64,000 nucleotides of DNA from Collinsella sp. An7 (GTDB lineage: Bacteria; Actinomycetota; Coriobacteriia; Coriobacteriales; Coriobacteriaceae). Positions within the stretch are counted from its first letter, which is position 1, and each line of letters begins with the position of its first letter. Location: contig NZ_NFHP01000005.1 in assembly GCF_002159335.1 (NCBI RefSeq), positions 62,001 through 126,000 on the forward strand, written 5' to 3'. The notes below the pieces were generated by a model that made no database searches, was not told the DNA's origin, and saw nothing but the letters and a program-made list of their open reading frames with translations. Positions 1-64,000 of the stretch are shown here, one piece after another. Both the position numbers and the translations under genes were made by a program.

Positions 1-625
1 CATCCGTAGCCACGGTGTTGGCGTTCTGGAGCGCCGGGTTGATGAGGATCATGCCCATGACGGCGCCGAGGTAGGGGTTTGCCCCAAAGGCACTCGCCGC
101 GGAGAAGCCGATGAGAATCTGCAGGAACGTAAACGCCGTATTGGAGACGAGGTTCAAGATCTGATACCAGGCGTTATCGGTCGAAAGCGTGATAAAGCCG
201 TTGCTGTCCATAAAGGAGAGCGCGCTCATGATGCCGAGAAGCAGGCCTGATGCCACAATCGCCGGGATAATCGGCACAAAGACGTCGCCCAGAAGCTTGA
301 TGGCACGCATGAAGGGGTTCTTCTGCTGCTCGGCCGCTGCCTCCTTGGCCTCAGCCTTGGTGGCAGCAGTGATGTGTCCGAGCTTGATGAACTCGTCGTA
401 GACCTTATTGACCGTGCCGGTGCCGTAGATGACCTGCAGCTGCCCGGAGGCCTTGAAGTTGCCCTTGGCGCCGAGCGCGTCATCGACCTTCTTCTGGTCA
501 ACCTTGCTGTCGTCGGCGATCACGAGCCTGAGCCTCGTGGCGCAGTGCGCTGCCGAGACCACGTTGTCGGGACCGCCGATGGCGTCGAGAATCTGACGCG
601 CGGCCTCTTGGTAATCCATTGCCAT
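1..625 (-). CDS. PTS sugar transporter, EIIBC component (3' end outside window)
   Basis: Membrane permease that imports and phosphorylates a disaccharide with phosphate passed from HPr and EIIA. The first 208 codons are visible, reading off the left edge. The EIIB domain covers about residues 5-85 with the phospho-accepting Cys28 in AAHCATRLRL; the EIIC membrane domain starts near residue 105 (FVPIIPAIVASGLL). ATG 625 is chosen because GGGAGG lies 5 nt before it; the ATG at 619 is too far from that site. A LacI-family regulator lies directly upstream on the same strand, which fits a sucrose-type system. Sugar specificity is inferred, and a fused EIIA domain cannot be excluded because the C-terminus is missing. 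Confidence 0.88.
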   Translation of the reverse strand, partial: MAMDYQEAARQILDAIGGPDNVVSAAHCATRLRLVIADDSKVDQKKVDDALGAKGNFKASGQLQVIYGTGTVNKVYDEFIKLGHITAATKAEAKEAAAEQQKNPFMRAIKLLGDVFVPIIPAIVASGLLLGIMSALSFMDSNGFITLSTDNAWYQILNLVSNTAFTFLQILIGFSAASAFGANPYLGAVMGMILINPALQNANTVATD

Positions 626-852
626 GCCAACCTCCCTATCGGTTGCGATTCCACGCTGCAAGCGTTTAGGCGTCTTGCGTGTATGTGGAATCGTTCTCAC
701 ACTTAGTGATATAGCGTGTAGCACGCATGCGTGTAAGCATGCTCCGGCGAACGGTTAGAAATTGTCGGTAAACGTCATTATCGCTGGCCTAGTCTGCATC
801 AGGCGGTGCTGCGATGCACGCTTGTGTGCCGCATCTCTTCTGAAACCAATAT

Positions 853-864
853 GGAATCGATTCC
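853..864. promoter_or_regulatory. Probable LacI-family operator (GGAATCGATTCC)
   Basis: A perfect 12-bp palindrome between the LacI-type gene and the PTS gene. Related imperfect copies lie at 645-653 (GCGATTCCA) and 684-698 (TGTGGAATCGTTCTC), closer to the PTS start. Palindromes with a central CG are typical LacI-family operators, so the neighbouring regulator probably binds here; this is inferred from sequence and position. The region 626-913 holds no gene. A weak -10-like TATATC on the minus strand around 707-712 would place the 684-698 copy just downstream of the promoter. Confidence 0.5.
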
Positions 865-913
865 GCATTGAATAACCCAGTACTCTCTATCGATGCCCGG
901 CCCGCGATGTCTC

Positions 914-1900
914 CTATGCGCGCGTGGAATCGCGCGGGATGACCTCAAAGCCCATCTTGATCTCGCGCGGGATGCGGTCCGAGCTCGTCATGAGCCCCAC
1001 GAGCATCTTAGCTGCCTCGATGCCCGAAGTCTTGTAGTGGTAGGAGACCGTCGTGAGCCTGGGCGTGATGACCTGCGAGAGCTCGCTGTCGCCCACGCCC
1101 GCCACCTGCACCGCCTCGGGCACGGCGATGTCGGCCTCGCGCAAGCAGGTAAGCGCGCCGTAGGCGATAGAGTCGGTGGCGCAAACGATGGTGTCGATGC
1201 CCAACTTGCGCTCGAGCAGCTGCTCGCAGGCGGTATAGCCCGCATCAACGGAGAAATCGGCCACGATCTGCGCCTCGGGCGGGCACGCAATCCCCCGGTC
1301 GCGACACGCGGCGAGAAAGCCCTCGTGGCGGCGCTTGCCCGCGGCCACATCGTCCTCCAAAACGCCGATGTACGCCGGACGCTCGCCCCGCTCGAGCACC
1401 TGCTCGGTTAGCTGGTAGAGCGCGCCAAAGTCGTCCTGGTAAATGCACCATTGGCCGGCGAGCTCCTGATCGAGCACCACGAGCGGCACGGGGAGCGAGG
1501 CGATGGCCTCGCGGTGCGCGCGCGTAAAGACCGTGCCGATGAGGATGACCCCGTCGACCCGCCCGCCCTCAGAGAAGAGACGGAGAAACCCGACCTCGCG
1601 CTCGGGATCATTATCCGTGTTGGCAAGGAGCACCTGGTAGCCGGCCTCGTTGAGCACCGACGAGATACCCGCGACCATCCGACCCACCGAGGCGGAGTTG
1701 ATCTTGGGGATGACCACACCCGCCACGCGCGTCTTGCCCGTACGGAGCGTCTGCGCCTGGCGCGAGGGGACGTAGCCCGTCTCGTCGATAACCCGGCGGA
1801 TGGCGGCGCGCTTCTCCTTTGAGACGTAGCCGTCGTTGAGATAGCGCGACACCGTGGCGCGCGACACACCGGCCATCTTCGCGATCTGGTTGATATCCAT
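914..1900 (-). CDS. LacI-family transcriptional regulator
   Basis: A 328-residue sugar-responsive repressor of full family length. The N-terminal helix-turn-helix spans about residues 2-50 (INQIAKMAGVSRATVSRYLN), followed by the hinge (SRQAQTLRTGKT) and a periplasmic-binding-protein-like effector domain from about residue 58 (RVAGVVIPKI). The ATG at 1900 has GGAGG four bases upstream. The gene lies immediately upstream of the PTS permease on the same strand, and palindromes in the gap between them are likely operators. The probable effector is the sugar, or sugar phosphate, handled by that permease; a sucrose regulator is a guess from context. Confidence 0.9.
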   Translation of the reverse strand: MDINQIAKMAGVSRATVSRYLNDGYVSKEKRAAIRRVIDETGYVPSRQAQTLRTGKTRVAGVVIPKINSASVGRMVAGISSVLNEAGYQVLLANTDNDPEREVGFLRLFSEGGRVDGVILIGTVFTRAHREAIASLPVPLVVLDQELAGQWCIYQDDFGALYQLTEQVLERGERPAYIGVLEDDVAAGKRRHEGFLAACRDRGIACPPEAQIVADFSVDAGYTACEQLLERKLGIDTIVCATDSIAYGALTCLREADIAVPEAVQVAGVGDSELSQVITPRLTTVSYHYKTSGIEAAKMLVGLMTSSDRIPREIKMGFEVIPRDSTRA

Positions 1901-1990
1901 GGAGCCTCCTCGCCTACGCGCAAGAGTCTACCACGGCGCCCTACGGCGGAAGGTGCGTCGGAGTGCCGCGCAGCAGGCCACAGCGCCCTA

Positions 1991-3277
1991 CTACGGCCGA
2001 ACCTGACCGGTGCCGCGGATGACGTACTTGTAGGTGGTGAGCGCCTCAGCTGCAAAGGGCCCGCGGGCATGCAGCTTCTGGGTGGAGATGCCGATCTCGG
2101 CCCCGAGGCCAAACTCCCCTCCGTCGGTAAAGCGCGTCGAGGCGTTGGCATAGACGGCCGCAGCGTCGACCTCGGCGAGGAAGCGCTCACACGCCTCCGG
2201 GTCTTCGGCCACGATGGCCTCAGAGTGGTGCGTCCCGTAGCGGTTGATGTGCGCGATGGCCTCGTCGAGCCCTGCAACCGCCTTGACCGAGATCTCGAGC
2301 GCAAGGTACTCACGACCCCAGTCGTCGGGCGTTGCGTCCACAAAGCGCGCGAGAACCTCCTCCCCCGCTGCCTCGGCAGCCGCGCGTGCCACCGCGTCTC
2401 CGTGGATGGTCACGCCCGCCGCGGCAAGCTCGCGGAGCATCTCGGGCAGAAAGGCCAAAGCCACCGCCTCGTCCACCAGCAGCGATTCGCAAGCGTTGCA
2501 CACGCCCACACGCTGGGTCTTGGCGTTCATCACGATGGCACGCGCCTTGGCAAAATCGGCGCTCTCGTGCACGTAGACGTGGCAGTTGCCCGTACCGGTC
2601 TCGATCACGGGCACGGCCGCCTCGCGTACGCAGCGCTCGATGAGCCCCGCCCCACCGCGGGGGATGAGGACGTCGACCACACCGCGAAGCCCCATGAGCA
2701 CACCTGTGGCGGCGCGATCGGTGGTCTCGATGATGCTCACCGCAGCGCGCGGCAGCCCGCAGCTCGCCACCGCATCGGCGAGCACATGGGCGATGGCCAC
2801 GCACGAGCGCTGCGCCATCGAGCCGCCGCGCAGGATGCAGGCGTTGCCCGTGCGGATGCAGATGCCTGCGGCGTCGGCCGTGACGTTGGGGCGCGCCTCG
2901 TAGACCATGGCCACGAGCCCGAGCGGCACGCTGACGCGGGTGAGGTCGAGCCCGCAATCGATGGTACGCCTCTCCAGCACGCGGCCCACCGGGTCGGGCA
3001 GGTCGGCGAGGGCCTCGAGCCCCGCGGCCATGCCCTCCATGCGCTCCGGGGTGAGGAGGAGTCGGTCGAGCAGGCCCGCATTGGTGCCGGCAGCGCGGGC
3101 GGCGTCCATGTCCTCGGCGTTTGCCGCGAGAATCTCGGGCTCACGGTTGCGCAGGGCAGCTGCCATGGCGCGCACGGCGGCCACGCGTTCCCCGTCTGAT
3201 GCGCGACCGAGCGGCACGCTCGCCGCCTTGGCCTCACGGGCCAGGTCTTCTACATAGGTAGTGATATCCCGGGACAT
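1991..3277 (-). CDS. proA: Gamma-glutamyl phosphate reductase
   Basis: Second step of proline synthesis: NADPH-dependent reduction of gamma-glutamyl phosphate to glutamate semialdehyde in the cytosol. The 428-residue aldehyde-dehydrogenase-fold protein carries the expected catalytic cysteine near residue 260 (QRVGVCNACESLL) and ends in the usual LGAEIGISTQKLHARGP region. The ATG at 3277 (MSRDITTYVEDLAREAK) is chosen over upstream codons because GGAGG lies 4-5 nt before it. Unlike the common proBA operon, proB lies 1.7 kb away on the same strand with a convergent peptidase gene between, so the two must be transcribed separately or through that gene. Confidence 0.96.
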   Translation of the reverse strand: MSRDITTYVEDLAREAKAASVPLGRASDGERVAAVRAMAAALRNREPEILAANAEDMDAARAAGTNAGLLDRLLLTPERMEGMAAGLEALADLPDPVGRVLERRTIDCGLDLTRVSVPLGLVAMVYEARPNVTADAAGICIRTGNACILRGGSMAQRSCVAIAHVLADAVASCGLPRAAVSIIETTDRAATGVLMGLRGVVDVLIPRGGAGLIERCVREAAVPVIETGTGNCHVYVHESADFAKARAIVMNAKTQRVGVCNACESLLVDEAVALAFLPEMLRELAAAGVTIHGDAVARAAAEAAGEEVLARFVDATPDDWGREYLALEISVKAVAGLDEAIAHINRYGTHHSEAIVAEDPEACERFLAEVDAAAVYANASTRFTDGGEFGLGAEIGISTQKLHARGPFAAEALTTYKYVIRGTGQVRP

Positions 3278-3478
3278 AGGTCCTCCTTCGTTTGTGTGCC
3301 CTAGCTTCTCTCGCACGTCCGCGTTTCGTTTCCGGGGTGAAGCGTCAGGGCTTAACATGCTTAGTACGGGCATCTCCGCTCCTTCCGCCGCGCGCTACTT
3401 GCATTGAGTGTACCCTGTGTATAGCTAAACCCGCAGCCCTGCGCGGGCGTACCGCAATCAGAAACTTGGGGAGCAGAG

Positions 3479-4915
3479 ATGACAGAACTTGCCAGCTATT
3501 ACGTGCCCGGCCTCTATGTAGAGGACCACGCGATCGACGTCCCACTCGACTGGCGCGGACTCGAACCTGCGCTTCTTGCCATGGGGATCGGCCTGCGCGC
3601 GGGCGCTTTCCCCGACGCCATCCCCGGCGCACCGGAATCGCTCAAGCTCTTCTACCGCGTGCTCTGCGCGCCCGAGCGCGTTCACGACGACCTGCCCCTC
3701 CTCGTCTTTTTACAGGGCGGCCCCGGCGGCGAGGGTCCGCGCCCGACCTCACCCACCTCTGACGGCTGGATAGCCGAGGCCATCAAGCACTTCCGCGTGG
3801 TCCTGCCCGATCAGCGCGGCACCGGGCGCTCGAGCCGTGTGAGCGGGCGCACCATCGCCGCACTCGGCGAGCGCACCGCCGCGGCCGGAGCGGACCCGGC
3901 GCGCGCCCAGGCGGACTTTCTCAAGCGCCTGCTCGCGCCTTCCATCGTGCGCGACCTCGAGTACCTGCGGCTCGTGGGATTTGAGGGCCGCCCGTGGGTC
4001 ACGCTCGGACAGAGTTACGGCGGTTTTCTCACCCTCTCCTACCTCTCGAGCTACCCCACGGGCATCGTCGCGTCGTTTGTGGCGGGCGGCATCCCGCACA
4101 TCCCCGCAAGCGCCGCGGAGGTCTACGCGCACACCTTCCCGCGTATGGCCGAAAAGACGCGGCTCTACTACGCGCGCTACCCCGAAGACGTTGCACGCGC
4201 GGCTGCGGTGGCGGACCGCCTCGCCGCCGAACCTGTGATGCTCCCCGACGGGAGCCCGCTCACCGTGGAGCGCCTGCAGCTTTTGGGCAGCGACTTTGGC
4301 ATGAAGCCGAGCTTTGAGCGGATGCATTGGCTGCTCGACCACGCCTTTGAGAACGCCGACGGCACCGTGCCGGACGATCCCGCATCGGCGGAGCTCTCGG
4401 AAGGATTCCTCATGAGCGTCCTCGATCGCACGACCACCCGCGCCAACCCACTCTACTGGACGCTCCAGGAGCTCATCTACGCCGACGGCACCTGCGCGCC
4501 CATCCGCTGGGCAGCGTCGCGCGAGAAGGACGCACAGCCGGCATTTGACCCGAGCGCACGGCCTCTGCTCTTTACCGGCGAGGCGTGCTTTCCGTGGATG
4601 TTTGCCCAGATGCCCGAGCTCATGCCGTTTGCACCGGCGATGGAGCTCCTCATGGAAGATACCGAGTTTGACCATGTCTACGACCCGGTGCGCCTTGCCG
4701 AGAACGAGGTGCCGCTCCATGCGGCGGTCTACCACGACGACCTGTACGTGGACTCGGGGCTCCAGCTCGACACGCTCAGCCGCGTGGGCGCGAGCCACGC
4801 GTGGGTGACGAACGAGTTTGAGCACGACGGGCTGCACGGCGAGCGCGTGTTTGCGCACCTGTTTGAGGAGGCGCTCAACCGCGGCGACCTCGAGCGCGCG
4901 CTCAGGACGGCGTAG
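3479..4915 (+). CDS. Prolyl aminopeptidase-type alpha/beta hydrolase (S33 family)
   Basis: A 478-residue alpha/beta hydrolase that should release N-terminal proline from peptides. It shows the oxyanion signature GGPGG (about residue 80), DQRGTGRS (about 105), the nucleophile elbow GQSYGG (serine about residue 180) and a C-terminal catalytic histidine in NEFEHDGLHG. These are the hallmarks of the larger bacterial proline iminopeptidases; no signal peptide is seen, so it is probably cytosolic. The ATG at 3479 has GGGGAGCAG just upstream. It sits between proA and proB on the opposite strand, which suggests that peptide-derived proline and proline synthesis may be balanced against each other; that link is inference. 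Confidence 0.85.
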   Translation: MTELASYYVPGLYVEDHAIDVPLDWRGLEPALLAMGIGLRAGAFPDAIPGAPESLKLFYRVLCAPERVHDDLPLLVFLQGGPGGEGPRPTSPTSDGWIAEAIKHFRVVLPDQRGTGRSSRVSGRTIAALGERTAAAGADPARAQADFLKRLLAPSIVRDLEYLRLVGFEGRPWVTLGQSYGGFLTLSYLSSYPTGIVASFVAGGIPHIPASAAEVYAHTFPRMAEKTRLYYARYPEDVARAAAVADRLAAEPVMLPDGSPLTVERLQLLGSDFGMKPSFERMHWLLDHAFENADGTVPDDPASAELSEGFLMSVLDRTTTRANPLYWTLQELIYADGTCAPIRWAASREKDAQPAFDPSARPLLFTGEACFPWMFAQMPELMPFAPAMELLMEDTEFDHVYDPVRLAENEVPLHAAVYHDDLYVDSGLQLDTLSRVGASHAWVTNEFEHDGLHGERVFAHLFEEALNRGDLERALRTA

Positions 4916-4920
4916 CGGCG

Positions 4921-4948
4921 GGCACTCGGGCGGTTGGCACCGAGTGCC
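4921..4948. terminator. Hairpin between convergent genes
   Basis: A perfect 9-bp stem (GGCACTCGG / CCGAGTGCC) with a 10-nt loop between the convergent peptidase gene and proB. There is no clear T-run on either side, so it may be a factor-assisted bidirectional terminator. Confidence 0.45.
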
Positions 4949-4973
4949 GCACGGCGCGCGTCGGGCAATCGCC

Positions 4974-6095
4974 TTACGCAAAGACGATGAGGTTATCGCG
5001 ATGAACCGCCGGCTTGTGGGCAAGTCCGGCAAGAAGGCGGTTCTGGGCGAGCTCGTCCTGCCGGCGGCCCGCCGCGAGCTCGAGCTCGTCGGACGACGCC
5101 TCGGCAATGCCGCGCGCGATGACGAGCCCGGTCTCATCGGCGATGTCGAGCACATCGCCCTCGCCAAACGAGCCCAAGACACCCGTGATGCCCACGGGAA
5201 GGAGCGACGAGCCGTGCTCGGTAAGGGCGCGCGCCGCGCCGGCATCGACGGTAACCCGTCCGTGCGCCGCGTCGCCCAAGGCGATCCAGAGCTTGCGGGG
5301 TGCGATGTCGAGCCGGTCTGCAGGCGGCTCAAAGCGCGTGCCCACGGCCTCCCCCGCGGCCAGGCGCACCAAGGGGTCCGGCGCCTCACCCGAGCAGATG
5401 ACGCTCGGGATGCCCGCCGTCATGAGAATGCGACTTGCGCGGATCTTGGTAATCATACCGCCCGTGCCCACCGACGTTGAGGAATCGCCCGCCGCGCCGA
5501 TGATGCTCGCATCAATCTTGTCGACGCGCGGGATAAAGCGCGCGGTGGGGTCGAGCGCAGGGTTTGCGGTGTAGAGGCCGTCGATGTCGGAGAGCGTGAC
5601 GCACAGGTCGGCCGAGACGAGGCACGCCACGAGCGCCGCGAGGGTGTCGTTGTCGCCAAAGCGGATTTCGTCCACCACAACGGTATCGTTCTCGTTGACG
5701 ATGGGCACGACCCCGAGCTCCACGAGCCGGGTGAGCGTGTCGCGCGCGTGCAGGTAGCTCGAGCGCTGCGCCGTATCTGAACGGGTGAGGAGCACGAGCG
5801 AGGTGAGCAGGCCCGAGGCGCGAAACTCCTCGTCGTAGGCCGCCGAGAGCACGCACTGCCCCACCGAGGCGCACGCCTGGAGGCTCGGCATGTCGGTCGG
5901 TCGCCGCGAGAACCCGAGCACCGGAGCGCCGCAGGCGATGGCGCCTGAGCTCACGACCACAAGGCTCCAACCGCGCTCGGCGAGCACGGCTGCTTGCCGC
6001 GCGAGCCCGGCGATAAAGGTGCGCTGGATAGCGCCCTCGCGCACGAGCGTGGAGGAGCCGATCTTGACGACCATGGTCTTGCGCGGGCTGGACAT
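4974..6095 (-). CDS. proB: Glutamate 5-kinase with PUA domain
   Basis: First and usually feedback-inhibited step of proline synthesis: ATP-dependent phosphorylation of glutamate. The 373-residue product has the amino-acid-kinase fold (KIGSSTLVREG near the N-terminus, SSGAIACG, PIVNENDTV near residue 140) and a C-terminal PUA domain (about residues 275-355, RKLWIALGDAAHGRVTVDAGA). The length matches the family. ATG 6095 is chosen for the AGGAG six bases upstream; upstream in-frame codons give a compositionally odd extension. Its partner proA lies downstream on the same strand beyond the peptidase gene. Confidence 0.95.
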   Translation of the reverse strand: MSSPRKTMVVKIGSSTLVREGAIQRTFIAGLARQAAVLAERGWSLVVVSSGAIACGAPVLGFSRRPTDMPSLQACASVGQCVLSAAYDEEFRASGLLTSLVLLTRSDTAQRSSYLHARDTLTRLVELGVVPIVNENDTVVVDEIRFGDNDTLAALVACLVSADLCVTLSDIDGLYTANPALDPTARFIPRVDKIDASIIGAAGDSSTSVGTGGMITKIRASRILMTAGIPSVICSGEAPDPLVRLAAGEAVGTRFEPPADRLDIAPRKLWIALGDAAHGRVTVDAGAARALTEHGSSLLPVGITGVLGSFGEGDVLDIADETGLVIARGIAEASSDELELAAGRRQDELAQNRLLAGLAHKPAVHRDNLIVFA

Positions 6096-6169
6096 GCGGA
6101 GCTCCTCTGAGTCGGCGGAAATGTTCTCGCCATGATACCCCACGACATGTGACGGGGTGGGCAAGACAA

Positions 6170-6206
6170 AATGGGTCAAACGGAACACGTCCCCAACTGA
6201 CCCATT
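6170..6206. repeat. R-family hairpin repeat (GTCA...GGGGACGTG core)
   Basis: A 37-bp element with ends AATGGGTCA and TGACCCATT and an internal block ACACGTCCCC. Other copies are at 18672-18704, 18842-18878, 35470-35505 and 35717-35753, with an expanded form at 29404-29481. The orientation here is opposite to the 18.7-18.9 kb copies. It lies between proB and pncB. Confidence 0.85.
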
Positions 6207-6336
6207 CAGCCGCGATGTACGGCTCGCTGAGGTGCGCCAGATCGGCCTGAAAGAGGAGGGAGCACGCCTTGCGTGCGGCGACCGACGATTGAAGGCCGAG
6301 GTGGCGTGCCTCAGCGGGCCGATCAGGTCAAGAAAC

Positions 6337-7851
6337 CTATTTCCGGGCCTTCCAGGGTAGGGCCGTCTGCGTCTCGGCCATGCGCTCGCGCACGAGTTCG
6401 TCGCGCACACGTGCGAGCCCCGACTCCATGCCCACCACATAGGTCTGCGGGTAGAGGAAGCGCTTGTACTCGGCGTCGAGCGCACTCAGTGCAGCAGAGC
6501 AGCGGGCCCGCGCCCGCTCGAGCGGCTCGCGCGGCGCCACGGCGGCGCCGTCGCGCACCACGGGCACGAGCACATCGCGGTAGTCCATACCGGCCACGCT
6601 CGTCACGAGGGCGGCGTCGTTGACGGCCACGAGGGTCGTCCCGCGGGTATCTCCCTCGCCCTCGAGGTAGGCCTCGTCGAGGATCATGTCGCACACAGGG
6701 CTCCCCGCCTCGTCCACATAGCGCCTCACCTGCTGGATGCCGGGGATGGTGCGCTTGTAGGGCTGCTCGGAGAGCTTGACGACGGGCGTCCAGACGGCGC
6801 TCCCCTTGTCGCGCCGCGCGGCGAGCTTGTAGACGCCGCCGAGCGCGGGCTGGTCGTAGCAGGTCGCGAGCTTGGTGCCCACACCAAAGGAGTCGATGGG
6901 CGCCCCCTGGTCGAGGAGCGACTGGATGGTGTACTCGTCGAGGTCGTTTGAGACCGAGATCTTGACGTAGTCGAGCCCCTCCTCGTCAAAGCGCCCGCGC
7001 ACATAGGCCGAGAGCTTGGCGAGGTCGCCGGAGTCGATGCGGATGGCAGCGAGCCGCTCACCGCGCTCCTCCATCTCCTTGGCCACGATGATGGCGTTCT
7101 CCACGCCCTCGCGCACGTCGTAGGTGTCGATGAGCAGCGTGCAGTTGTTGGGCATCGAGCGGGCGAAGGCCCGGAAGGCCTCGAGCTCGCTCTCAAAGCT
7201 CATAACCCAGCTGTGCGCATGCGTGCCAAACACGGGGATTCCGTAGCGCCGGCCCGCGAGCACGTTGGAGGTCGAGGCGCAACCGGCCACGTAGCTCGCT
7301 CGAGCCACGGCCATGCCGCCGTCGGGCCCCTGTGCGCGCCGCAGGCCAAACTCGGCCACCGGGCGACCCTTTGCCGCCTGCACCACGCGCACGGTCTTGG
7401 TGGCCACGAGCGTCTGGAAGTTGATGGTGTTAAGGAGCGCCGTCTCGATGAGCTGGCACTCGAGCGCAGGACCCATCACGCGCACCATAGGCTCGCGCGG
7501 AAAGACGAGCTCACCCTCGGGCACGGCATCGATGTCGAGATGCGCGCGGAAGCCGCGCAGGTACTCGAGGAAGCCCGACTTGAAGAGCGCTCCACCGGCC
7601 GGCGCCTCGAGCGAGGCGAGGTAGGCGATGTCCTCCTCGGTAAAGCGCAGGTTCTCCACGAGCTCGGGCAGGTCGGAGGTGCCGCACATCACGGCGTACG
7701 CGCTGCCAAAGGGATGGTCACGGTAGAACGCGGTAAAGCAGTCCTCCTCGTCGAGCTTGCCGCTCTCCCAAAGGCCCTGGGCCATCGTGAGCTCGTAGAG
7801 GTCGGTGAGAAGCGCCACGTCGGTGGGATGGGCGGTGTCGGTGAGTGCCAT
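6337..7851 (-). CDS. pncB: Nicotinate phosphoribosyltransferase
   Basis: Salvages nicotinate into NAD synthesis by joining it to PRPP, giving nicotinate mononucleotide. The 504-residue protein fits the long class of the family. It begins with TDLYELTMAQGLW and contains GLRRAQGPDGG (about residue 170), a HAHSWVMSF segment, IDTYDVREG and IRIDSGDLAKLS, all expected for this fold. The ATG at 7851 follows AAGGAAG by six bases. It reads in the same direction as the small membrane protein gene upstream, about 60 bp away; no shared function is evident. Confidence 0.94.
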   Translation of the reverse strand: MALTDTAHPTDVALLTDLYELTMAQGLWESGKLDEEDCFTAFYRDHPFGSAYAVMCGTSDLPELVENLRFTEEDIAYLASLEAPAGGALFKSGFLEYLRGFRAHLDIDAVPEGELVFPREPMVRVMGPALECQLIETALLNTINFQTLVATKTVRVVQAAKGRPVAEFGLRRAQGPDGGMAVARASYVAGCASTSNVLAGRRYGIPVFGTHAHSWVMSFESELEAFRAFARSMPNNCTLLIDTYDVREGVENAIIVAKEMEERGERLAAIRIDSGDLAKLSAYVRGRFDEEGLDYVKISVSNDLDEYTIQSLLDQGAPIDSFGVGTKLATCYDQPALGGVYKLAARRDKGSAVWTPVVKLSEQPYKRTIPGIQQVRRYVDEAGSPVCDMILDEAYLEGEGDTRGTTLVAVNDAALVTSVAGMDYRDVLVPVVRDGAAVAPREPLERARARCSAALSALDAEYKRFLYPQTYVVGMESGLARVRDELVRERMAETQTALPWKARK

Positions 7852-7911
7852 GAGAGGCTTCCTTTCCCCGGATGATGGCGTGAAGGTGCGCGCGCGGATG
7901 CCCGCGGCGCG

Positions 7912-8349
7912 CTAGCCGATCATGCCGTTGTTGGTGAGCACGACGTAGACGATGGCCACGATGGCGAGCAACAGGCAGATGCCGATGACGATCTTCTGCG
8001 CAGGCGGCATCGTGGGGATGCCGTCGTCGTCCTCCTCGCTGGAGAGAACCATGCGCTGGCCGAAGGTGCGCTCGGCGGGGTCGTCGGAGACCACGGGCTC
8101 GTCACGGCGCGGGGCCGGCGCGGCCTGCGGGCGGACGGCAGGGGTGGCCTGAGGAGCCGCAGCTGCGGGGGCAGCGCCCGTAGTGCCGGGGGCAGCCGCA
8201 GACGCGGGAGCGGAAGCCGGCGCAGTGGCCGCGCCCTCAGCGCGCAGCGCCTCGAGCTCGGCGCGCTCGCGGCGTGCCTTCTCGGCGCGCAGGGCCTCAA
8301 GCTCGGCGCGCTCCTCATCGGTCAGCGGGCGCGAATCCTCATCAGCCAT
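7912..8349 (-). CDS. Hypothetical protein with charged N-terminus and C-terminal membrane anchor
   Basis: A 145-residue protein I do not recognise. Residues 1-45 are highly charged and repetitive (AELEALRAEK and RAELEALRAEG, probably helical or coiled coil). Residues 46-85 are Ala/Pro-rich, then comes an acidic stretch (SSEEDDDG) and one transmembrane helix at about residues 118-140 ending near the C-terminus (IVIGICLLLAIVAIVYVVL). That suggests a tail-anchored protein with a cytosolic N-terminus. Start 8349 is chosen because AAAGG lies seven bases before the ATG. No function can be assigned. Confidence 0.7.
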   Translation of the reverse strand: MADEDSRPLTDEERAELEALRAEKARRERAELEALRAEGAATAPASAPASAAAPGTTGAAPAAAAPQATPAVRPQAAPAPRRDEPVVSDDPAERTFGQRMVLSSEEDDDGIPTMPPAQKIVIGICLLLAIVAIVYVVLTNNGMIG

Positions 8350-8469
8350 AGCGCTGCCTTTCTCGTGCGGGCGGCACATTGCCGCCCCGATACGTCGATA
8401 TCGCGCAAAAGTATACCCGTTTGTCCGCAAGTCGGCCTGGCACCAGCCATCCGGGTACGCAAAACCGCC

Positions 8470-9408
8470 CTAGGCGTCGGCGCGGCGGAGTACACCCGTG
8501 GTGTCGAAGGGCGGGGTGAAGCTCTCGTCCACGGCTCCCCCCTCCTGCCAGAACATCTGCGAGAACCCGAGGTCGTCGGCGTGGTCGAGCACCTGCTCGT
8601 ACTCCTCGTCCGTCACCGCGCGGGCGAGCTCGCCGCCCGCCGCACGCATCGCGGCGTTGGGCGTGTACTGGTTCATGACCGAGATGGGTACGTCGCCCAC
8701 CGCGTCCCATACCATGTCGAGCACGCGACACGAGTCGTCTGCATGTCCAGGCAGCACCAGATGACGCACGATGATCCCGCGCGTCCACGTGCCGTCCCGC
8801 CGCTCCGCAGCTCCTCCCCGGCGCGCGAGCTCGGCTGCCATCTGCGCGAGCGCCCGGGCGGCGACGGCGGGGTAATCGTCCACATGGCTGAGCGCCCTGC
8901 CCAACGCGGAATCGGCGTACTTGAAGTCGGTCAGCCAGATGTCAACCAGATCGCCGAGCTCGTGCACCGCCTCCACGCGCTCGTAGCCGCTCGTGTTGTA
9001 GACGATGGGAATGCTGAGCCCCTGGCGGCGCGCCTCGGCGAGGGCGCCGGGTAGCAGGTGCGCGTAGTGTGTCGCGGTGACCAGATTGATGTTGAGCGCC
9101 CCCTGGTCCTCGAGCTCGAGCATGATCTCAGCCAGACGCTCCGGCGGAACCTCGATGCCGAAGTTGCCGGTTGATATCTCGTGGTTCTGGCAATAGACGC
9201 ACTTGAGCGGGCATCCGCTGAAAAAGATGGTGCCCGAGCCCGCCTCACCCGAGATGGGAGGCTCCTCCCAGAAGTGGAGGGCGGCGCGGGCAAGCTTGAG
9301 GGTGTCCGTGGCCCCGCAGATGCCGCGCGCCCCCGCAGCGCGATCGGCCCGGCAACGGCGCGGGCACAGGTCGCAAGCGGCAAGGGTGGCGGAGTCGAGC
9401 AGGGGCAC
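8470..9408 (-). CDS. PflX-type radical SAM protein
   Basis: A 312-residue radical SAM protein of the PflA-homologue group COG1313. The N-terminus has a cysteine cluster (CDLCPRRCRADR...GICG) typical of this group, followed by the radical SAM CxxxCxxC motif in CPLKCVYC at about residues 65-72. These proteins resemble pyruvate formate-lyase activase but their substrate is not established. The start is GTG 9408, preceded by AAGGAGG at four bases. No pfl gene is in view. Transcription runs away from the tRNA gene. Confidence 0.88.
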   Translation of the reverse strand: MPLLDSATLAACDLCPRRCRADRAAGARGICGATDTLKLARAALHFWEEPPISGEAGSGTIFFSGCPLKCVYCQNHEISTGNFGIEVPPERLAEIMLELEDQGALNINLVTATHYAHLLPGALAEARRQGLSIPIVYNTSGYERVEAVHELGDLVDIWLTDFKYADSALGRALSHVDDYPAVAARALAQMAAELARRGGAAERRDGTWTRGIIVRHLVLPGHADDSCRVLDMVWDAVGDVPISVMNQYTPNAAMRAAGGELARAVTDEEYEQVLDHADDLGFSQMFWQEGGAVDESFTPPFDTTGVLRRADA

Positions 9409-9471
9409 GGGTCCTCCTTCCGAGTGGCCGCTCCCGGCAGCATACGCCAGCGGGCAGGCACCCTGGATACG

Positions 9472-9494
9472 AAAAAGGCCCGCCTAAGCGGGCC
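9472..9494 (-). terminator. Intrinsic terminator of tRNA-Ala
   Basis: On the minus strand a perfect 7-bp GC stem (GGCCCGC / GCGGGCC, loop TTAG) is followed by TTTTT. It lies 13 bp beyond the 3' end of the tRNA gene, a textbook intrinsic terminator. Confidence 0.88.
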
Positions 9495-9506
9495 CGATGC
9501 TTGAAG

Positions 9507-9582
9507 TGGTGGAGACGAAGGGAATCGAACCCTCGGCCTCTGCCATGCGACGGCAGCGCTCTCCCAGCTGAGCTACGTCCCC
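9507..9582 (-). tRNA. tRNA-Ala (anticodon CGC)
   Basis: A 76-nt cloverleaf with encoded CCA end. Acceptor strands GGGGACG and CGTCTCC pair with a G3-U70 wobble, the alanine identity element. The D arm is GCTC...GAGC, the anticodon stem CTGCC/GGCAG encloses loop GTCGCAT with anticodon CGC, and the T loop is TTCGATT. It reads GCG codons, which are frequent in this genome. It has its own promoter and terminator. Confidence 0.97.
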
Positions 9583-9594
9583 AAGCGAAGAATC

Positions 9595-9622
9595 ATTTTA
9601 CACGGACCCCAAACGGTGTCAA
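9595..9622 (-). promoter_or_regulatory. Sigma70-type promoter of tRNA-Ala
   Basis: On the minus strand a perfect -35 TTGACA (9617-9622) is separated by 16 bp from TAAAAT (9595-9600), 13 bp upstream of the tRNA 5' end. Confidence 0.85.
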
Positions 9623-9714
9623 CCGCCATTTTTGGGACGAAGATCCGTGTAGGACGGACAGGCGAGCGCCAAACGGCATCCCGCCCATGCGCTCGCGGCC
9701 GGCACAACACCCGT

Positions 9715-10635
9715 CTACACCGCGCGCTCGCGCTGAATGGCAAGGAAGTGCTGGCACGCACCGATAAGGTTGGCCTCGTTAAAGAACCGGCACGGCTCAA
9801 TCTCTGTCACAGAGAAGGGGTAGTTGAGCTCGGCGTTAAAACGCGCGAGCGCCTCGCGCACGCCCTCGATAAAGCGCGGGTTGCGGCTCACGCCGCCGCC
9901 CAGGCACACGCGCTCGGGGTCGAGCCAGCACTGGATATTGTGAATCTGCAGGGCGATGCCGTCGCACACGTCGCGGAAGATCCGACACGAGACCTCGTCG
10001 CCCTCCTCGATCTACGCAAAGACCTGGCGGCCGTCGCAGCGCCCGATGCCCTTGGCTTCGGCAACACGCCGGCAAAAGCCATGGGTCGAGCAATCGGTGG
10101 AGAAGGCGCCCTCGTCGCGCAGGGCGCTATCCTTGCGCGGCAGACGCGTATACATCATCGAGGCCTCGCCCGCAAAGAGGTGCGACCCCTTAAAGACCCG
10201 GCCGTTCACCACGGCCCCGCCGCCGATGCCCGTGCCAAAGGTGAGGACGACCCCGTTCTCAACGCCAGCAAGGTTGCCCACCGAGAGCTCCGCCATCGCC
10301 GAGCAACGAGCGTCGTTCTCAGCCTCGGCGGGCAGGCCGAAGCGCTTCTCCCACGTGGTGAGGTCCGTCTCGTAGAGGTAGTTGAGCGCCCCGCCCGTCT
10401 GGAGGTACTTGCACTCAACCTCCACCACGCCGGGGAGCGAGCAGGCGATGCCCTCAACCGGGCCCATCTGGGCGATGATGCCCTCAAGCGCTTGTAGGAA
10501 GGGCTCCGGATCGGTGCTCTCGGGGTCGGGCGTGGGAACCTCTCCCCCGTCGTGGAAATCCCCCGGTTCGCCCGAGCCGTCCATGAGGGCGTACTTGATG
10601 GCGGTCCCGCCCACGTCGAATACGGCAAGTCTCAT
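9715..10635 (-). pseudogene. ROK-family sugar kinase interrupted by an in-frame TAG
   Basis: A 306-codon ROK kinase (glucokinase or related) reading frame broken by one TAG at 10012-10014. The first part (207 residues) has the ATP/sugar motif FDVGGTAIKYAL at the N-terminus and GTGIGGGAVVNG in the middle. After the stop the same frame continues with IEEGDEVSCRIF and then ERVCLGGGVSRNP to the normal C-terminus. No frameshift is needed: one base change would restore the gene. Start ATG 10635 gives MRLAVFDVGG; its ribosome site (GAGGT) is weak. It follows the trehalose operon on the same strand and could have phosphorylated free glucose released there. It may be a true null, a strain-specific mutation or a sequencing error. 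Confidence 0.85.
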
Positions 10636-10754
10636 CAGATACCTCGCTTTCGGTACGCGCGCCCGCCCGGGACGCGCTGGGGCCCGGATAGCCCCGATGG
10701 TATCGCCACCCCCCCGCACGGCACGGGGCGCACCATCGCATTCGAATAGACGAC

Positions 10755-10789
10755 GCACGGCGGCCTGCCCCAAGGGCAAACCGCCGTGC
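10755..10789. terminator. Hairpin downstream of trehalose operon
   Basis: A 9-bp stem (GCACGGCGG / CCGCCGTGC) with a second inner stem (TGCCC / GGGCA) lies 45 bp beyond the treC stop. No strong T-run follows on the minus strand, so termination here is likely but not certain. Confidence 0.5.
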
Positions 10790-10833
10790 GGAAGAAAAGC
10801 TATGACGGGAGTTCGCGCGTCCCGGCCGTTTGG

Positions 10834-12594
10834 CTAGGCGAGCGAGAGCACCACCGCTTCGTGCGGGCGGAGCTCAAGCGAGTCCTCCCCCACGCGTACG
10901 GCATCGTCGGCGTAGGTATCAACGAGCACCTCGGCCCCGTCGAGCGCCACGACGCCGCCGTCTGCGCGCACGGGCTTTACGCGGCAGGGCTCCGCATCAA
11001 AGGAGCACGCCACGAGGAGCCGCACCGGCTGACCCGCCGCGCGCGCCGCCGCGGCGGCATCGCCCTCGAGCCAGCGCTCGTACACAATCGCACGGGGCGC
11101 GCTCTCGCCGGCCTCGACAAAGCCCACACGTCCGCGCGACACGACGTCGAGCGCATGACGCATCTGGATGAGCCCGCGGTAGAACTCGAGCATCGAGCCC
11201 GCGCGTCCCTGCTCGGCCTCCACATTGATGAGTTCGTGGTTCTCGGGCACGCCGATCCACGGCTCGCCCGTGGTAAAGCCCGCCGCCGGGCCCGCCGTCC
11301 ACTGCATGGGCGTGCGGCCGTTATCGCGCGAGCGCTCACGGATCACCTCGAGCGCCTCGTCCTCGCTCGCGCCCTTCTCAACAAGGATGCGGTAGTTATT
11401 GAGGCTCTCCACGTCGCGCACGTCATCGATCGAGGCAAAGCCGGCATTGGTCTGGCCGAGCTCCTCGCCCCCGAAGACGTAGGGCACGCCCTGCATTAGA
11501 TGGGTGCACACGGCGAGCATCTTGCCCACGTGGTCCCACGTGCCGCCTGGCTTGCCCACCTGGCCGCGACCGCCGAAGCGCGTGATGGCGCGCGGCTGGT
11601 CGTGGTTGCACCAAAAGAGTGCGTTGTGGCCGCCGCCCGCCTGCATGCCCTCCTGCCAGCTCGCAAAGATCTCGCGCAACCGGGCGATGTCGGGCTCGGC
11701 GAGCGCCCACTTGTCGCCGCCGGCGTAGTCGACCTTGAGGTGGTGGAAGCTGAAGACCTGCCCGAGCTCGTGCTCGGCGGGGTTGGTGTAGCGCACGCAG
11801 TTCTCTAGATCGGTCGCCGCGAGCTCGCCCACCGTCATCATCCCGTCGATGCCGGAGCGCTCCACCAGCTCCTTCAAGTACTCGTGCACGTGCGGACCGT
11901 CCGAGAACATCCGACGGCCGAGCCCATCGGTGTCGTCCTCAAAAACCTCGGGTTTGGAGATAAGGTTGATCACGTCAAAACGGAAACCCGCCACGCCGCG
12001 CTCGCGCCAGAAGGAGACGACCTTGGCCATCTCTTCGCGCACCTCGGGGTTGGTCCAGTCGAGGTCGGGCTGGCTCACATCGTGCAGGTGGAGGTACCAC
12101 TTGCCCAGGCGCGGCTCCCATTGCCAGGCGCTCCCGCCAAAAGCGCACTGCCAGTTGGTGGGCGGCTCGCCCGGGTCGCCGGAACCAGTGCTCCCGTGGC
12201 CGTCGCGCAGGATGTAGTAGCGGCGAAACCGCTCCTCACCCGCAAGCGCCCGCTGGAACCACTCGTGCTGGTCGGAGGTATGGCAGAGCACCATGTCGAG
12301 CACGATGCCGATCCCGCGCGAGCGCGCCTCGGCCACGAGCTCGTCAAAGTCGGCCATCGTGCCGTAGACGGGATCGACAGCGCAGTAGTCGGCCACGTCG
12401 TAGCCGTTGTCGCACTGGGGCGACGGAAAGAACGGCGTGATCCAGAGGTAGTCCACGCCCAGGTAGGCGAGGTAATCGAGCTTGGAGGTGATGCCCGGCA
12501 GGTCGCCGATGCCGTCCCCGTTGCTATCGCAGAAGCTCTTGATATAGATCTGGTAGACCACAGACTGGGCAGGATCGCGCATGATCGCGTTCAA
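10834..12594 (-). CDS. treC: GH13 alpha-glucosidase, probable trehalose-6-phosphate hydrolase
   Basis: Hydrolyses imported trehalose-6-phosphate to glucose and glucose-6-phosphate (inferred from context; oligo-1,6-glucosidases look alike). The 586-residue protein has the GH13 barrel: VVYQIYIKSFCDSNGDG at the N-terminus, nucleophile Asp in GFRFDVINLI, acid/base Glu in TVGELAAT, and the third acid in CNHDQPR. It lies 21 bp after treP in the same direction, clearly one operon. The longest frame starts at a TTG (12594) with GGGGAG six bases upstream; an ATG at 12582 is possible but too far from that site. Confidence 0.88.
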   Translation of the reverse strand: MNAIMRDPAQSVVYQIYIKSFCDSNGDGIGDLPGITSKLDYLAYLGVDYLWITPFFPSPQCDNGYDVADYCAVDPVYGTMADFDELVAEARSRGIGIVLDMVLCHTSDQHEWFQRALAGEERFRRYYILRDGHGSTGSGDPGEPPTNWQCAFGGSAWQWEPRLGKWYLHLHDVSQPDLDWTNPEVREEMAKVVSFWRERGVAGFRFDVINLISKPEVFEDDTDGLGRRMFSDGPHVHEYLKELVERSGIDGMMTVGELAATDLENCVRYTNPAEHELGQVFSFHHLKVDYAGGDKWALAEPDIARLREIFASWQEGMQAGGGHNALFWCNHDQPRAITRFGGRGQVGKPGGTWDHVGKMLAVCTHLMQGVPYVFGGEELGQTNAGFASIDDVRDVESLNNYRILVEKGASEDEALEVIRERSRDNGRTPMQWTAGPAAGFTTGEPWIGVPENHELINVEAEQGRAGSMLEFYRGLIQMRHALDVVSRGRVGFVEAGESAPRAIVYERWLEGDAAAAARAAGQPVRLLVACSFDAEPCRVKPVRADGGVVALDGAEVLVDTYADDAVRVGEDSLELRPHEAVVLSLA

Positions 12595-12615
12595 TCGAGA
12601 CTCCCCTTCCTTGCC

Positions 12616-14616
12616 TTACGCCGTGTAGGTAACGACCTCGGTCGCACCGGCCTCGGCGTCCATTCCGCTCGCAAACGTTACGCCCTGCGCGCTGCCCGTG
12701 GCCGAGACCACAAAGGCGGTCGCCGTGGGGTGCCCGGCAGCGCGGATCTTCTCGGGTGTAAAGCTGAGGAGCTTCTGCCCGACGCGTACGCGCTCACCCT
12801 GGCTCACGTAGCAGGTAAAGCCGTCGCCGCCCATATCCACGGTGTCAATGCCCACATGGATGAGGAGCTCCATGCCGTTGTCGAGCGTAAGGCCCATGGC
12901 GTGATTGGAGGCGGGCATGGTCACGGTCACGGTGGCGTCGGCCGGCGAGACGACCTCGCAGGCACCCTCGGCGGGCTCGATCATCACACCGTCGCCCATG
13001 CACTTGCTCGAGAAGACCGGGTCGGGCATCTCGTCGATGGGCTTAACCGTGCCGGATACCGGGCAGACGAGGGCACCGGGGCCGGCCGGTGCGGCAGACG
13101 CAGCCGGGGCGGCTGCGGGCGCGTCGGAGGCCGGAGCGGTGGCGGGCTCGAGGGCGACAAGGCCGCGGTCCTCAGGCGAGAGCTGACGCATCCCCACCGT
13201 GTAGGTGAGCACGAACGGGATGACGATGGCGATGAGCAAGCACACCGCGAAGACGCCCCAGTAGTTGAACATGATGGAGAGGATGCCCGGGATGCCGCCA
13301 ACGCCGATAGAGAGCGCCTTGACGGAGAGACCCGTGCAGACCATGGCGGCCACAGCCGAGCCGATCATGCCGCAGAGCAGCGGGAACTTGTACTTGAGGT
13401 TCACACCGAAGAGCGCGGGCTCGGTAACGCCCAGGTAGCACGACACGCATGCCGGGATGTTTACCTGCTGGGCGCGGTCGTTCTTCTTCTGGAGCACGAT
13501 CATGGCGAGCACGGCGGAGCCCTGAGCGATGTTGGAGAGGGCGATCATGGGCCACAGGGTGGTGTAGCCGAGGTTGTTGACGAGCTGCGTGTCAATGGCG
13601 TTGGTCATGTGGTGCAGGCCGGTCATAACGAGCGGGGCGTAGAGCAGGCCGAAGAGTGCCGCAAAGAGCACGCGGATGTGGGACGAGAGACCCCAGTTGA
13701 CCACGTTGGCGATGGCGTCGCCGATGGCCCAGCCGATCGGCCCCACCACGAGGTGCGCGATAAAGACGGCCGGCACGAGCGACATAAAGGGCACCACGAT
13801 CATGCGCACGACCTCGGGCGTGACCTTGGTAAAGAACTTCTCGAGCCACACGAGCACAAAGGCGGCCATGAGGGCGGCGATAACCTGTCCCTGGTAGCCC
13901 GTGCCCACAAACGAGTAGAACCCAAAGTCGTAGGTGTGGGCGGCGATCTCCTCGGGCGTGGCGGTTGCCACGGAGAAGCCGTTCAAAAGCTGCGGCGAGA
14001 CGAGCGTGAGGCCGAGCACGATGCCGAGGATGGGGGTCGTTCCCATCTTGCGCGTCACCGACCAGCAGATACCCACGGGCAGCATGTGGAACACGGCCTC
14101 GCCGATCACCCACAAGAAGTTGTACATGCCCATCCAGAAGGTGGAGATATCGGCGATGGAGAGCGTGCCGTGCTCGAGGTCAAAGACGCCCGCGTCGTTA
14201 AAGAAGTTGACCTCGCCGATGATGTTGCGGAAGCCCAGAATCAGACCGCCGCAGATAAGGGCCGGGATGAGCGGGGCAAAGATCTCGCCGAGAACGCCCA
14301 TCGCGCGCTGGAGCGGGTTCTGGTTGGCGCCCGCCGCGGCCTTGGCGGCCTCCTTGGAGACGCCCTCGATGCCCGAGATCTTCGTGAACTCCTGGTAGAA
14401 GTCGGCCACGTCGTTGCCGATGATCACCTGGAACTGCCCGGCCTGGGTAAAGGTGCCCTTTGCCGCCGGCAGGTCCTCGATGGCCTTTACGTCGGCCTTG
14501 CCCTCGTCCACCAGCACAAAGCGCATGCGCGTCATGCAGTGGGTGACGGCGGAGATGTTCTCCTTGCCGCCCACGAGGTCGAGCAGCTTTGCCGCGTCCT
14601 CCGTGTACTTTGCCAT
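12616..14616 (-). CDS. treP: PTS trehalose-type EIIBCA component
   Basis: Membrane transporter that takes up trehalose and releases it inside as trehalose-6-phosphate. The 666-residue chain has EIIB (residues 5-85, phospho-Cys27 in VTHCMTRMRF), EIIC (about 105-470, ten or so membrane spans) and, after an Ala/Pro linker at about 480-510, a fused glucose-type EIIA with the active histidine in LLIHVGIDTV. ATG 14616 is preceded by AAAGGAGG. First gene of the operon with treC, divergent from treR, with three operator palindromes in between. The fused EIIA makes the protein self-sufficient apart from HPr. Confidence 0.92.
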   Translation of the reverse strand: MAKYTEDAAKLLDLVGGKENISAVTHCMTRMRFVLVDEGKADVKAIEDLPAAKGTFTQAGQFQVIIGNDVADFYQEFTKISGIEGVSKEAAKAAAGANQNPLQRAMGVLGEIFAPLIPALICGGLILGFRNIIGEVNFFNDAGVFDLEHGTLSIADISTFWMGMYNFLWVIGEAVFHMLPVGICWSVTRKMGTTPILGIVLGLTLVSPQLLNGFSVATATPEEIAAHTYDFGFYSFVGTGYQGQVIAALMAAFVLVWLEKFFTKVTPEVVRMIVVPFMSLVPAVFIAHLVVGPIGWAIGDAIANVVNWGLSSHIRVLFAALFGLLYAPLVMTGLHHMTNAIDTQLVNNLGYTTLWPMIALSNIAQGSAVLAMIVLQKKNDRAQQVNIPACVSCYLGVTEPALFGVNLKYKFPLLCGMIGSAVAAMVCTGLSVKALSIGVGGIPGILSIMFNYWGVFAVCLLIAIVIPFVLTYTVGMRQLSPEDRGLVALEPATAPASDAPAAAPAASAAPAGPGALVCPVSGTVKPIDEMPDPVFSSKCMGDGVMIEPAEGACEVVSPADATVTVTMPASNHAMGLTLDNGMELLIHVGIDTVDMGGDGFTCYVSQGERVRVGQKLLSFTPEKIRAAGHPTATAFVVSATGSAQGVTFASGMDAEAGATEVVTYTA

Positions 14617-14734
14617 GCAGCTACCTCCTTTGTAGCCCGTTGACGTGCCGGGGCCGCCGTTCTGCTCCCACGTGGCGGTCGCGTGCTCTTGCCCCCACCC
14701 ACCCCGAGCTTGCGCCCGGTGGCCCCAACACCTG

Positions 14735-14764
14735 ACACACAACTTATTTGAATAAGTTGTGTGT
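14735..14764. promoter_or_regulatory. TreR operator 1 (perfect palindrome)
   Basis: A 30-bp perfect inverted repeat with 14-bp arms (ACACACAACTTATT and its complement) around TG. It contains the ACTTATT-TG-AATAAGT core shared with two further sites and lies closest to treP. GntR/TreR repressors bind AT-rich palindromes of this sort, so treR is the likely ligand. Confidence 0.8.
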
Positions 14765-14776
14765 AGTATGTCATCT

Positions 14777-14792
14777 ACTTATTTGAATAAGT
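14777..14792. promoter_or_regulatory. TreR operator 2
   Basis: Second copy of the 16-bp palindrome ACTTATTTGAATAAGT, centred 35 bp from operator 1, a little over three helical turns, in the treP/treR intergenic region. Confidence 0.8.
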
Positions 14793-14843
14793 TTGAGAAT
14801 CGTAACCCCTCGGTGAACGGTCACTTTACCACCGCAAACGGTA

Positions 14844-14859
14844 ACTTATTTGAATAGGT
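14844..14859. promoter_or_regulatory. TreR operator 3 (one mismatch)
   Basis: Third copy (ACTTATTTGAATAGGT), nearest to treR, with a single base broken in the right arm. Its position suggests autoregulation of treR. With sites 1 and 2 it accounts for most of the 14617-14945 gap, which has no gene. Confidence 0.75.
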
Positions 14860-14945
14860 GGTTATGCGAATACGTTGGGGTAGGATGGGTGCGACGCATC
14901 TATCCGCACCTGCGCTGTCCACGCACATCTTACGAAGGGAGCCCC

Positions 14946-15668
14946 ATGAAGGCCCGCTACGACCGCATCTTTACCGACCTCCGCGCCCAGATTGAGAGCG
15001 GCACCTTCCCCTACCAGGAGCTCCTTCCCTCCGAGAGCTCCCTCACCGCCACCTACGACTGCTCGCACAACACCATCCGCCGCGCCCTCGCGCTGCTGAG
15101 GGAGAAGGGCTATGTGCAGCCGGTGCAGGGCAAGGGAGTGCGCGTTATCTGGCGGCCGCGGGAGCGCGCGACCTTTGAGGTGGGCGGCGTCGAGTCGTTC
15201 CGCGAGTCGGTCGCCCGCAACCGCCTGACCGCCGAGACCCGGGTGAGCGACTTTAGGCCCGTCGTCTGCGACAAGCGGCTCGCCGAGCTCACCGGGCACC
15301 CGGAGGGGGCGGACCTCATAACCGTGGAGCGCGTGCGCCTCCTCGACGGGCGCGCCGGCATCCTCGACCGAAGCTACTTTCTGGCCGACCGCGTCCCCGG
15401 CCTTACGCCCCAGATCGCCGAGGGGTCGATCTACACCTACCTCGAGGACGAACTCGGCATCGAGATCTCAACGAGCAAGCGCACCATCACGGTCGAGCCG
15501 GCAACGGAGCACGACCGCGCGATGCTCGATCTTGGCGACGCCGACTACCTTGCCGTCATGACGAGCCAGACCTTTGACAAGCAGGGGCTGATGTTTGAGT
15601 TCACCACCTCGCGGCATCACCCCGAGATGTTCTGCTTCCACGACACCGCCGTCCGCAGCGCCGTGTAG
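14946..15668 (+). CDS. treR: GntR-family trehalose operon regulator
   Basis: A 240-residue HutC/TreR-type repressor. The winged helix (residues 2-70) contains LLPSESSLTATYDCSHNTIRR..LLREKGYV, followed by the UTRA effector domain (about 90-235). Trehalose-6-phosphate is the usual effector in this family. ATG 14946 has AAGGGAG four to five bases upstream. Divergent from the treP-treC operon, with three near-identical palindromes in the shared region; it probably represses both directions. Confidence 0.9.
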   Translation: MKARYDRIFTDLRAQIESGTFPYQELLPSESSLTATYDCSHNTIRRALALLREKGYVQPVQGKGVRVIWRPRERATFEVGGVESFRESVARNRLTAETRVSDFRPVVCDKRLAELTGHPEGADLITVERVRLLDGRAGILDRSYFLADRVPGLTPQIAEGSIYTYLEDELGIEISTSKRTITVEPATEHDRAMLDLGDADYLAVMTSQTFDKQGLMFEFTTSRHHPEMFCFHDTAVRSAV

Positions 15669-16232
15669 GGTCACCGCACCGGGCCGACGTGCCGAGCCGC
15701 CGACCCTATACCAAAAACCCGGCAATCCTGCCGGGCATCCACACATCTATGAGATTCTCAGCCAAAGAAAGACCGCTCCCCACTTCACGCAAATGAACCC
15801 ACCTCTACAAGGTGGGCGCCCTCATCGCCTCTTCCAGCGTCCTTAACAACGAAGGATACCTGTACTGACGCGACTGTATGGGCTCCCTAGAAAAACGCGA
15901 CGGTTCACCCAGTTGATCCGTGGGGAGCGGAACATCTTCATCATACGCGAGGCGTTTTTGCTTGCAAGTCTTGACTTCTACGATTTGCTGTCGGATGATG
16001 AATCTGTTCGTGCACATTGCACGTTTTCCCACGTTAACAGCTAATTCCACGCCATCTCAGTCTCGGCTCGATTGCCTCGCGTACCGCTCAGCTATATCTG
16101 GTATGACCGTGAGGATGGCACCCGCGCCGCGCCAGCGCAGCGCCAGTCGAGTATCATGGCAGAGATTCGGCCCCGCCCGACCGGACGGACGCCGCCCTGT
16201 GCACGCTCTCGACTCCCGGTGGTTGCCTCGCT
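15669..16232. other. Gene-free stretch with a possible coding relic
   Basis: No convincing gene. At about 15850-16043 the plus strand holds a 60-codon frame without a start (peptide includes RRFTQLIRGERNIFIIREAF and LLASLDFYDLLSDD), closed by TAA. Base composition there is lower in GC than on either side. It looks like the tail of a lost gene, but I cannot name it. Minus-strand reading over the same bases has no ribosome site. Confidence 0.35.
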
Positions 16233-17471
16233 ATGAACCCGCTCGTGCCCTACATATGTCTTGCGGCCGCCGCGTTCGCGACTACCTATGTGCTGGTGCC
16301 CCTCGTGCGGCGCCTCGCCATCCGACTCGACGCGGTCGACTACCCCTCCAAACGGCGCGTTAACACACACCCCGTGCCCCGCATGGGAGGCCTCGCCATC
16401 TTTGGCGGACTCGTCGTGGCGTTCTTTCTGCAGGTCATCGGCACCTGGTACTGGGGCTGGCCGTCTGCGCTCATTCCACACCCGAGCATGGACATCAGCT
16501 ATCCCCTACTCGCTGTGTCGTTTGTGCTCATCACCGCGGTCGGCGCCATCGACGATGTGGTCTCGCTTGCACCCAAGGTCAAGCTCGGCGGGCAGATCGT
16601 CGCCGCAGCGGTTGCGGCGGCCGGAGGCCTCGTGATCGGCGATATCGTCAACCCCTTCGTCCCTGGCACCTTTATCGACCTTGGATGGCTCGCCTACCCC
16701 ATCACGGTCTTCTACCTCGTAGCCTTCGCTAACATCATCAACCTTATCGACGGGCTCGATGGCCTGGCAACGGGCATCTCGGCCATCGCCGCCTTTACGA
16801 TGTTCACTTTTGCCTTCCTGCCCGGGCGCGTGGACGCCGCCTCGCTCGCCATCGCCCTCGTTGGCGGATGCCTCGCCTTTTTGCGCTACAACTTCCATCC
16901 CGCGAGCATCTTTTTGGGAGATGCCGGTTCGCTCATGCTCGGCTTTGCCCTTGGGATGGTCTCGCTCCTCTCGGTGAGCCGCACCGCCGCTCTCACCACC
17001 ATCGTCATCCCGCTCATCGTGGCGGGCGTGCCCATCATCGACACCTTTGCCGCCATCGTCAGGCGCTTTAGGGCGCATGTGAGCATCGGCCAGGCCGACA
17101 AGGGCCACATCCAGCACCGCCTTATCGAAGAGGGCTTTGATCAGCGCCAAGCGGTGCTCCTCATCTACGCGTGGTGCATTTTGCTCTCCGTCGGTGCGCT
17201 CGTGATCAACCAGGTTTCTGTCGAGACGCGCGTGGTGATCTTCTGCGTGCTCTTTGTCGGCTCCGCTGTCTTTGCCATGCGCCTCCACCTCTTTGAGCCG
17301 GTGCTGCGCCACCATTACAACCCCAAGACGCATCGCGACGAGATCGTGACCAGCGACGACCCGGCCTTTACCGAGGCTGAGCAGGCCGAAGAGGCCGAGC
17401 GTGCCGAGCGGCGCGAGGAGCGCCGCAAAGAGATTCGGCGCATCCAAGAGCATCTGCGCGACCACAAGTGA
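16233..17471 (+). CDS. WecA/TagO-type undecaprenyl-phosphate glycosyl-1-phosphate transferase
   Basis: A 412-residue polytopic membrane enzyme that transfers a HexNAc-1-phosphate from UDP onto undecaprenyl phosphate, starting synthesis of a cell-wall glycopolymer. Family motifs: HPVPRMGGLAIFGG (about residue 48), DDVVSLAPKVKLGGQ (about 110), NIINLIDGLDGLATG (about 170), SIFLGDAGSLMLGF (about 230) and the C-terminal cytosolic HIQHRLIEEG. The tail (residues 375-412) is a charged, Glu/Arg-rich helix beyond the usual end. ATG 16233 has only a weak ribosome site. The product could be teichoic acid or another wall polysaccharide. Confidence 0.9.
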   Translation: MNPLVPYICLAAAAFATTYVLVPLVRRLAIRLDAVDYPSKRRVNTHPVPRMGGLAIFGGLVVAFFLQVIGTWYWGWPSALIPHPSMDISYPLLAVSFVLITAVGAIDDVVSLAPKVKLGGQIVAAAVAAAGGLVIGDIVNPFVPGTFIDLGWLAYPITVFYLVAFANIINLIDGLDGLATGISAIAAFTMFTFAFLPGRVDAASLAIALVGGCLAFLRYNFHPASIFLGDAGSLMLGFALGMVSLLSVSRTAALTTIVIPLIVAGVPIIDTFAAIVRRFRAHVSIGQADKGHIQHRLIEEGFDQRQAVLLIYAWCILLSVGALVINQVSVETRVVIFCVLFVGSAVFAMRLHLFEPVLRHHYNPKTHRDEIVTSDDPAFTEAEQAEEAERAERREERRKEIRRIQEHLRDHK

Positions 17472-17522
17472 GGCGACGCGCGCACCGTCGCGGGACCTTT
17501 CGCGCATGTCCTGGCGAGCTGC

Positions 17523-17528
17523 TACAAT
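17523..17528 (+). promoter_or_regulatory. Likely -10 box of trpS
   Basis: TACAAT 78 bp before the trpS start. The same GCTACAATGG context recurs before the DUF1015 gene (28028-28033), supporting a promoter role, but no good -35 is visible. Confidence 0.45.
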
Positions 17529-17605
17529 GGGCTGCGCCGGCGGCACGCCGGCACTCATCTGCCGCATACCCGCGCCCGCGCGGCGCTCCACCCCGGGAGG
17601 AAACC

Positions 17606-18655
17606 ATGCCCAACGAACGCAGCTACGAAACCGCCCTGCGCCGCAGCGACGAGATCGCCGCCGACCTGCCCCAGCATCCCGAGAAGTACCGCATGCTCAC
17701 CGGCGACCGTCCCACGGGACGCCTTCATCTGGGGCACTACTTCGGCACGATCAAGGGGCGCGTCGAGCTGCAGGACATGGGCGTCAACACCGCAATCCTC
17801 ATTGCCGACTACCAGGTCATCACCGACCGCGACACCACCGAGCACATCCAAGACAACGTCTACAACATGGTCATGGACTACCTCGCCTGCGGCATCGACC
17901 CCGCAAAGACCATGATCTACGCGCACTCCGCGGTGCCGGCCGCCAACCAGCTCATGCTGCCCTTCCTCTCGCTCGTCTCGGAGGCTGAGCTCCAGCGCAA
18001 CCCCACGGTCAAGGCCGAGATGGAGGCCTCGGGCCACGAGCTCACCGGTCTTTTGCTCACCTACCCGGTGCACCAGGCCTGCGACATCCTCTTCTGCAAG
18101 GGCAACGTGGTGCCCGTCGGCCGCGACCAGCTGCCACACATCGAGCTCACGCGCCTCATCGCCCGCAAGTTCAACAACCGCTACGGCAAGGTCTTTCCCG
18201 AGGTGGACGCGCTGCTCTCGTCCACGCCGCTGCTGCCCGGACTCGACGGCCGCAAGATGAGCAAGTCCTACGGCAACGCCATCTCCATCTCGATGACCGC
18301 CGAGGAGACCGCCAAGCGCATCAAGAAGAGCCAGACCGACTCCGAGCGCATGATTACCTTCGATCCCGAGCATCGCCCCGGCGTCTCGGGCCTGCTCTCC
18401 ACGGCCGCCATCTGCACGGGCCGCGAGCCGGAGGAGATCGCCGCCGAGATTGGCATGGGCGGGTCCGGCGCGCTCAAGAAGTACGTGACCGAGGCCGTGA
18501 ACAGCTACTTTGAGCCCATTCGCGAGCGTCGCCACCAGTTTGAGCAGGACCTGGATTACGTGAAGGACGTGCTCCACGAGGGCAACCGCCGCGCCAACGA
18601 GATTGCCGATGCCACGCTCAACGAGGTGCGCGAAGCGATGGGGATGGTCTATTAG
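17606..18655 (+). CDS. trpS: Tryptophanyl-tRNA synthetase
   Basis: Charges tRNA-Trp with tryptophan in the cytosol. The 349-residue class I enzyme shows the HIGH-type motif in TGRLHLGHYFG (about residue 30) and the KMSKS loop in GRKMSKSYGN (about 215). ATG 17606 is chosen because GGGAGG lies five bases before it; an earlier in-frame start would overlap the upstream gene and add an unrelated N-terminus. The 134-bp leader shows no T-box sequence. Confidence 0.96.
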   Translation: MPNERSYETALRRSDEIAADLPQHPEKYRMLTGDRPTGRLHLGHYFGTIKGRVELQDMGVNTAILIADYQVITDRDTTEHIQDNVYNMVMDYLACGIDPAKTMIYAHSAVPAANQLMLPFLSLVSEAELQRNPTVKAEMEASGHELTGLLLTYPVHQACDILFCKGNVVPVGRDQLPHIELTRLIARKFNNRYGKVFPEVDALLSSTPLLPGLDGRKMSKSYGNAISISMTAEETAKRIKKSQTDSERMITFDPEHRPGVSGLLSTAAICTGREPEEIAAEIGMGGSGALKKYVTEAVNSYFEPIRERRHQFEQDLDYVKDVLHEGNRRANEIADATLNEVREAMGMVY

Positions 18656-18671
18656 TTCCGCGGTTCTTCCG

Positions 18672-18704
18672 TGGGTCATTTGGGGACGTGTTCCGTGTGA
18701 CCCA
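18672..18704. repeat. R-family hairpin repeat
   Basis: TGGGTCA...TGACCCA ends around TTTGGGGACGTGTTCC, 17 bp after trpS. Same orientation as the copy at 18842-18878; the two bracket a third, unrelated-looking long hairpin. Confidence 0.85.
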
Positions 18705-18740
18705 TTTTGAGGGCGGACGGTCCGCTTTGTCGCCAGAAAA

Positions 18741-18828
18741 AGTTAGGTACCCGGCCATTACACCAGCGGCAAATCGTGGGTGATTTTGCACCCGATTTGA
18801 CGCTCATGTAATGACCGGGTACCTAACT
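18741..18828. repeat. 88-bp long-arm inverted repeat
   Basis: Outer arms (GTTAGGTACCCGG...) of about 22 bp have one mismatch. They continue into a second paired section (AAATCG..GGGTG / GCACCC..ATTTG), so nearly the whole element folds as one hairpin. There is no T-run. Located between two R repeats in the 18656-18980 gap, which has no gene. Confidence 0.8.
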
Positions 18829-18841
18829 ATCAGGGTGGGAG

Positions 18842-18878
18842 AATGGGTCATTTGGGGACGTGTTCCATCTGACCCATT
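18842..18878. repeat. R-family hairpin repeat
   Basis: AATGGGTCA...TGACCCATT ends around TTTGGGGACGTGTTCC. A direct copy of the 18672-18704 element, upstream of the HAD phosphatase gene. Confidence 0.85.
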
Positions 18879-18980
18879 TCGCTCGGCAGGCGCCTTGGAT
18901 TTTGCCGTGAGGTCCATCCCTGCCCCACTTCTCCCTATACTGATGGGTGACGTTGAACCCCCTTTTGAAAGGACGCTTTG

Positions 18981-19817
18981 ATGTACCGCCTGATCGCCTC
19001 CGATATGGACGAGACCTTCCTCGGTGCCGGACATCGCCTGCCCGAAGCCAACGTCCACGCCCTCGAGCGCCTCCACGAGCTCGGCGTGCTCTTTGTCCCG
19101 AGTTCCGGCCGCCCCTACGGCTCCATTGTCGAGAGCTTCAACGGCGTTGACCCGCGCCTCTTGGAGAACACCTACGTCATCTCGTATAACGGTGGATTCA
19201 TCAACCGCTTTGGCGACGAGAAGCCCCTCATCTCCACCACGCTCGACCGCAAGATCGCCGAGCGCATCTACGATATCGCCCTCGAGCGTCACCAGTGCGT
19301 GCACGCCTACACGCCGAGCGGGCGCATCCTCATCCAGTTTGCGCCTGAGTTTGAGCGGGAGCACATCCGCGGCATCTCGGGCGTGGAATACGTGGACGAC
19401 GGCTGGCGCGATCTCGGATTTGTGGGCGACGAGGCAATCGTGAAGATGATTCTCATGGACCCGGACTTCGATGCCGTGAAGCGCCTTGGCGACGAGGTCA
19501 TGGCCGAGTTCGCCGGCGAGCCGCTCGAGGTGACCTACTCCTCCAACCGCTACGCCGAGTGCATGCCCGCCGGCGTGAACAAGGGCACGGGCCTCGCTCA
19601 TCTGGCGGAGCTGCTGGGGATCGACATGGCCGAGACCATCGGTGTGGGCGACTCGGCAAACGACCTCGCCATGATCCAGATGGCGGGACTCGGCGTGGGC
19701 GTGGCCAACTCCACCGACGACATCCGCCCCTTCTGCGATCTTATCCTCGACACCGACTGCGAGGCGGGCGCCTTTGAGGAGCTCGTGTCGCGCGTCATCG
19801 AGCCTGAGCACCGCTAA
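18981..19817 (+). CDS. Cof-type HAD-IIB hydrolase
   Basis: A 278-residue cytosolic sugar-phosphate or phospho-metabolite phosphatase. HAD motif I is ASDMDETFLG at residues 7-16 (catalytic Asp pair), motif II SSGRP near residue 43, and motif IV GVGDSANDLAMI near residue 220, with a type IIB cap between. ATG 18981 follows GAAAGGA by seven bases; a TTG directly before it is less likely. Substrate unknown. The gene stands alone, with repeats upstream. Confidence 0.88.
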   Translation: MYRLIASDMDETFLGAGHRLPEANVHALERLHELGVLFVPSSGRPYGSIVESFNGVDPRLLENTYVISYNGGFINRFGDEKPLISTTLDRKIAERIYDIALERHQCVHAYTPSGRILIQFAPEFEREHIRGISGVEYVDDGWRDLGFVGDEAIVKMILMDPDFDAVKRLGDEVMAEFAGEPLEVTYSSNRYAECMPAGVNKGTGLAHLAELLGIDMAETIGVGDSANDLAMIQMAGLGVGVANSTDDIRPFCDLILDTDCEAGAFEELVSRVIEPEHR

Positions 19818-19942
19818 GGGCAGCCGGGGTCCGGCAGGGCCCGACCGGTAGCGCGCGCCTGCGCATCGACGAGCGTGCGATGCCCGGACGACCCCCCCCG
19901 GCAGCCCCTCCCCCAACCATCGCGCGACGCATCGCGCACACA

Positions 19943-19984
19943 GAGCGAGCCCCGCTTCTCGTTGCCGAGAGGCGGGGCTCGCTC
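19943..19984. terminator. Strong GC hairpin
   Basis: GAGCGAGCCCCGC pairs with its complement GGCGGGGCTCGCTC about 125 bp after the HAD gene. No T-run follows, so it could be a terminator or another repeat. It is the main structure in the 19818-20239 gap, together with the hairpin at 20033-20072. Confidence 0.5.
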
Positions 19985-20032
19985 CACCGTGATTCGTTCA
20001 TCGCACAGAGGGGAGGGATGCGATGGAAACGG

Positions 20033-20072
20033 GACGGAGTTGGTTCTTTCATCGCCTGGTACCTGCTCCGTC
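20033..20072. repeat. Imperfect hairpin, GACGGAG...CTCCGTC
   Basis: A 40-bp element with 7-bp outer arms and partly matched inner bases (TTGGT / GGTACC). Starts within GGGACGGAG, resembling the GGGAC-type ends of other hairpin repeats in the window. Single copy here. Confidence 0.4.
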
Positions 20073-20239
20073 GTTGAGTTAACTATAGCAAACTATTTGA
20101 GGTCGGCACCGAACCGCTCGGCGCTCCACGCTCTCTCCATAAGTTAGCCAACGTTTACATTTATACCGGCACGCCGCGGGCTGGCGCCGCTTGCTAGAAT
20201 CAGCGTATCGGGCACCATCGCGGCAAGGGAGACGAGGGC

Positions 20240-20563
20240 ATGGCAAATGAGGGGTTCTTTGAGCGGGTCTACGAGGTTGTAGAGCAGATCCCCGAGGGCA
20301 TGGTCGCGACCTATGGACAGGTCGCCCGTCTGGTGGGCGAGCCGCGCAAGGCGCGCTTTGTGGGCTACGCGCTCCACAGCAATCCCCGTCCGGGCATCGT
20401 TCCCTGTCACCGCGTTGTCTTTGCCGACGGAAGCATCTGCGAGGGCTTTGCCTTTGGCGGCAAAGAGGTCCAGCGGGTCCTGCTCGAGGGCGAGGGCGTC
20501 GTGTTTGCAGATGACGACCATGTGGACCTCAGCGTCTCCCGCTGGCCCGCCGGGCTCGCCTGA
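20240..20563 (+). CDS. MGMT-family DNA-binding-domain protein
   Basis: A 107-residue protein equal to the C-terminal DNA-binding and active-site domain of O6-alkylguanine-DNA alkyltransferases (COG3695-like). It has IPEGMVATYGQVARLVG (DNA-binding helices) and the reactive-cysteine motif PCHRVV at about residue 55. Because the cysteine is present, it is not the PWHRV alkyltransferase-like type. It lacks the usual N-terminal domain and the full C-terminal tail. It may repair or only recognise alkylated guanine. GGGAGACGAGGGC upstream supplies the ribosome site. Confidence 0.85.
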   Translation: MANEGFFERVYEVVEQIPEGMVATYGQVARLVGEPRKARFVGYALHSNPRPGIVPCHRVVFADGSICEGFAFGGKEVQRVLLEGEGVVFADDDHVDLSVSRWPAGLA

Positions 20564-20602
20564 TTCCGAGGCTGTAGGGCGACAGCAGGCCATAGCCGCG
20601 TG

Positions 20603-20698
20603 GCGTCGGGGAAGGCCCCGGGTGTTCTCCGGCGCGAGTCGCAGCGCGAGGCCGAAGGCCGCCGAGCGCGGGAGCGTGCCCGGGCCCGTCCTCGACGC
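20603..20698 (+). repeat. Y-family three-way hairpin element (copy a)
   Basis: A 96-bp element with a 34-bp core at 20634-20667 (GCGAGTCGC...GCCGCCGAGC). The core forms two small hairpins with 3-nt loops, TCGC-AGC-GCGA and GGCC-GAA-GGCC. The flanking arms (GCGTCGGGG.../...CTCGACGC) pair with each other but share no sequence with the other copies at 22441-22528 and 61649-61742. It lies 26 bp past the lactate permease stop. Confidence 0.8.
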
Positions 20699-20724
20699 AT
20701 GGGCAAGCGGACAGAGCGATTGGA

Positions 20725-22356
20725 CTACACGAGCGCGGCGCCACCGAGTGCGATCGCGGACATCACCACCAGAAAACCGAGCGCATACGGCAGCACCGAC
20801 CGCAGCAGCTCCGCGTCCTTGCCCGTTACGCGCACCGCGGCAAGCCCGATAGCGAGCGTTTGCGGCGAGAGCATCTTTCCTGCTGCCACGCCGAGCGAGT
20901 TGAGGGCGACCGTCCACGTGGGGTTAATGCCGAGGGCCTCGGCGGCCTCTGCCTGGACCTGGCCAAACAGCATGCCCGAGCTCGTGCCCGACCCGGTGAC
21001 GAAGGTCCCCACCATGCCGATCCACGGGGCGATGAGCGGATAGAGCCCGCCCGCCACGCCGATGCAGAAGGCCGAGATGGCCGAGATCATCCCCGCGTAC
21101 CCCATAACTTTGGCGCAACCGAGTACGGCGAGCATGGTGATGACCGTCGGGAGCATCTGGCGCACCGTGGCGGCAAAGACGCTCGCCATCTGCCGGGGCG
21201 ACGCGCCCTGGATAAACCCGCCCACAAGGGCCGCCACCATGATGAGCACGCCGGGCGTGTTGACCCAGCTAAACGAAAGAGCGCCCGGGTTAGGACCCGC
21301 GTAAACCGTCACCGTGGACGAGAACGCGGCGAGCGCCTCGTGCACAGGCGGCACGAGCTGCGAGGTGCCGAGCAGCAGCACAAAGATGAGGATGAAGCAC
21401 GACCACGCCCGCAGGGCAACCGGTAGAGTGAGCGGCTCGGCGGCGGTTGCAGCGGACGACGCGCCGGCAGAGGCGGAGGCACCCTCCCCGGGAAGCGCAG
21501 AGCTGCTCATCTGAAACGCCGGGTCGAGCTTGCCCGAGCGCTCGGCCACCCGCCCGAGCGCCGCGGTGACGCCGAGCGAGCAGATGCTCCCCACCACCAC
21601 GGTGAGCTCGGGCCCCACCAGCGCCGCCACCGCGAGCGCGGGCAGCGTAAAGGAGAGCCCCGCCGCAAGCGCCACGCCCGCAACACCGCGCAGACGCGCC
21701 GAGACCGGCACCTTCTCCCCCGTCTGGCCGATGCCGCCCGCCACGAGCACGATGAGGAAGGGCGCCGCCATGAAGAACGGCGTGAGCTGCACCATCTGCG
21801 TAAAGGCGAGCGAGGTGGGACTGAGCCCCACCAGGTCGGCGAGCGAGACCGTGGGGATGCCGATGGAGCCGTAGGGCGTGGGCACCCCGTTGGCGAGCAG
21901 GCACATGAGGACCGCGGCAAGCGGCGGGTAGCCGAGCCCCGCAAGCATACCGGCGGGAATCGCCACCGCGGTGCCAAAGCCCGCCATGCCCTCCATAAAG
22001 CCGCCGAAGCACCAGGCCACAAGGAGCGCGAGGATGCGCCGGTCGCTCGACACCGAGCAGATCATCCGGCCGATGGTGTCCATGGCGCCCGTGCTCACGC
22101 ACAGGTTGTAGGTAAAGACCGCCGCGATAATGACGATGACGATGGGCCAGAGCGCCATGAGAAAGCCCTCCAGAACAGCCGTCCCCACATAGGTGAGCGG
22201 CTGGTGCCACCACAGGACGGCAAGGAGGCAGGCGATGACGAGCGAGCCCAGCGCCGCGCGCCAGGCAGGCCACTTGAGAAGGAGCAGCACCGCCACGAGC
22301 CACAGGATCGGGGCGAGGGCGAGCACAAAGGAGAGGGCGTCCATACGAGGTTCCAT
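20725..22356 (-). CDS. lctP: L-lactate permease
   Basis: A 543-residue, roughly 13-span membrane protein of the LctP/LldP family, exchanging lactate (or glycolate) with protons. Typical are the N-terminal FVLALAPILWLVAVLLL, the GGFMEGMAGFGTAVAIPAG loop near residue 120 and a similar VTGSGTSSGMLFG loop near residue 465. In a fermenter it could export or import lactate. Start is uncertain between 22356 and 22344; the second has a GGATGG at better spacing. The gene is bracketed by two Y-family hairpins in opposite orientation. Confidence 0.92.
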   Translation of the reverse strand: MEPRMDALSFVLALAPILWLVAVLLLLKWPAWRAALGSLVIACLLAVLWWHQPLTYVGTAVLEGFLMALWPIVIVIIAAVFTYNLCVSTGAMDTIGRMICSVSSDRRILALLVAWCFGGFMEGMAGFGTAVAIPAGMLAGLGYPPLAAVLMCLLANGVPTPYGSIGIPTVSLADLVGLSPTSLAFTQMVQLTPFFMAAPFLIVLVAGGIGQTGEKVPVSARLRGVAGVALAAGLSFTLPALAVAALVGPELTVVVGSICSLGVTAALGRVAERSGKLDPAFQMSSSALPGEGASASAGASSAATAAEPLTLPVALRAWSCFILIFVLLLGTSQLVPPVHEALAAFSSTVTVYAGPNPGALSFSWVNTPGVLIMVAALVGGFIQGASPRQMASVFAATVRQMLPTVITMLAVLGCAKVMGYAGMISAISAFCIGVAGGLYPLIAPWIGMVGTFVTGSGTSSGMLFGQVQAEAAEALGINPTWTVALNSLGVAAGKMLSPQTLAIGLAAVRVTGKDAELLRSVLPYALGFLVVMSAIALGGAALV

Positions 22357-22440
22357 CCGTCGAGGTGAAGCGCCGCGGGGCGCCGTCGAACAGCAGAAGG
22401 ATAGCGCAGTTTGGTGCCCCGAGACATGGGTTCCCGAAAC

Positions 22441-22528
22441 GCCGGGGCGTCCGAAGGCCCCCGCTGCGCTCGGCGGCCTTCGGCCTCGCTTCGCGACTCG
22501 CGCCGCGGGGGCCTGCGGACACCCGGGC
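22441..22528 (-). repeat. Y-family three-way hairpin element (copy b)
   Basis: Core at 22468-22501 on the minus strand, differing from copy a by three bases and from copy c by one. Arms CCGGGGCGTCCG-AGGCCCCCGC and GCGGGGGCC..CGGAC.CCCGG pair with each other but differ from the other copies. It lies 85 bp upstream of lctP; most of the 22357-22690 gap is this element plus the leader of the flippase gene. Confidence 0.8.
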
Positions 22529-22690
22529 GCACGTCCTTCAAGAGAGAGATGTCAACAAAAAGATACTCGTCGGCGCTCGGAGCGGAGTCGGACCCACCTC
22601 GATGAACAATCGTCGCAGTTCTACCGCTCGCGGCTTGGCGCGCGTGGTCGGCGCTATACTGGTGCGCCAGTCAAAACGCAAAGGAGCCCC

Positions 22691-24160
22691 GTGGCACGCC
22701 TTCCCTTTATGCAACCCGGGCACGAGCCCCATCATCGCCCTGCCCCTAAAGATGCCCAGCCTGCGGCCGATGCCGTGGCACCGCACTCCACAGCCGAACG
22801 CGCGCCGCGCCACCGCGAGGAGCCGCCGCTTGTCGCACGCATCGTCAACGACTGGTGGACGCGCCTCCTCGAGGCCGTCTACCAGGGCTCGCTCAGCAGC
22901 CAAGAGGAGCGCTACGACGCCCACCGCAGCGGGCGCGACTACCTCTGGAACACCCTCGGCACCACGAGCTGGGGCCTCACCTTTCCCTTCCTCACCGTCG
23001 TTGCCACGCAGCTCGCCGGCACCGAGCAGGCGGGCATGTTCTCGATGGCCTTCGTGGTGGGCACGCTGCTCATGATCGCCACCTACTACGGGGTGCGCAC
23101 CTTCCAGGTCTCGGACCTCGACGAGGCGGTCTCCTTTGCCTCCTACCGCGTGCAGCGCTGGATCGTGGCGGCAATCGCGCTCGTCGTAGGCCTCCTCTAC
23201 GGGGCGCTCCGCGGATACGACGCCTACATGATGACCATCTGCGCAGGAGTCTTTGTCTATAAGCTCATCGACGGCGTTGCCGACGTGTACGAGGGGCGCC
23301 TCCAGCAGGCCGACAAGCTCTACCTCGCCGGCATCTCGCAGACCGTCCGCTCCGTCGCTACGGTTGCCGCCTTTGCGCTCGCACTCTTCCTCATGCGGAG
23401 CCTCGCCGTCTCGGCCGTAGTCATGGCTATCGTGGCGGTCGCATCGCTCGTGCTCGTAACGCTGCCGCTCGCACTCCTCGAAACCGAGAAATCGCGACCT
23501 GCACGCGTCGACGAGGTTGCGGGGCTCTTTCGCCAGTGCTTCCCGCTCTTCTGCGCGCTCTTTCTCTTCAACCTCATCGAGAGCGTGCCCAAGTTTGTGA
23601 TGGAGGGCGCGCTCGCCTACGACAACCAGCTCTACTTCAACGCGCTCTACTTCCCCGCACAGGGCATCCTCCTCACCGTGGGATCGCTCTACAAGCCGCA
23701 GCTCCGGCGACTCGCGAGCATCTGGGCGAGCCCGCGCCGGCGGCGGCGCTTCGACCTCATCATCGTCGCCGTGATGGGCGTGATCCTGGCGATCACCGTG
23801 GTCATGGCGCTTGTTATGCACTGGATCGGGCTCCCTGTCATGAGCGTGCTCTACGGGGTCGACTTTGGGCGGTTCTCGCTGCTCGCGACGCTCATGGTCG
23901 CAGCGGGCGGCGTTACGGCGGCGATCGACTTTCTCTATGCCATCATCACGGTGCTCAGGCGCCAAGAGGGCGTCATGCGGCTGTATCTCATAGCCACGGT
24001 GGCATCGTTTGCGCTCTCGTTTGTGCTCGTCAACTTCATCGGCCTCACGGGCGCCGTGGTGAGTTATCTGGGCACGATGGTGCTCTTGCTGGCGCTGCTC
24101 GTGCTCGAGTACGCGCACATCCGCCAGGCGATCGCCCGGGAGCGGAACCCGTTCTCGTAG
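22691..24160 (+). CDS. Polysaccharide flippase-like membrane protein (MOP superfamily)
   Basis: A 489-residue protein with a charged N-terminal tail of about 75 residues (Pro/His-rich, then VARIVNDWWTRLLEAVYQG) and about 12 membrane spans from residue 90 on. The pattern resembles Wzx/MOP-family exporters of lipid-linked sugars; I see no residue-level motif that fixes the substrate. GTG 22691 is chosen because AAAGGAG lies four bases before it; ATG 22709 is an alternative. A -10-like TATACT is at 22655-22660. It could act with the WecA/TagO-type enzyme 5 kb upstream, which is inference. Confidence 0.75.
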   Translation: MARLPFMQPGHEPHHRPAPKDAQPAADAVAPHSTAERAPRHREEPPLVARIVNDWWTRLLEAVYQGSLSSQEERYDAHRSGRDYLWNTLGTTSWGLTFPFLTVVATQLAGTEQAGMFSMAFVVGTLLMIATYYGVRTFQVSDLDEAVSFASYRVQRWIVAAIALVVGLLYGALRGYDAYMMTICAGVFVYKLIDGVADVYEGRLQQADKLYLAGISQTVRSVATVAAFALALFLMRSLAVSAVVMAIVAVASLVLVTLPLALLETEKSRPARVDEVAGLFRQCFPLFCALFLFNLIESVPKFVMEGALAYDNQLYFNALYFPAQGILLTVGSLYKPQLRRLASIWASPRRRRRFDLIIVAVMGVILAITVVMALVMHWIGLPVMSVLYGVDFGRFSLLATLMVAAGGVTAAIDFLYAIITVLRRQEGVMRLYLIATVASFALSFVLVNFIGLTGAVVSYLGTMVLLLALLVLEYAHIRQAIARERNPFS

Positions 24161-24245
24161 GCGCGGCTCATAGCAGGTGCGGCGACACTCCCGCCGGCAC
24201 AGGCGCAGCGATCACGCAACCGCGCCCCGTGCGACACACAGCCTT

Positions 24246-25085
24246 CTACTCGCCGCTCTTGATCGTGGCGTAGAACGTCTCGCCGTCGTCGAGACGCATG
24301 ACCCCCACACGGCCCCGACCCGCACCGGCGGCGGCAGAGCAGTCGATGTCGATGCGGTCGGGCACGCCGCCCGTCTCGTCCGAGGCGCCCACGCGCACGA
24401 TGCACCCGAGCCCCTCCTCCGTGGCGCCCGACGTCTCCGCACGGTCGGCATAGTAGTCGATATAGATCGAGGGCGTGTGCCCGGCTATCACCACCGGCCC
24501 CTGCCCGTCGGTGCCCACGAGCCCCGTAGGAGTCCCCCAGAACTCGGCGCGCGTCCACAGAAGCGTTTCGGGATCCTGATGGGCCATCATGGCGCGAAGC
24601 TCGTCCTCCGTCGCCTTGGCCGCGCCCGCGCCATCCGACACGTCAACACCCGCCGTGGCGAGAAAGCCGCGCGCCTCGAGCGCGTCGATTCCCGCGTGGA
24701 CGAGAATCCAAAACCGCCCCGCGCACGAGACCACCTCAAAGAGCGGCAGCTGCCCGATCCAGTCAACAAGCTCGCGGCACGTGTCGGGCGCGAGGTGGTC
24801 GAGCCCCTCAGCCGTGGTGGAGCCGCCGTTCATGGCCCATACAAACCCGTCGATCTCACCTGTGGCGGTGAGCACATCGAGGAGCATGCACTCGTGGTTG
24901 CCCATGAGCACATGGGCGCCGGGGATGCTCCGCACGAGGTTGATAACGCCGATGGGGTCGGGCCCGCGGTCGACCATATCGCCGAGAACGTAAAGCTCGT
25001 CGTCCACGCCGAGTGCGGCAAGCTCGAGCGCGCGGTCGAGTGCCCGCACGTGCCCGTGGGCGTCGGATGTCACATAGATTGCCAT
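24246..25085 (-). CDS. Calcineurin-like metallophosphatase
   Basis: A 279-residue phosphoesterase with the dimetal motifs in order: SDAHGH (residues 7-12), LGDMVDRGPDP (about 34), GNHECML (about 60), VHAG (about 125) and AGHTPS (about 205). This layout is that of PPP-type phosphatases such as PrpE and ApaH, so targets could be phosphoproteins or dinucleoside polyphosphates. ATG 25085 follows GGGAGG by five bases. A perfect -10 (TATAAT, minus strand 25148-25153) sits upstream. Substrate unknown. Confidence 0.85.
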   Translation of the reverse strand: MAIYVTSDAHGHVRALDRALELAALGVDDELYVLGDMVDRGPDPIGVINLVRSIPGAHVLMGNHECMLLDVLTATGEIDGFVWAMNGGSTTAEGLDHLAPDTCRELVDWIGQLPLFEVVSCAGRFWILVHAGIDALEARGFLATAGVDVSDGAGAAKATEDELRAMMAHQDPETLLWTRAEFWGTPTGLVGTDGQGPVVIAGHTPSIYIDYYADRAETSGATEEGLGCIVRVGASDETGGVPDRIDIDCSAAAGAGRGRVGVMRLDDGETFYATIKSGE

Positions 25086-25535
25086 GTGCGCCTCCCTGCC
25101 TGCCGCAACCCGAGCCCGCGGCAACGACGCCGCGAGGCCTCCGCCCCATTATACGACCCGCACCGGCGGGCACAGGCTCCACGCCCGCCAGCGGCAACGG
25201 TCACAAGGCCGGCACGGCGCCGTCACGCCAACGTCACAACCCGCCGGCAAGAAACGCCCGCGGCCGCGGCGCCGCACACGCCCGCTCCCGCCACGCGTCC
25301 GTCATGCCCTGCCCGTACATCCGCCTGCTCACGCCCGCCTCCCGGAGCCGCCTCACGCCGCGCAGAGCCTGCCGACCGCCCATCCCAGCGCGTTACCGCT
25401 CGGTTAACCACGAGGGCCCACCCCCGCCCTCCCTGCACGACGGAGGCGCTTCCGTTAGTATGCTGGGGTACGCTGCGGCCATGCGCCGCGCGACCGTACA
25501 CCAACCGCCGGACGCACCCGGCACAAGGAGCCGTC
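25086..25535. other. Divergent promoter region without genes
   Basis: 450 bp of GC-rich DNA between the metallophosphatase gene and serC. It holds TATAAT for the leftward gene (25148-25153) and a -10-like TAGTAT near 25456 for serC. No hairpin family or open frame with a ribosome site was found. Confidence 0.5.
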
Positions 25536-26633
25536 ATGGCACGAGTCTTCAACTTCTCTGCAGGGCCCTCGACCCTCCCCGAACCGGTCCTCGCCGAGGT
25601 CCAGTCCGAACTCCTCGAATACGGCGACACCGGCATGTCCGTCCTCGAGATGAGCCACCGATCGGCCGCCTACAGCCAGATCATCGAAGATGCCGAGACC
25701 ACCCTCCGCCGGCTCGTGGGCATTCCCGATAACTACCGGGTGCTCTTTCTCCAGGGCGGCGCCACGCTGCAGTTTGCCGGCATCCCCATGAACCTCATGC
25801 GCACCGGGCGTGCGGGCTACCTCGTAACGGGCCTCTTCTCGCGCCTCGCCCAAGAGGAGGCCGAGAAGTACGGCACGGTGGAGGTGCTCGCCTCAAGCGA
25901 GGCCACCGGCCACGACCGTATCCCCGACCTCGGCCCCGTTGCCGAGCGCTGCCAGGCGGGCGACCTCGACTACGTCTACATCTGCCAGAACAACACCATC
26001 TACGGCACGCAGTACCGCGAGCTCCCCGACACAGGCGACGTGCCGCTCGTGGCCGACGTCTCGAGCTGCTTTCTCATGCAGCCGCTCGATGTCACGCGCT
26101 ACGGGCTCGTCTACGCGGGCGCTCAGAAGAACGCCGGCTGCGCGGGCACCACGGTGGTCATCGTGCGCGACGACCTCGTGGGCGAAGGTCCCGCCTGCCC
26201 GCTCACGCCCTCGTATATGAGCTACCGGCGCCAGGCGGACGCCCACTCGATGATGAACACCCCCAACACCTTTGGCATCTACCTCTCGGGCAAGGTCTTT
26301 CGCTGGGCAGAGCAGGAAGGCGGGCTCGAGGCGCTCGAGCGCCGCAACCGCGAGAAGGCGCGCATCCTCTACGACTTCCTCGACCGCAGTCGCGTCTTTC
26401 ACCCGCACGCGCAACCCTCCTCCCGCTCGATTGCCAACGTCACCTTCCGCTGCGACACCGCCGAGCTCGACAACGCCTTTATCGCGGGCGCCCGGGAGCG
26501 CGGCATCGAGGGCGTGAAGGCGCACCGATCAACGGGCGGCATGCGCGCGAGCATCTACAACGCCGTCTCGCTCGAGGCGGTGCAGGCGCTCGCCGCCTAC
26601 ATGGAGGAGTTTGAGCAGGCGCACCGATCGTAG
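25536..26633 (+). CDS. serC: Phosphoserine aminotransferase
   Basis: Converts 3-phosphohydroxypyruvate and glutamate to phosphoserine (PLP-dependent). The 365-residue chain starts with FNFSAGPSTLPEPVL, has FLQGGATLQF for PLP phosphate binding (about residue 72), the lysine in YAGAQKNAGCAG (about 195), and HRSTGGMRASIYNA at the C-terminus. ATG 25536 follows AAGGAG by five bases. First of three genes (serC, serA, DUF1015) in one direction. Confidence 0.95.
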   Translation: MARVFNFSAGPSTLPEPVLAEVQSELLEYGDTGMSVLEMSHRSAAYSQIIEDAETTLRRLVGIPDNYRVLFLQGGATLQFAGIPMNLMRTGRAGYLVTGLFSRLAQEEAEKYGTVEVLASSEATGHDRIPDLGPVAERCQAGDLDYVYICQNNTIYGTQYRELPDTGDVPLVADVSSCFLMQPLDVTRYGLVYAGAQKNAGCAGTTVVIVRDDLVGEGPACPLTPSYMSYRRQADAHSMMNTPNTFGIYLSGKVFRWAEQEGGLEALERRNREKARILYDFLDRSRVFHPHAQPSSRSIANVTFRCDTAELDNAFIAGARERGIEGVKAHRSTGGMRASIYNAVSLEAVQALAAYMEEFEQAHRS

Positions 26634-26708
26634 CAGGGGAGCTTTTCGAATCCCCCTCCCCCGCAGCGCGCTCCGCCCAGGCCACCCTCACCGAAAGGAC
26701 CCCTCATC

Positions 26709-27872
26709 ATGCGCTATATCAAGACTATCGACGACATCACCAAAGACGGCACCGTGGAGTTTGGCGCCGGGTACGGCTTTGTGGACGACGCGGCCGAGGC
26801 CGACGCCATCCTCATGCGCTCCACCGACCTCCACGGTTACGACCTGCCCACCTCCGTCCGCGCCATCGCGCGCTGCGGCGCGGGCGTCAACAACATCCCC
26901 ATCGAGGAGTACGCCCGCCGCGGCGTGGTGGTCTTTAACTCACCGGGCGCCAACGCCAACGCGGTGAAGGAGATGGTGCTCTGCATGATGATCCTCTCGA
27001 GTCGCGGGATCGTGCAGTCGATGGACTGGGTGCGCGCGCACGAGGCGGACCCCGATATCATGGTCGCAGCCGAACACGCTAAGAAGGCGTTCGTGGGGCG
27101 CGAGCTCAAGGGCAAGCGCGTGGGCGTCATCGGCCTGGGCAACGTGGGGTCCAAGGTGGCCAACGCCTGCGTTACGCTCGGGATGGACGTCTTTGGCTAC
27201 GATCCCTTTATCTCGGTCGAACACGCCTGGGAGCTCAGCCGCGACGTGCAGCGCGTGGGCACGCTCGAGGACCTCTGCCGCAACTGCGACTACCTCACGC
27301 TCCACGTGCCGAGCAAGGCCGACACCGTGCACATGATCGGCGCCGAGCAGCTCGACCTCCTCGCGCCGGACGCGGTGCTCATCAACTTTGCGCGCGAGAC
27401 CATCGTGGACGAGGAGGCCGTCGACGCCGCCCTGCGCGCAGGGCGCCTCGCGTGGTTTGCCACCGACTTTGCCACCCCGGCAACCGTCAAGATGCCGCGG
27501 ACCTTTATCACCACGCACTCCGGGGCGGGCACGGAGGAGGCCGAGGCCAACTGCGCCGACATGGCCATCTCCGAGCTCAAGGACTACCTCGAGAACGGCA
27601 ACATCGCCCACTCCGTCAACTACCCCTCCTGCTCAATGGGCAAGGCCCGCGCCGCGAGCCGCGTGGCCTGCCTGCACGCCAACGTCCCCAACATGATCGG
27701 CCAAATCACGGCCATCCTTGCGCACGACAACGCCAACGTGCAGCGCATGGTCAACGAGAGCGCCGGCGAGAACGCCTACACCATGTTCGACACCGACGAG
27801 CATCTGGAGCAGTCGACGATCGAAGAGCTCCGCAAGATCCCGGCCGTCTACCGCGTGCGCGTGATCAAGTAG
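26709..27872 (+). CDS. serA: 3-phosphoglycerate dehydrogenase with ACT domain
   Basis: Commits 3-phosphoglycerate to serine synthesis with NAD. The 387-residue protein has the Rossmann motif GLGNVGSKVANA at about residue 140, the catalytic arginine near RCGAGVNNIP, and a C-terminal ACT domain (about 315-387) beginning ASRVACLHANVPNMIG that may bind serine. It lacks the extra intervening domain of long SerA forms. GAAAGGA is the ribosome site. The 75-bp gap after serC suggests an operon. Confidence 0.95.
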   Translation: MRYIKTIDDITKDGTVEFGAGYGFVDDAAEADAILMRSTDLHGYDLPTSVRAIARCGAGVNNIPIEEYARRGVVVFNSPGANANAVKEMVLCMMILSSRGIVQSMDWVRAHEADPDIMVAAEHAKKAFVGRELKGKRVGVIGLGNVGSKVANACVTLGMDVFGYDPFISVEHAWELSRDVQRVGTLEDLCRNCDYLTLHVPSKADTVHMIGAEQLDLLAPDAVLINFARETIVDEEAVDAALRAGRLAWFATDFATPATVKMPRTFITTHSGAGTEEAEANCADMAISELKDYLENGNIAHSVNYPSCSMGKARAASRVACLHANVPNMIGQITAILAHDNANVQRMVNESAGENAYTMFDTDEHLEQSTIEELRKIPAVYRVRVIK

Positions 27873-28097
27873 GGGCACGCTCCCGGCTGACCGGGTTCCC
27901 GGCGCAAAACGACGCGGCAGCGGCGCAAGGTCTGGCGTGCGCAAAGACGCGGGCAGCGGCGCATCAGGAGCGCGTAAGGGATGCGGCCGCGTGTCGCGCC
28001 CGCACGTTGCCCCACCAGCCCCAACGCTACAATGGTGCTCATCTGCCGGACGTGCGGACGCATGCCCGTCCGGTGCACCCAACCCGAGAGGACACCC

Positions 28098-29360
28098 ATG
28101 AAGGTTCTACCGTTCCCCTGCATTCGCCCCGTGCCCGAGCGGGCCGCGGAGGTCGCTGCACTCCCCTACGACGTCTTCGATCGTGCGGAGGCCGCCGCCT
28201 ACGTGAGCGAGCACCCGCTCTCCTTCCTCGGCATCGATCGCCCCGAGACCCAGTTTGCGCCCGAGCAGGACATGTACGCGCCCGAGGTCTACGCGCGCGG
28301 CGCCGAGCTTCTGCAGGAGCGCATCGACGAGGGTATCTACCAAGAAGACCCCTCCATGAGCTACTTCCTGTACGAGCTCACCCAAGATGGGCGCACCCAG
28401 ACGGGCGTGGTCGGGGTCTGCTCGGTGGCCGACTACGACGCGGGCACCATCAAGCGCCACGAGAACACCCGTGCCGAGAAGGAGCGCGACCGCATCGAGC
28501 ACATCCGCGCACTCGGCTGCCAGACGGGGCCGATCTTTCTGACCTACCGCGACGAGCCGGTGCTCTCCTTTATCCTCGCCACGGTCAAGAGCGGCTCGCC
28601 CCTCTACGACTTCACCGACGAGGAGGGCGTGCGCCAGCGCGTCTGGGAGGTGCGCCGCCCCGAGAGCGTCGACGCCATCCGCGAGATGTTCGGGCGCGTC
28701 CCCTGCGCCTACATCGCCGACGGGCACCACCGCGCCGCCTCGGCCATGCGCGTGGCGCACGAGATGCGCGCCGCGGCCGAGGAGGCCGGCACCTACACCG
28801 GCAAGGAGCCCTTCAACTACTTCCTCGCGGTGCTCTTTCCCGCAAGCGAGCTCACCATCCTCCCCTACAACCGCGTCGTGGCGGACCGTGCGGGCCGCTC
28901 CGTCGAGGAGCTGCTCGCCGAGGTGAGGGACGCGGGGTTTGAGGTTGCCGAGGTCGAGGGCGCCATCGAGCCCGCCGTACCCGGCGAGATGGGCATGTTC
29001 ACCGGCGGGCACTGGCACCGCCTTGCGCTGGGCCCCGAGCTTGCCGAGGCGGTGCGTGAAGCCGACCCCGTGAGCGCGCTCGACGTGTCCGTGCTCCAAG
29101 ACCGCATACTCGGCCCCATCCTCCAGATCGACGACCCGCGCGAGGACCCGCGCATCGCCTTTGTGGGCGGCATCCGCGGCACCGAAGAGCTCGAGCGCCG
29201 CGCCGGAACGGAAGGCGTTGCCTTCTCCATGCATGCCACGGGCATCGACCAGCTGCTCGCCGTAGCCGACGCCGGTCTCCTCATGCCGCCCAAATCAACC
29301 TGGTTTGAGCCCAAACTGAGAAGCGGCCTCTTCATCCACCGCATCGCCCCCAAGGCCTAA
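28098..29360 (+). CDS. DUF1015 family protein in serine cluster
   Basis: A 420-residue protein of the DUF1015 (COG4198) family, cytosolic by sequence. It begins KVLPFPCIRPVPERAAEVAALPYDV and has conserved-looking IKRHENTRAEKERDRIEHI (about residue 120) and CAYIADGHHRAASAM (about 205), where a DGHHR motif resembles ParB/sulfiredoxin-like nucleotide-using folds. ATG 28098 has GAGAGGA upstream. As I recall, DUF1015 genes often accompany serC-serA in anaerobes, implying a role in serine metabolism; no SerB phosphatase is seen here. A separate promoter is possible (TACAAT at 28028-28033). Confidence 0.8.
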   Translation: MKVLPFPCIRPVPERAAEVAALPYDVFDRAEAAAYVSEHPLSFLGIDRPETQFAPEQDMYAPEVYARGAELLQERIDEGIYQEDPSMSYFLYELTQDGRTQTGVVGVCSVADYDAGTIKRHENTRAEKERDRIEHIRALGCQTGPIFLTYRDEPVLSFILATVKSGSPLYDFTDEEGVRQRVWEVRRPESVDAIREMFGRVPCAYIADGHHRAASAMRVAHEMRAAAEEAGTYTGKEPFNYFLAVLFPASELTILPYNRVVADRAGRSVEELLAEVRDAGFEVAEVEGAIEPAVPGEMGMFTGGHWHRLALGPELAEAVREADPVSALDVSVLQDRILGPILQIDDPREDPRIAFVGGIRGTEELERRAGTEGVAFSMHATGIDQLLAVADAGLLMPPKSTWFEPKLRSGLFIHRIAPKA

Positions 29361-29403
29361 GGAACCAGCAGGCAGTAGGTAGCGGGCGCGCCGGCGCCGC
29401 ATC

Positions 29404-29481
29404 ATGGGCCAGTTGGGGACGTGCCCGTCCTGCACCATTTTTGAAAATGGTGCAGGACGGGCACGTCCCCAACTGACCCAT
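29404..29481. repeat. Expanded R-family element, near-perfect 78-bp hairpin
   Basis: ATGGG..CAGTTGGGGACGTG followed by CCCGTCCTGCACC and then the complement of both, with one mismatch over about 37-bp arms. Between convergent DUF1015 and ugpB genes; it may also stop transcription. Confidence 0.85.
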
Positions 29482-29610
29482 TTTCAAGTGAGTCAAAAAA
29501 GCGCGAGTGAAACGAGCGCGACACCCCAGAAACCCCGCAAGCATGTCTCCTCTAGGGATTTGACCCGCTATCTACCTTTTTCTCCTCCCCCGCATAAGCG
29601 GCGCAAGCGC

Positions 29611-29738
29611 CGGGGGTTAAACGGCGAGGGGCCGGCTGTACCTGAAGCGTGTTTCCCGCAGGCGATTTCATCGGCACGATGAAATCGCCGAGGACCACAC
29701 GCGAAAGGTACTGCCGGCCCCTCGCCGTTTAACCCCCG
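29611..29738. repeat. S-family structured element inside a 33-bp inverted repeat
   Basis: Outer arms of 33 bp (CGGGGGTTAAACGGCGAGGG...) have one mismatch. Inside lie GCGTG and CACGC, then conserved strands TTTCCCGCAGG (29652-29662) and CCGAGGACCAC (29688-29698) around a perfect 13-bp stem with loop GCA. A second copy with other arms and another inner stem is at 37048-37165. It fills the 29482-29756 gap, next to the ugpB 3' end. Confidence 0.8.
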
Positions 29739-29756
29739 ACCCGGGAGCTCAGACGT

Positions 29757-31085
29757 TTACGCAACCCCTGCGTTGGCGCTCTCGATCGCCGAGTTCGTGG
29801 AGTTCACCGCCGTCTCGATGGCCGCATCCACGTCGCCGCCGTTAAAGACCGACTCGAGCGCAGTCTCGAGGTCGGTGCGCAGCTGCGGGAGCTGCGAGCA
29901 GAGGGGGCCTGCGGTGATGTTGTTCACCTTGGAGTTGCGCAGCTGGTTGGCCGAAACCTCGAGCTGCGGGTACTCGGTGTAGATCTTGGAGAGCGTGTCG
30001 GTCTCGTAGGCGCCGGTGCTGATCGGGAAGTATCCGGTATCGCCCGCCCAGGTGGCCTGAACGTCGGCCGAGGTGGCGTAGGCGCAGAACTCCATCACGC
30101 CGCGTGCCACGTCATCCGAAAGCCCCGCCGAGATGCAGAGCGCGCCGCCACCGGCGTAGATGCCCTCGGCCTCCGTACCCTCCGACACGGGCAGAAAGCC
30201 GATCGAGACCTCAAAGTCAGCCGCGTCGATGATCTGGCGCGCCGTGGCCGAGGTGTCGATGTAGATGGCGCACTGGCGCTGCGAAAAGCCGCTGATCGCA
30301 TCGTCCTCGGAGCTGAAGGGCGTGAGCTGCCCCGCATCGTTGAGCGACTTGACCCAGTCGAAGAGCACCTTAATCTGATCCTGGTAGGCAACCTCGGTGC
30401 AGCGCTCCTTACGGCCGTTCTCGTTGTTGACCACGTACCCGCCCATGTTGGTGACCATCTGGTCCATAGCGTAGCCGTAGGCAAAGAGCCCGACCGGCGT
30501 CACGTCGCTCGCGGCGGCGATCTGCTCGGCCGCGGCGGTGAGCCCCTCAAAGGTGGTCGGGAGCTCCGTCACGCCCGCCTCGGTGAGCACGTCCTGGTTG
30601 TAGTAGACAACCGGGCAGGAGGAGTTGAACGGCATCGCGTACATCGAGCTGTCGTAGGTGTAGAAGTTCACGGCCTGCTCGAGGAGGTCGGAATCGTCGA
30701 AGTCGGTCTGCTCGATGAGGTCGGAGACGTTGGCGACGAGCCCGGAGTCGATCATCGACTGCAGGTTCTGCTCACCGATCTGCACGATCGCCGGAGCGCC
30801 CGAGCCGCCGGCCATGTTGAAGAAGCTACCAGTGGACTCATCGTAGCTGCCCTGGTACTCGGACTGCACCTCAAACTCGTCGGACTGCTCGTTGAAGCCG
30901 TCGACGATCTTCTGGAGGGCGTCACCGCGCGAGCCGTCCATGGAGTTCCACAGCAGGATGACGGTCTTGCCGTTCTCGGTGGTTGTGGTGTCGCCACCGC
31001 CCGAGCAGCCGGCGAGCGCCGTGGCCGCCAGGCCGAGACCGGCCAGCGAGAGGAAGGAGCGACGGGAGAGATTGGTTGCTTTCAT
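29757..31085 (-). CDS. ugpB: ABC transporter solute-binding lipoprotein, UgpB type
   Basis: A 442-residue extracellular binding protein for sn-glycerol-3-phosphate or glycerophosphodiesters (inferred). The signal peptide combines a twin-arginine-like SRRSFLSLAG with a lipobox LAGC at about residue 26, so the protein is membrane-anchored outside the cell. Family features: LLWNSMDGSRG and PFNSSCPVVYYNQDVL, close to the UgpB ligand site. ATG 31085 follows AAAGGAA by six bases. Last gene of a five-gene operon. Confidence 0.88.
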   Translation of the reverse strand: MKATNLSRRSFLSLAGLGLAATALAGCSGGGDTTTTENGKTVILLWNSMDGSRGDALQKIVDGFNEQSDEFEVQSEYQGSYDESTGSFFNMAGGSGAPAIVQIGEQNLQSMIDSGLVANVSDLIEQTDFDDSDLLEQAVNFYTYDSSMYAMPFNSSCPVVYYNQDVLTEAGVTELPTTFEGLTAAAEQIAAASDVTPVGLFAYGYAMDQMVTNMGGYVVNNENGRKERCTEVAYQDQIKVLFDWVKSLNDAGQLTPFSSEDDAISGFSQRQCAIYIDTSATARQIIDAADFEVSIGFLPVSEGTEAEGIYAGGGALCISAGLSDDVARGVMEFCAYATSADVQATWAGDTGYFPISTGAYETDTLSKIYTEYPQLEVSANQLRNSKVNNITAGPLCSQLPQLRTDLETALESVFNGGDVDAAIETAVNSTNSAIESANAGVA

Positions 31086-31136
31086 GCATGTTCCTTTCTG
31101 TGTCTGGTATACCGAGCGCATGCGGAGGGCCGGGCG

Positions 31137-32000
31137 CTACTTGAGCGCGCCCTTGGTCATGCCCTCCTGCAGGCGCTTCTGGCCAAAGAAGATGAGCGCG
31201 AGCGTGGGGATCGAGGTGATCACGGCGCCGGCAGCCATCATGCCGAAGTCGCTCATGCCCTCGCTGGAGTTGAGGGTGCGCAGGCCGATCTGCACCGTAC
31301 GGGCGGTGTCGTTGGTGGTGGAGATGAGCGGCCACAGGTAGGCGTTCCACGTCACCAGGAAGAAGTAGATGGCGAGCGTCACCGTGGTGTTCTTGACCAT
31401 GGGCACCACCACGCGGATGAAGAACTGGAAGCGCGAGAGCCCTGCGACGTCGGAGGCCTCCTTGAGCTCGCCGGGGATCTGCATCATGTTCTGGCGGTAG
31501 AGGAAGATGCCAAAGGTGGTGGCCACGCCGGGCAGGATGAGGCCCGCATAGGTGTCAATGAGCCCCATGGCGCGGATGGTCTGGAAGTTGGTGACCACGA
31601 GCACCTCGGCCGGGATCATCATCGTCGCCATGATCACGAGGAAGATGATGCGCTTGCCGCCAAAGGGGATGAAGACGAGTGCATAGGCCGCGAGCATGGA
31701 GAAGACGATCTGCAGCGCCGTACCCACGATGCCCACCACAAACGAGTTGACGATAAACTGCGCGAAGGGCTGTGCCTCAAACGCGTTGACGTAGTTCTCG
31801 AGATAGAGCGACGTGGGAATGTAGATGCCGTTGATGATGTCGGACAGCGGCGTGAAGGAGAGCGAGAACGAGAAGAGCACGGGGAACCCGACGACCACGG
31901 CGGCCACGATGAGCACCGCGTACATGGCGATGAGGCCCGTCCGGCTGGTGCGGCGGCCTATGCCGGCCACACGGGTCTTACGCTTGGTGAAAGGCATCAT
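31137..32000 (-). CDS. ugpE: ABC transporter permease, UgpE type
   Basis: A 287-residue inner-membrane permease with six spans and the EAA loop ELKEASDVAGLSRFQFFIRVVVPM (about residues 190-213) that docks on the ATPase. Its ATG overlaps the ugpA stop (ATGA at 31997-32000), so translation is coupled. Start may be either of two adjacent ATGs (32000 or 31997). Confidence 0.9.
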   Translation of the reverse strand: MMPFTKRKTRVAGIGRRTSRTGLIAMYAVLIVAAVVVGFPVLFSFSLSFTPLSDIINGIYIPTSLYLENYVNAFEAQPFAQFIVNSFVVGIVGTALQIVFSMLAAYALVFIPFGGKRIIFLVIMATMMIPAEVLVVTNFQTIRAMGLIDTYAGLILPGVATTFGIFLYRQNMMQIPGELKEASDVAGLSRFQFFIRVVVPMVKNTTVTLAIYFFLVTWNAYLWPLISTTNDTARTVQIGLRTLNSSEGMSDFGMMAAGAVITSIPTLALIFFGQKRLQEGMTKGALK

Positions 32001-32950
32001 TGGTAGGTCACCTTGCTCTCGGTCAGCTTGTTCTGGATATAGGAGATCGCGAAGATCACGATGAAGAGGATCACGCCTTGGGCCGATGCCGACCCGATGC
32101 GGAAGTTCACGAAGGCGTCGCGGTACAGACGGTAGATGAGCAGCACCGTGGCGTTGTTGGGACCGCCCTGGGTAAGCATGTCGATGAGGCCGAACGACTG
32201 GAAGGCGCTGATGAGCGTGACCGTCAGCACGAAGAACAGCGACGGCGAGATGAGCGGCACCGTGACCCGGCGCAGGCGGTACCAAAAGCCGCCGCCCACG
32301 ATGTCGACGCTCTCGTAGTAGGAGTCGTCGATGCTCTTGATGGCGCCGAGCAGGATCAGGTAGGCCATGCCGAGGTTCATCCAGATCGAGATGATCGAGA
32401 CCGACACGAGCGCGAAGTTCTGGTCGATGAGCCAGCCCACGCCCTCACCGCCAAAGAACTCGATGATGCGGTTGAGCACGCCGGAGTTGGCGTTGAACAG
32501 AAGGTTCCAGAAAACCGCGGCCGCAGCGACGGAGATACCCATGGTGGCCGAGAAGATCGTGCGGAAGATGCCCATGCCCGGCAGGTCCTGCGCGGTGAGA
32601 ACCGCGAGGAGCAGGGCGATCACAATGGTCAGGGGCACCGTGAGCACCACGTAGATGAGTGTGTTGGCGATCGCCTGGGTGTAGAGCGGGTCGGTGAAGA
32701 GCGTGATGAAGTTCGACAACCCGATGAACTGGGTCAGCCCGCCCGCCGGAGTGGTGGCGAAGAAGCTCGTGATGATCGTGCGGGCGAACGGGTAGATGAC
32801 AAAGATCGCGAAGATGGCGATCGACGGCAGCAGGTAGACCCAACCGGCGAGCGAGCGCTTGCCGCCGGGCGCCTCCTTGGGGGGCACCGCAACCGCAGCG
32901 GCGCCGGCAGCCTCCGCGCCCGCCAGGGAGCGCTTGGAACGCAAAGCCAT
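31997..32950 (-). CDS. ugpA: ABC transporter permease, UgpA type
   Basis: A 317-residue permease with six spans after a 30-residue charged and Ala-rich cytosolic tail. The EAA-like loop is DSYYESVDIVGGGFWYRLRRVTVPLI (about residues 222-247). ATG 32950 has GGGGGTGG upstream. Pairs with UgpE to form the membrane channel. Overlaps ugpE by four bases and lies 13 bp after ugpC. Confidence 0.9.
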   Translation of the reverse strand: MALRSKRSLAGAEAAGAAAVAVPPKEAPGGKRSLAGWVYLLPSIAIFAIFVIYPFARTIITSFFATTPAGGLTQFIGLSNFITLFTDPLYTQAIANTLIYVVLTVPLTIVIALLLAVLTAQDLPGMGIFRTIFSATMGISVAAAAVFWNLLFNANSGVLNRIIEFFGGEGVGWLIDQNFALVSVSIISIWMNLGMAYLILLGAIKSIDDSYYESVDIVGGGFWYRLRRVTVPLISPSLFFVLTVTLISAFQSFGLIDMLTQGGPNNATVLLIYRLYRDAFVNFRIGSASAQGVILFIVIFAISYIQNKLTESKVTYQ

Positions 32951-32963
32951 GTGCGCCACCCCC

Positions 32964-34139
<1,176 letters not shown>

Positions 34140-34167
34140 AACCATCTCCTCTGTGCGTGCTTGGCGT

Positions 34168-34971
34168 CTAGGCCCGGGCCGCCGGGGCAAACCCGTAGAA
34201 GTGCAGGGTGTTGAGGTCATCCTCACGGTCAGAACCGTGCTGGCCGTGGCCGTTGTCGGCGATGTGGACACCGTGGTCGGGCAGCCACGCCACCATGCGG
34301 TCGTGATGGGCCCACGCAGTGCGGGCGAGTCCGGCGAGCTCGCCGAAAGCGGCGATGTGGTGCTCGAGCGCCTCGAGGGCGCGCTTGGACTCGGGGTAGG
34401 TGGCGTGCATCACATCGTCGAACTCCTGGTTGTAGACCACGACGACATCGTGCTCGTCGGCGTCGATGAGCTCGCGCGCCTTTGCGTTGACATCTCCGTC
34501 GTAGGGCAGGATGAACCGGTCGATCGCACGGTCGGAGAAGAGGATGTCGAAGCTCGAGTCGGCGACCGCCACGAGGGCCACGCGCTTACCGGCGCGCACA
34601 AGCGCGTCGAAGAGCGAGTCCTGGGCGAGAATGTGCTTGTCGTAGCACTCGATACCGTGCACGTGCGGGGTCACGCCCGTGAACATGGTGCCGAAGCAGA
34701 CCGGGGTGACGGAGGGAAGCATGGTGCGCACGGGCAGCGCCACGGGCGCCTCGGCGAGCACGGGCGCGTACCAGGAGGTGTAGCGCTGGTAGAGCCACAG
34801 TGCCACCGCGTCGGGGCAGAAGAGCAGCGCGCGCTCGACGCGCTCGACGCCGCGAGCGCGCATGAAATCGCCCACCAGCGGGTAGGCGGGCTCGGCCTCG
34901 GCGGGCGGCTCGACGCCGAGGCACGCGGCGATGCTCGCGGCAACCTGGGTCATGGAGCAGTCGTTCAGCAT
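34168..34971 (-). CDS. Type I phosphodiesterase / nucleotide pyrophosphatase-like protein
   Basis: A 267-residue member of the alkaline phosphatase superfamily, first gene of the ugp-type operon. The NPP nucleophile region is recognisable in RTMLPSVTPVCFGTMFTG followed by PHVHGI; metal ligands fit NQEFDDVMHATYP and LPDHGVHIADNG. No signal peptide, so it should be cytosolic. It could cleave an imported phosphodiester such as a glycerophosphodiester to release glycerol-3-phosphate; that is inference. Shorter than most family members. AAAGGAG lies 11 bases before the ATG, a rather long gap. Confidence 0.72.
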   Translation of the reverse strand: MLNDCSMTQVAASIAACLGVEPPAEAEPAYPLVGDFMRARGVERVERALLFCPDAVALWLYQRYTSWYAPVLAEAPVALPVRTMLPSVTPVCFGTMFTGVTPHVHGIECYDKHILAQDSLFDALVRAGKRVALVAVADSSFDILFSDRAIDRFILPYDGDVNAKARELIDADEHDVVVVYNQEFDDVMHATYPESKRALEALEHHIAAFGELAGLARTAWAHHDRMVAWLPDHGVHIADNGHGQHGSDREDDLNTLHFYGFAPAARA

Positions 34972-35181
34972 GGGTCTTGAATCTCCTTTCGCAGCTCAAA
35001 CACTCGCTATGGTGAAGCGTGCGTGTCATGGCTGCGTAAAAGCGGCGTCACGGGTCGCGCGCGCCACGTAAAGGTTGCGCACGGCATACGCCAGCCCGGA
35101 GCGGCCGCTGGCAAGGAGAATTAGGTTTGTGAACTGGGGGGTTACGTTAGTTAAGAAACGGTAAGCACGACAGTGGGGCGG

Positions 35182-35281
35182 AGGGGGTCCGCCGGGTCTG
35201 GACCCACGGCCCTTCGCCGGGCTCGAGGTCGCGGCCCTTCGCCGGGTTTGGGCTGACTGCCCTGCACCGGGTCCGCGCATG
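35182..35281. repeat. 25-bp tandem repeat, four units
   Basis: Units aligned on CGGCCCTTCGCCGGG start near 35182, 35207, 35232 and 35257; the middle two match best. Part of the 780-bp gene-free stretch 34972-35751, which is almost entirely repeats. Confidence 0.7.
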
Positions 35282-35286
35282 CCACC

Positions 35287-35717
35287 GCCGCAGTTTCGCA
35301 CCTAAGGTGGCGTTGCGGCCGCCTTAGGTAACAAAACGCGGCAACGGTGAGCGTACCGTCCATGGCTGCCGCATTTTGTAACCTAAGGCCGCGTTTGAGC
35401 CCTCTTGGATGACAATCTGCGGCAACGACGATTTAGCTGCTCACCGCTACCGCAGTTTCGCACCTAAGTATGGGTCAAACGGAGCACGTCCCCAAATGAC
35501 CCATTGACGATCTGCGGCGCAATAGAGGCGCATCTGTGCATTGCACCGCAGATTGTCAATCGAACCGCGCTGTCGCGTCCCTTGTTTGACAATCTGCAGT
35601 AGAACAAAATCGGCGCGCCGAATGTTGCCGCAGATAGTCAATCGGAGCACCACGACGGCCCGTTTATTTGACAAACTGCAGCAGAACCGAAGCGCCGCTT
35701 GCCAATGCCGCACACCA
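35287..35717. repeat. P-family array: tandem ~81-bp hairpin units
   Basis: Units begin with (G/A)CCGCA at 35287, 35368, 35449, 35545, 35627 and 35707 (spacings 81, 81, 96, 82, 80). Each has a hairpin with arms like GCCGCAGATTGTCAA and TTGACAATCTGCGGC, then a spacer of about 25 bp. Loops and spacers differ between units while the arms stay paired. In the third unit and at the truncated sixth an R-family element is inserted. Confidence 0.8.
35470..35505. repeat. R-family element inside a P unit
   Basis: ATGGGTCA...TGACCCATT with GCACGTCCCC inside, placed in the loop of the third P hairpin, whose arms lie on either side (CCGCAGTTTCGCACC left, TGACGATCTGCGG right). Confidence 0.85.
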
Positions 35718-35753
35718 ATGGGTCAAACGGAACACGTCCCCAAATGACCCATT
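35717..35753. repeat. R-family element abutting a stop codon
   Basis: AATGGGTCA...TGACCCATT with ACACGTCCCC. Its last two bases are part of the stop codon (TAA, minus strand 35752-35754) of the exporter gene. It also truncates the sixth P unit. Confidence 0.85.
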
Positions 35754-36813
35754 ACGCGCCAAGGGCCATGAGGACGAGCCCCGCCACGACACCCACCACA
35801 TAGAGGAGCCCGAGGATCACCAGGTTCTCGCGGAGACTCCGGTTGGTGCGGAAGAGCACGAGAAAGCCCGTGCCAGCGCCCACGAGGGTTCCGGCGATCA
35901 TCGCGCCAAACGAGAGAACGCCTTCGAGGTAGAGCTGGGTCACCACGACGCTTGCCGCACAGTTGGGGATGAGCCCCACGAGCGCGGCGGCAAAGACCGA
36001 GAGCGCCTCGTTAGTGCCGAGCATCGTGGCGAGCGCGCCCTCGCCCACCGTCTCGAGCACGGCCACGAGCACGAGCGTCACCACATAGATAAAGACCGTG
36101 ACCTGCAGCGTGTGCGAAAGCGCACTCCTCACGACCGAGAACGCCATGCCCTTGGCGCGCACATGGTCGTGACCGTGCCCGTGGCAACCGTGAGCATGAT
36201 CATGGTCGCCATGATCGTGCGCGTGCACAGCGGCATCGTCGTCGCAACCGCAATGATCGCGCTCGCAAAGCCGATGGATGTAATCGGCGCCCTCGCCTGC
36301 CTCGGCAAGCTCGTCAATGAGGTCGGGCTCCGCCGCGGCACCGGCACCATGCTCCGCGCGCGGACCAAAGACCCCGCGTCGAACGGCCGCGTGCGCACGG
36401 ACGTTTCTGCGCAAGGCGCGGAGCGCAGCATCTGCCGCAAGGCCCACAACGGCCGCGATGAGCGCCTTGATGAGCAGGATCTTCACCACAAGCGCCACAT
36501 CGACCTGCTCGGCGAGGAGCAGGGGCAGCATCTCGTCGGAGGTAGAGAGAAAGACCGCCACGAGCGTGCCGAGCGTGATGACACGCCCGGCGTAGAGCGT
36601 CGCGCCCATGGCCGAGAAACCGCACTGGGGCACGATGCCCAGAAGCGCGCCCACCACGGGACCGGCCGCGCCGGCGCGCCGCACGAGCGCGTTCACCCGT
36701 TCCCCCGCCGTATGCTCCAAAAGCTCGAGCACCAGATAGGTCACAAAGAGAAACGGCACGAGCGGCAGCGTGTCCTCAAAGCTGTGAATCACGATATGTT
36801 CCAGGAGCTCCAT
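35752..36813 (-). CDS. ArsP_2-type putative heavy-metal exporter with His-rich loop
   Basis: A 353-residue membrane protein with two halves of about five spans each, matching the putative 10-span exporters of Pfam ArsP_2 (often annotated as manganese transporters). The halves carry similar signatures, GIVPQCGFSAMGATLYAG (about residue 58) and GLIPNCAASVVVTQLYLEG (about 278). Between them a cytosolic loop (about residues 165-225) is rich in His and Cys (HAHDHGDHDHAHGCHGHGHD), probably binding divalent metal. Start ATG 36813 has GAGG at three bases. Metal is unproven. Confidence 0.8.
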   Translation of the reverse strand: MELLEHIVIHSFEDTLPLVPFLFVTYLVLELLEHTAGERVNALVRRAGAAGPVVGALLGIVPQCGFSAMGATLYAGRVITLGTLVAVFLSTSDEMLPLLLAEQVDVALVVKILLIKALIAAVVGLAADAALRALRRNVRAHAAVRRGVFGPRAEHGAGAAAEPDLIDELAEAGEGADYIHRLCERDHCGCDDDAAVHAHDHGDHDHAHGCHGHGHDHVRAKGMAFSVVRSALSHTLQVTVFIYVVTLVLVAVLETVGEGALATMLGTNEALSVFAAALVGLIPNCAASVVVTQLYLEGVLSFGAMIAGTLVGAGTGFLVLFRTNRSLRENLVILGLLYVVGVVAGLVLMALGA

Positions 36814-37047
36814 GGGCCTCAGACCCCTTCATAGGCAAACGGGACGGCAGGCCCCGAGCGATGCGATTGCGCGCCGAGGCGCCCCGCACGCACAACACAA
36901 GCGCACGAAAACCGCCCAGCTAACGAGCGGCCATCATACCACGATGAGTTTCCTACGGAAAACTCTACGCCCCCTTCCCCACCAATCGTCGCAACAACTA
37001 CAATAAGCTCTCTGTATTTGACCTGCCATCCTTCGGTGGCAGCACAA

Positions 37048-37165
37048 GGGCCGTCGGAGCGTCCGCCGCGTACCCCGCAGCGAGTTTCCCGCAGGTCGTT
37101 CGAGCAAAGCTCGAACGACCGAGGACCACGAGCAAAAGGATGCCCACGCGCCGCATCGACGGCCC
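37048..37165. repeat. S-family structured element (second copy)
   Basis: Outer arms GGGCCGTCG (37048-37056) and CGACGGCCC (37157-37165) are complementary. Conserved strands TTTCCCGCAGG and CCGAGGACCAC flank a perfect 11-bp inner stem (GTCGTTCGAGC) with loop AAA. All paired parts differ from the copy at 29611-29738. It ends 31 bp before the exonuclease gene and fills most of the 36814-37196 gap; a -10-like TACAAT lies at 36999-37004. Confidence 0.75.
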
Positions 37166-37196
37166 GATCAGGGCAGCAACGACGAAAGGATCCCCC

Positions 37197-38168
37197 TTGA
37201 AGGTCCAGGACGCACTCGACTACGCGAACTCCTACTACTTCCCCGAGCTCATCTTTGGCAGCGGCTACGAGGTCATGGAAGCCGAGCGTCAAAAGGGCGA
37301 GGACGCCATGAAGACCCTCGACACCGACTGGCGCGCGGCAGACGAGCCCGCCTACTCCTACGACCTGGTGCGCGAGCTCGGCGACCGCAACCGCGCCCTC
37401 TGCGACGCCATCGGCGAGGCGCGCCTGCGCAACGTCTCGAGCGGCTTTCTCTCACGCAGCCTCTCCGACGACGACCTCTGCGCAGGCATCGGCGCCATCC
37501 AGAAGCGCTCGGCGGCCTCGGTTGCCCGCGAGGTCCGCGGCGACCGCAACGCCTACGCCGTCGCCTACGTGCGCAAGCCCATCAAGGGCACCATCCTCGG
37601 CATCGACATCGAGACCACCGGCACCGCGCCCGAGCGCGGCTACATCCTCAACGTCGGCTGGGAACTCATGGACCTTACGAGCGATGCCGTCCCGCGCGAC
37701 GGGCAGGCGGAGTTCTTTGGCATCCCCGAAGACCCGTACAAGACCGCCGGCGTGCCGCTCGAGAACATCCACCACATCACCTGGGCTGACATCGAGGGTA
37801 AGACGCCCTTCCGCGAGAACAAGAAGCTCCAGGCCCAGCTCCTCAAGCTCATGAAGCGCTACCCCATCATGGCGCACAACGCGGCGTTTGAGGACTCGTG
37901 GTTCATGCTGCACCTCGACGGATACGCCGAGGCGCGCCGCGAGGGAAAGATCGCGGTCGTGGACTCGCGTGACATCTGCCGCAAGCTCGACAGCGAGGTT
38001 GCGTCGCTACCCCGCGAGTCGGCGCCGGCGAGCCTCGAGAATTGGGCGCGCCGCCGCGGTACGCTCTCGGCCGACGAGGCGGAGCAGCACCTCGGCCTCG
38101 ACGACACCGACCTCATGCTCCGCACGGTGCAGGCCGAGTTCAACCTTAAGAACATGTTTGCCAAATAG
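37197..38168 (+). CDS. DnaQ-like 3'-5' exonuclease domain protein
   Basis: A 323-residue protein with a C-terminal DEDD exonuclease. ExoI motif GIDIETTG lies near residue 130, ExoII around PIMAHNAAFEDSWFM (about 220) and ExoIII in HLGLDDTDLML (about 305), where the usual His/Tyr-x4-Asp is less clear. The N-terminal 120 residues are a domain I do not recognise. Start TTG 37197 is preferred because GAAAGGA lies six bases before it; the ATG at 37140 sits directly on an S-family repeat with no spaced ribosome site. Confidence 0.75.
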   Translation: MKVQDALDYANSYYFPELIFGSGYEVMEAERQKGEDAMKTLDTDWRAADEPAYSYDLVRELGDRNRALCDAIGEARLRNVSSGFLSRSLSDDDLCAGIGAIQKRSAASVAREVRGDRNAYAVAYVRKPIKGTILGIDIETTGTAPERGYILNVGWELMDLTSDAVPRDGQAEFFGIPEDPYKTAGVPLENIHHITWADIEGKTPFRENKKLQAQLLKLMKRYPIMAHNAAFEDSWFMLHLDGYAEARREGKIAVVDSRDICRKLDSEVASLPRESAPASLENWARRRGTLSADEAEQHLGLDDTDLMLRTVQAEFNLKNMFAK

Positions 38169-38174
38169 CATGTA

Positions 38175-38226
38175 ACAGTGGGGACAGGTTGATTTGTCAC
38201 GTGACAGACCAACCTGTCCCCATTGT
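38175..38226. repeat. Q-family hairpin (GTGGGGACAGGTTG), upstream copy
   Basis: Arms ACAGTGGGGACAGGTTG..TTGTCA and TGACAG..CAACCTGTCCCCATTGT pair with three mismatches over 25 bp. It lies just before the deacetylase start; a second copy follows that gene. Confidence 0.85.
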
Positions 38227-38245
38227 CAGCGGGATGGAGACGACC

Positions 38246-39643
38246 ATGCGCGACCACGATCGCATTGACCATACGGGCCAGCAGCGGCCCCATATGCGCC
38301 GAGCACCGCGACCCCAAGGGGCTCCCACGCCCGGCAACACGGCAGCGCCCCGGCACCGCGCCAGCACCCAGGCAGCCGGCGGCACGCCGCGCCCCGGCGC
38401 ACATCGGGCACCCGCCGCGCACGGCACCGCGCCTCGGAGCGCCCGCGCCGCCCAAACCGGTCGCACGACCCACCCCGGCAGCGCCGCCCAGACCGGCCGC
38501 GCCTCCCATGCCGCCGGCCGGCGCACCGCCGCAGTGCCGCGTCGCGCGCCCCGGCCCCGCAAGCGCCGCTCGCTTGCACCCCTTGCCATCGGCATCGCCG
38601 CGCTCGTAGCCATCGTGCTCGTTGGCTGGGGTGCCGTAACGGCCCTCGGGAGTCTCTTTGGGGGCGCTCCGGCCGCCACCCATGACGACAACCTCGCCAC
38701 CATCGAGGAGACGGCTACCGATCCCGGTGATATTGTCATCGGCCTCAACGGCGACGCGGATACCAAGGTGCTCGTGGGCGAGGACTACCTCGAGGGTGGC
38801 GCGCACGCAGCCGAGCCCACCGACGGCATCCTCACGCCCAAGATCAAAACCTCGGGCTCGGTCGACACCTCCAAGCCCGGCAAGTACGAGGTCACCTACA
38901 CCGTGAGCGACTCCGCCGGCCACACTGCCACGGCCACGCGCACCGTGCACGTGGTTGAGGAGATGGACGCACAGACGGGCGACATCCCCGTCCTCATGTA
39001 CCACTACGTCTACACCGCGGACGCCCCGCCCGAGAACCTCAACGGCAACTACATCCTCAACACCGATCTCGAGGCGCAGCTCGCCTACCTTACCGAGAAC
39101 GACTACTACTTCCCGTCGTTCCCCGAGGTGCGGGCGTTTCTTGAGGGCACGCACACCCTCCCCGCAAACAGCATCGTCCTCACCTTTGACGACGGCGAGC
39201 TGGGCTTTTTGACCTGCGGCGTCGAAATGCTCGAGAAGTACCAGGTGCCCGCCACGTCTTTTATCATCGCCTCGCAGGAGGACGCCACGGCCAAGATGGT
39301 CGAGCACGCGAGCCCCTACGTCTCGTACGAGTCGCACTCCTTCAACATGCACCGCGCCGGCGGAACGGTCGGGCACGGCGGGGTCGTGAGCGCACTCTCG
39401 CGCGACGAGATCGTCGCCGACCTTAAGCAGGCCGAAGAGCTCGTGGGCTCGAGCCAGGCGTTTGCCTACCCCTATGGCGACACCACCGCCGACGCCCTCG
39501 CCGCGGTGGACGAAGCGGGCATTCTCTGCGCCTTTACCACCGAGAACCGCCGCTGCGAGGTGGGCGATGACGTACGGGCGCTCCCCCGCGTGCGCATCTC
39601 GGGCGACTACTCGCTCGACGGGTTCAAGAACCTCGTGAGCTAG
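38246..39643 (+). CDS. Membrane-anchored polysaccharide deacetylase with Ig-like domain
   Basis: A 465-residue surface enzyme. Residues 1-105 are a basic, Pro/Ala/Thr-rich cytosolic tail, followed by one membrane helix (about 110-132, LAPLAIGIAALVAIVLVGWG). An Ig-like domain (about 150-240, KPGKYEVTYTVSDSAGHTATATRTVHV) leads to a NodB domain (about 250-465) with LTFDDGE, SHSFNMH and FAYPYGD, the metal and catalytic motifs. It probably removes acetyl groups from wall glycans. ATG 38246 follows GGAG by six bases. Q-family hairpins flank the gene on both sides. Confidence 0.85.
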   Translation: MRDHDRIDHTGQQRPHMRRAPRPQGAPTPGNTAAPRHRASTQAAGGTPRPGAHRAPAAHGTAPRSARAAQTGRTTHPGSAAQTGRASHAAGRRTAAVPRRAPRPRKRRSLAPLAIGIAALVAIVLVGWGAVTALGSLFGGAPAATHDDNLATIEETATDPGDIVIGLNGDADTKVLVGEDYLEGGAHAAEPTDGILTPKIKTSGSVDTSKPGKYEVTYTVSDSAGHTATATRTVHVVEEMDAQTGDIPVLMYHYVYTADAPPENLNGNYILNTDLEAQLAYLTENDYYFPSFPEVRAFLEGTHTLPANSIVLTFDDGELGFLTCGVEMLEKYQVPATSFIIASQEDATAKMVEHASPYVSYESHSFNMHRAGGTVGHGGVVSALSRDEIVADLKQAEELVGSSQAFAYPYGDTTADALAAVDEAGILCAFTTENRRCEVGDDVRALPRVRISGDYSLDGFKNLVS

Positions 39644-39668
39644 CCGCAGCCGCGGGGCGCCGCATGGC

Positions 39669-39718
39669 AAAGGGAACAGGTTGAATTGTCACGCGTCAAC
39701 ATAACCTGTCCCCATTGT
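39669..39718. repeat. Q-family hairpin, downstream copy
   Basis: AAGGGAACAGGTTGAATTGTCA and TGTCAAC..AACCTGTCCCCATT-type arms, less perfect than the copy at 38175-38226. It starts 26 bp after the deacetylase stop. Confidence 0.75.
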
Positions 39719-39750
39719 CGCGCGGCCGCATTGGAAACATTCCGTTACGG

Positions 39751-39784
39751 GCCGGGTACCTCTGCGGAGTGCCCGGCTTTTCTG
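39751..39784 (+). terminator. Intrinsic terminator after deacetylase (or aroF attenuator)
   Basis: A 9-bp stem (GCCGGGTAC / GTGCCCGGC, one G-T pair) followed by TTTTCTGTT. It is 52 bp upstream of the aroF start, so it could also attenuate aroF; I see no leader peptide or alternative fold. Confidence 0.7.
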
Positions 39785-39835
39785 TTAGCATCACCACATC
39801 TGACCCACCCCCCGACCGCACGAAAAGGAACCACC

Positions 39836-40864
39836 ATGTCGATGAACTTCAAGCGCCTGCTGCCCATCCCCAAGGACATCCGCGAGGAGATGCCGCTCTC
39901 CGACGAGATGCGCGCCAAGAAGGTCGCGTTTGACGCCGAGGTGGCTCGCGTCTTTACCGGCGAGGACTCGCGCAAGGTGCTCATCATCGGCCCCTGCTCG
40001 GCCGACCGCGAGGACTCCGTGCTCGACTACATGACGCGCCTTGCTGCCATCGCCGAGGAGGTCCGCGAGAAGATCCTGATCATCCCGCGCGTCTACACCA
40101 ACAAGCCGCGCACCAAGGGCACGGGCTACAAAGGCCTTCTGCACAACCCCGACCCCGAGGCGCCCGACGACCTGCTCGAGGGCGTTAAGGCCATCCGCCG
40201 GATGCACCTGCGCGTCATCGAGGAGACGGGCATGTTCACCGCCGACGAGATGCTCTACCCCACGAACTTCCAGTACCTCATCGACCTGCTCTCGTATGTG
40301 GCCGTGGGCGCCCGCTCGGTTGAGAACCAGGAGCACCGCCTCGTGGCCTCGGGCGTGTCGGTACCCGTGGGCATGAAGAACCCCACCGCCGGCTCCACGA
40401 GCGTCATGCTCAACTCCATCTACGCCGCACAGGCCGAGCAGTCGTTCATCTACCGCAACTGGGAGGTCGAGACCCCGGGCAACCCGCTCGCGCACGCCGT
40501 GCTGCGCGGCTACATCGGCCTCGACGGGCGCACCTACCCCAACTACCACTACGAGCACCTCGAGCGCCTGGCGCAGAACTACACGCCCGAGAAGTACGCC
40601 AACCCGGCCGTCATCGTGGACTGTAACCACGACAACTCGGGCAAGCGGCCGCTTGAGCAGCTGCGCATCTGCAAGGAGGTGCTCGACTCGTGCCGCCGCA
40701 ACGAGGCGATCCGCGGCCTGGTGAAGGGCTTTATGGTGGAGAGCTACCTCGAGGACGGCAACCAGCCGGTCGACGGCGGGGTCTACGGCAAGTCGATCAC
40801 CGACCCGTGCCTCGGCTGGGCAAAGACCGCGCAACTCATCCTGGACCTCGCCGACCGCGCTTAA
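39836..40864 (+). CDS. aroF: DAHP synthase, class I (AroG/F/H type)
   Basis: First step of aromatic amino acid synthesis, joining PEP and erythrose-4-phosphate. The 342-residue protein carries IGPCSADRE (about residue 43), NKPRTKGTGYKGL (about 88), VGARSVENQEHR (about 155), GMKNPTAGS and the metal-binding CNHDNSGKRP (about 262). The length fits the feedback-regulated E. coli type. ATG 39836 has AAAAGGAA upstream. Its stop codon overlaps that of the convergent TetR gene (shared TTAA). Confidence 0.94.
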   Translation: MSMNFKRLLPIPKDIREEMPLSDEMRAKKVAFDAEVARVFTGEDSRKVLIIGPCSADREDSVLDYMTRLAAIAEEVREKILIIPRVYTNKPRTKGTGYKGLLHNPDPEAPDDLLEGVKAIRRMHLRVIEETGMFTADEMLYPTNFQYLIDLLSYVAVGARSVENQEHRLVASGVSVPVGMKNPTAGSTSVMLNSIYAAQAEQSFIYRNWEVETPGNPLAHAVLRGYIGLDGRTYPNYHYEHLERLAQNYTPEKYANPAVIVDCNHDNSGKRPLEQLRICKEVLDSCRRNEAIRGLVKGFMVESYLEDGNQPVDGGVYGKSITDPCLGWAKTAQLILDLADRA

Positions 40865-41529
40865 GACACGCCCGACCGCTCGGACATCAAGGCACTACCT
40901 GTGGCCTCGTCGCCATCGCCCAGCGCGATGCCGGCGAGGCCGCGCTCGGTAAGCGCACAGGCAAGCGAGACGACGTCGTCAATAGCGCGCGTATCACCGT
41001 CTTCTAGCCAGTCGCGCATGAGCGCGAGCATACCACCCAAAACGAAGGCGAGGGCAGGCTCGCGGATATCGTCTGCGATGATGCCCGCGATGAGGCCGCG
41101 GTCCACGATCTGGCGCTCAAAGGGCGCGCGCAGGCGTTCGTAAAGCACCTCGGTGGGAACGTGCTCGAAAAATCCGCGCTCGCGCGCCATGTTCGCACTG
41201 AGGTTGCCCGCAAGCGCGCGGAAGAAGGCGTGCAGCATCTCGGGAGCGGCGTCGGTGCGGCCGTTCGCGGCGCAGGTACGCTCCACCTCATCGAGCACGC
41301 GCGCGGCAAAGTCCCAGGCGATAGCGTCCAACAACCCGGAGATGCTCCCATAGTGCTGATAAAACGTCTTGCGGTCGACGTCTGCGCGCTGCGCGATTGC
41401 GCTCACGGTAATCTTGTCGAGCGGGCGCTCGGCAAGCAGTTGCTCAAACGCCTGGACGATGGCACGGCGACTCCGCACCACGCGCCGGTCCTGCCTCGCG
41501 GCACCTCTTGCATCTGCACTCATCCCCAT
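40861..41529 (-). CDS. TetR-family regulator
   Basis: A 222-residue repressor. The helix-turn-helix spans about residues 15-60 (VVRSRRAIVQAFEQLL...ISAIAQ-like, ADVDRKTFYQHYGS). The larger C-terminal part is a ligand-binding domain like that of TetR proteins paired with YhgE-type genes. ATG 41529 follows AAAGGAG by six bases. Divergent from two YhgE/Pip genes, which it probably controls. It ends on the same TTAA as aroF. Confidence 0.88.
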   Translation of the reverse strand: MGMSADARGAARQDRRVVRSRRAIVQAFEQLLAERPLDKITVSAIAQRADVDRKTFYQHYGSISGLLDAIAWDFAARVLDEVERTCAANGRTDAAPEMLHAFFRALAGNLSANMARERGFFEHVPTEVLYERLRAPFERQIVDRGLIAGIIADDIREPALAFVLGGMLALMRDWLEDGDTRAIDDVVSLACALTERGLAGIALGDGDEATGSALMSERSGVS

Positions 41530-41662
41530 AGCGCGCTCCTTTGTCCCAAAACCCACAGACGGGGTCACTCCATTGCATAGACACCGTTAATTATTCCACA
41601 AGTGTTGCTTAATCTCTCTTTGGGTATTATTGCTGCCGAATCCTCATGAGAAGGGCAGCATC

Positions 41663-44224
41663 GTGCAAACCGTCTTCCACATCTTTCTGCGGGACCTCAA
41701 ACGCATCCTCACAAATCCTGTCGCCATCGTCATCACCCTTGGGGTCTGCATCATCCCCTCGCTCTACGCGTGGACAAACATCCTCGCCAACTGGGACCCC
41801 TACGAGAACACCGCAACGGTGCCCATAGCCGTCGTCATTACGGACGAGGGGGCGGACGTCCCAGGGATGGGCGAGATGAACGCGGGCGCAATGGTGCGCG
41901 ACCGCTTGAAGGAGAACCACCAACTCGGTTGGACCTTCGTAGATGATGAGGAAACAGCCAAGCACGACCTTTCAGCCGGGAAGTACTACGCCGCCTTTAT
42001 CATCCCGCGCGACTTCACCCAGCGCCTCGCAGGCGTGCTTGAGGGCACGCCGGGGCCCGCGCACATCGACTACCTGGTCAACGAGAAGCTCAACGCCGTC
42101 GCGCCCAAGGTAACCGACACGGGCGCCACCACGCTTGAGAATGAGATCGCAAGCCAGTTTGTCTCCGTGGCGGGCAGCGCGGTGACCGAAAAACTCAAGG
42201 GGGCAGTCAACACGGCAACCGACGAGGCGGACGACGCCAGGGGAACGGTCGAGCAGAGCCTCACGCAGAGCGCCTCGCTGCTGCGCGACCTTGCGGGCAC
42301 GCTCGACAAGGCCTCTGACACCATCGGAGCCTCACGCACGGCGGTCGCAGCGGCACGCGAAACAACGGGCGAGCTCGCCGGCACCGCATCCAACCTCAAA
42401 ACCACGCTCTCAGGCGCCCTCGACGATCTGGGCCAAACCCGTTCCGCCGTACAAAGCACCGCGGGCTCACTCGCCGCGGCGCTCGGGAACGGCTCGGCGG
42501 CCATCGCGCGCATCTCGTCGACCGCTGCCTATGACATAGGCGAGCTTGCCGGAGACGCGGGTGCGGCGCAAGGGCAGTTTGACCGCGCTCTCGCGGAGCT
42601 TCGCGGCACGCTTACCACCCTCGAGAACCTGCTGCAAGCACTCAAGAACGCACGAAACGACGTGCAGGCGGCGGGCGCGGGCACCCAGGGAGGCCTCGGC
42701 GAGAAACTCGACGCGAGCGTTGCCCAGCTGGAGAATTTCATCAACACGCTCAAGGGCGAGCTCGACCAGCTCCAGAGCATCTCGGATAACCTCAAGGAGT
42801 CCGCCGACAGCGTGCGCGACCTTTCCGCCACGGTCTCGGACGCCATCGGCACCGCAACCTCCGAGCTCGCTGGTTTGCAATCGAGCCTGCTTACCGGCAC
42901 GGCGCCCGCGCTCGCCTCCGGGCTTGACGCCTTTGCCGATGCGGGCGGCGACGTCGCAGGCGCGGCGGAGACGGTCTCCGCCCTGCTTTCCCAGGCGAAC
43001 GGCACGCTCGAGGTGCTCGACGGGATGCTCGACGAGGCCAGCGGTGCGGTGGGCACCACCTCGGAGACGGTGGAAAGCGCTGCAGACGATATGGACCGGC
43101 TCGCCGCAGAGCTCGCCGCGCTCGGGTCGGTTCGAGACGCCGACGCCGTCGCGGACATCCTCAAGCTCGACCCTGCGACGGTGGGCGCCTATGCCTCCTC
43201 ACCCGTCAAGATGGCAGATGAAGCGGTCTTCCCCGTTGCTAACTACGGCTCCGGCGTCGCCCCCTTCTACACCAACCTCGCGCTTTGGGTCGGAGGGTTC
43301 GTACTCGTTGCAATCTACAAGCTCGAGGTGGACCCTGAGGGCATAGGGGTCATCGCCCCTTGGCAGAGCTTTCTCGGCAGGTGGCTTCTGCTCGCCGCAC
43401 TCGGCCAGGTGCAGGCACTCATCTGCTGCATCGGCGACATCGTACTCGGCATCCAGTGTGTAGCGCCCGCCGCGTTCGTCTTTGCAGGGATGGTTGCTTC
43501 TGCCGTCTACGTGCTGTTCGTCTACGCCCTCGCGGTCGCGTTCAAGCACATCGGCAAGGCGCTCGCCGTGCTCATCGTGGTGCTCCAGATCCCCGGGGCA
43601 TCCGGACTTTACCCCATTCAGATGCAACCCGGCTTTTTCCGCGCGCTCGGACCGTTGCTGCCCTTCACGTACGGCATCAACGCCATGCGCGAGGCGGTCG
43701 CCGGCTTCTACGACGGCTACTACCTCAAAAACCTCGCTATGTTGCTCGTCTTCATCATTCCCGCTGCAATCATAGGCATCGGCATCCGCCGCTACCTCCT
43801 CTCCGTAAACACCCTCTTTGACCGGCGCCTCGCCGCAACCGACCTCATGGTGGCGGAGCGCGAGGCCGCGGGCGCCGCCACAGCGCGCCCCATCGTCCTC
43901 GCCCGCGCGCTCCTCTCCTCCCCCGACCGCCGCAGCGCCGTGCTCACGCGCGCCATGCGTTTCTGCACAAGCTATCCCACCCTGGTGCGCCGCGGACTTG
44001 TCGCGCTCGTTGTCGTTCCCATGGTGCTCCTCGGTCTGCTGCTTATCTTGCCGGCGAAGTTCGCCCTCCTCATGTGCTGGATCGTCTCGCTTGTGGTGCT
44101 TTCGACCTACCTCATCGTGATCGAGTACCTCAAGGACCGTGCAGACGCCGTCATCGCCGTTGCAGATAGCGAGAGGACACATTCGATAGGCGCACACGCC
44201 CAAAAGGGAGGCGATGCTCGATGA
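41663..44224 (+). CDS. YhgE/Pip domain membrane protein (first of pair)
   Basis: An 853-residue protein of the YhgE/Pip (phage infection protein) family. One N-terminal span (about residues 18-38, VAIVITLGVCIIPSLYAW), an extracytoplasmic domain with long Ala/Ser-rich, probably coiled-coil segments (about 175-515), then five to six C-terminal spans. A hydrophilic cytosolic insert follows about residue 720 and two more spans close the protein (about 785-830). GTG 41663 has AGAAGGG at seven bases. Its stop overlaps the start of the next gene (ATGA). Such ABC-2-like proteins may export or link to type VII secretion; function not proven. Confidence 0.82.
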   Translation: MQTVFHIFLRDLKRILTNPVAIVITLGVCIIPSLYAWTNILANWDPYENTATVPIAVVITDEGADVPGMGEMNAGAMVRDRLKENHQLGWTFVDDEETAKHDLSAGKYYAAFIIPRDFTQRLAGVLEGTPGPAHIDYLVNEKLNAVAPKVTDTGATTLENEIASQFVSVAGSAVTEKLKGAVNTATDEADDARGTVEQSLTQSASLLRDLAGTLDKASDTIGASRTAVAAARETTGELAGTASNLKTTLSGALDDLGQTRSAVQSTAGSLAAALGNGSAAIARISSTAAYDIGELAGDAGAAQGQFDRALAELRGTLTTLENLLQALKNARNDVQAAGAGTQGGLGEKLDASVAQLENFINTLKGELDQLQSISDNLKESADSVRDLSATVSDAIGTATSELAGLQSSLLTGTAPALASGLDAFADAGGDVAGAAETVSALLSQANGTLEVLDGMLDEASGAVGTTSETVESAADDMDRLAAELAALGSVRDADAVADILKLDPATVGAYASSPVKMADEAVFPVANYGSGVAPFYTNLALWVGGFVLVAIYKLEVDPEGIGVIAPWQSFLGRWLLLAALGQVQALICCIGDIVLGIQCVAPAAFVFAGMVASAVYVLFVYALAVAFKHIGKALAVLIVVLQIPGASGLYPIQMQPGFFRALGPLLPFTYGINAMREAVAGFYDGYYLKNLAMLLVFIIPAAIIGIGIRRYLLSVNTLFDRRLAATDLMVAEREAAGAATARPIVLARALLSSPDRRSAVLTRAMRFCTSYPTLVRRGLVALVVVPMVLLGLLLILPAKFALLMCWIVSLVVLSTYLIVIEYLKDRADAVIAVADSERTHSIGAHAQKGGDAR

Positions 44225-46449
44225 AGGCTATTTGGCGCATCATCCGACACGACGCGCGGCAGGCGTCGCAAAACGCCATCACGCTCGTAGTGATAATCGG
44301 CATGATCGTGGTGCCGTCGTTTTACGCCTGGTTCAACATCGCGGGGAGCTGGGACCCCTACGGCAACACAAAGAACCTCGAGGTGGCCGTCGCCAACAAC
44401 GACCGTGGCTATGAGGGCGCGCTCGTGCCGGTGAAGCTCGATCTGGGAGACCGCATCGTGGACAGGCTGCGTGCCTCCGAGAGCATCGGTTACGTTGCCA
44501 CCACAGAGGAGGATGCGCGCGAGGGCGTGCGCTCGGGCGCCTACTACGCCGCCCTCATCATCCCCGAGGATTTCTCCGAGCGACTACTCACCGGCTTTTC
44601 GACCGGCGCGGACGCTGCCGAGGTCACCTTTCTGCAGAACCAGAAGGCAAACGCCATCGCCGAGATTGTGACGGACAAGGCGGCAAACGCCGTTCGCGCC
44701 GATATCGACCAGAGCTTTGCCGCCGCCGTGACCGATGTGGGCGCCGGTGCGCTCGACGAGCTTTCGAGCACGCTCGACGATAATGAGGTCGCCTCGGTCG
44801 CCGGCCGCCTCGACCAAGCCGTGGTGAGCGCCGGGGCTGCCCTGCGCGGCGCCGCGGGAGACGCCCGCTCCTATGCGGGGCTGCTCTCGTCCTGCGCGCA
44901 CCTGCTCGGCTCAGGCGGAGATGCGCTCGATGCCGCCGGAGACCCCGCCCTTACCGCCGCGCAGGCGCTCGACGGCACCGCAGCGGGCGTGCGCGACGTT
45001 GCGGACGCGCTCGCAGGCGCATCGAGCGCACTTGACGACGCCCTCGATGCCGGATCGTCTGCCATGGACGATGTATCCGCCGCTATCGATCGTGCCTTTA
45101 CCGCCGCAGGTGCCCAGACAAAGGACCTCACCAGCGCGCTTACCCAGGCAAAGGCTATCGTGGACGAGGAGGCGGCGCAGGTGGGCGAGCTGTCCTCAGC
45201 ACTCGACGCGCAAATCGCGCTTGCCCGCGAGCTTGCGGGCAAGGCGGAGGCGGGAAGCGCGCTTGCCGGCGCACTCAACCGCGTTGTGGGCGACCTCGAG
45301 AGCGTGAAGGCGCGCGTCACGGGACTTAACACCGAGCTCAGCGAGCTCTCCGGCACGCTCGAAAAGACCGCAGGCGACCTCGCGCAGGGGGCGACAGACG
45401 CGAAAGCGGCGCACGAGGAGCTCGACGGCCTTGTCAGCGATGCCGCAGGCGGGCTCTCCGCACTCAGAGGCACGGCGACCCAAAACGCCATCTCATCCTT
45501 AGATGCCCTCGCCGCCGAGATCGACCGCGGAGCCACCGATGCGCAGACCCTCGCGCAGAGTCTGAGCACAACACTCGACGCCGTCGACAACGCCGCAACG
45601 TCTGCCTCCGATGCCGTCGCAGATGGCTCGGGCACGCTCACGAGCACGGCAGACGCCCTCGAGGCGGCGGCAGCGCAGCTGGACGAGCTACACGGACGCC
45701 TCTCGGACGCTCTTGCCTCTGAGGACGTCTCCCAAATCCGCCAGATCCTCTCCGCCGGACCGAGCAAGCTCGCCGCCTTCATGGCGTCCCCGGTTGTGCT
45801 CGATCGCACCGCGGTCTTTCCCGTCGAGAACAACGGGTCCGCCATGGCGCCGTTCTATACCACGCTCGCCATCTGGATCGGCGGTGTGGTCCTCGCCGCG
45901 CTTACCAAGATCGCGCCGAGCAGCAGGACCCGTACGGCGGCGGGCGCCTCGATCGGGCAGGCGTATGTGGGCCGCCTCGCCTTCTTCGCCGCCATCGGCC
46001 TCGCCCAAGCGTCGCTCATCTGCGCCGGCGACCTCTACTACCTTGGCGTGCAGTGCGCGCATCCGCTCCTGTTCTTTGCAACAGGCTGGCTCGCGTCATT
46101 TGTCTTCGTGAACATCATCTTCGCGCTCACCGCGGCGTTTGGCGATGTGGGCAAGGCCATCGCCGTCGTGCTCATGGTCATCCAAGTCGCCGGTTCGGGC
46201 GGCACCTTCCCGCCCCAGATGCTCCCGGAGGCCTTCCAGGTCATCTACCGGTGGCTCCCCTTCGTACACGCCGAGGACGCCTTCCGCGCGGCGATGTTTG
46301 GCATCTACGGAGGCGACTACGGACTCGCGATGGGCAGGCTCGCGGCATATCTTGTCCCCGCCCTCATCCTAGGACTTATCCTGCGCCGGCACCTCGCCCG
46401 TGCGAACGGCTGGATCGAGCACAGGCTCGAGGACACCCGCGTCATGTGA
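44221..46449 (+). CDS. YhgE/Pip domain membrane protein (second of pair)
   Basis: A 742-residue paralogue of the preceding protein, translationally coupled by an ATGA overlap at 44221-44224. It has the same N-terminal span and WDPYG motif (about residues 15-50), an Ala-rich coiled region (about 150-500), then six C-terminal spans, including the FPPQMLPEAFQVIYRWLPF loop typical of ABC-2 membrane parts. It lacks the extra C-terminal helices of its partner. The pair may form a heteromer regulated by the divergent TetR. Confidence 0.82.
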   Translation: MKAIWRIIRHDARQASQNAITLVVIIGMIVVPSFYAWFNIAGSWDPYGNTKNLEVAVANNDRGYEGALVPVKLDLGDRIVDRLRASESIGYVATTEEDAREGVRSGAYYAALIIPEDFSERLLTGFSTGADAAEVTFLQNQKANAIAEIVTDKAANAVRADIDQSFAAAVTDVGAGALDELSSTLDDNEVASVAGRLDQAVVSAGAALRGAAGDARSYAGLLSSCAHLLGSGGDALDAAGDPALTAAQALDGTAAGVRDVADALAGASSALDDALDAGSSAMDDVSAAIDRAFTAAGAQTKDLTSALTQAKAIVDEEAAQVGELSSALDAQIALARELAGKAEAGSALAGALNRVVGDLESVKARVTGLNTELSELSGTLEKTAGDLAQGATDAKAAHEELDGLVSDAAGGLSALRGTATQNAISSLDALAAEIDRGATDAQTLAQSLSTTLDAVDNAATSASDAVADGSGTLTSTADALEAAAAQLDELHGRLSDALASEDVSQIRQILSAGPSKLAAFMASPVVLDRTAVFPVENNGSAMAPFYTTLAIWIGGVVLAALTKIAPSSRTRTAAGASIGQAYVGRLAFFAAIGLAQASLICAGDLYYLGVQCAHPLLFFATGWLASFVFVNIIFALTAAFGDVGKAIAVVLMVIQVAGSGGTFPPQMLPEAFQVIYRWLPFVHAEDAFRAAMFGIYGGDYGLAMGRLAAYLVPALILGLILRRHLARANGWIEHRLEDTRVM

Positions 46450-46481
46450 GTGCCCCAGAGCGCCCCGAGTACGCGCGCCCG

Positions 46482-47102
46482 CTACATACCAAAAAGCAGG
46501 TAGCCAAGGTAGAGCACCGTCTCACGCGCAATGAAGGGGAACTGTGTGGCAAGCGTTTGGTAGCGCGACGTTGGTGTAGGCGAGCTCGCCGCGTCGATTC
46601 CGGCATCGCACGCCATGCGGACCGAGCGGAGCATATGCGGAGGGTCGCTCACCACCAGCGCACTCTCAAGGTTGTACCGGCGCATAATCTGGGCGGCGTT
46701 GGCGATGTTCTCACTCGTGATGCGCGATGCTTCATCGAGGAGGATGGCATCGGCGGGCACGCCGCGGGCAAGCGCGTAGCGACGCGCCGTCTCGGCCTCG
46801 CTGAGCTCGTCCTCTGGGCTTCTCGCGCCCGTGAAGATGATGGTATCCACCAGCCCGTCCCAATACAGGTCAATCGCGTGGTCGATGCGGGCGGCAAAGA
46901 CCGGCGTGGGCTCGTCGCCCACAACCGCCGCGCCAAGCACGATAGCCGTGTCCGCCGGCCGCGTTTCGTCGACCGTCCCAAACGCCCCGATGCGCACGGC
47001 CGTCACCAAAAGGATGACGAGCGCAAGCGCCGCCACCGCCATCGCGGCGAGAAGGACGCGCCGGGCAAGGCCTCGGCTCGAGATGGTACTCTTTCCCGCC
47101 AC
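46482..47102 (-). CDS. DUF218 (YdcF/SanA-like) membrane protein
   Basis: A 206-residue protein with one N-terminal span (about residues 15-38) and an extracytoplasmic DUF218 domain: TAIVLGAAV (about 50), ARIDHAIDLY, TIIFTGARSPEDELSEAE (about 87), and VVSDPPHMLRS (about 145). SanA-like members affect envelope integrity, but the reaction is unknown. GTG 47102 is the only sensible start and its ribosome site is weak. It lies 14 bp after the GH13 gene, so the two are probably cotranscribed. Confidence 0.8.
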   Translation of the reverse strand: MAGKSTISSRGLARRVLLAAMAVAALALVILLVTAVRIGAFGTVDETRPADTAIVLGAAVVGDEPTPVFAARIDHAIDLYWDGLVDTIIFTGARSPEDELSEAETARRYALARGVPADAILLDEASRITSENIANAAQIMRRYNLESALVVSDPPHMLRSVRMACDAGIDAASSPTPTSRYQTLATQFPFIARETVLYLGYLLFGM

Positions 47103-47116
47103 GACCGCGCGCCCCG

Positions 47117-48523
47117 CTAGCGCTGAAGCAGGTAGCGGACCTCGTAGGGCTCGAGGTGGAGCGTGCCCGAAAGCTCGACATCCTCGCCCGCAAGTAGGTC
47201 GCTAAACGCACCCGCGAGCTCGACCGCGGAGAAGTCGAAGGGCTCGGCCACTGCGTTTACCGCCACAAAAACGCGCTCGGCAGGACCCTCGGCAGACGCC
47301 TCAACCGCGCGCTCAAAGAGCAGCTGCTTGTTGGTGATGACCACGTTGCGATAGGCCCCGTACGAAAGCGCCCGGGCGCCCGGCCCCTCAGTCCTCGCAG
47401 CGATAAGCCGACGAATCCAAGCCGTCAGCTCGTTTGGCGCAGGCTCATCAAACGCCGGCCGGAGCGCCCAGTCGCCCGACGACTTCTCGCCCTCGGCACC
47501 CCACTCGCTCCCGTAGTAGAGGCAGGGAATCCCCGGCATGCCTAAGAGGAGCCCGTAGGCGGGCTCCACGCAGGAGCAATCAGTGAGAATGCTCGCCAAG
47601 CGCGTGACGTCGTGGTTGTCCGCAAAACTCAGCAGGTGCAGCCCTCGGTAGATGCACCACGGGTCGCCGCCGAACTGCCGATGGAGCGAGTGGGCGATCT
47701 CAAACATGTTCTGGCTGTTAAAGCTCGAGTAGAGGCCCTTGTAGCACTCGTAGTTGGTGCAGGAGTCGAGCATCTCGGGGTTCACGAGCTGGCTGTAGTC
47801 GCCATGGAGCGTCTCGCCGATGAGCACGAAGGTGCGGTCGGCGGCAAGGCGCGCAGCGGGGCCGTCGTCGCCCGCAGGCGCGTCGGCCTCCCCCGCCGGT
47901 ACCTCAGCCGAAAGCTCGTTTGCCACGCCCCGGAGCCTGCGAAGAAAGTCGCGGTCGAGAAGGTAGGCCACGTCGAGCCTGAGCCCGTCGATCCCAAACT
48001 CGTGGCGCCAGCCGCGCACCACCTCAAGCAGATAATCCACAACCGCGGAATTTTGGAGGTTGAGCTTCACGAGGTCGTAGACGCCCTCCCAGCCCTCGTA
48101 CCAAAAGCCGTCGCCAAAGGCGGAGTCGCCGTCAAAGCTGAGGTGGAACCAGTCCTTATAGGGCGAGTCCCACCGGCGCTCGCGCACGTCCCTGAATGCC
48201 CAGAAGTCGCGCCCCACATGGTTAAAGACCGCATCCAGCACCACACGGATACCGTGCTCGTGAAGCGTGCGCACGACCTCGGCGAGATCCTCGTTGGTGC
48301 CGAGCCGGCAGTCGACCTTGGTGAAGTCGCGCGTGTCGTACCCGTGCGACGAGGACTCGAAGACCGGGTTGAGAAGCACCGCGCCCACGCCGAGCTCTTG
48401 GAGGTAGTCGGCCCACGCGGCGACCTTGCGGATACGCGGCACGCACACACCGTCGTTTACCTGCGGGGCATCGCAAAACCCGATCGGGTAGATCTGATAG
48501 AACACGCTCTCATAGGCCCACAT
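47117..48523 (-). CDS. GH13 alpha-amylase family glycosidase
   Basis: A 468-residue cytosolic alpha-glucan hydrolase. It starts MWAYESVFYQIYPIGFCDAP and shows the four GH13 regions: DAVFNHVG (about residue 95), GLRLDVAYLL (nucleophile Asp, about 175), FVLIGETLHG (acid/base Glu, about 222) and FADNHDVTRL (about 290). It lacks a signal peptide and a visible starch-binding domain; resembles small maltodextrin-active or cyclomaltodextrinase-like enzymes. ATG 48523 follows CGGAGG by five bases. Confidence 0.85.
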   Translation of the reverse strand: MWAYESVFYQIYPIGFCDAPQVNDGVCVPRIRKVAAWADYLQELGVGAVLLNPVFESSSHGYDTRDFTKVDCRLGTNEDLAEVVRTLHEHGIRVVLDAVFNHVGRDFWAFRDVRERRWDSPYKDWFHLSFDGDSAFGDGFWYEGWEGVYDLVKLNLQNSAVVDYLLEVVRGWRHEFGIDGLRLDVAYLLDRDFLRRLRGVANELSAEVPAGEADAPAGDDGPAARLAADRTFVLIGETLHGDYSQLVNPEMLDSCTNYECYKGLYSSFNSQNMFEIAHSLHRQFGGDPWCIYRGLHLLSFADNHDVTRLASILTDCSCVEPAYGLLLGMPGIPCLYYGSEWGAEGEKSSGDWALRPAFDEPAPNELTAWIRRLIAARTEGPGARALSYGAYRNVVITNKQLLFERAVEASAEGPAERVFVAVNAVAEPFDFSAVELAGAFSDLLAGEDVELSGTLHLEPYEVRYLLQR

Positions 48524-48540
48524 GGCATCCTCCGAAAGTT

Positions 48541-48567
48541 GTTGACAATGCGTCAACCGATAGTATA
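48541..48567 (-). promoter_or_regulatory. Promoter and operator of the GH13 gene
   Basis: A -10-like TATACT (minus strand, 48562-48567) is followed by the inverted repeat GTTGAC-N5-GTCAAC (48541-48557), then the ribosome site. The repeat is placed to act as a repressor operator. No good -35 is visible. Confidence 0.5.
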
Positions 48568-48586
48568 GCGCGCCGGCCGACGCGCC

Positions 48587-49492
48587 CTACGCCACGCCCA
48601 CGCGCTCGAGGAAGGCGCACGCGAGGTCAAACCAAGGGCGCACCGCCGCCTGCTCGTCGGCGTTATCGACCCGGGTGTTGGCGTTGGCCACCGAGAGGCC
48701 GTGGTGACCCGTGTCGAAGACGTGCACCTCGTGGCGCACACCGGCCCGCGCGAGCGCCGCGGCAAAGTCGTACACCTCAACGATGGGACAGGTCTTGTCG
48801 TCGGAGGTACCCCACACGAAAGTCGGCGGCATGCGGTGGTCGAGGACGTTCGCCGGCGTCGCGGCGGCGAGCGCCTCGTCCGTCGCCTCGCAGCCCATAA
48901 CCTTTTCCATGTACTCCATCACCAGGTCGCGGCCGGTCTTGCCGCCGGTCTTGGGAACGCGCAGGTCGATGCGCGGGTCGCTCAGCTGCTCGTCGCGGTA
49001 GACGATGGGGTCGAGCAGCGGATAGCCAAGCACGATCGCGTCGGGGCGAATCTGGAGGGGACGCGCGCCAACGGCGGCGGCAAAGGGGCCACTCTTCCAG
49101 CCCGCGGCAACCGATGCGCAGATAAAGCCGCCGGCCGAGAAGCCCGTGCACGCCACACGGTCGGGGTCGACGCGCCACTCCGCAGCGTTTGTGCGCACGG
49201 TGGCGATCATCTTGGCAAGGTCGATCTCGGGGTTGGGGTAGCTCACGTCACCCGTGGAGATGGTCACATAATCGAGTACGAAAACCTGGTAACCGCGGTC
49301 GAGGTAGGCAAGCGCCACCGGCTCCTGCTCGTGCGAGGCGATGTGGTGGAAACCCCCGCCGCCGCACACGATCATGGCGGGCTTGCGCGCATCGGGAGCC
49401 GCCGAGATGGGATCGGCGATGTAGGCGGTAAAGGTAGCGGGGTGCTCCTCGGTGGGCTCGTCGCCCCACAGGGCGTGCTTCTCGATAATCAT
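48587..49492 (-). CDS. Alpha/beta hydrolase, BD-FAE/xylan esterase-like
   Basis: A 301-residue esterase. It has the oxyanion region MIVCGGGGFHHIASHE (about residue 40), nucleophile elbow CTGFSAGGF (serine about 115), and catalytic Asp and His in WGTSDDKT (about 230) and DTGHHGLS (about 262). No signal peptide, so it acts on small esters or acetylated sugars inside the cell. ATG 49492 has GGAG at five bases. Upstream of the GH13 gene in the same direction, but separated by a promoter-like site. Confidence 0.8.
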   Translation of the reverse strand: MIIEKHALWGDEPTEEHPATFTAYIADPISAAPDARKPAMIVCGGGGFHHIASHEQEPVALAYLDRGYQVFVLDYVTISTGDVSYPNPEIDLAKMIATVRTNAAEWRVDPDRVACTGFSAGGFICASVAAGWKSGPFAAAVGARPLQIRPDAIVLGYPLLDPIVYRDEQLSDPRIDLRVPKTGGKTGRDLVMEYMEKVMGCEATDEALAAATPANVLDHRMPPTFVWGTSDDKTCPIVEVYDFAAALARAGVRHEVHVFDTGHHGLSVANANTRVDNADEQAAVRPWFDLACAFLERVGVA

Positions 49493-49583
49493 GGCTGCTC
49501 CATTTCTGCTGGCGATAGACACCGGTTTCTAGCGTCGTCCACGCTATCCTACCGCATCGCCGCACCTCCGGAATCGCGCAGCG

Positions 49584-49670
49584 GGGGGCGCGGCGGGGCG
49601 CACTTCGCGGCGCGGCGGGGCACGGCGGGGCGCACTGCGCGGCGCGGCGGGGCACGGCGGGGCGCGCGGT
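49584..49670. repeat. 32-bp GC-rich tandem repeat, about 2.6 units
   Basis: Unit GCGGCGCGGCGGGGCACGGC... starts at 49607 and 49639, with a partial unit before. It is nearly pure G and C. It lies in the 49493-50147 gap, which has no credible gene. Confidence 0.75.
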
Positions 49671-49723
49671 TTCTCGCCGGCGCGACCACACGCAGCCCCG
49701 CGCGGCCCCGTGCGCCGAAGGGT

Positions 49724-49798
49724 GCATTTGCGGGTTCACGGCTGGGCGTTTTGCCGGGGAGCTCCGTGCATTTCTCGCGGCAATGAACCCGCAAATGC
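49724..49798. repeat. Inverted repeat GCATTTGCGGGTTCA
   Basis: Perfect 15-bp arms at 49724-49738 and 49784-49798, with a 45-nt loop. GGGTTCA recurs in the 12-bp tandem repeat further right. Confidence 0.7.
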
Positions 49799-49872
49799 GC
49801 TACAGGGCGGTTTCCCCGCGAGCGGGCGCATTGCGCGCGAAAACGCACGTCTTCTACCTGCGCTTCCTTCAC

Positions 49873-49908
49873 GGGTTCATCGCCGGGTTCATAGCCGGGT
49901 TCATTGCC
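49873..49908. repeat. 12-bp tandem repeat GGGTTCATNGCC x3
   Basis: Three head-to-tail units differing only at one base. The frame through them would encode repeated GFIA, but no good start or ribosome site exists. Confidence 0.75.
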
Positions 49909-50065
49909 GGGCATGTTGCACGGCGCAGCGGCCGGGGCGAGCTAGTGAGACGCTCTTCGGCGAACACCCTCCTGTCACTTTCCGCACTCCGCCGCGCCTA
50001 CGGCGGTCAACCAAGAATGTTCAAACAGGAAAACAGGGATTCGCGAAAAACAAGCGAGAATATTC

Positions 50066-50093
50066 TTGACATATGAGCATACGTTCATATACT
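50066..50093 (+). promoter_or_regulatory. Promoter of the metal-resistance operon
   Basis: TTGACA (50066-50071), 16-bp spacer, TATACT (50088-50093). The spacer is occupied by an ArsR/SmtB-type operator, so binding would block RNA polymerase directly. Confidence 0.85.
50071..50090. promoter_or_regulatory. ArsR/SmtB-type operator 1
   Basis: ATATGA-N8-TCATAT, lying between the -35 and -10 boxes. The same pattern occurs at 50105-50124 and 50886-50905. Confidence 0.82.
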
Positions 50094-50104
50094 CATAGTT
50101 AATC

Positions 50105-50124
50105 ATATGAATGCATGTTCAGAT
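50105..50124. promoter_or_regulatory. ArsR/SmtB-type operator 2
   Basis: ATATGA-N8-TCAGAT, one mismatch from the palindrome, 34 bp from operator 1 and just before the regulator gene. Confidence 0.78.
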
Positions 50125-50147
50125 ATTCGCACGATGGAAGGAGTTAT

Positions 50148-50540
50148 GTGACTGAGCACACCGCACTCGACCTTGCAAAAGGCGAGCGCCTCGTCGCCGA
50201 AAGCAAACGGTCCGAAACGAAAGGCGAGCGCCCCGAGGCGGGAGCCGAGCCCTGCATGCCCGACGAGGAGCTTCTCTACGACCTCGCTGACCTCTTTAAG
50301 GTCTTCTCCGACACCACCCGCATCAAGATCCTCTACTCCCTCTTTGACGAGCCCCGCTCGGTCGGCAGCATCGCCGAGACCATCGGCGCCACCCAGAGCG
50401 CCGTCTCGCACCAGCTCCGCATCCTCAAGCAAGCGCGGCTCGTGCGCTTCGACCGCGACGGCCGGAGCCTCATCTACTCGCTCGCCGACGACCACGTGCA
50501 CACCATGCTCGCCCAGGGCATGAACCATATCTGCGAATAA
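50148..50540 (+). CDS. ArsR/SmtB-family metal-sensing repressor
   Basis: A 130-residue regulator. Winged helix at about residues 45-115 (DLFKVFSDTTRIKILYSLFD, then ATQSAVSHQLRILKQARLV). The C-terminal helix has DDHVHTMLAQGMNHICE, with the histidines of an SmtB/CzrA-type alpha5 zinc/cobalt/cadmium site. GTG 50148 has GAAGGAG at four bases. Operators in its own promoter and before the downstream ATPase imply autoregulation. First gene of the metal cluster. Confidence 0.9.
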   Translation: MTEHTALDLAKGERLVAESKRSETKGERPEAGAEPCMPDEELLYDLADLFKVFSDTTRIKILYSLFDEPRSVGSIAETIGATQSAVSHQLRILKQARLVRFDRDGRSLIYSLADDHVHTMLAQGMNHICE

Positions 50541-50583
50541 GGTCACCACGCCCCGCCGGGGCACGAAGGGAAAGGAACCCATC

Positions 50584-50802
50584 ATGCGCAAATCATTCAA
50601 GCTCGACGAGATCGACTGCGCCAACTGCGCGCTCAAGCTCGAGGACGCCATCAAGAAGGTCGACGGCGTCGATGACGCCAAGGTCAACTTCATGACGCAG
50701 AAGCTCACCCTCACCGCCCCCGACGACCGCTTTGCCGACGTCCTGGACAAGGTCGTCGCGCTCGTCGCCGACATCGAGCCCGACTGCGAAGTCATCCGAT
50801 AA
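50584..50802 (+). CDS. HMA-domain metal chaperone-like protein
   Basis: A 72-residue single HMA domain with the metal-binding CxxC in DCANCALKLED (about residues 11-21) and the usual beta-alpha-beta-beta-alpha-beta length. In many P1B ATPases this domain is fused at the N-terminus, but the downstream ATPase lacks one, so this small protein probably supplies it in trans. AAAGGAA is the ribosome site. Confidence 0.88.
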   Translation: MRKSFKLDEIDCANCALKLEDAIKKVDGVDDAKVNFMTQKLTLTAPDDRFADVLDKVVALVADIEPDCEVIR

Positions 50803-50885
50803 GGGGCCGCGCGCCCGATCGGCCCCGGTGCTCGCAGCGCCTCACCCTTCCGGCCGCCGTCAGCACGGTCGTTTCTTCCCCATTT

Positions 50886-50905
50886 ATATGAGTATTTATT
50901 CATAT
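50886..50905. promoter_or_regulatory. ArsR/SmtB-type operator 3
   Basis: ATATGA-N8-TCATAT, 23 bp before the ATPase start. It suggests a second, separately repressed promoter for the ATPase gene. Confidence 0.78.
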
Positions 50906-50928
50906 ATGCAATTGATATGGGAGCACTG

Positions 50929-52833
<1,905 letters not shown>

Positions 52834-52848
52834 CGCGCCGCCCGAACC

Positions 52849-52935
52849 GGCGGGCAGGGGCGGGACCCCGTTTCTCCTTCGCTCATGCGACAAGCGAAAT
52901 CGCTCAGGAGAAACGGGGTCCCGCCCCTGCCCGCC
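52849..52935. repeat. Perfect 30-bp inverted repeat
   Basis: Arms GGCGGGCAGGGGCGGGACCC... at 52849-52878 and 52906-52935 are fully complementary over 30 bp, with a 27-nt loop that has a small stem of its own. There is no T-run. It lies between the convergent ATPase and ybaK genes. Confidence 0.85.
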
Positions 52936-52975
52936 TAGAGCGAGCTACCGCTCGAGGGGAAGAAAAAGCTGGCGC

Positions 52976-53446
52976 CTATGCTGCGAGCTTACAGACGTCG
53001 ACCCAGGCTACGGGATGAGCGTAACGATCCAGCTCCTCGCAGGTGAGTTCGATGGCGCTGTTGGAGCTGCCGCAGGCAGGGAAGACCGTCTCGAAGCGAC
53101 GCAGGCTCTCATCGAGGTACACGTCGCAGCCCTCGTTGACCGCGAAGGGGCACACGCCTCCCACGGCATGCCCGATGAGCTCCTCGGCCTCGTCGGCGGA
53201 GAGCATCTTGGCCTTGCAGTGGAACTGCACCTTGAACTTGGGATTGTCGATGCGCGCGTCGCCGGCGGCAACGATGAGCGCCACCCGGTCGCCCACACGG
53301 AACGAGAGCGTCTTGGCGATACGCGCCGGCTCGCAGCCCACCGCAGCCGCCGCGAGCTCAACCGTGGCGCTCGACGTGTCGAACTCCAAAATCCGGTCCG
53401 CGATTCCCCCTTCTGCAAAAAATGCCCTAACCCGTTCGATGGCCAT
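52976..53446 (-). CDS. ybaK: YbaK/EbsC-family aminoacyl-tRNA deacylase
   Basis: A 156-residue Cys-tRNA(Pro)-type deacylase that clears mischarged tRNA. Typical are ARIAKTLSFRV (about residue 42), the glycine loop GHAVGGVCPFAV (about 93) and CGSSNSAIELTCEEL near the C-terminus. ATG 53446 has GAGGAGGG six bases upstream. Single gene. Confidence 0.9.
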   Translation of the reverse strand: MAIERVRAFFAEGGIADRILEFDTSSATVELAAAAVGCEPARIAKTLSFRVGDRVALIVAAGDARIDNPKFKVQFHCKAKMLSADEAEELIGHAVGGVCPFAVNEGCDVYLDESLRRFETVFPACGSSNSAIELTCEELDRYAHPVAWVDVCKLAA

Positions 53447-53466
53447 GGGATTCCCTCCTCGCGTCG

Positions 53467-53606
53467 TGTTCGAGTCCTAAGTGTGAGCCTTATTCCCGAT
53501 TTGTCGAGTAGACGGCCCGCCGAGCGCTCATTTCCGCAGGTCGCGCTTGTCAGGAATCGGCGTCTACTCCGCGAGTGAGGTATTTGGCTCTCACTTACGG
53601 CATGAG
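53467..53606. repeat. E-family 140-bp element with nested inverted repeats (copy 1)
   Basis: Ends GTTCGAGTCCTAAGTGTGAG and CTCTCACTTACGG are near-complementary; inside lie GAGTAGAC and GTCTACTC. The same landmarks at the same spacing occur at 62731-62870, while intervening bases differ. It lies between ybaK and the beta-glucoside island and fills the first part of the 53447-53875 gap. Confidence 0.8.
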
Positions 53607-53696
53607 CCCCGTACGAGAGCAAGCGGTCCCGACCCCGTCACCTCGCAACCCCGCCGCCCTCGCCACAGCAGGCAGAAACAACCTCATTAAGATTGC

Positions 53697-53726
53697 TTGC
53701 AACTCCATCGCCGCGTCCGTTATGAT
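53697..53726 (+). promoter_or_regulatory. Promoter of the GH1 gene
   Basis: TTGCAA (53697-53702), 18-bp spacer, TATGAT (53721-53726), about 150 bp before the start codon. No RAT or terminator is seen in that leader. Confidence 0.55.
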
Positions 53727-53866
53727 TGGCACTAACGGCACTCATATCATCAGCTTCATCAAAACCAGCCTCATCCTGAACTGGGATTCGGCCGGAAATT
53801 ATTCTTGTTTCAAAAACCACATTCACGAATAGGCGGTGCGGATGCGCACACGCCAAATCTAGGTAA

Positions 53867-55342
<1,476 letters not shown>

Positions 55343-55377
55343 ACGCTCTATTCTCAAACCGTACCACCCACTTCTCC

Positions 55378-55406
55378 TTGACACGATATTCGTTTTTGAC
55401 TATGTT
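55378..55406 (+). promoter_or_regulatory. Promoter of bglG-PTS unit
   Basis: Perfect -35 TTGACA (55378-55383), 17-bp spacer, TATGTT (55401-55406), just upstream of the RAT site. Confidence 0.8.
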
Positions 55407-55411
55407 AAAAA

Positions 55412-55440
55412 CGGTAAGTGACTCATTTGCAGGCTTGACC
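55412..55440 (+). promoter_or_regulatory. RAT antiterminator RNA site
   Basis: A 29-nt sequence GGTAAGTGACTCATTTGCAGG..GACC resembling the RAT consensus (TTACTG..AGCAGGC..ACC). It overlaps the 5' arm of the terminator by four bases, so bound BglG would prevent terminator folding. Confidence 0.82.
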
Positions 55441-55478
55441 AACTGATTGCCGTTCCGGCGATCGGTTGGTCTTTTTTT
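55437..55478 (+). terminator. Leader terminator controlled by BglG
   Basis: A 15-bp stem starting GACCAAC / GTTGGTC (two G-T pairs, loop GTTCC) followed by seven T. It sits 17 bp before the bglG start codon. Confidence 0.88.
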
Positions 55479-55494
55479 GTTTCGGGGGTGTGCG

Positions 55495-56370
55495 ATGAAG
55501 ACATATGTTCTAAAGCGAGTGTTGAACAACAACGCTGTCATCGCCTCGCAATCCGGGACCGACTATCTGCTCATGGGGTTATCTATCGGTTGGGGCAAGC
55601 ACGCAGGTGAGGCAATCGGCTCAGACACCGTCGAACGGTTCTACGTCCTTCATGACAGTAGCCTCTACCAAAGACTGAATCAACTGTTTGAGCAAATCCC
55701 CGGCGACATCATGCAATTTAGCATGGAGCTTGTCACGCTCATCAAATCTTCCATGGGCACTCCGCTTAGCGACAACCTCTATACCACTATTCCCGACCAT
55801 ATCAATAGCGCCATTAACCTGTATCACGAAGGTCTCAGCGTAAGCAATATGATGCTCTGGGACGTGAAAAGCTTTTTTGCCAAAGAATTCGAGATAGGGT
55901 CTGTGGTGATCGAGGCGGTGAACAGGCGCTTCTCCGTATCTCTTGGGGAGGATGAAGCTGCATTCATCGCCCTACATATCGTAAATGCCAGTCACGAAAC
56001 TCCCGATGGCGCCGCCGTGGAAATCACCCGATTCATCACGCGCATGGTCTCAGAAACTGAGCGACTCCTTCACAGAAGCCTTGCACGCGAGTCACTGCCG
56101 TTTTTTCGATATGTCACCCATTTGAAGTATCTCGGCAGGCGCGTCATCGCTGCTTCGGAAGACAAGCGCAACGATGCGGACCCCGAATCTCGTGATCTAC
56201 TCGCCTTGATTCGAGATAACTATGCACGTCCGTTCTCCTATGCACGACAACTCTGCTCGTTTATCGAGCAAGAATATGGTTTTACCTGCGACGACTCGGA
56301 TTTGTTATACCTAACTATCCACATTCAGAAGCTACTCAGCGCGCTTAATGATGCAGGGGGTGATGAATAA
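55495..56370 (+). CDS. bglG: BglG/LicT-family transcriptional antiterminator
   Basis: A 291-residue antiterminator. RNA-binding CAT domain at residues 1-60 (VLKRVLNNNAVIAS), PRD1 (about 70-170) with histidines in IPDHINSAI and ALHIVNA, PRD2 (about 175-280) with VTHLKYL and TIHIQKL. PTS phosphorylation of the PRD histidines controls dimerisation in this family. ATG 55495 follows GGGGGTG. The RAT site lies before its own gene, so it activates itself and the PTS gene. Confidence 0.92.
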   Translation: MKTYVLKRVLNNNAVIASQSGTDYLLMGLSIGWGKHAGEAIGSDTVERFYVLHDSSLYQRLNQLFEQIPGDIMQFSMELVTLIKSSMGTPLSDNLYTTIPDHINSAINLYHEGLSVSNMMLWDVKSFFAKEFEIGSVVIEAVNRRFSVSLGEDEAAFIALHIVNASHETPDGAAVEITRFITRMVSETERLLHRSLARESLPFFRYVTHLKYLGRRVIAASEDKRNDADPESRDLLALIRDNYARPFSYARQLCSFIEQEYGFTCDDSDLLYLTIHIQKLLSALNDAGGDE

Positions 56371-56447
56371 ACAGCGAGCTGGGAGATTGTGTGCCGTGGG
56401 AAACGTGACGGAATAGGCCGGCGTGTTCCTTATCTGAAAGGAATACC

Positions 56448-57875
56448 ATGGATTTCGAAATTGTATCGAGCAAGATTATCGACAACGTTGGCGGGGCAGG
56501 GAATATCGTCAACGTCACGCACTGTATGACTCGCCTGAGGCTCTCTTTGCGTGACACCGATTTGGTGAACAGCGAGGCGGTAAAAGCCATCGATGGAGTA
56601 ATGGGCACCGTTCTCCAAGGAAACGAATTCCAGGTCATCATCGGGGCAGACGTTGACCTGCTGTATAAGAAAACTAAGGAGCTTCTAGCAATTCAACGTT
56701 CGGCATCAGGAGATGCCGAACAGTCGACGCAGAAACCCGCAAAGCGACGTAACCCCGTTTCTGCTGTACTTGATTTCTTGAGCGCCTCGCTGTCCCCACT
56801 TATCCCCGTCATCATGGGCGCAGCGTTCATTACGATCGTGCTCACCATCCTGAGCCAGCTGGGGATTCTGGCATCAGACTCCCAAACGTATCAGGTGCTA
56901 AACGCCATCACGAGCTGCGTGTATTACTTTTTCCCGGTGCTCATTGCCTACACTGCAGCCCAGCAGCTCCACGTGGACACCACGATCGCCATGGCGGTAT
57001 CCTGCATGCTGCTGTTCCCCGACTTTCTTGCCTTGTTCAACAATGGCGAGACCGAAGTTGCGGTCTTTGGCATTCCAATTATGTACGGAAGTTATTCCAA
57101 GCAGATCTTTCCCACGCTCTTCGCTGTCGCGGCACAAGCTGTAATCGAACCGTTTATCTATCGCATCATCCCAAAACAGCTCAAGACCATGGTTGCCTCT
57201 GGTCTCACGCTCACCATCTGTGCTCTTCTTGCCATCACGCTGTTTGGACCGATTGGCTCTTTGCTAACGCAAGGCATGAACACCATCGTGTATTTCGTAG
57301 TCGATAGCCTTGGGTGGGTCGCCATCCCAGTCATCGCCTTCATCAATCCGTTCATGCTCGGTACCGGACTTGGATCTGCAAACTTCCCCATTATGATGAC
57401 CACGTTTGTTGCCAACGGCTACGAGAACCTCATTCTCCCCGCCGCGCTTGCAGGCAACGCCGCACAGGTCGGCTCCGGCATCGCCATCGCCACGATGACC
57501 AAAAACAGCGAACTCAAGCACCTCGCGCTTGACGGCGCGCTGGTGGCACTGTTTGGCACAACTGAGCCGATCATTTTCACAGTACACTATAAACTCAAGC
57601 GCACGTTCTTTGCCGTCATGGTTGGATCGGCCGTTGCGGCTATCATTCCCGGGGTCTTCCAGATCAAGTGCTATGGTTTGGTAAACGGAATTTTCTCGCT
57701 GCCCGCATACCTTCCCGGAGGAATGGAGAACTTCATCGTCGCATGCGTTTCTATCGTTGCCGGCATTATCTGCGGTTTCATCGCCACGCGACTCATTGGA
57801 TTCAATCCCGAAGATGCAGAGTTTCATTTCAACAAGGAGGGAGCAGCAGCGCAACCCTCCCCCGCCATCGCCTGA
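56448..57875 (+). CDS. bglP: PTS beta-glucoside EIIBC component
   Basis: A 475-residue permease with EIIB (residues 4-85, phospho-Cys26 in VTHCMTRLRLSL) and EIIC (about 105-455). Unlike TreP above it has no EIIA domain, so EIIA must come from elsewhere. GGTTEPI-like motif is FGTTEPIIFTV (about residue 370). CTGAAAGGA is the ribosome site. 77 bp after bglG, same unit. It shares the lower-GC composition of the island. Confidence 0.92.
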   Translation: MDFEIVSSKIIDNVGGAGNIVNVTHCMTRLRLSLRDTDLVNSEAVKAIDGVMGTVLQGNEFQVIIGADVDLLYKKTKELLAIQRSASGDAEQSTQKPAKRRNPVSAVLDFLSASLSPLIPVIMGAAFITIVLTILSQLGILASDSQTYQVLNAITSCVYYFFPVLIAYTAAQQLHVDTTIAMAVSCMLLFPDFLALFNNGETEVAVFGIPIMYGSYSKQIFPTLFAVAAQAVIEPFIYRIIPKQLKTMVASGLTLTICALLAITLFGPIGSLLTQGMNTIVYFVVDSLGWVAIPVIAFINPFMLGTGLGSANFPIMMTTFVANGYENLILPAALAGNAAQVGSGIAIATMTKNSELKHLALDGALVALFGTTEPIIFTVHYKLKRTFFAVMVGSAVAAIIPGVFQIKCYGLVNGIFSLPAYLPGGMENFIVACVSIVAGIICGFIATRLIGFNPEDAEFHFNKEGAAAQPSPAIA

Positions 57876-58388
57876 AACCAATGCTTGTTCGGCGCTCAAC
57901 CCATTGCTTGACCCGTTATGAGAGAATTCACATTCCTGACGAGAGGGAAATGCCCGCAAAAGGCTTTTCGTACAACAAGCAGAACTGAGGCGAAGCTCGC
58001 TCTTGGGTCCGAATGAACACGAGCCCCATCTGGATTGAGCAAATCGTTCTAGAGCATCATCCCTTGTCTCAAGAAATATGCCACGCGGCATCTTGGGGGG
58101 CAACAACGCAACGCTGGCATCTCACATGGGAGGTGCCAGCGTTTCCATATTTTGGAAGTCTTAATCTATTAGCCTGACGATCTGTGGACATTGTAGACTC
58201 AGCTGCAATCGGGGGCTGCTCCGCGGACACGGAACCGCCGAGGCAGATGGTCGGGCGGAGACCGCCGCACCCCACCGGCAACCGCTCGGCCGGTTTGCTG
58301 CAATCGCCGCAGACACCGCCTCGCACGGTGTGCGATGATGGAGATGATGCCGTGCCGAGGCGGCGCGGCCGCACCCTAAGGAGTTGCC
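57876..58388. other. Gene-free stretch at the edge of the beta-glucoside island
   Basis: 513 bp without a credible gene. Composition shifts back to high GC after about 58190. It contains one terminator (58110-58143) and the upp leader; no repeat family found. Confidence 0.5.
58110..58143. terminator. Terminator-like hairpin after bgl unit
   Basis: A 14-bp stem starting AACGCTGGCA, loop ACATGG, followed by TCCATATTTT. It probably ends the bgl transcript. Confidence 0.65.
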
Positions 58389-59036
58389 ATGGCCATCACC
58401 TACGACACGAGCCGCGTGACGCTCGTCGACCACCCGCTCGTCCAGCACAAGCTCACCATCATGCGCGACCGCACGACCGGCACCAAGCAGTTCCGCGAGA
58501 TCGTGCGCGAGCTCGCGCTCTTCGAGGGCTACGAGGCCACGCGCGACTTCCCGCTCGAGGACGTCCCGGTCGAGACGCCCATCTGCCCCACCGTGGGCAA
58601 GCGCATCGCCGGCCGCAAGGTCGCGATTGTCCCCATCCTCCGGGCCGGGCTGGGCATGGTCGAGGGCATGCTCGATCTCATCCCATCGGCGCGCGTGGGG
58701 CACATCGGCATGGAGCGCGACGAGGTGACGCACGAGCCGCACGAGTACTACTGCAAGCTGCCGCGCGACATTTCCGAGCGCACCTGCCTCATCGTCGACC
58801 CCATGCTCGCCACCGGCGGCTCGGCGCTCGACGCCATCCACGCCCTGCGCAGCCGCGGTGCGCGCGACATCAAGCTCGCCGTCCTCATCTCGGCGCCTGA
58901 GGGCCTCAAGGCCGTCCTCGAGGGCGACCCCGACGTGCACATCTACACCTGCGCGATCGACGAGAGCCTGAACGAGAACGCCTACATCGTCCCCGGTCTG
59001 GGTGACGCGGGCGACCGCATCTTCGGTACGCTCTAG
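58389..59036 (+). CDS. upp: Uracil phosphoribosyltransferase
   Basis: Salvages uracil to UMP with PRPP. The 215-residue protein shows [13 protein letters not shown] at the N-terminus, [13 protein letters not shown] (about residue 80), the PRPP loop [13 protein letters not shown] (about 132) and [20 protein letters not shown] at the C-terminus. AAGGAG lies four to five bases before the ATG. Single gene, or with the phosphatase gene 92 bp downstream. Confidence 0.96.
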
Positions 59037-59128
59037 CCTGAGCTCGAGTGGCGTTGCACCCTCACGCTAACGTCGGCGCGACGCCGTGGCCGCTCAGCCC
59101 TCACGCTCCGTCTCTTCTGGAGGCACCC

Positions 59129-59665
59129 ATGAAGCAGCTCATCCTCATCCGCCACGGCAAGCCCGAGCCCGGCCGTGACGGCGAGCCCGACGCCCTGCGC
59201 GAGCTCACGCCGGCCGGTCGCGCCGCCCTTGCCGCGCCGTCCGGCTTTGTACACACGTTTACCCAGCTTGCGGCCAATGCCGCGGAGGCGGGATTCACGC
59301 TCTCCCCCGCCGGCGCTCCACTTGAGCTCTGGACAAGCCCCGCGGTCCGCGCTCAGCAGACGGCGCTCGAGGCCGCGGCCGCTCTCGAGCGCATCCACCA
59401 GCCCGTCACCGCACCGCAGGCGTGCGAGGCGCTCTGGGAGCAGGATGCGCAAGCCTTTATGGCGGCGCTCGACCAGAGCGACGCCGCAACCGTCATCGCG
59501 GTGGGGCACATTCCCTTTATGAACCACCTGACCGGCTGGCTCACGGGTGAGTCGGTCAGCTTCTCGCCCGGCGCCGCCGCGCTCATCCTCGTGCCCGACC
59601 TTGTGGGCGAGGGGACGTCAGCGCTCATCTCGTTTGTCCCCGGACCGGAGGTCGAGGACCGCTAA
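59129..59665 (+). CDS. SixA-type histidine phosphatase
   Basis: A 178-residue phosphatase of the histidine phosphatase superfamily. It has the RHG motif in LILIRHGKPEPG (residues 4-15), SPAVRAQQTA (about 75) and the second catalytic histidine in VGHIPFMN (about 130). Size and layout match SixA, which dephosphorylates HPt/HPr-like proteins, though small metabolites are possible. ATG 59129 follows TGGAGG by five bases. Confidence 0.82.
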   Translation: MKQLILIRHGKPEPGRDGEPDALRELTPAGRAALAAPSGFVHTFTQLAANAAEAGFTLSPAGAPLELWTSPAVRAQQTALEAAAALERIHQPVTAPQACEALWEQDAQAFMAALDQSDAATVIAVGHIPFMNHLTGWLTGESVSFSPGAAALILVPDLVGEGTSALISFVPGPEVEDR

Positions 59666-59700
59666 CGACGCGTCCTTCAGCAGGTCCGGTACGGGGTTAT

Positions 59701-59762
59701 CACAGGGGGACGGGTGCAAATTGTGCCATTTTCAGCGGCATATTTGCACCCGTCCCCTTGTG
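59701..59762. repeat. L-family hairpin (GGGGACGGGTGCAAA), 3' side of luxS
   Basis: Arms CACAGGGGGACGGGTGCAAA and TTTGCACCCGTCCCCTTGTG pair almost perfectly, loop of about 20 nt. It abuts the luxS stop (59768). A second copy lies upstream of luxS. Confidence 0.85.
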
Positions 59763-59767
59763 CCGCG

Positions 59768-60259
59768 CTAGGCGTAGGCCAGGTGCGCCTCGTCGATGTT
59801 GTTGAGCGTGCGCTCGAGGTAGCGCCGCGCCCACCACTGGGCGGCCGGCAGATTCTGGTCGAGGTAGTTCCCGCACTCCTCGGGCCGCGCACCGGGAATG
59901 TCCCCCGCAAACTCCGCCACGAACTCAAAGAGCCCGCGCACGAGCGGCAACACGTCGCGCGACGGCACCTCACCAAAGACCACAAGATAGAAGCCCGTGC
60001 GGCAGCCCATCGGCCCAAAGTAAACCACGCGGCTCGCCCATGCGGGGTCGTTGCGCACATAGGTGGCGCCGAGATGCTCGATGGTATGGACCTCCGCCGT
60101 GTTCATGACGGGCTCCCGGTTGGGTGCCGTGAGGCGCAGGTCAAAGGTGGTGACGACCGCGCCCGTAGCCAGATCGCGGTCCACGCGCGAGACGTAGACG
60201 CCCGGCTCCAGCGTGAGGTGGTCGACGGTAAAGCTCGCGATCTTATCCATGGTGTCCAT
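59768..60259 (-). CDS. luxS: S-ribosylhomocysteine lyase (AI-2 synthase)
   Basis: Splits S-ribosylhomocysteine to homocysteine and DPD, the precursor of autoinducer-2. The 163-residue protein has metal ligands HTIEH (about residue 55), the catalytic cysteine in GPMGCRTGFY (about 85) and third ligand ECGNYL (about 127). ATG 60259 has AAAGG seven bases upstream; ATG 60250 is an alternative. Flanked on both sides by L-family hairpins and reading against both neighbours. Confidence 0.95.
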   Translation of the reverse strand: MDTMDKIASFTVDHLTLEPGVYVSRVDRDLATGAVVTTFDLRLTAPNREPVMNTAEVHTIEHLGATYVRNDPAWASRVVYFGPMGCRTGFYLVVFGEVPSRDVLPLVRGLFEFVAEFAGDIPGARPEECGNYLDQNLPAAQWWARRYLERTLNNIDEAHLAYA

Positions 60260-60313
60260 GCGGGTGCCTTTCTGGTTCCAGAGGTTGTGCGCGGCGGAGC
60301 AAGCAAGCATGTT

Positions 60314-60395
60314 GTGTCACTGGGGGACGGGTGCAAGCTGCGCCATGGGCGCCCGTGCCCCCATGGCGCAGTTTGCACCCGTCCCCCAGTGACAC
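60314..60395. repeat. L-family hairpin, 5' side of luxS
   Basis: Arms GTGTCACTGGGGGACGGGTG and its complement, extended inward by GCGCCATGGG / CCCATGGCGC. Nearly perfect over about 35 bp. It lies 54 bp upstream of luxS. Confidence 0.85.
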
Positions 60396-60510
60396 CGAGG
60401 GGTTGCAGCCCTTGCCAACGCCATCGTGCTTGCTATGATACCGACTTGCCGGTCGAGCGCGCTGCGGCGCCTACCGGATTCGCGGCGAAAACTCAGGTGG
60501 ATGGGGAGCC

Positions 60511-61608
60511 ATGGGAGCGCGCACGCAGGCGGGCGGTGGCCGCATCGCCCTCTTTGACAACCTCAAGGGAATGCTCATCATCCTCGTGGTCGTGGGCCAC
60601 GTGATGCACCCCGTGCACAGCGAGAACCCCGCCCTGAGCACGCTTTTCGACCTGATCTACCTCTTCCACATGCCGCTGTTCGTGCTGCTCTCCGGGCTCT
60701 TTGCCAAGGGCGCCTGGAGACCCGCGGCAGACGGCGGGCACGGCCGCCTCAACGTCAACCGCATCATCTCCTTCGTGGTGCTCGGGCTTGCCTACCAGGT
60801 GGCACTGCTCGCCATCAACGGCGTGCTGCTCGAACAACCCGGGCGCATCCTGCTCTTCTCGTCGGCGCCGTGGTATCTCATCGCCATGGCGTGGTGGTAC
60901 CTCATGACGCCCGCGCTCGCCAAGCTCGGCCCCGCGCGGGGCATGGCGGTGGCGCTTGCGCCCTCGCTCGCCTGGGGATGCGTGGACATGTCGCGCGGGT
61001 TTCTCGCCCTTAGTCGAACCTTTGCTTTTCTGCCGTGCTTTGCGCTCGGCTACTACCTCACCACCGAGCGGCTCATGCGCCTGCGACAGCGCCCAACCTT
61101 GTGGCTCGCCGTCGCCGCCGCGGCGCTCATCATGCTCGCGCGCATCGTGGACGAGCACGCCTACGACGCGTTCTTTCCGCTTGTCTACGGCGACAACCCC
61201 TACGACGACCTCGAGCTCCTCACCATCGCCGAGACCATGCCGGCCGCCCTTGCCGAGCCCCTCTCGGGCGCGGTGCAGAAGCTCCTTACGCTCGGGCTCG
61301 CCGGGGTGTGCTCGCTCGCCGCGCTCAAGCTGGCGCCGAAACGCCGCTTTTGGCTCACCACCCTGGGCGAGCGCACGCTCCAGGTCTACGTGCTCCACCG
61401 CATCATCCGCGCCTGGCTCACCTTCCACACGCCGTTCTACAGCTGGCCGCTCCTCCTTGAACCGGTTCCGGGGCTTCTCATCATCCTCGGGCTGAGTGCC
61501 GTCATCACCGCCGTGACCGCGCTGCCCGTGTTCTCCCGGCCGTTCTCGCGCTTCCTCGCCATCCGCTGGCTCCCCGAGCGTCGCGACGAGACGGAATATC
61601 GTTCTTGA
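60511..61608 (+). CDS. Acyltransferase-3 family membrane protein
   Basis: A 365-residue protein with about ten spans, of the family that O-acylates surface polysaccharides. It starts with a cytosolic FDNLKGMLIILVVVGHVMHP, where the histidine of GHVMH is the usual catalytic one, and has FHMPLFVLLSGLF as second motif (about residue 52). No SGNH domain is fused. GGGGAG is two bases from the ATG, rather close. Substrate unknown; could modify the polymer begun by the WecA/TagO-type enzyme (inference). Confidence 0.82.
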   Translation: MGARTQAGGGRIALFDNLKGMLIILVVVGHVMHPVHSENPALSTLFDLIYLFHMPLFVLLSGLFAKGAWRPAADGGHGRLNVNRIISFVVLGLAYQVALLAINGVLLEQPGRILLFSSAPWYLIAMAWWYLMTPALAKLGPARGMAVALAPSLAWGCVDMSRGFLALSRTFAFLPCFALGYYLTTERLMRLRQRPTLWLAVAAAALIMLARIVDEHAYDAFFPLVYGDNPYDDLELLTIAETMPAALAEPLSGAVQKLLTLGLAGVCSLAALKLAPKRRFWLTTLGERTLQVYVLHRIIRAWLTFHTPFYSWPLLLEPVPGLLIILGLSAVITAVTALPVFSRPFSRFLAIRWLPERRDETEYRS

Positions 61609-61648
61609 TTGTTTCTTGGCTCGGCGCGGCGTAAGTGGGGATTACCCA

Positions 61649-61742
61649 GCTCCGGGACGGCCCCGGACTCCTCGCGGGGCGAGTCGCGAAGCGAGGCCGC
61701 AGGCCGCCGAGCTCCGTGAGGAGTCCGGGGCCGTCCCGGAGC
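61649..61742 (+). repeat. Y-family three-way hairpin element (copy c)
   Basis: Perfect 25-bp outer arms (GCTCCGGGACGGCCCCGGAC...) at 61649-61673 and 61718-61742. The 34-bp core at 61679-61712 (GCGAGTCGCGAAGCGAGGCC...) forms TCGC-GAA-GCGA and GGCC-GCA-GGCC hairpins. Between the acyltransferase and DedA genes; 61609-61895 has no gene. Confidence 0.85.
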
Positions 61743-61895
61743 GGCCGGAGCCCGCATACCGCCTTCATGGAATGTCCCTGCAGGCGCGCGGGTGGGCGCG
61801 CGGGCGCCGGGGCCATCCGCTACACTGGTGCGAATGCCGGGACGAACCCCATCCGCACGTGACGCCCCCGGCTCGCGAAGGGAGAAATCCAACCC

Positions 61896-62576
61896 ATGGA
61901 AGAGCTGTTCTTCAACTTCATCAACCAGTTTGGCTATGTTGCCATCGGCGCGCTCATCTTTATCGAGAACGTCTTTCCACCCATCCCGAGCGAGGTGATC
62001 CTGCCCCTCGGCGGCTTCTTCACCACCACGACCGACATGGTGCTGCCCGGCGTGATCATCGCCGCCACCTGCGGCTCGGTGCTCGGCGCGTTTATCCTCT
62101 ACGGAATCGGCTGGGTGCTCTCGCGCGAGCGCCTCATGCGCTTCTTCAACACGCGGCCCATGCGGCTGCTCGGCTTTAAGGACACCGACATCGCGAGCGC
62201 CATCGACTGGTTCGACCGCAAGGGGCAGTTTACCGTGCTCATCTGCCGCTGCATCCCCGTGGTGCGGAGCCTCATCTCCATCCCGGCCGGCACCGCGCGC
62301 ATGAACCCCGTCAAATTCACGCTCTTTACCCTCGTGGGCTCCGCCGTGTGGAACACGGTGCTCTGCTCGCTCGGCGCCGCAGCTGGCAGCGCGTGGATGA
62401 CCGTCTCGGAACAGGCCGAGTGGGTCTCGGACATCGTCAAGTACGTTATCATCGCGATCGTGGCGGTGGTCGCCGTCTTCTGGATCGTCAAGCGCATCAT
62501 CCCCAACCTGCGCCAGGAGCGCAACGCCGCCAAGGATGCCTCGGAGACGGGGCACACGCCCAAGCACATGCGCTAA
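61896..62576 (+). CDS. DedA-family membrane protein
   Basis: A 226-residue inner-membrane protein of the DedA/VTT family, some members of which translocate undecaprenyl phosphate or phospholipids. Signatures: FIENVFPPIPSEVILPLGG (about residues 22-40) and CRCIPVVRSLISIPAGTARM (about 115-134), with the re-entrant loops and Arg/Pro residues of the family. C-terminal cytosolic tail of 25 residues. AAGGGAG is 11 bases from the ATG, an unusually long gap. Confidence 0.9.
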   Translation: MEELFFNFINQFGYVAIGALIFIENVFPPIPSEVILPLGGFFTTTTDMVLPGVIIAATCGSVLGAFILYGIGWVLSRERLMRFFNTRPMRLLGFKDTDIASAIDWFDRKGQFTVLICRCIPVVRSLISIPAGTARMNPVKFTLFTLVGSAVWNTVLCSLGAAAGSAWMTVSEQAEWVSDIVKYVIIAIVAVVAVFWIVKRIIPNLRQERNAAKDASETGHTPKHMR

Positions 62577-62611
62577 ACGCCAGACGCCCAAAACGCCTAG
62601 GCTCAGAACAA

Positions 62612-62648
62612 AACGCGCCGCCTGCAGCTCAACCGCAGGCGGCGCGTT
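62612..62648 (+). terminator. Terminator of dedA
   Basis: A perfect 14-bp stem (AACGCGCCGCCTGC and its complement), 9-nt loop, then GTTTCG. It lies 35 bp after dedA; the adjacent A-run on the other side could make it bidirectional. Confidence 0.75.
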
Positions 62649-62730
62649 GTTTCGCGCAAAGCGCCACGACGAGTGGGCACATTTAGCGTCTGAATCAACT
62701 GACGGGCGGGCTCGCCGACCCCTACGGGAT

Positions 62731-62870
62731 GTTCGAGCCCTAAGTGAGAGCCTGCTTTTGGTTTTACAGAGTAGGCCCCGTTTTCAGCGCTCTGCGACCT
62801 CGGGTTTTGCTTGATTCTAAACGCGTCTACTCAGAAGTTTGCGTTTTAAGCTCTCACTTACGGCCCGAAC
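62731..62870. repeat. E-family 140-bp element (copy 2)
   Basis: Ends GTTCGAGCCCTAAGTGAGAG and CTCTCACTTACGGCCCGAAC are complementary over 21 bp with two mismatches. Inner pair GAGTAGGC / GTCTACTC and shared AGCGCTC. Same length and landmarks as copy 1 at 53467-53606. Between dedA and the HAD gene, which converge; it fills most of the 62577-62923 gap. Confidence 0.85.
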
Positions 62871-62923
62871 TTCCCTCAAGACCGCTGATGGGCCCGTAAC
62901 CGCACGGCAAGTGCACATCGGTC

Positions 62924-63694
62924 CTACCAGATGCCCAAACGCTCGCAGGCGTTCCAGATGCCGTCGGAGTCCACATCGTCGGTGACGAGCGTCGCGCGCT
63001 CCTTTACCGCGTCCCAGGCGTTGCCCATGGCGATGCTCGTGCCCACCGCGCCGAACATGCTGAGGTCGTTCTCGCCGTCGCCAAAGGCCACCGCTTCCTC
63101 TGGCTCAAGGCCAAAGCGCTCAAGCGTTGCCGCCACGCCCATGGCCTTGCCGCCCTCGCGGGGCACCACGTCGCAGAAGAGGTCGCACCAGCGCGTTGCC
63201 GTCACCTCGGTCGTGCGGTCGAGGAAGATGTGCTCCTCGCCGGGGTCAACAAAGGCGCAGAACTGATAGATCGGGCCCTCGAGCGCCTCCTCGAACGTTC
63301 CCTCGTGATACTCGAGTCCCACGTTTGCGCCCGTCCGGCGCACCCGTTCGCTCAACCTGCTCACAAAGCTGCGGTCGAGCTGCTGCACGAGCACGTCGTA
63401 GCTGTGCTCGAGATAAGCCTGCTCCAGGATGGTCCGCGCGTCGGCCGCGGCGATGGGCGCGTCGCGGTAGGCGCCCTCGCCGTCGTAGCAGCGCTGCCCA
63501 TTGAGGGTGATGTAGGCGTCAAAGCCCGTGGCGAGCTCAGGCGGCAGCTCAAGCGTGGAGCGCCCGGAGGCAACGACGGTCTTTACGCCGGCCGCGCGCA
63601 GGCGGTGCAGGGCCTCCACCGTCGAGGCGGGCATATGGTGCGTCGTGAAGCTCAGGAGCGTGCCGTCGATGTCGAAAAACGCCGCCTTGATCAC
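62924..63694 (-). CDS. Cof-type HAD-IIB hydrolase
   Basis: A 256-residue phosphatase: motif I FFDIDGTLLS (residues 6-15), motif II ASGRST (about 43), the conserved lysine in REGGKAMG (about 182), and motif IV FGDGENDLSMFG (about 205). Type IIB cap as in the paralogue at 18981-19817, but the two are only distantly alike. GTG 63694 has GGGAGG five bases upstream. Substrate unknown. Confidence 0.88.
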   Translation of the reverse strand: MIKAAFFDIDGTLLSFTTHHMPASTVEALHRLRAAGVKTVVASGRSTLELPPELATGFDAYITLNGQRCYDGEGAYRDAPIAAADARTILEQAYLEHSYDVLVQQLDRSFVSRLSERVRRTGANVGLEYHEGTFEEALEGPIYQFCAFVDPGEEHIFLDRTTEVTATRWCDLFCDVVPREGGKAMGVAATLERFGLEPEEAVAFGDGENDLSMFGAVGTSIAMGNAWDAVKERATLVTDDVDSDGIWNACERLGIW

Positions 63695-63995
63695 GTGGGC
63701 CTCCCTTGGTCGATTTCTGCTGCGCCTCGCGGCCTCGGGGGCCAGGGCGCGCCGCGCTCAAGTGTAGCGCAAGCGCAGGTGCGGCGGGCGACGAGGGACA
63801 GGCGTGCTAGGATACCCTAGGGAAACACAGACCACCTCGCTCTGCACCGGGCACGCTGCTGGGCGCTCATGGGCTTAGGCTGCCCCGGCAGCCTTGCGGC
63901 ACCGCTCTCGCTGCCACCCGCGCCCACCTCACCACGGCGAGCCCCGGCGCAGCGCAGACGGCCCGCGCTTTCCTACACCACAGAAAGGATGTTTC
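63695..63995. other. Upstream region of the next gene with a long leader
   Basis: No gene. A -10-like TAGGAT lies near 63808-63813, leaving a leader of about 180 nt with a hairpin GGCTGC-CCCG-GCAGCC at 63878-63893. I recognise no known riboswitch. Confidence 0.4.
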
Positions 63996-64000
63996 ATGGC
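63996..64000 (+). CDS. Start of a gene cut by the window end
   Basis: ATG preceded by AGAAAGGA at six bases, a ribosome site as strong as those of confirmed genes here. Only two codons are visible, so the product is unknown. Confidence 0.5.

Follow-up and report, generated by a model that had tools for sequence, protein, structure and literature searches.

What is being conserved in a hairpin whose stems are rewritten from copy to copy, and is it read as RNA or as DNA? The question arises at two sites in the window, the 64,000-nucleotide stretch of Collinsella sp. An7 DNA analyzed here. At both sites, as the initial annotation had noticed, the strands TTTCCCGCAGG and CCGAGGACCAC are identical. 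It had also described the surrounding stems as different yet perfectly paired, which holds for the inner hairpins but not for the outer arms: those of copy 1 (42 nt) are 90% complementary, and those of copy 2, the more imperfect pair, contain a tandem G.A step and mismatches. Copy 1 is assigned here to the minus strand since the adjoining mRNA lies on that strand, whereas the plus strand had been used before. The features are as follows.

29611..29738, minus strand: copy 1, whole hairpin, an inverted repeat (model match 81.3 bits, E 4.4e-20)
29634-29715: covariance-model span of copy 1
29611..29642: 5' arm of the outer helix P1 of copy 1, an inverted repeat with its partner arm at 29707-29738
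29647..29702: middle helix P2 of copy 1, GCGTGT (29647-29652) pairing with ACACGC (29697-29702)
29652..29662, plus strand: invariant strand TTTCCCGCAGG of copy 1, identical in 6 of 6 exact genome copies
29661..29689: variable inner hairpin P3 of copy 1, 13 bp with the loop GCA at 29674-29676; P3 covaries across the family
29688..29698, plus strand: invariant strand CCGAGGACCAC of copy 1, identical in 6 of 6 exact genome copies
29757..31121, minus strand: host gene of copy 1, an extracellular solute-binding protein (ugpB-like; SBP_bac_8, 4.5e-36)
37048..37165, plus strand: copy 2, whole hairpin (model match 72.8 bits, E 1.4e-17)
37067-37146: covariance-model span of copy 2
37085..37095, plus strand: invariant strand TTTCCCGCAGG of copy 2, as in the exact genome copies
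37119..37129, plus strand: invariant strand CCGAGGACCAC of copy 2, as in the exact genome copies
37140..38168, plus strand: open reading frame 3' of copy 2, exonuclease-like by eye (GIDIETTG)

The model match of copy 1 ends 41 nt from the stop codon of its ugpB-like host gene, and the earlier view that this copy is not a simple leader was right. Unlike copy 1, copy 2 does occupy a 5' leader, in the orientation first chosen for the family. The reading frame 3' of copy 2 likely has its true start near 37190, with a GAAAGGA box followed by TTG; it matches nothing in Pfam at E<=1e-8 or in NCBIfam at E<=1e-20.

Both copies belong to a large, previously unlisted palindrome family in gut Coriobacteriia. 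The exact pattern TTTCCCGCAGG-N{8,38}-CCGAGGACCAC occurs at 6 sites in the source genome and at none in a reversed control, so its recurrence is not due to chance, and it is present in 4 of 9 genomes of the genus. When the pattern was loosened and structure ignored, about 180 stretches were retrieved from two large collections; none has a paired hairpin, as expected of chance matches, whereas all 11 genus copies do. The initial annotation had proposed a covariance-model search and had made its claim depend on further copies with paired, differing stems. Such copies were found: 18 in the source genome (E<=0.1), others in 8 of 9 genus members, where the number per genome ranges from 0 to 18, and further ones in other genera of the family, which brings the total for Coriobacteriaceae plus sporadic relatives to over 100. 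In wider searches, 48 of the 301 genomes sampled from the order and 50 of the 400 sampled from the class contained copies, and there were sporadic occurrences in another class of the same phylum; these counts cover copies that retain core and fold, degenerate ones being missed by the search. A loose search for the core with a paired P3 returned 86 distinct sites as against 0-2 for scrambled cores, a contrast that shows core specificity only, since the loci had been preselected for the element. A known RNA family could be rejected. In the Rfam comparison proposed alongside the model search (Rfam 15), cmscan was run on the entire window at gathering thresholds and on 11 loci at relaxed E. No family, Collinsella-1 (RF01700) included, matched the element at or near gathering; tRNAs alone reached gathering, and the remaining matches were sub-threshold, mostly miRNA models on long hairpins. 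A search of the available literature found no published description of the family.

The fixed part of the element is an internal bubble. In the orientation of the initial annotation the near-invariant core reads TTCC(C)GCAG...CGAGGAC(C), which on the mRNA strand becomes GUCCUCG-hairpin-CUGCGGA. Alignment columns C28, C30, G104, A105 and G106 are invariant in essentially all of 97 copies, although this invariance is not fully independent of a search model that favors conserved cores. All three helices, by comparison, vary with compensation. P1 and P3 have a different sequence in almost every copy, P3 can be as short as about 3 bp or longer than 20 bp, P2 either covaries or is replaced by tandem G.A in other family copies, and the hairpin as a whole measures about 65-130 nt. 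Changes on both sides were seen in 27 of 28 pairs among 59 copies and in 26 of 27 among 98; in the larger set 94.0% of cells are paired, versus 60.3% when shuffled and 25-50% when slid. The covariation reported from two copies, likened there to that of structured RNAs, is thereby borne out at large scale. G.U and A.C mismatches are nearly equally rare (26 vs 31 in the first set, 55 vs 38 in the larger), entire hairpins are copied, and the interior can be inverted between orthologues, so that covariation alone is no proof of a functional RNA. Indeed, template switching in replication would also yield paired, differing stems.

With genes called by our own script, a six-frame codon model, 90 of the 103 distinct copies follow a stop codon at a distance of 5-70 nt (median 29) and are reverse-complemented relative to the initial annotation, the mRNA strand thus usually being the opposite of the one it had chosen. 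Another 5-7 copies, copy 2 of the window among them, sit in 5' leaders in the original orientation, about 4 are found at 3' ends in that same orientation, and 4 fall within coding sequence or lack an assignment. Of 90 cases, 26 have a T tract (at least 3 T in the first 6 nt past the stem) on the mRNA strand and 4 have one on the mirror strand; the remaining tails are weak and TGCGTTT-like, or missing. This asymmetry is terminator-like and favors the gene strand. The following gene has the same orientation in 70 of 88 cases, which identifies most copies as mRNA ends rather than shared bidirectional terminators. The host genes are functionally unrelated: ugpB-like, pepT, LCP, pheT, htpG, fhs, ftsX, oppF and Ca-ATPase genes, as well as nrdD, thiC, groEL, rplX, dnaK, pnp, aldolase, pta and argS. 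Such diversity, together with the placement past stop codons, excludes a riboswitch or other cis-regulatory leader. Placement is retained across genera 3' of fhs, Ca-ATPase and ftsX; six genomes from outside the family have the element 3' of dnaK. At these dnaK loci (L323, L324, L326, L328, L329 and L335) it lies 28-35 nt past the stop codon and, where the grpE frame is called that far, overlaps the start of grpE and encodes part of the GrpE N-terminal tail.

The best reading of these observations is a new terminator-associated palindromic repeat family. In its fuller form, to which we give a probability of roughly 0.45, the dispersed structured repeat is the 3'-end hairpin of mRNAs or the upper part of it. 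A transcript would then run from the stop codon through about 30 nt into the outer stem, the internal loop, GUCCUCG, the variable hairpin, CUGCGGA and the return strands, with a hairpin base that often resembles an intrinsic terminator and ends in a short U tract. The base of the stem may aid the end of transcription and block 3' decay, and the near-invariant bubble could serve as a docking or cutting site for a putative trans-acting factor at the mRNA 3' end, for instance an RNase III-like nuclease or a 3'-end binding protein. The arms would be kept matched by template switching and selection acting together. As judged from sequence, a function as RNA is likely. One orientation dominates even though the interior can be inverted, which suggests that orientation matters.

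Two known kinds of RNA signal come close to such an element. Intrinsic (Rho-independent) terminators likewise place a stem past the stop codon, but their stems are short and lack a conserved internal loop, whereas here the hairpins are long and have a near-invariant core. The T7 R1.1 kind of RNase III signal is a long, irregular hairpin interrupted by an internal loop and placed between cistrons or at 3' sites, which the present element appears to resemble; such signals are not known, however, to have one invariant bubble in common over dozens of unrelated genes. Several observations argue against the 3'-end reading. The near equality of G.U and A.C is unlike typical RNA families. G.A mismatches exceed T.C by 63 to 9 when counted on the strand of the initial annotation, which favors folding of that strand, although much of the excess stems from P2 variants common to related copies. 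RNA folding energies are neutral between the strands. A clear T tract is present in only about 30% of copies, several copies lie in 5' leaders or coding sequence, and some close relatives lack the element at the orthologous 3' ends, where plain terminators or other, unrelated hairpins stand instead.

The main competitor, which we regard as less likely, is a mobile palindrome of the non-autonomous kind (REP-, MITE- or RPE-like). A nuclease or transposase would recognize the bubble-containing fold of a single DNA strand and copy the hairpin to new sites, gene 3' ends would be tolerated or targeted insertion sites, and terminator activity would be a by-product. The two readings are not mutually exclusive. 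Mobility would fit the variable copy number within one genus, the concentration of G.A mismatches on one strand and the slightly better DNA folding of that strand (74 vs 31). It would also fit duplicates confined to the hairpin (one of 84 bp at 98% in G007, one of 80 bp at 87.5% in G006, and two near-identical copies in G441) and the repeated units of G060 and G062. Beside the Ca-ATPase gene, two inverted elements bound a 6.8-kb segment that is present in G006 (L420) and absent in G003 (L421). In-frame copies occur in MurJ, HypF, TrpA and GrpE. The MurJ copy of the source genome (L254:2546-2626), with arms of more than 30 bp, lies in the N-terminal tail of the protein, and three readable genus orthologues have shorter tails without the element; at MurJ and at c23 the flanks are too diverged to call a clean empty site. 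Such in-frame copies recall the Rickettsia palindromic elements, which PMC10969869 describes as about 150 bp long and in frame within genes; unlike those elements, coding copies are here a small minority, the stems vary and most copies lie past stop codons. The same paper names a dispersed repeat that resembles a terminator. That repeat belongs to a different phylum, and the passages on it make no mention of an invariant bubble with covarying arms, the comparison being one of descriptions.

REP, BIME and REPIN elements with their TnpA-REP (RAYT) are the other obvious precedent, being short dispersed palindromes often found 3' of genes. E. coli TnpA-REP recognizes an imperfect folded hairpin (PMC8266576), and REP copies have a common stem sequence and a GTAG/CGTC-type tag (PMC3733652). 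In the present family the stems differ in almost every copy and the bubble alone is fixed, so that the copies have no palindrome sequence in common. No partner transposase turned up either: the Y1 (HUH) transposase Y1_Tnp does not follow copy number, as it is missing from G004, which has copies, and present in G001 and G002, which have 0-1. Movement of a REP by a Y1 transposase is therefore not supported. As for MITEs, copies limited to the hairpin are seen, but neither a target-site duplication nor an autonomous partner was found. Old copies, moreover, retain structure and position across genera, and the fixed orientation relative to stop codons demands an extra target rule of any mobile element.

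A second alternative holds that the stems are paired solely through mutation, by template switching within palindromes, and that the hairpins are ordinary terminators with an inherited core and no bound factor. Template switching is known to homogenize inverted-repeat arms and to invert spacers (PMC8604942, PMC8794818), and that signature is recognizable here: near-identical orthologues show concerted P3 changes, and the interior is cleanly inverted between homologous flanks at the ftsX 3' ends of G004 and G005 and, at an esterase-like gene, in G003 and G007 as against G006. The balance of G.U and A.C agrees with it as well. Template switching thus explains the homogenized arms and inverted spacers, but the same process should have erased the asymmetric bubble too, whereas C28, C30 and G104-A105-G106 persist, which implies that the bubble is under selection or repeatedly acquired. 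The retained asymmetric bubble and the strong orientation bias go beyond template switching and point to selection or a targeting rule; a purely mutational origin is improbable.

Least credible is a functional RNA on the strand of the initial annotation, either sense (in leaders) or antisense to the 3' end of the host gene, with a protein-binding motif built from GNA/GAA, tandem G.A and a G.A-bulged C-A.G loop. Each of the three irregular regions admits a reading as a sheared G.A element on that strand, in keeping with the G.A excess, and the leader copies have the required sense, yet the terminator tail sits on the other strand and promoters are not enriched in that direction (TATAAT-like sites 7 vs 6 in 90 regions), which also rejects an antisense RNA with its own promoter.

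Returning to the 3'-end hairpin, it seems possible, if somewhat short of an even chance, that a dedicated protein recognizes the GUCCUCG/CUGCGGA bubble, either in RNA, at the 3' ends of transcripts, or in folded single-stranded DNA. This would amount to a new Coriobacteriia system of structured repeat plus enzyme in which the signal consists entirely of the bubble, with stem sequence free to vary. A repeat family conserved in its internal loop rather than in its palindrome is the reverse of REPs, and more than 100 compensated hairpins constitute a natural set for asking which of the two, template switching or selection on RNA, maintains stem pairing. Should the bubble prove to be a site of binding or of nuclease action, it would be a 3'-end signal common to housekeeping genes in a major gut lineage for which there are few genetic tools.

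The window holds other palindromes as well. Directly 3' of the convergent gene at 27981-29360 lies a near-perfect 38-nt palindrome (29404-29481, TTGGGGACGTGCCC...GGGCACGTCCCCAA), whose relatives at 6167-6207, 18672-18879 and 35463-35753 form a REP-like family (TGGGTCA...GGGGACGTG). A repeated palindrome, GGGGACAGGTTGATTTGTCACG...CAACCTGTCCCC, follows the copy-2 gene (38175-38228) and the next gene (39665-39718). Long inverted repeats at 52849-52935 (perfect arms of 30 nt) and 60314-60395 (39 nt, 95% complementary) are not members of the bubble-hairpin family. Outside the window, 3' of fhs in G004 and G005 (L379, L380), another long hairpin combines a conserved apex, AGCATGTGCTKCGYAGAATGC, with differing outer stems, and is perhaps a second family of the same design.
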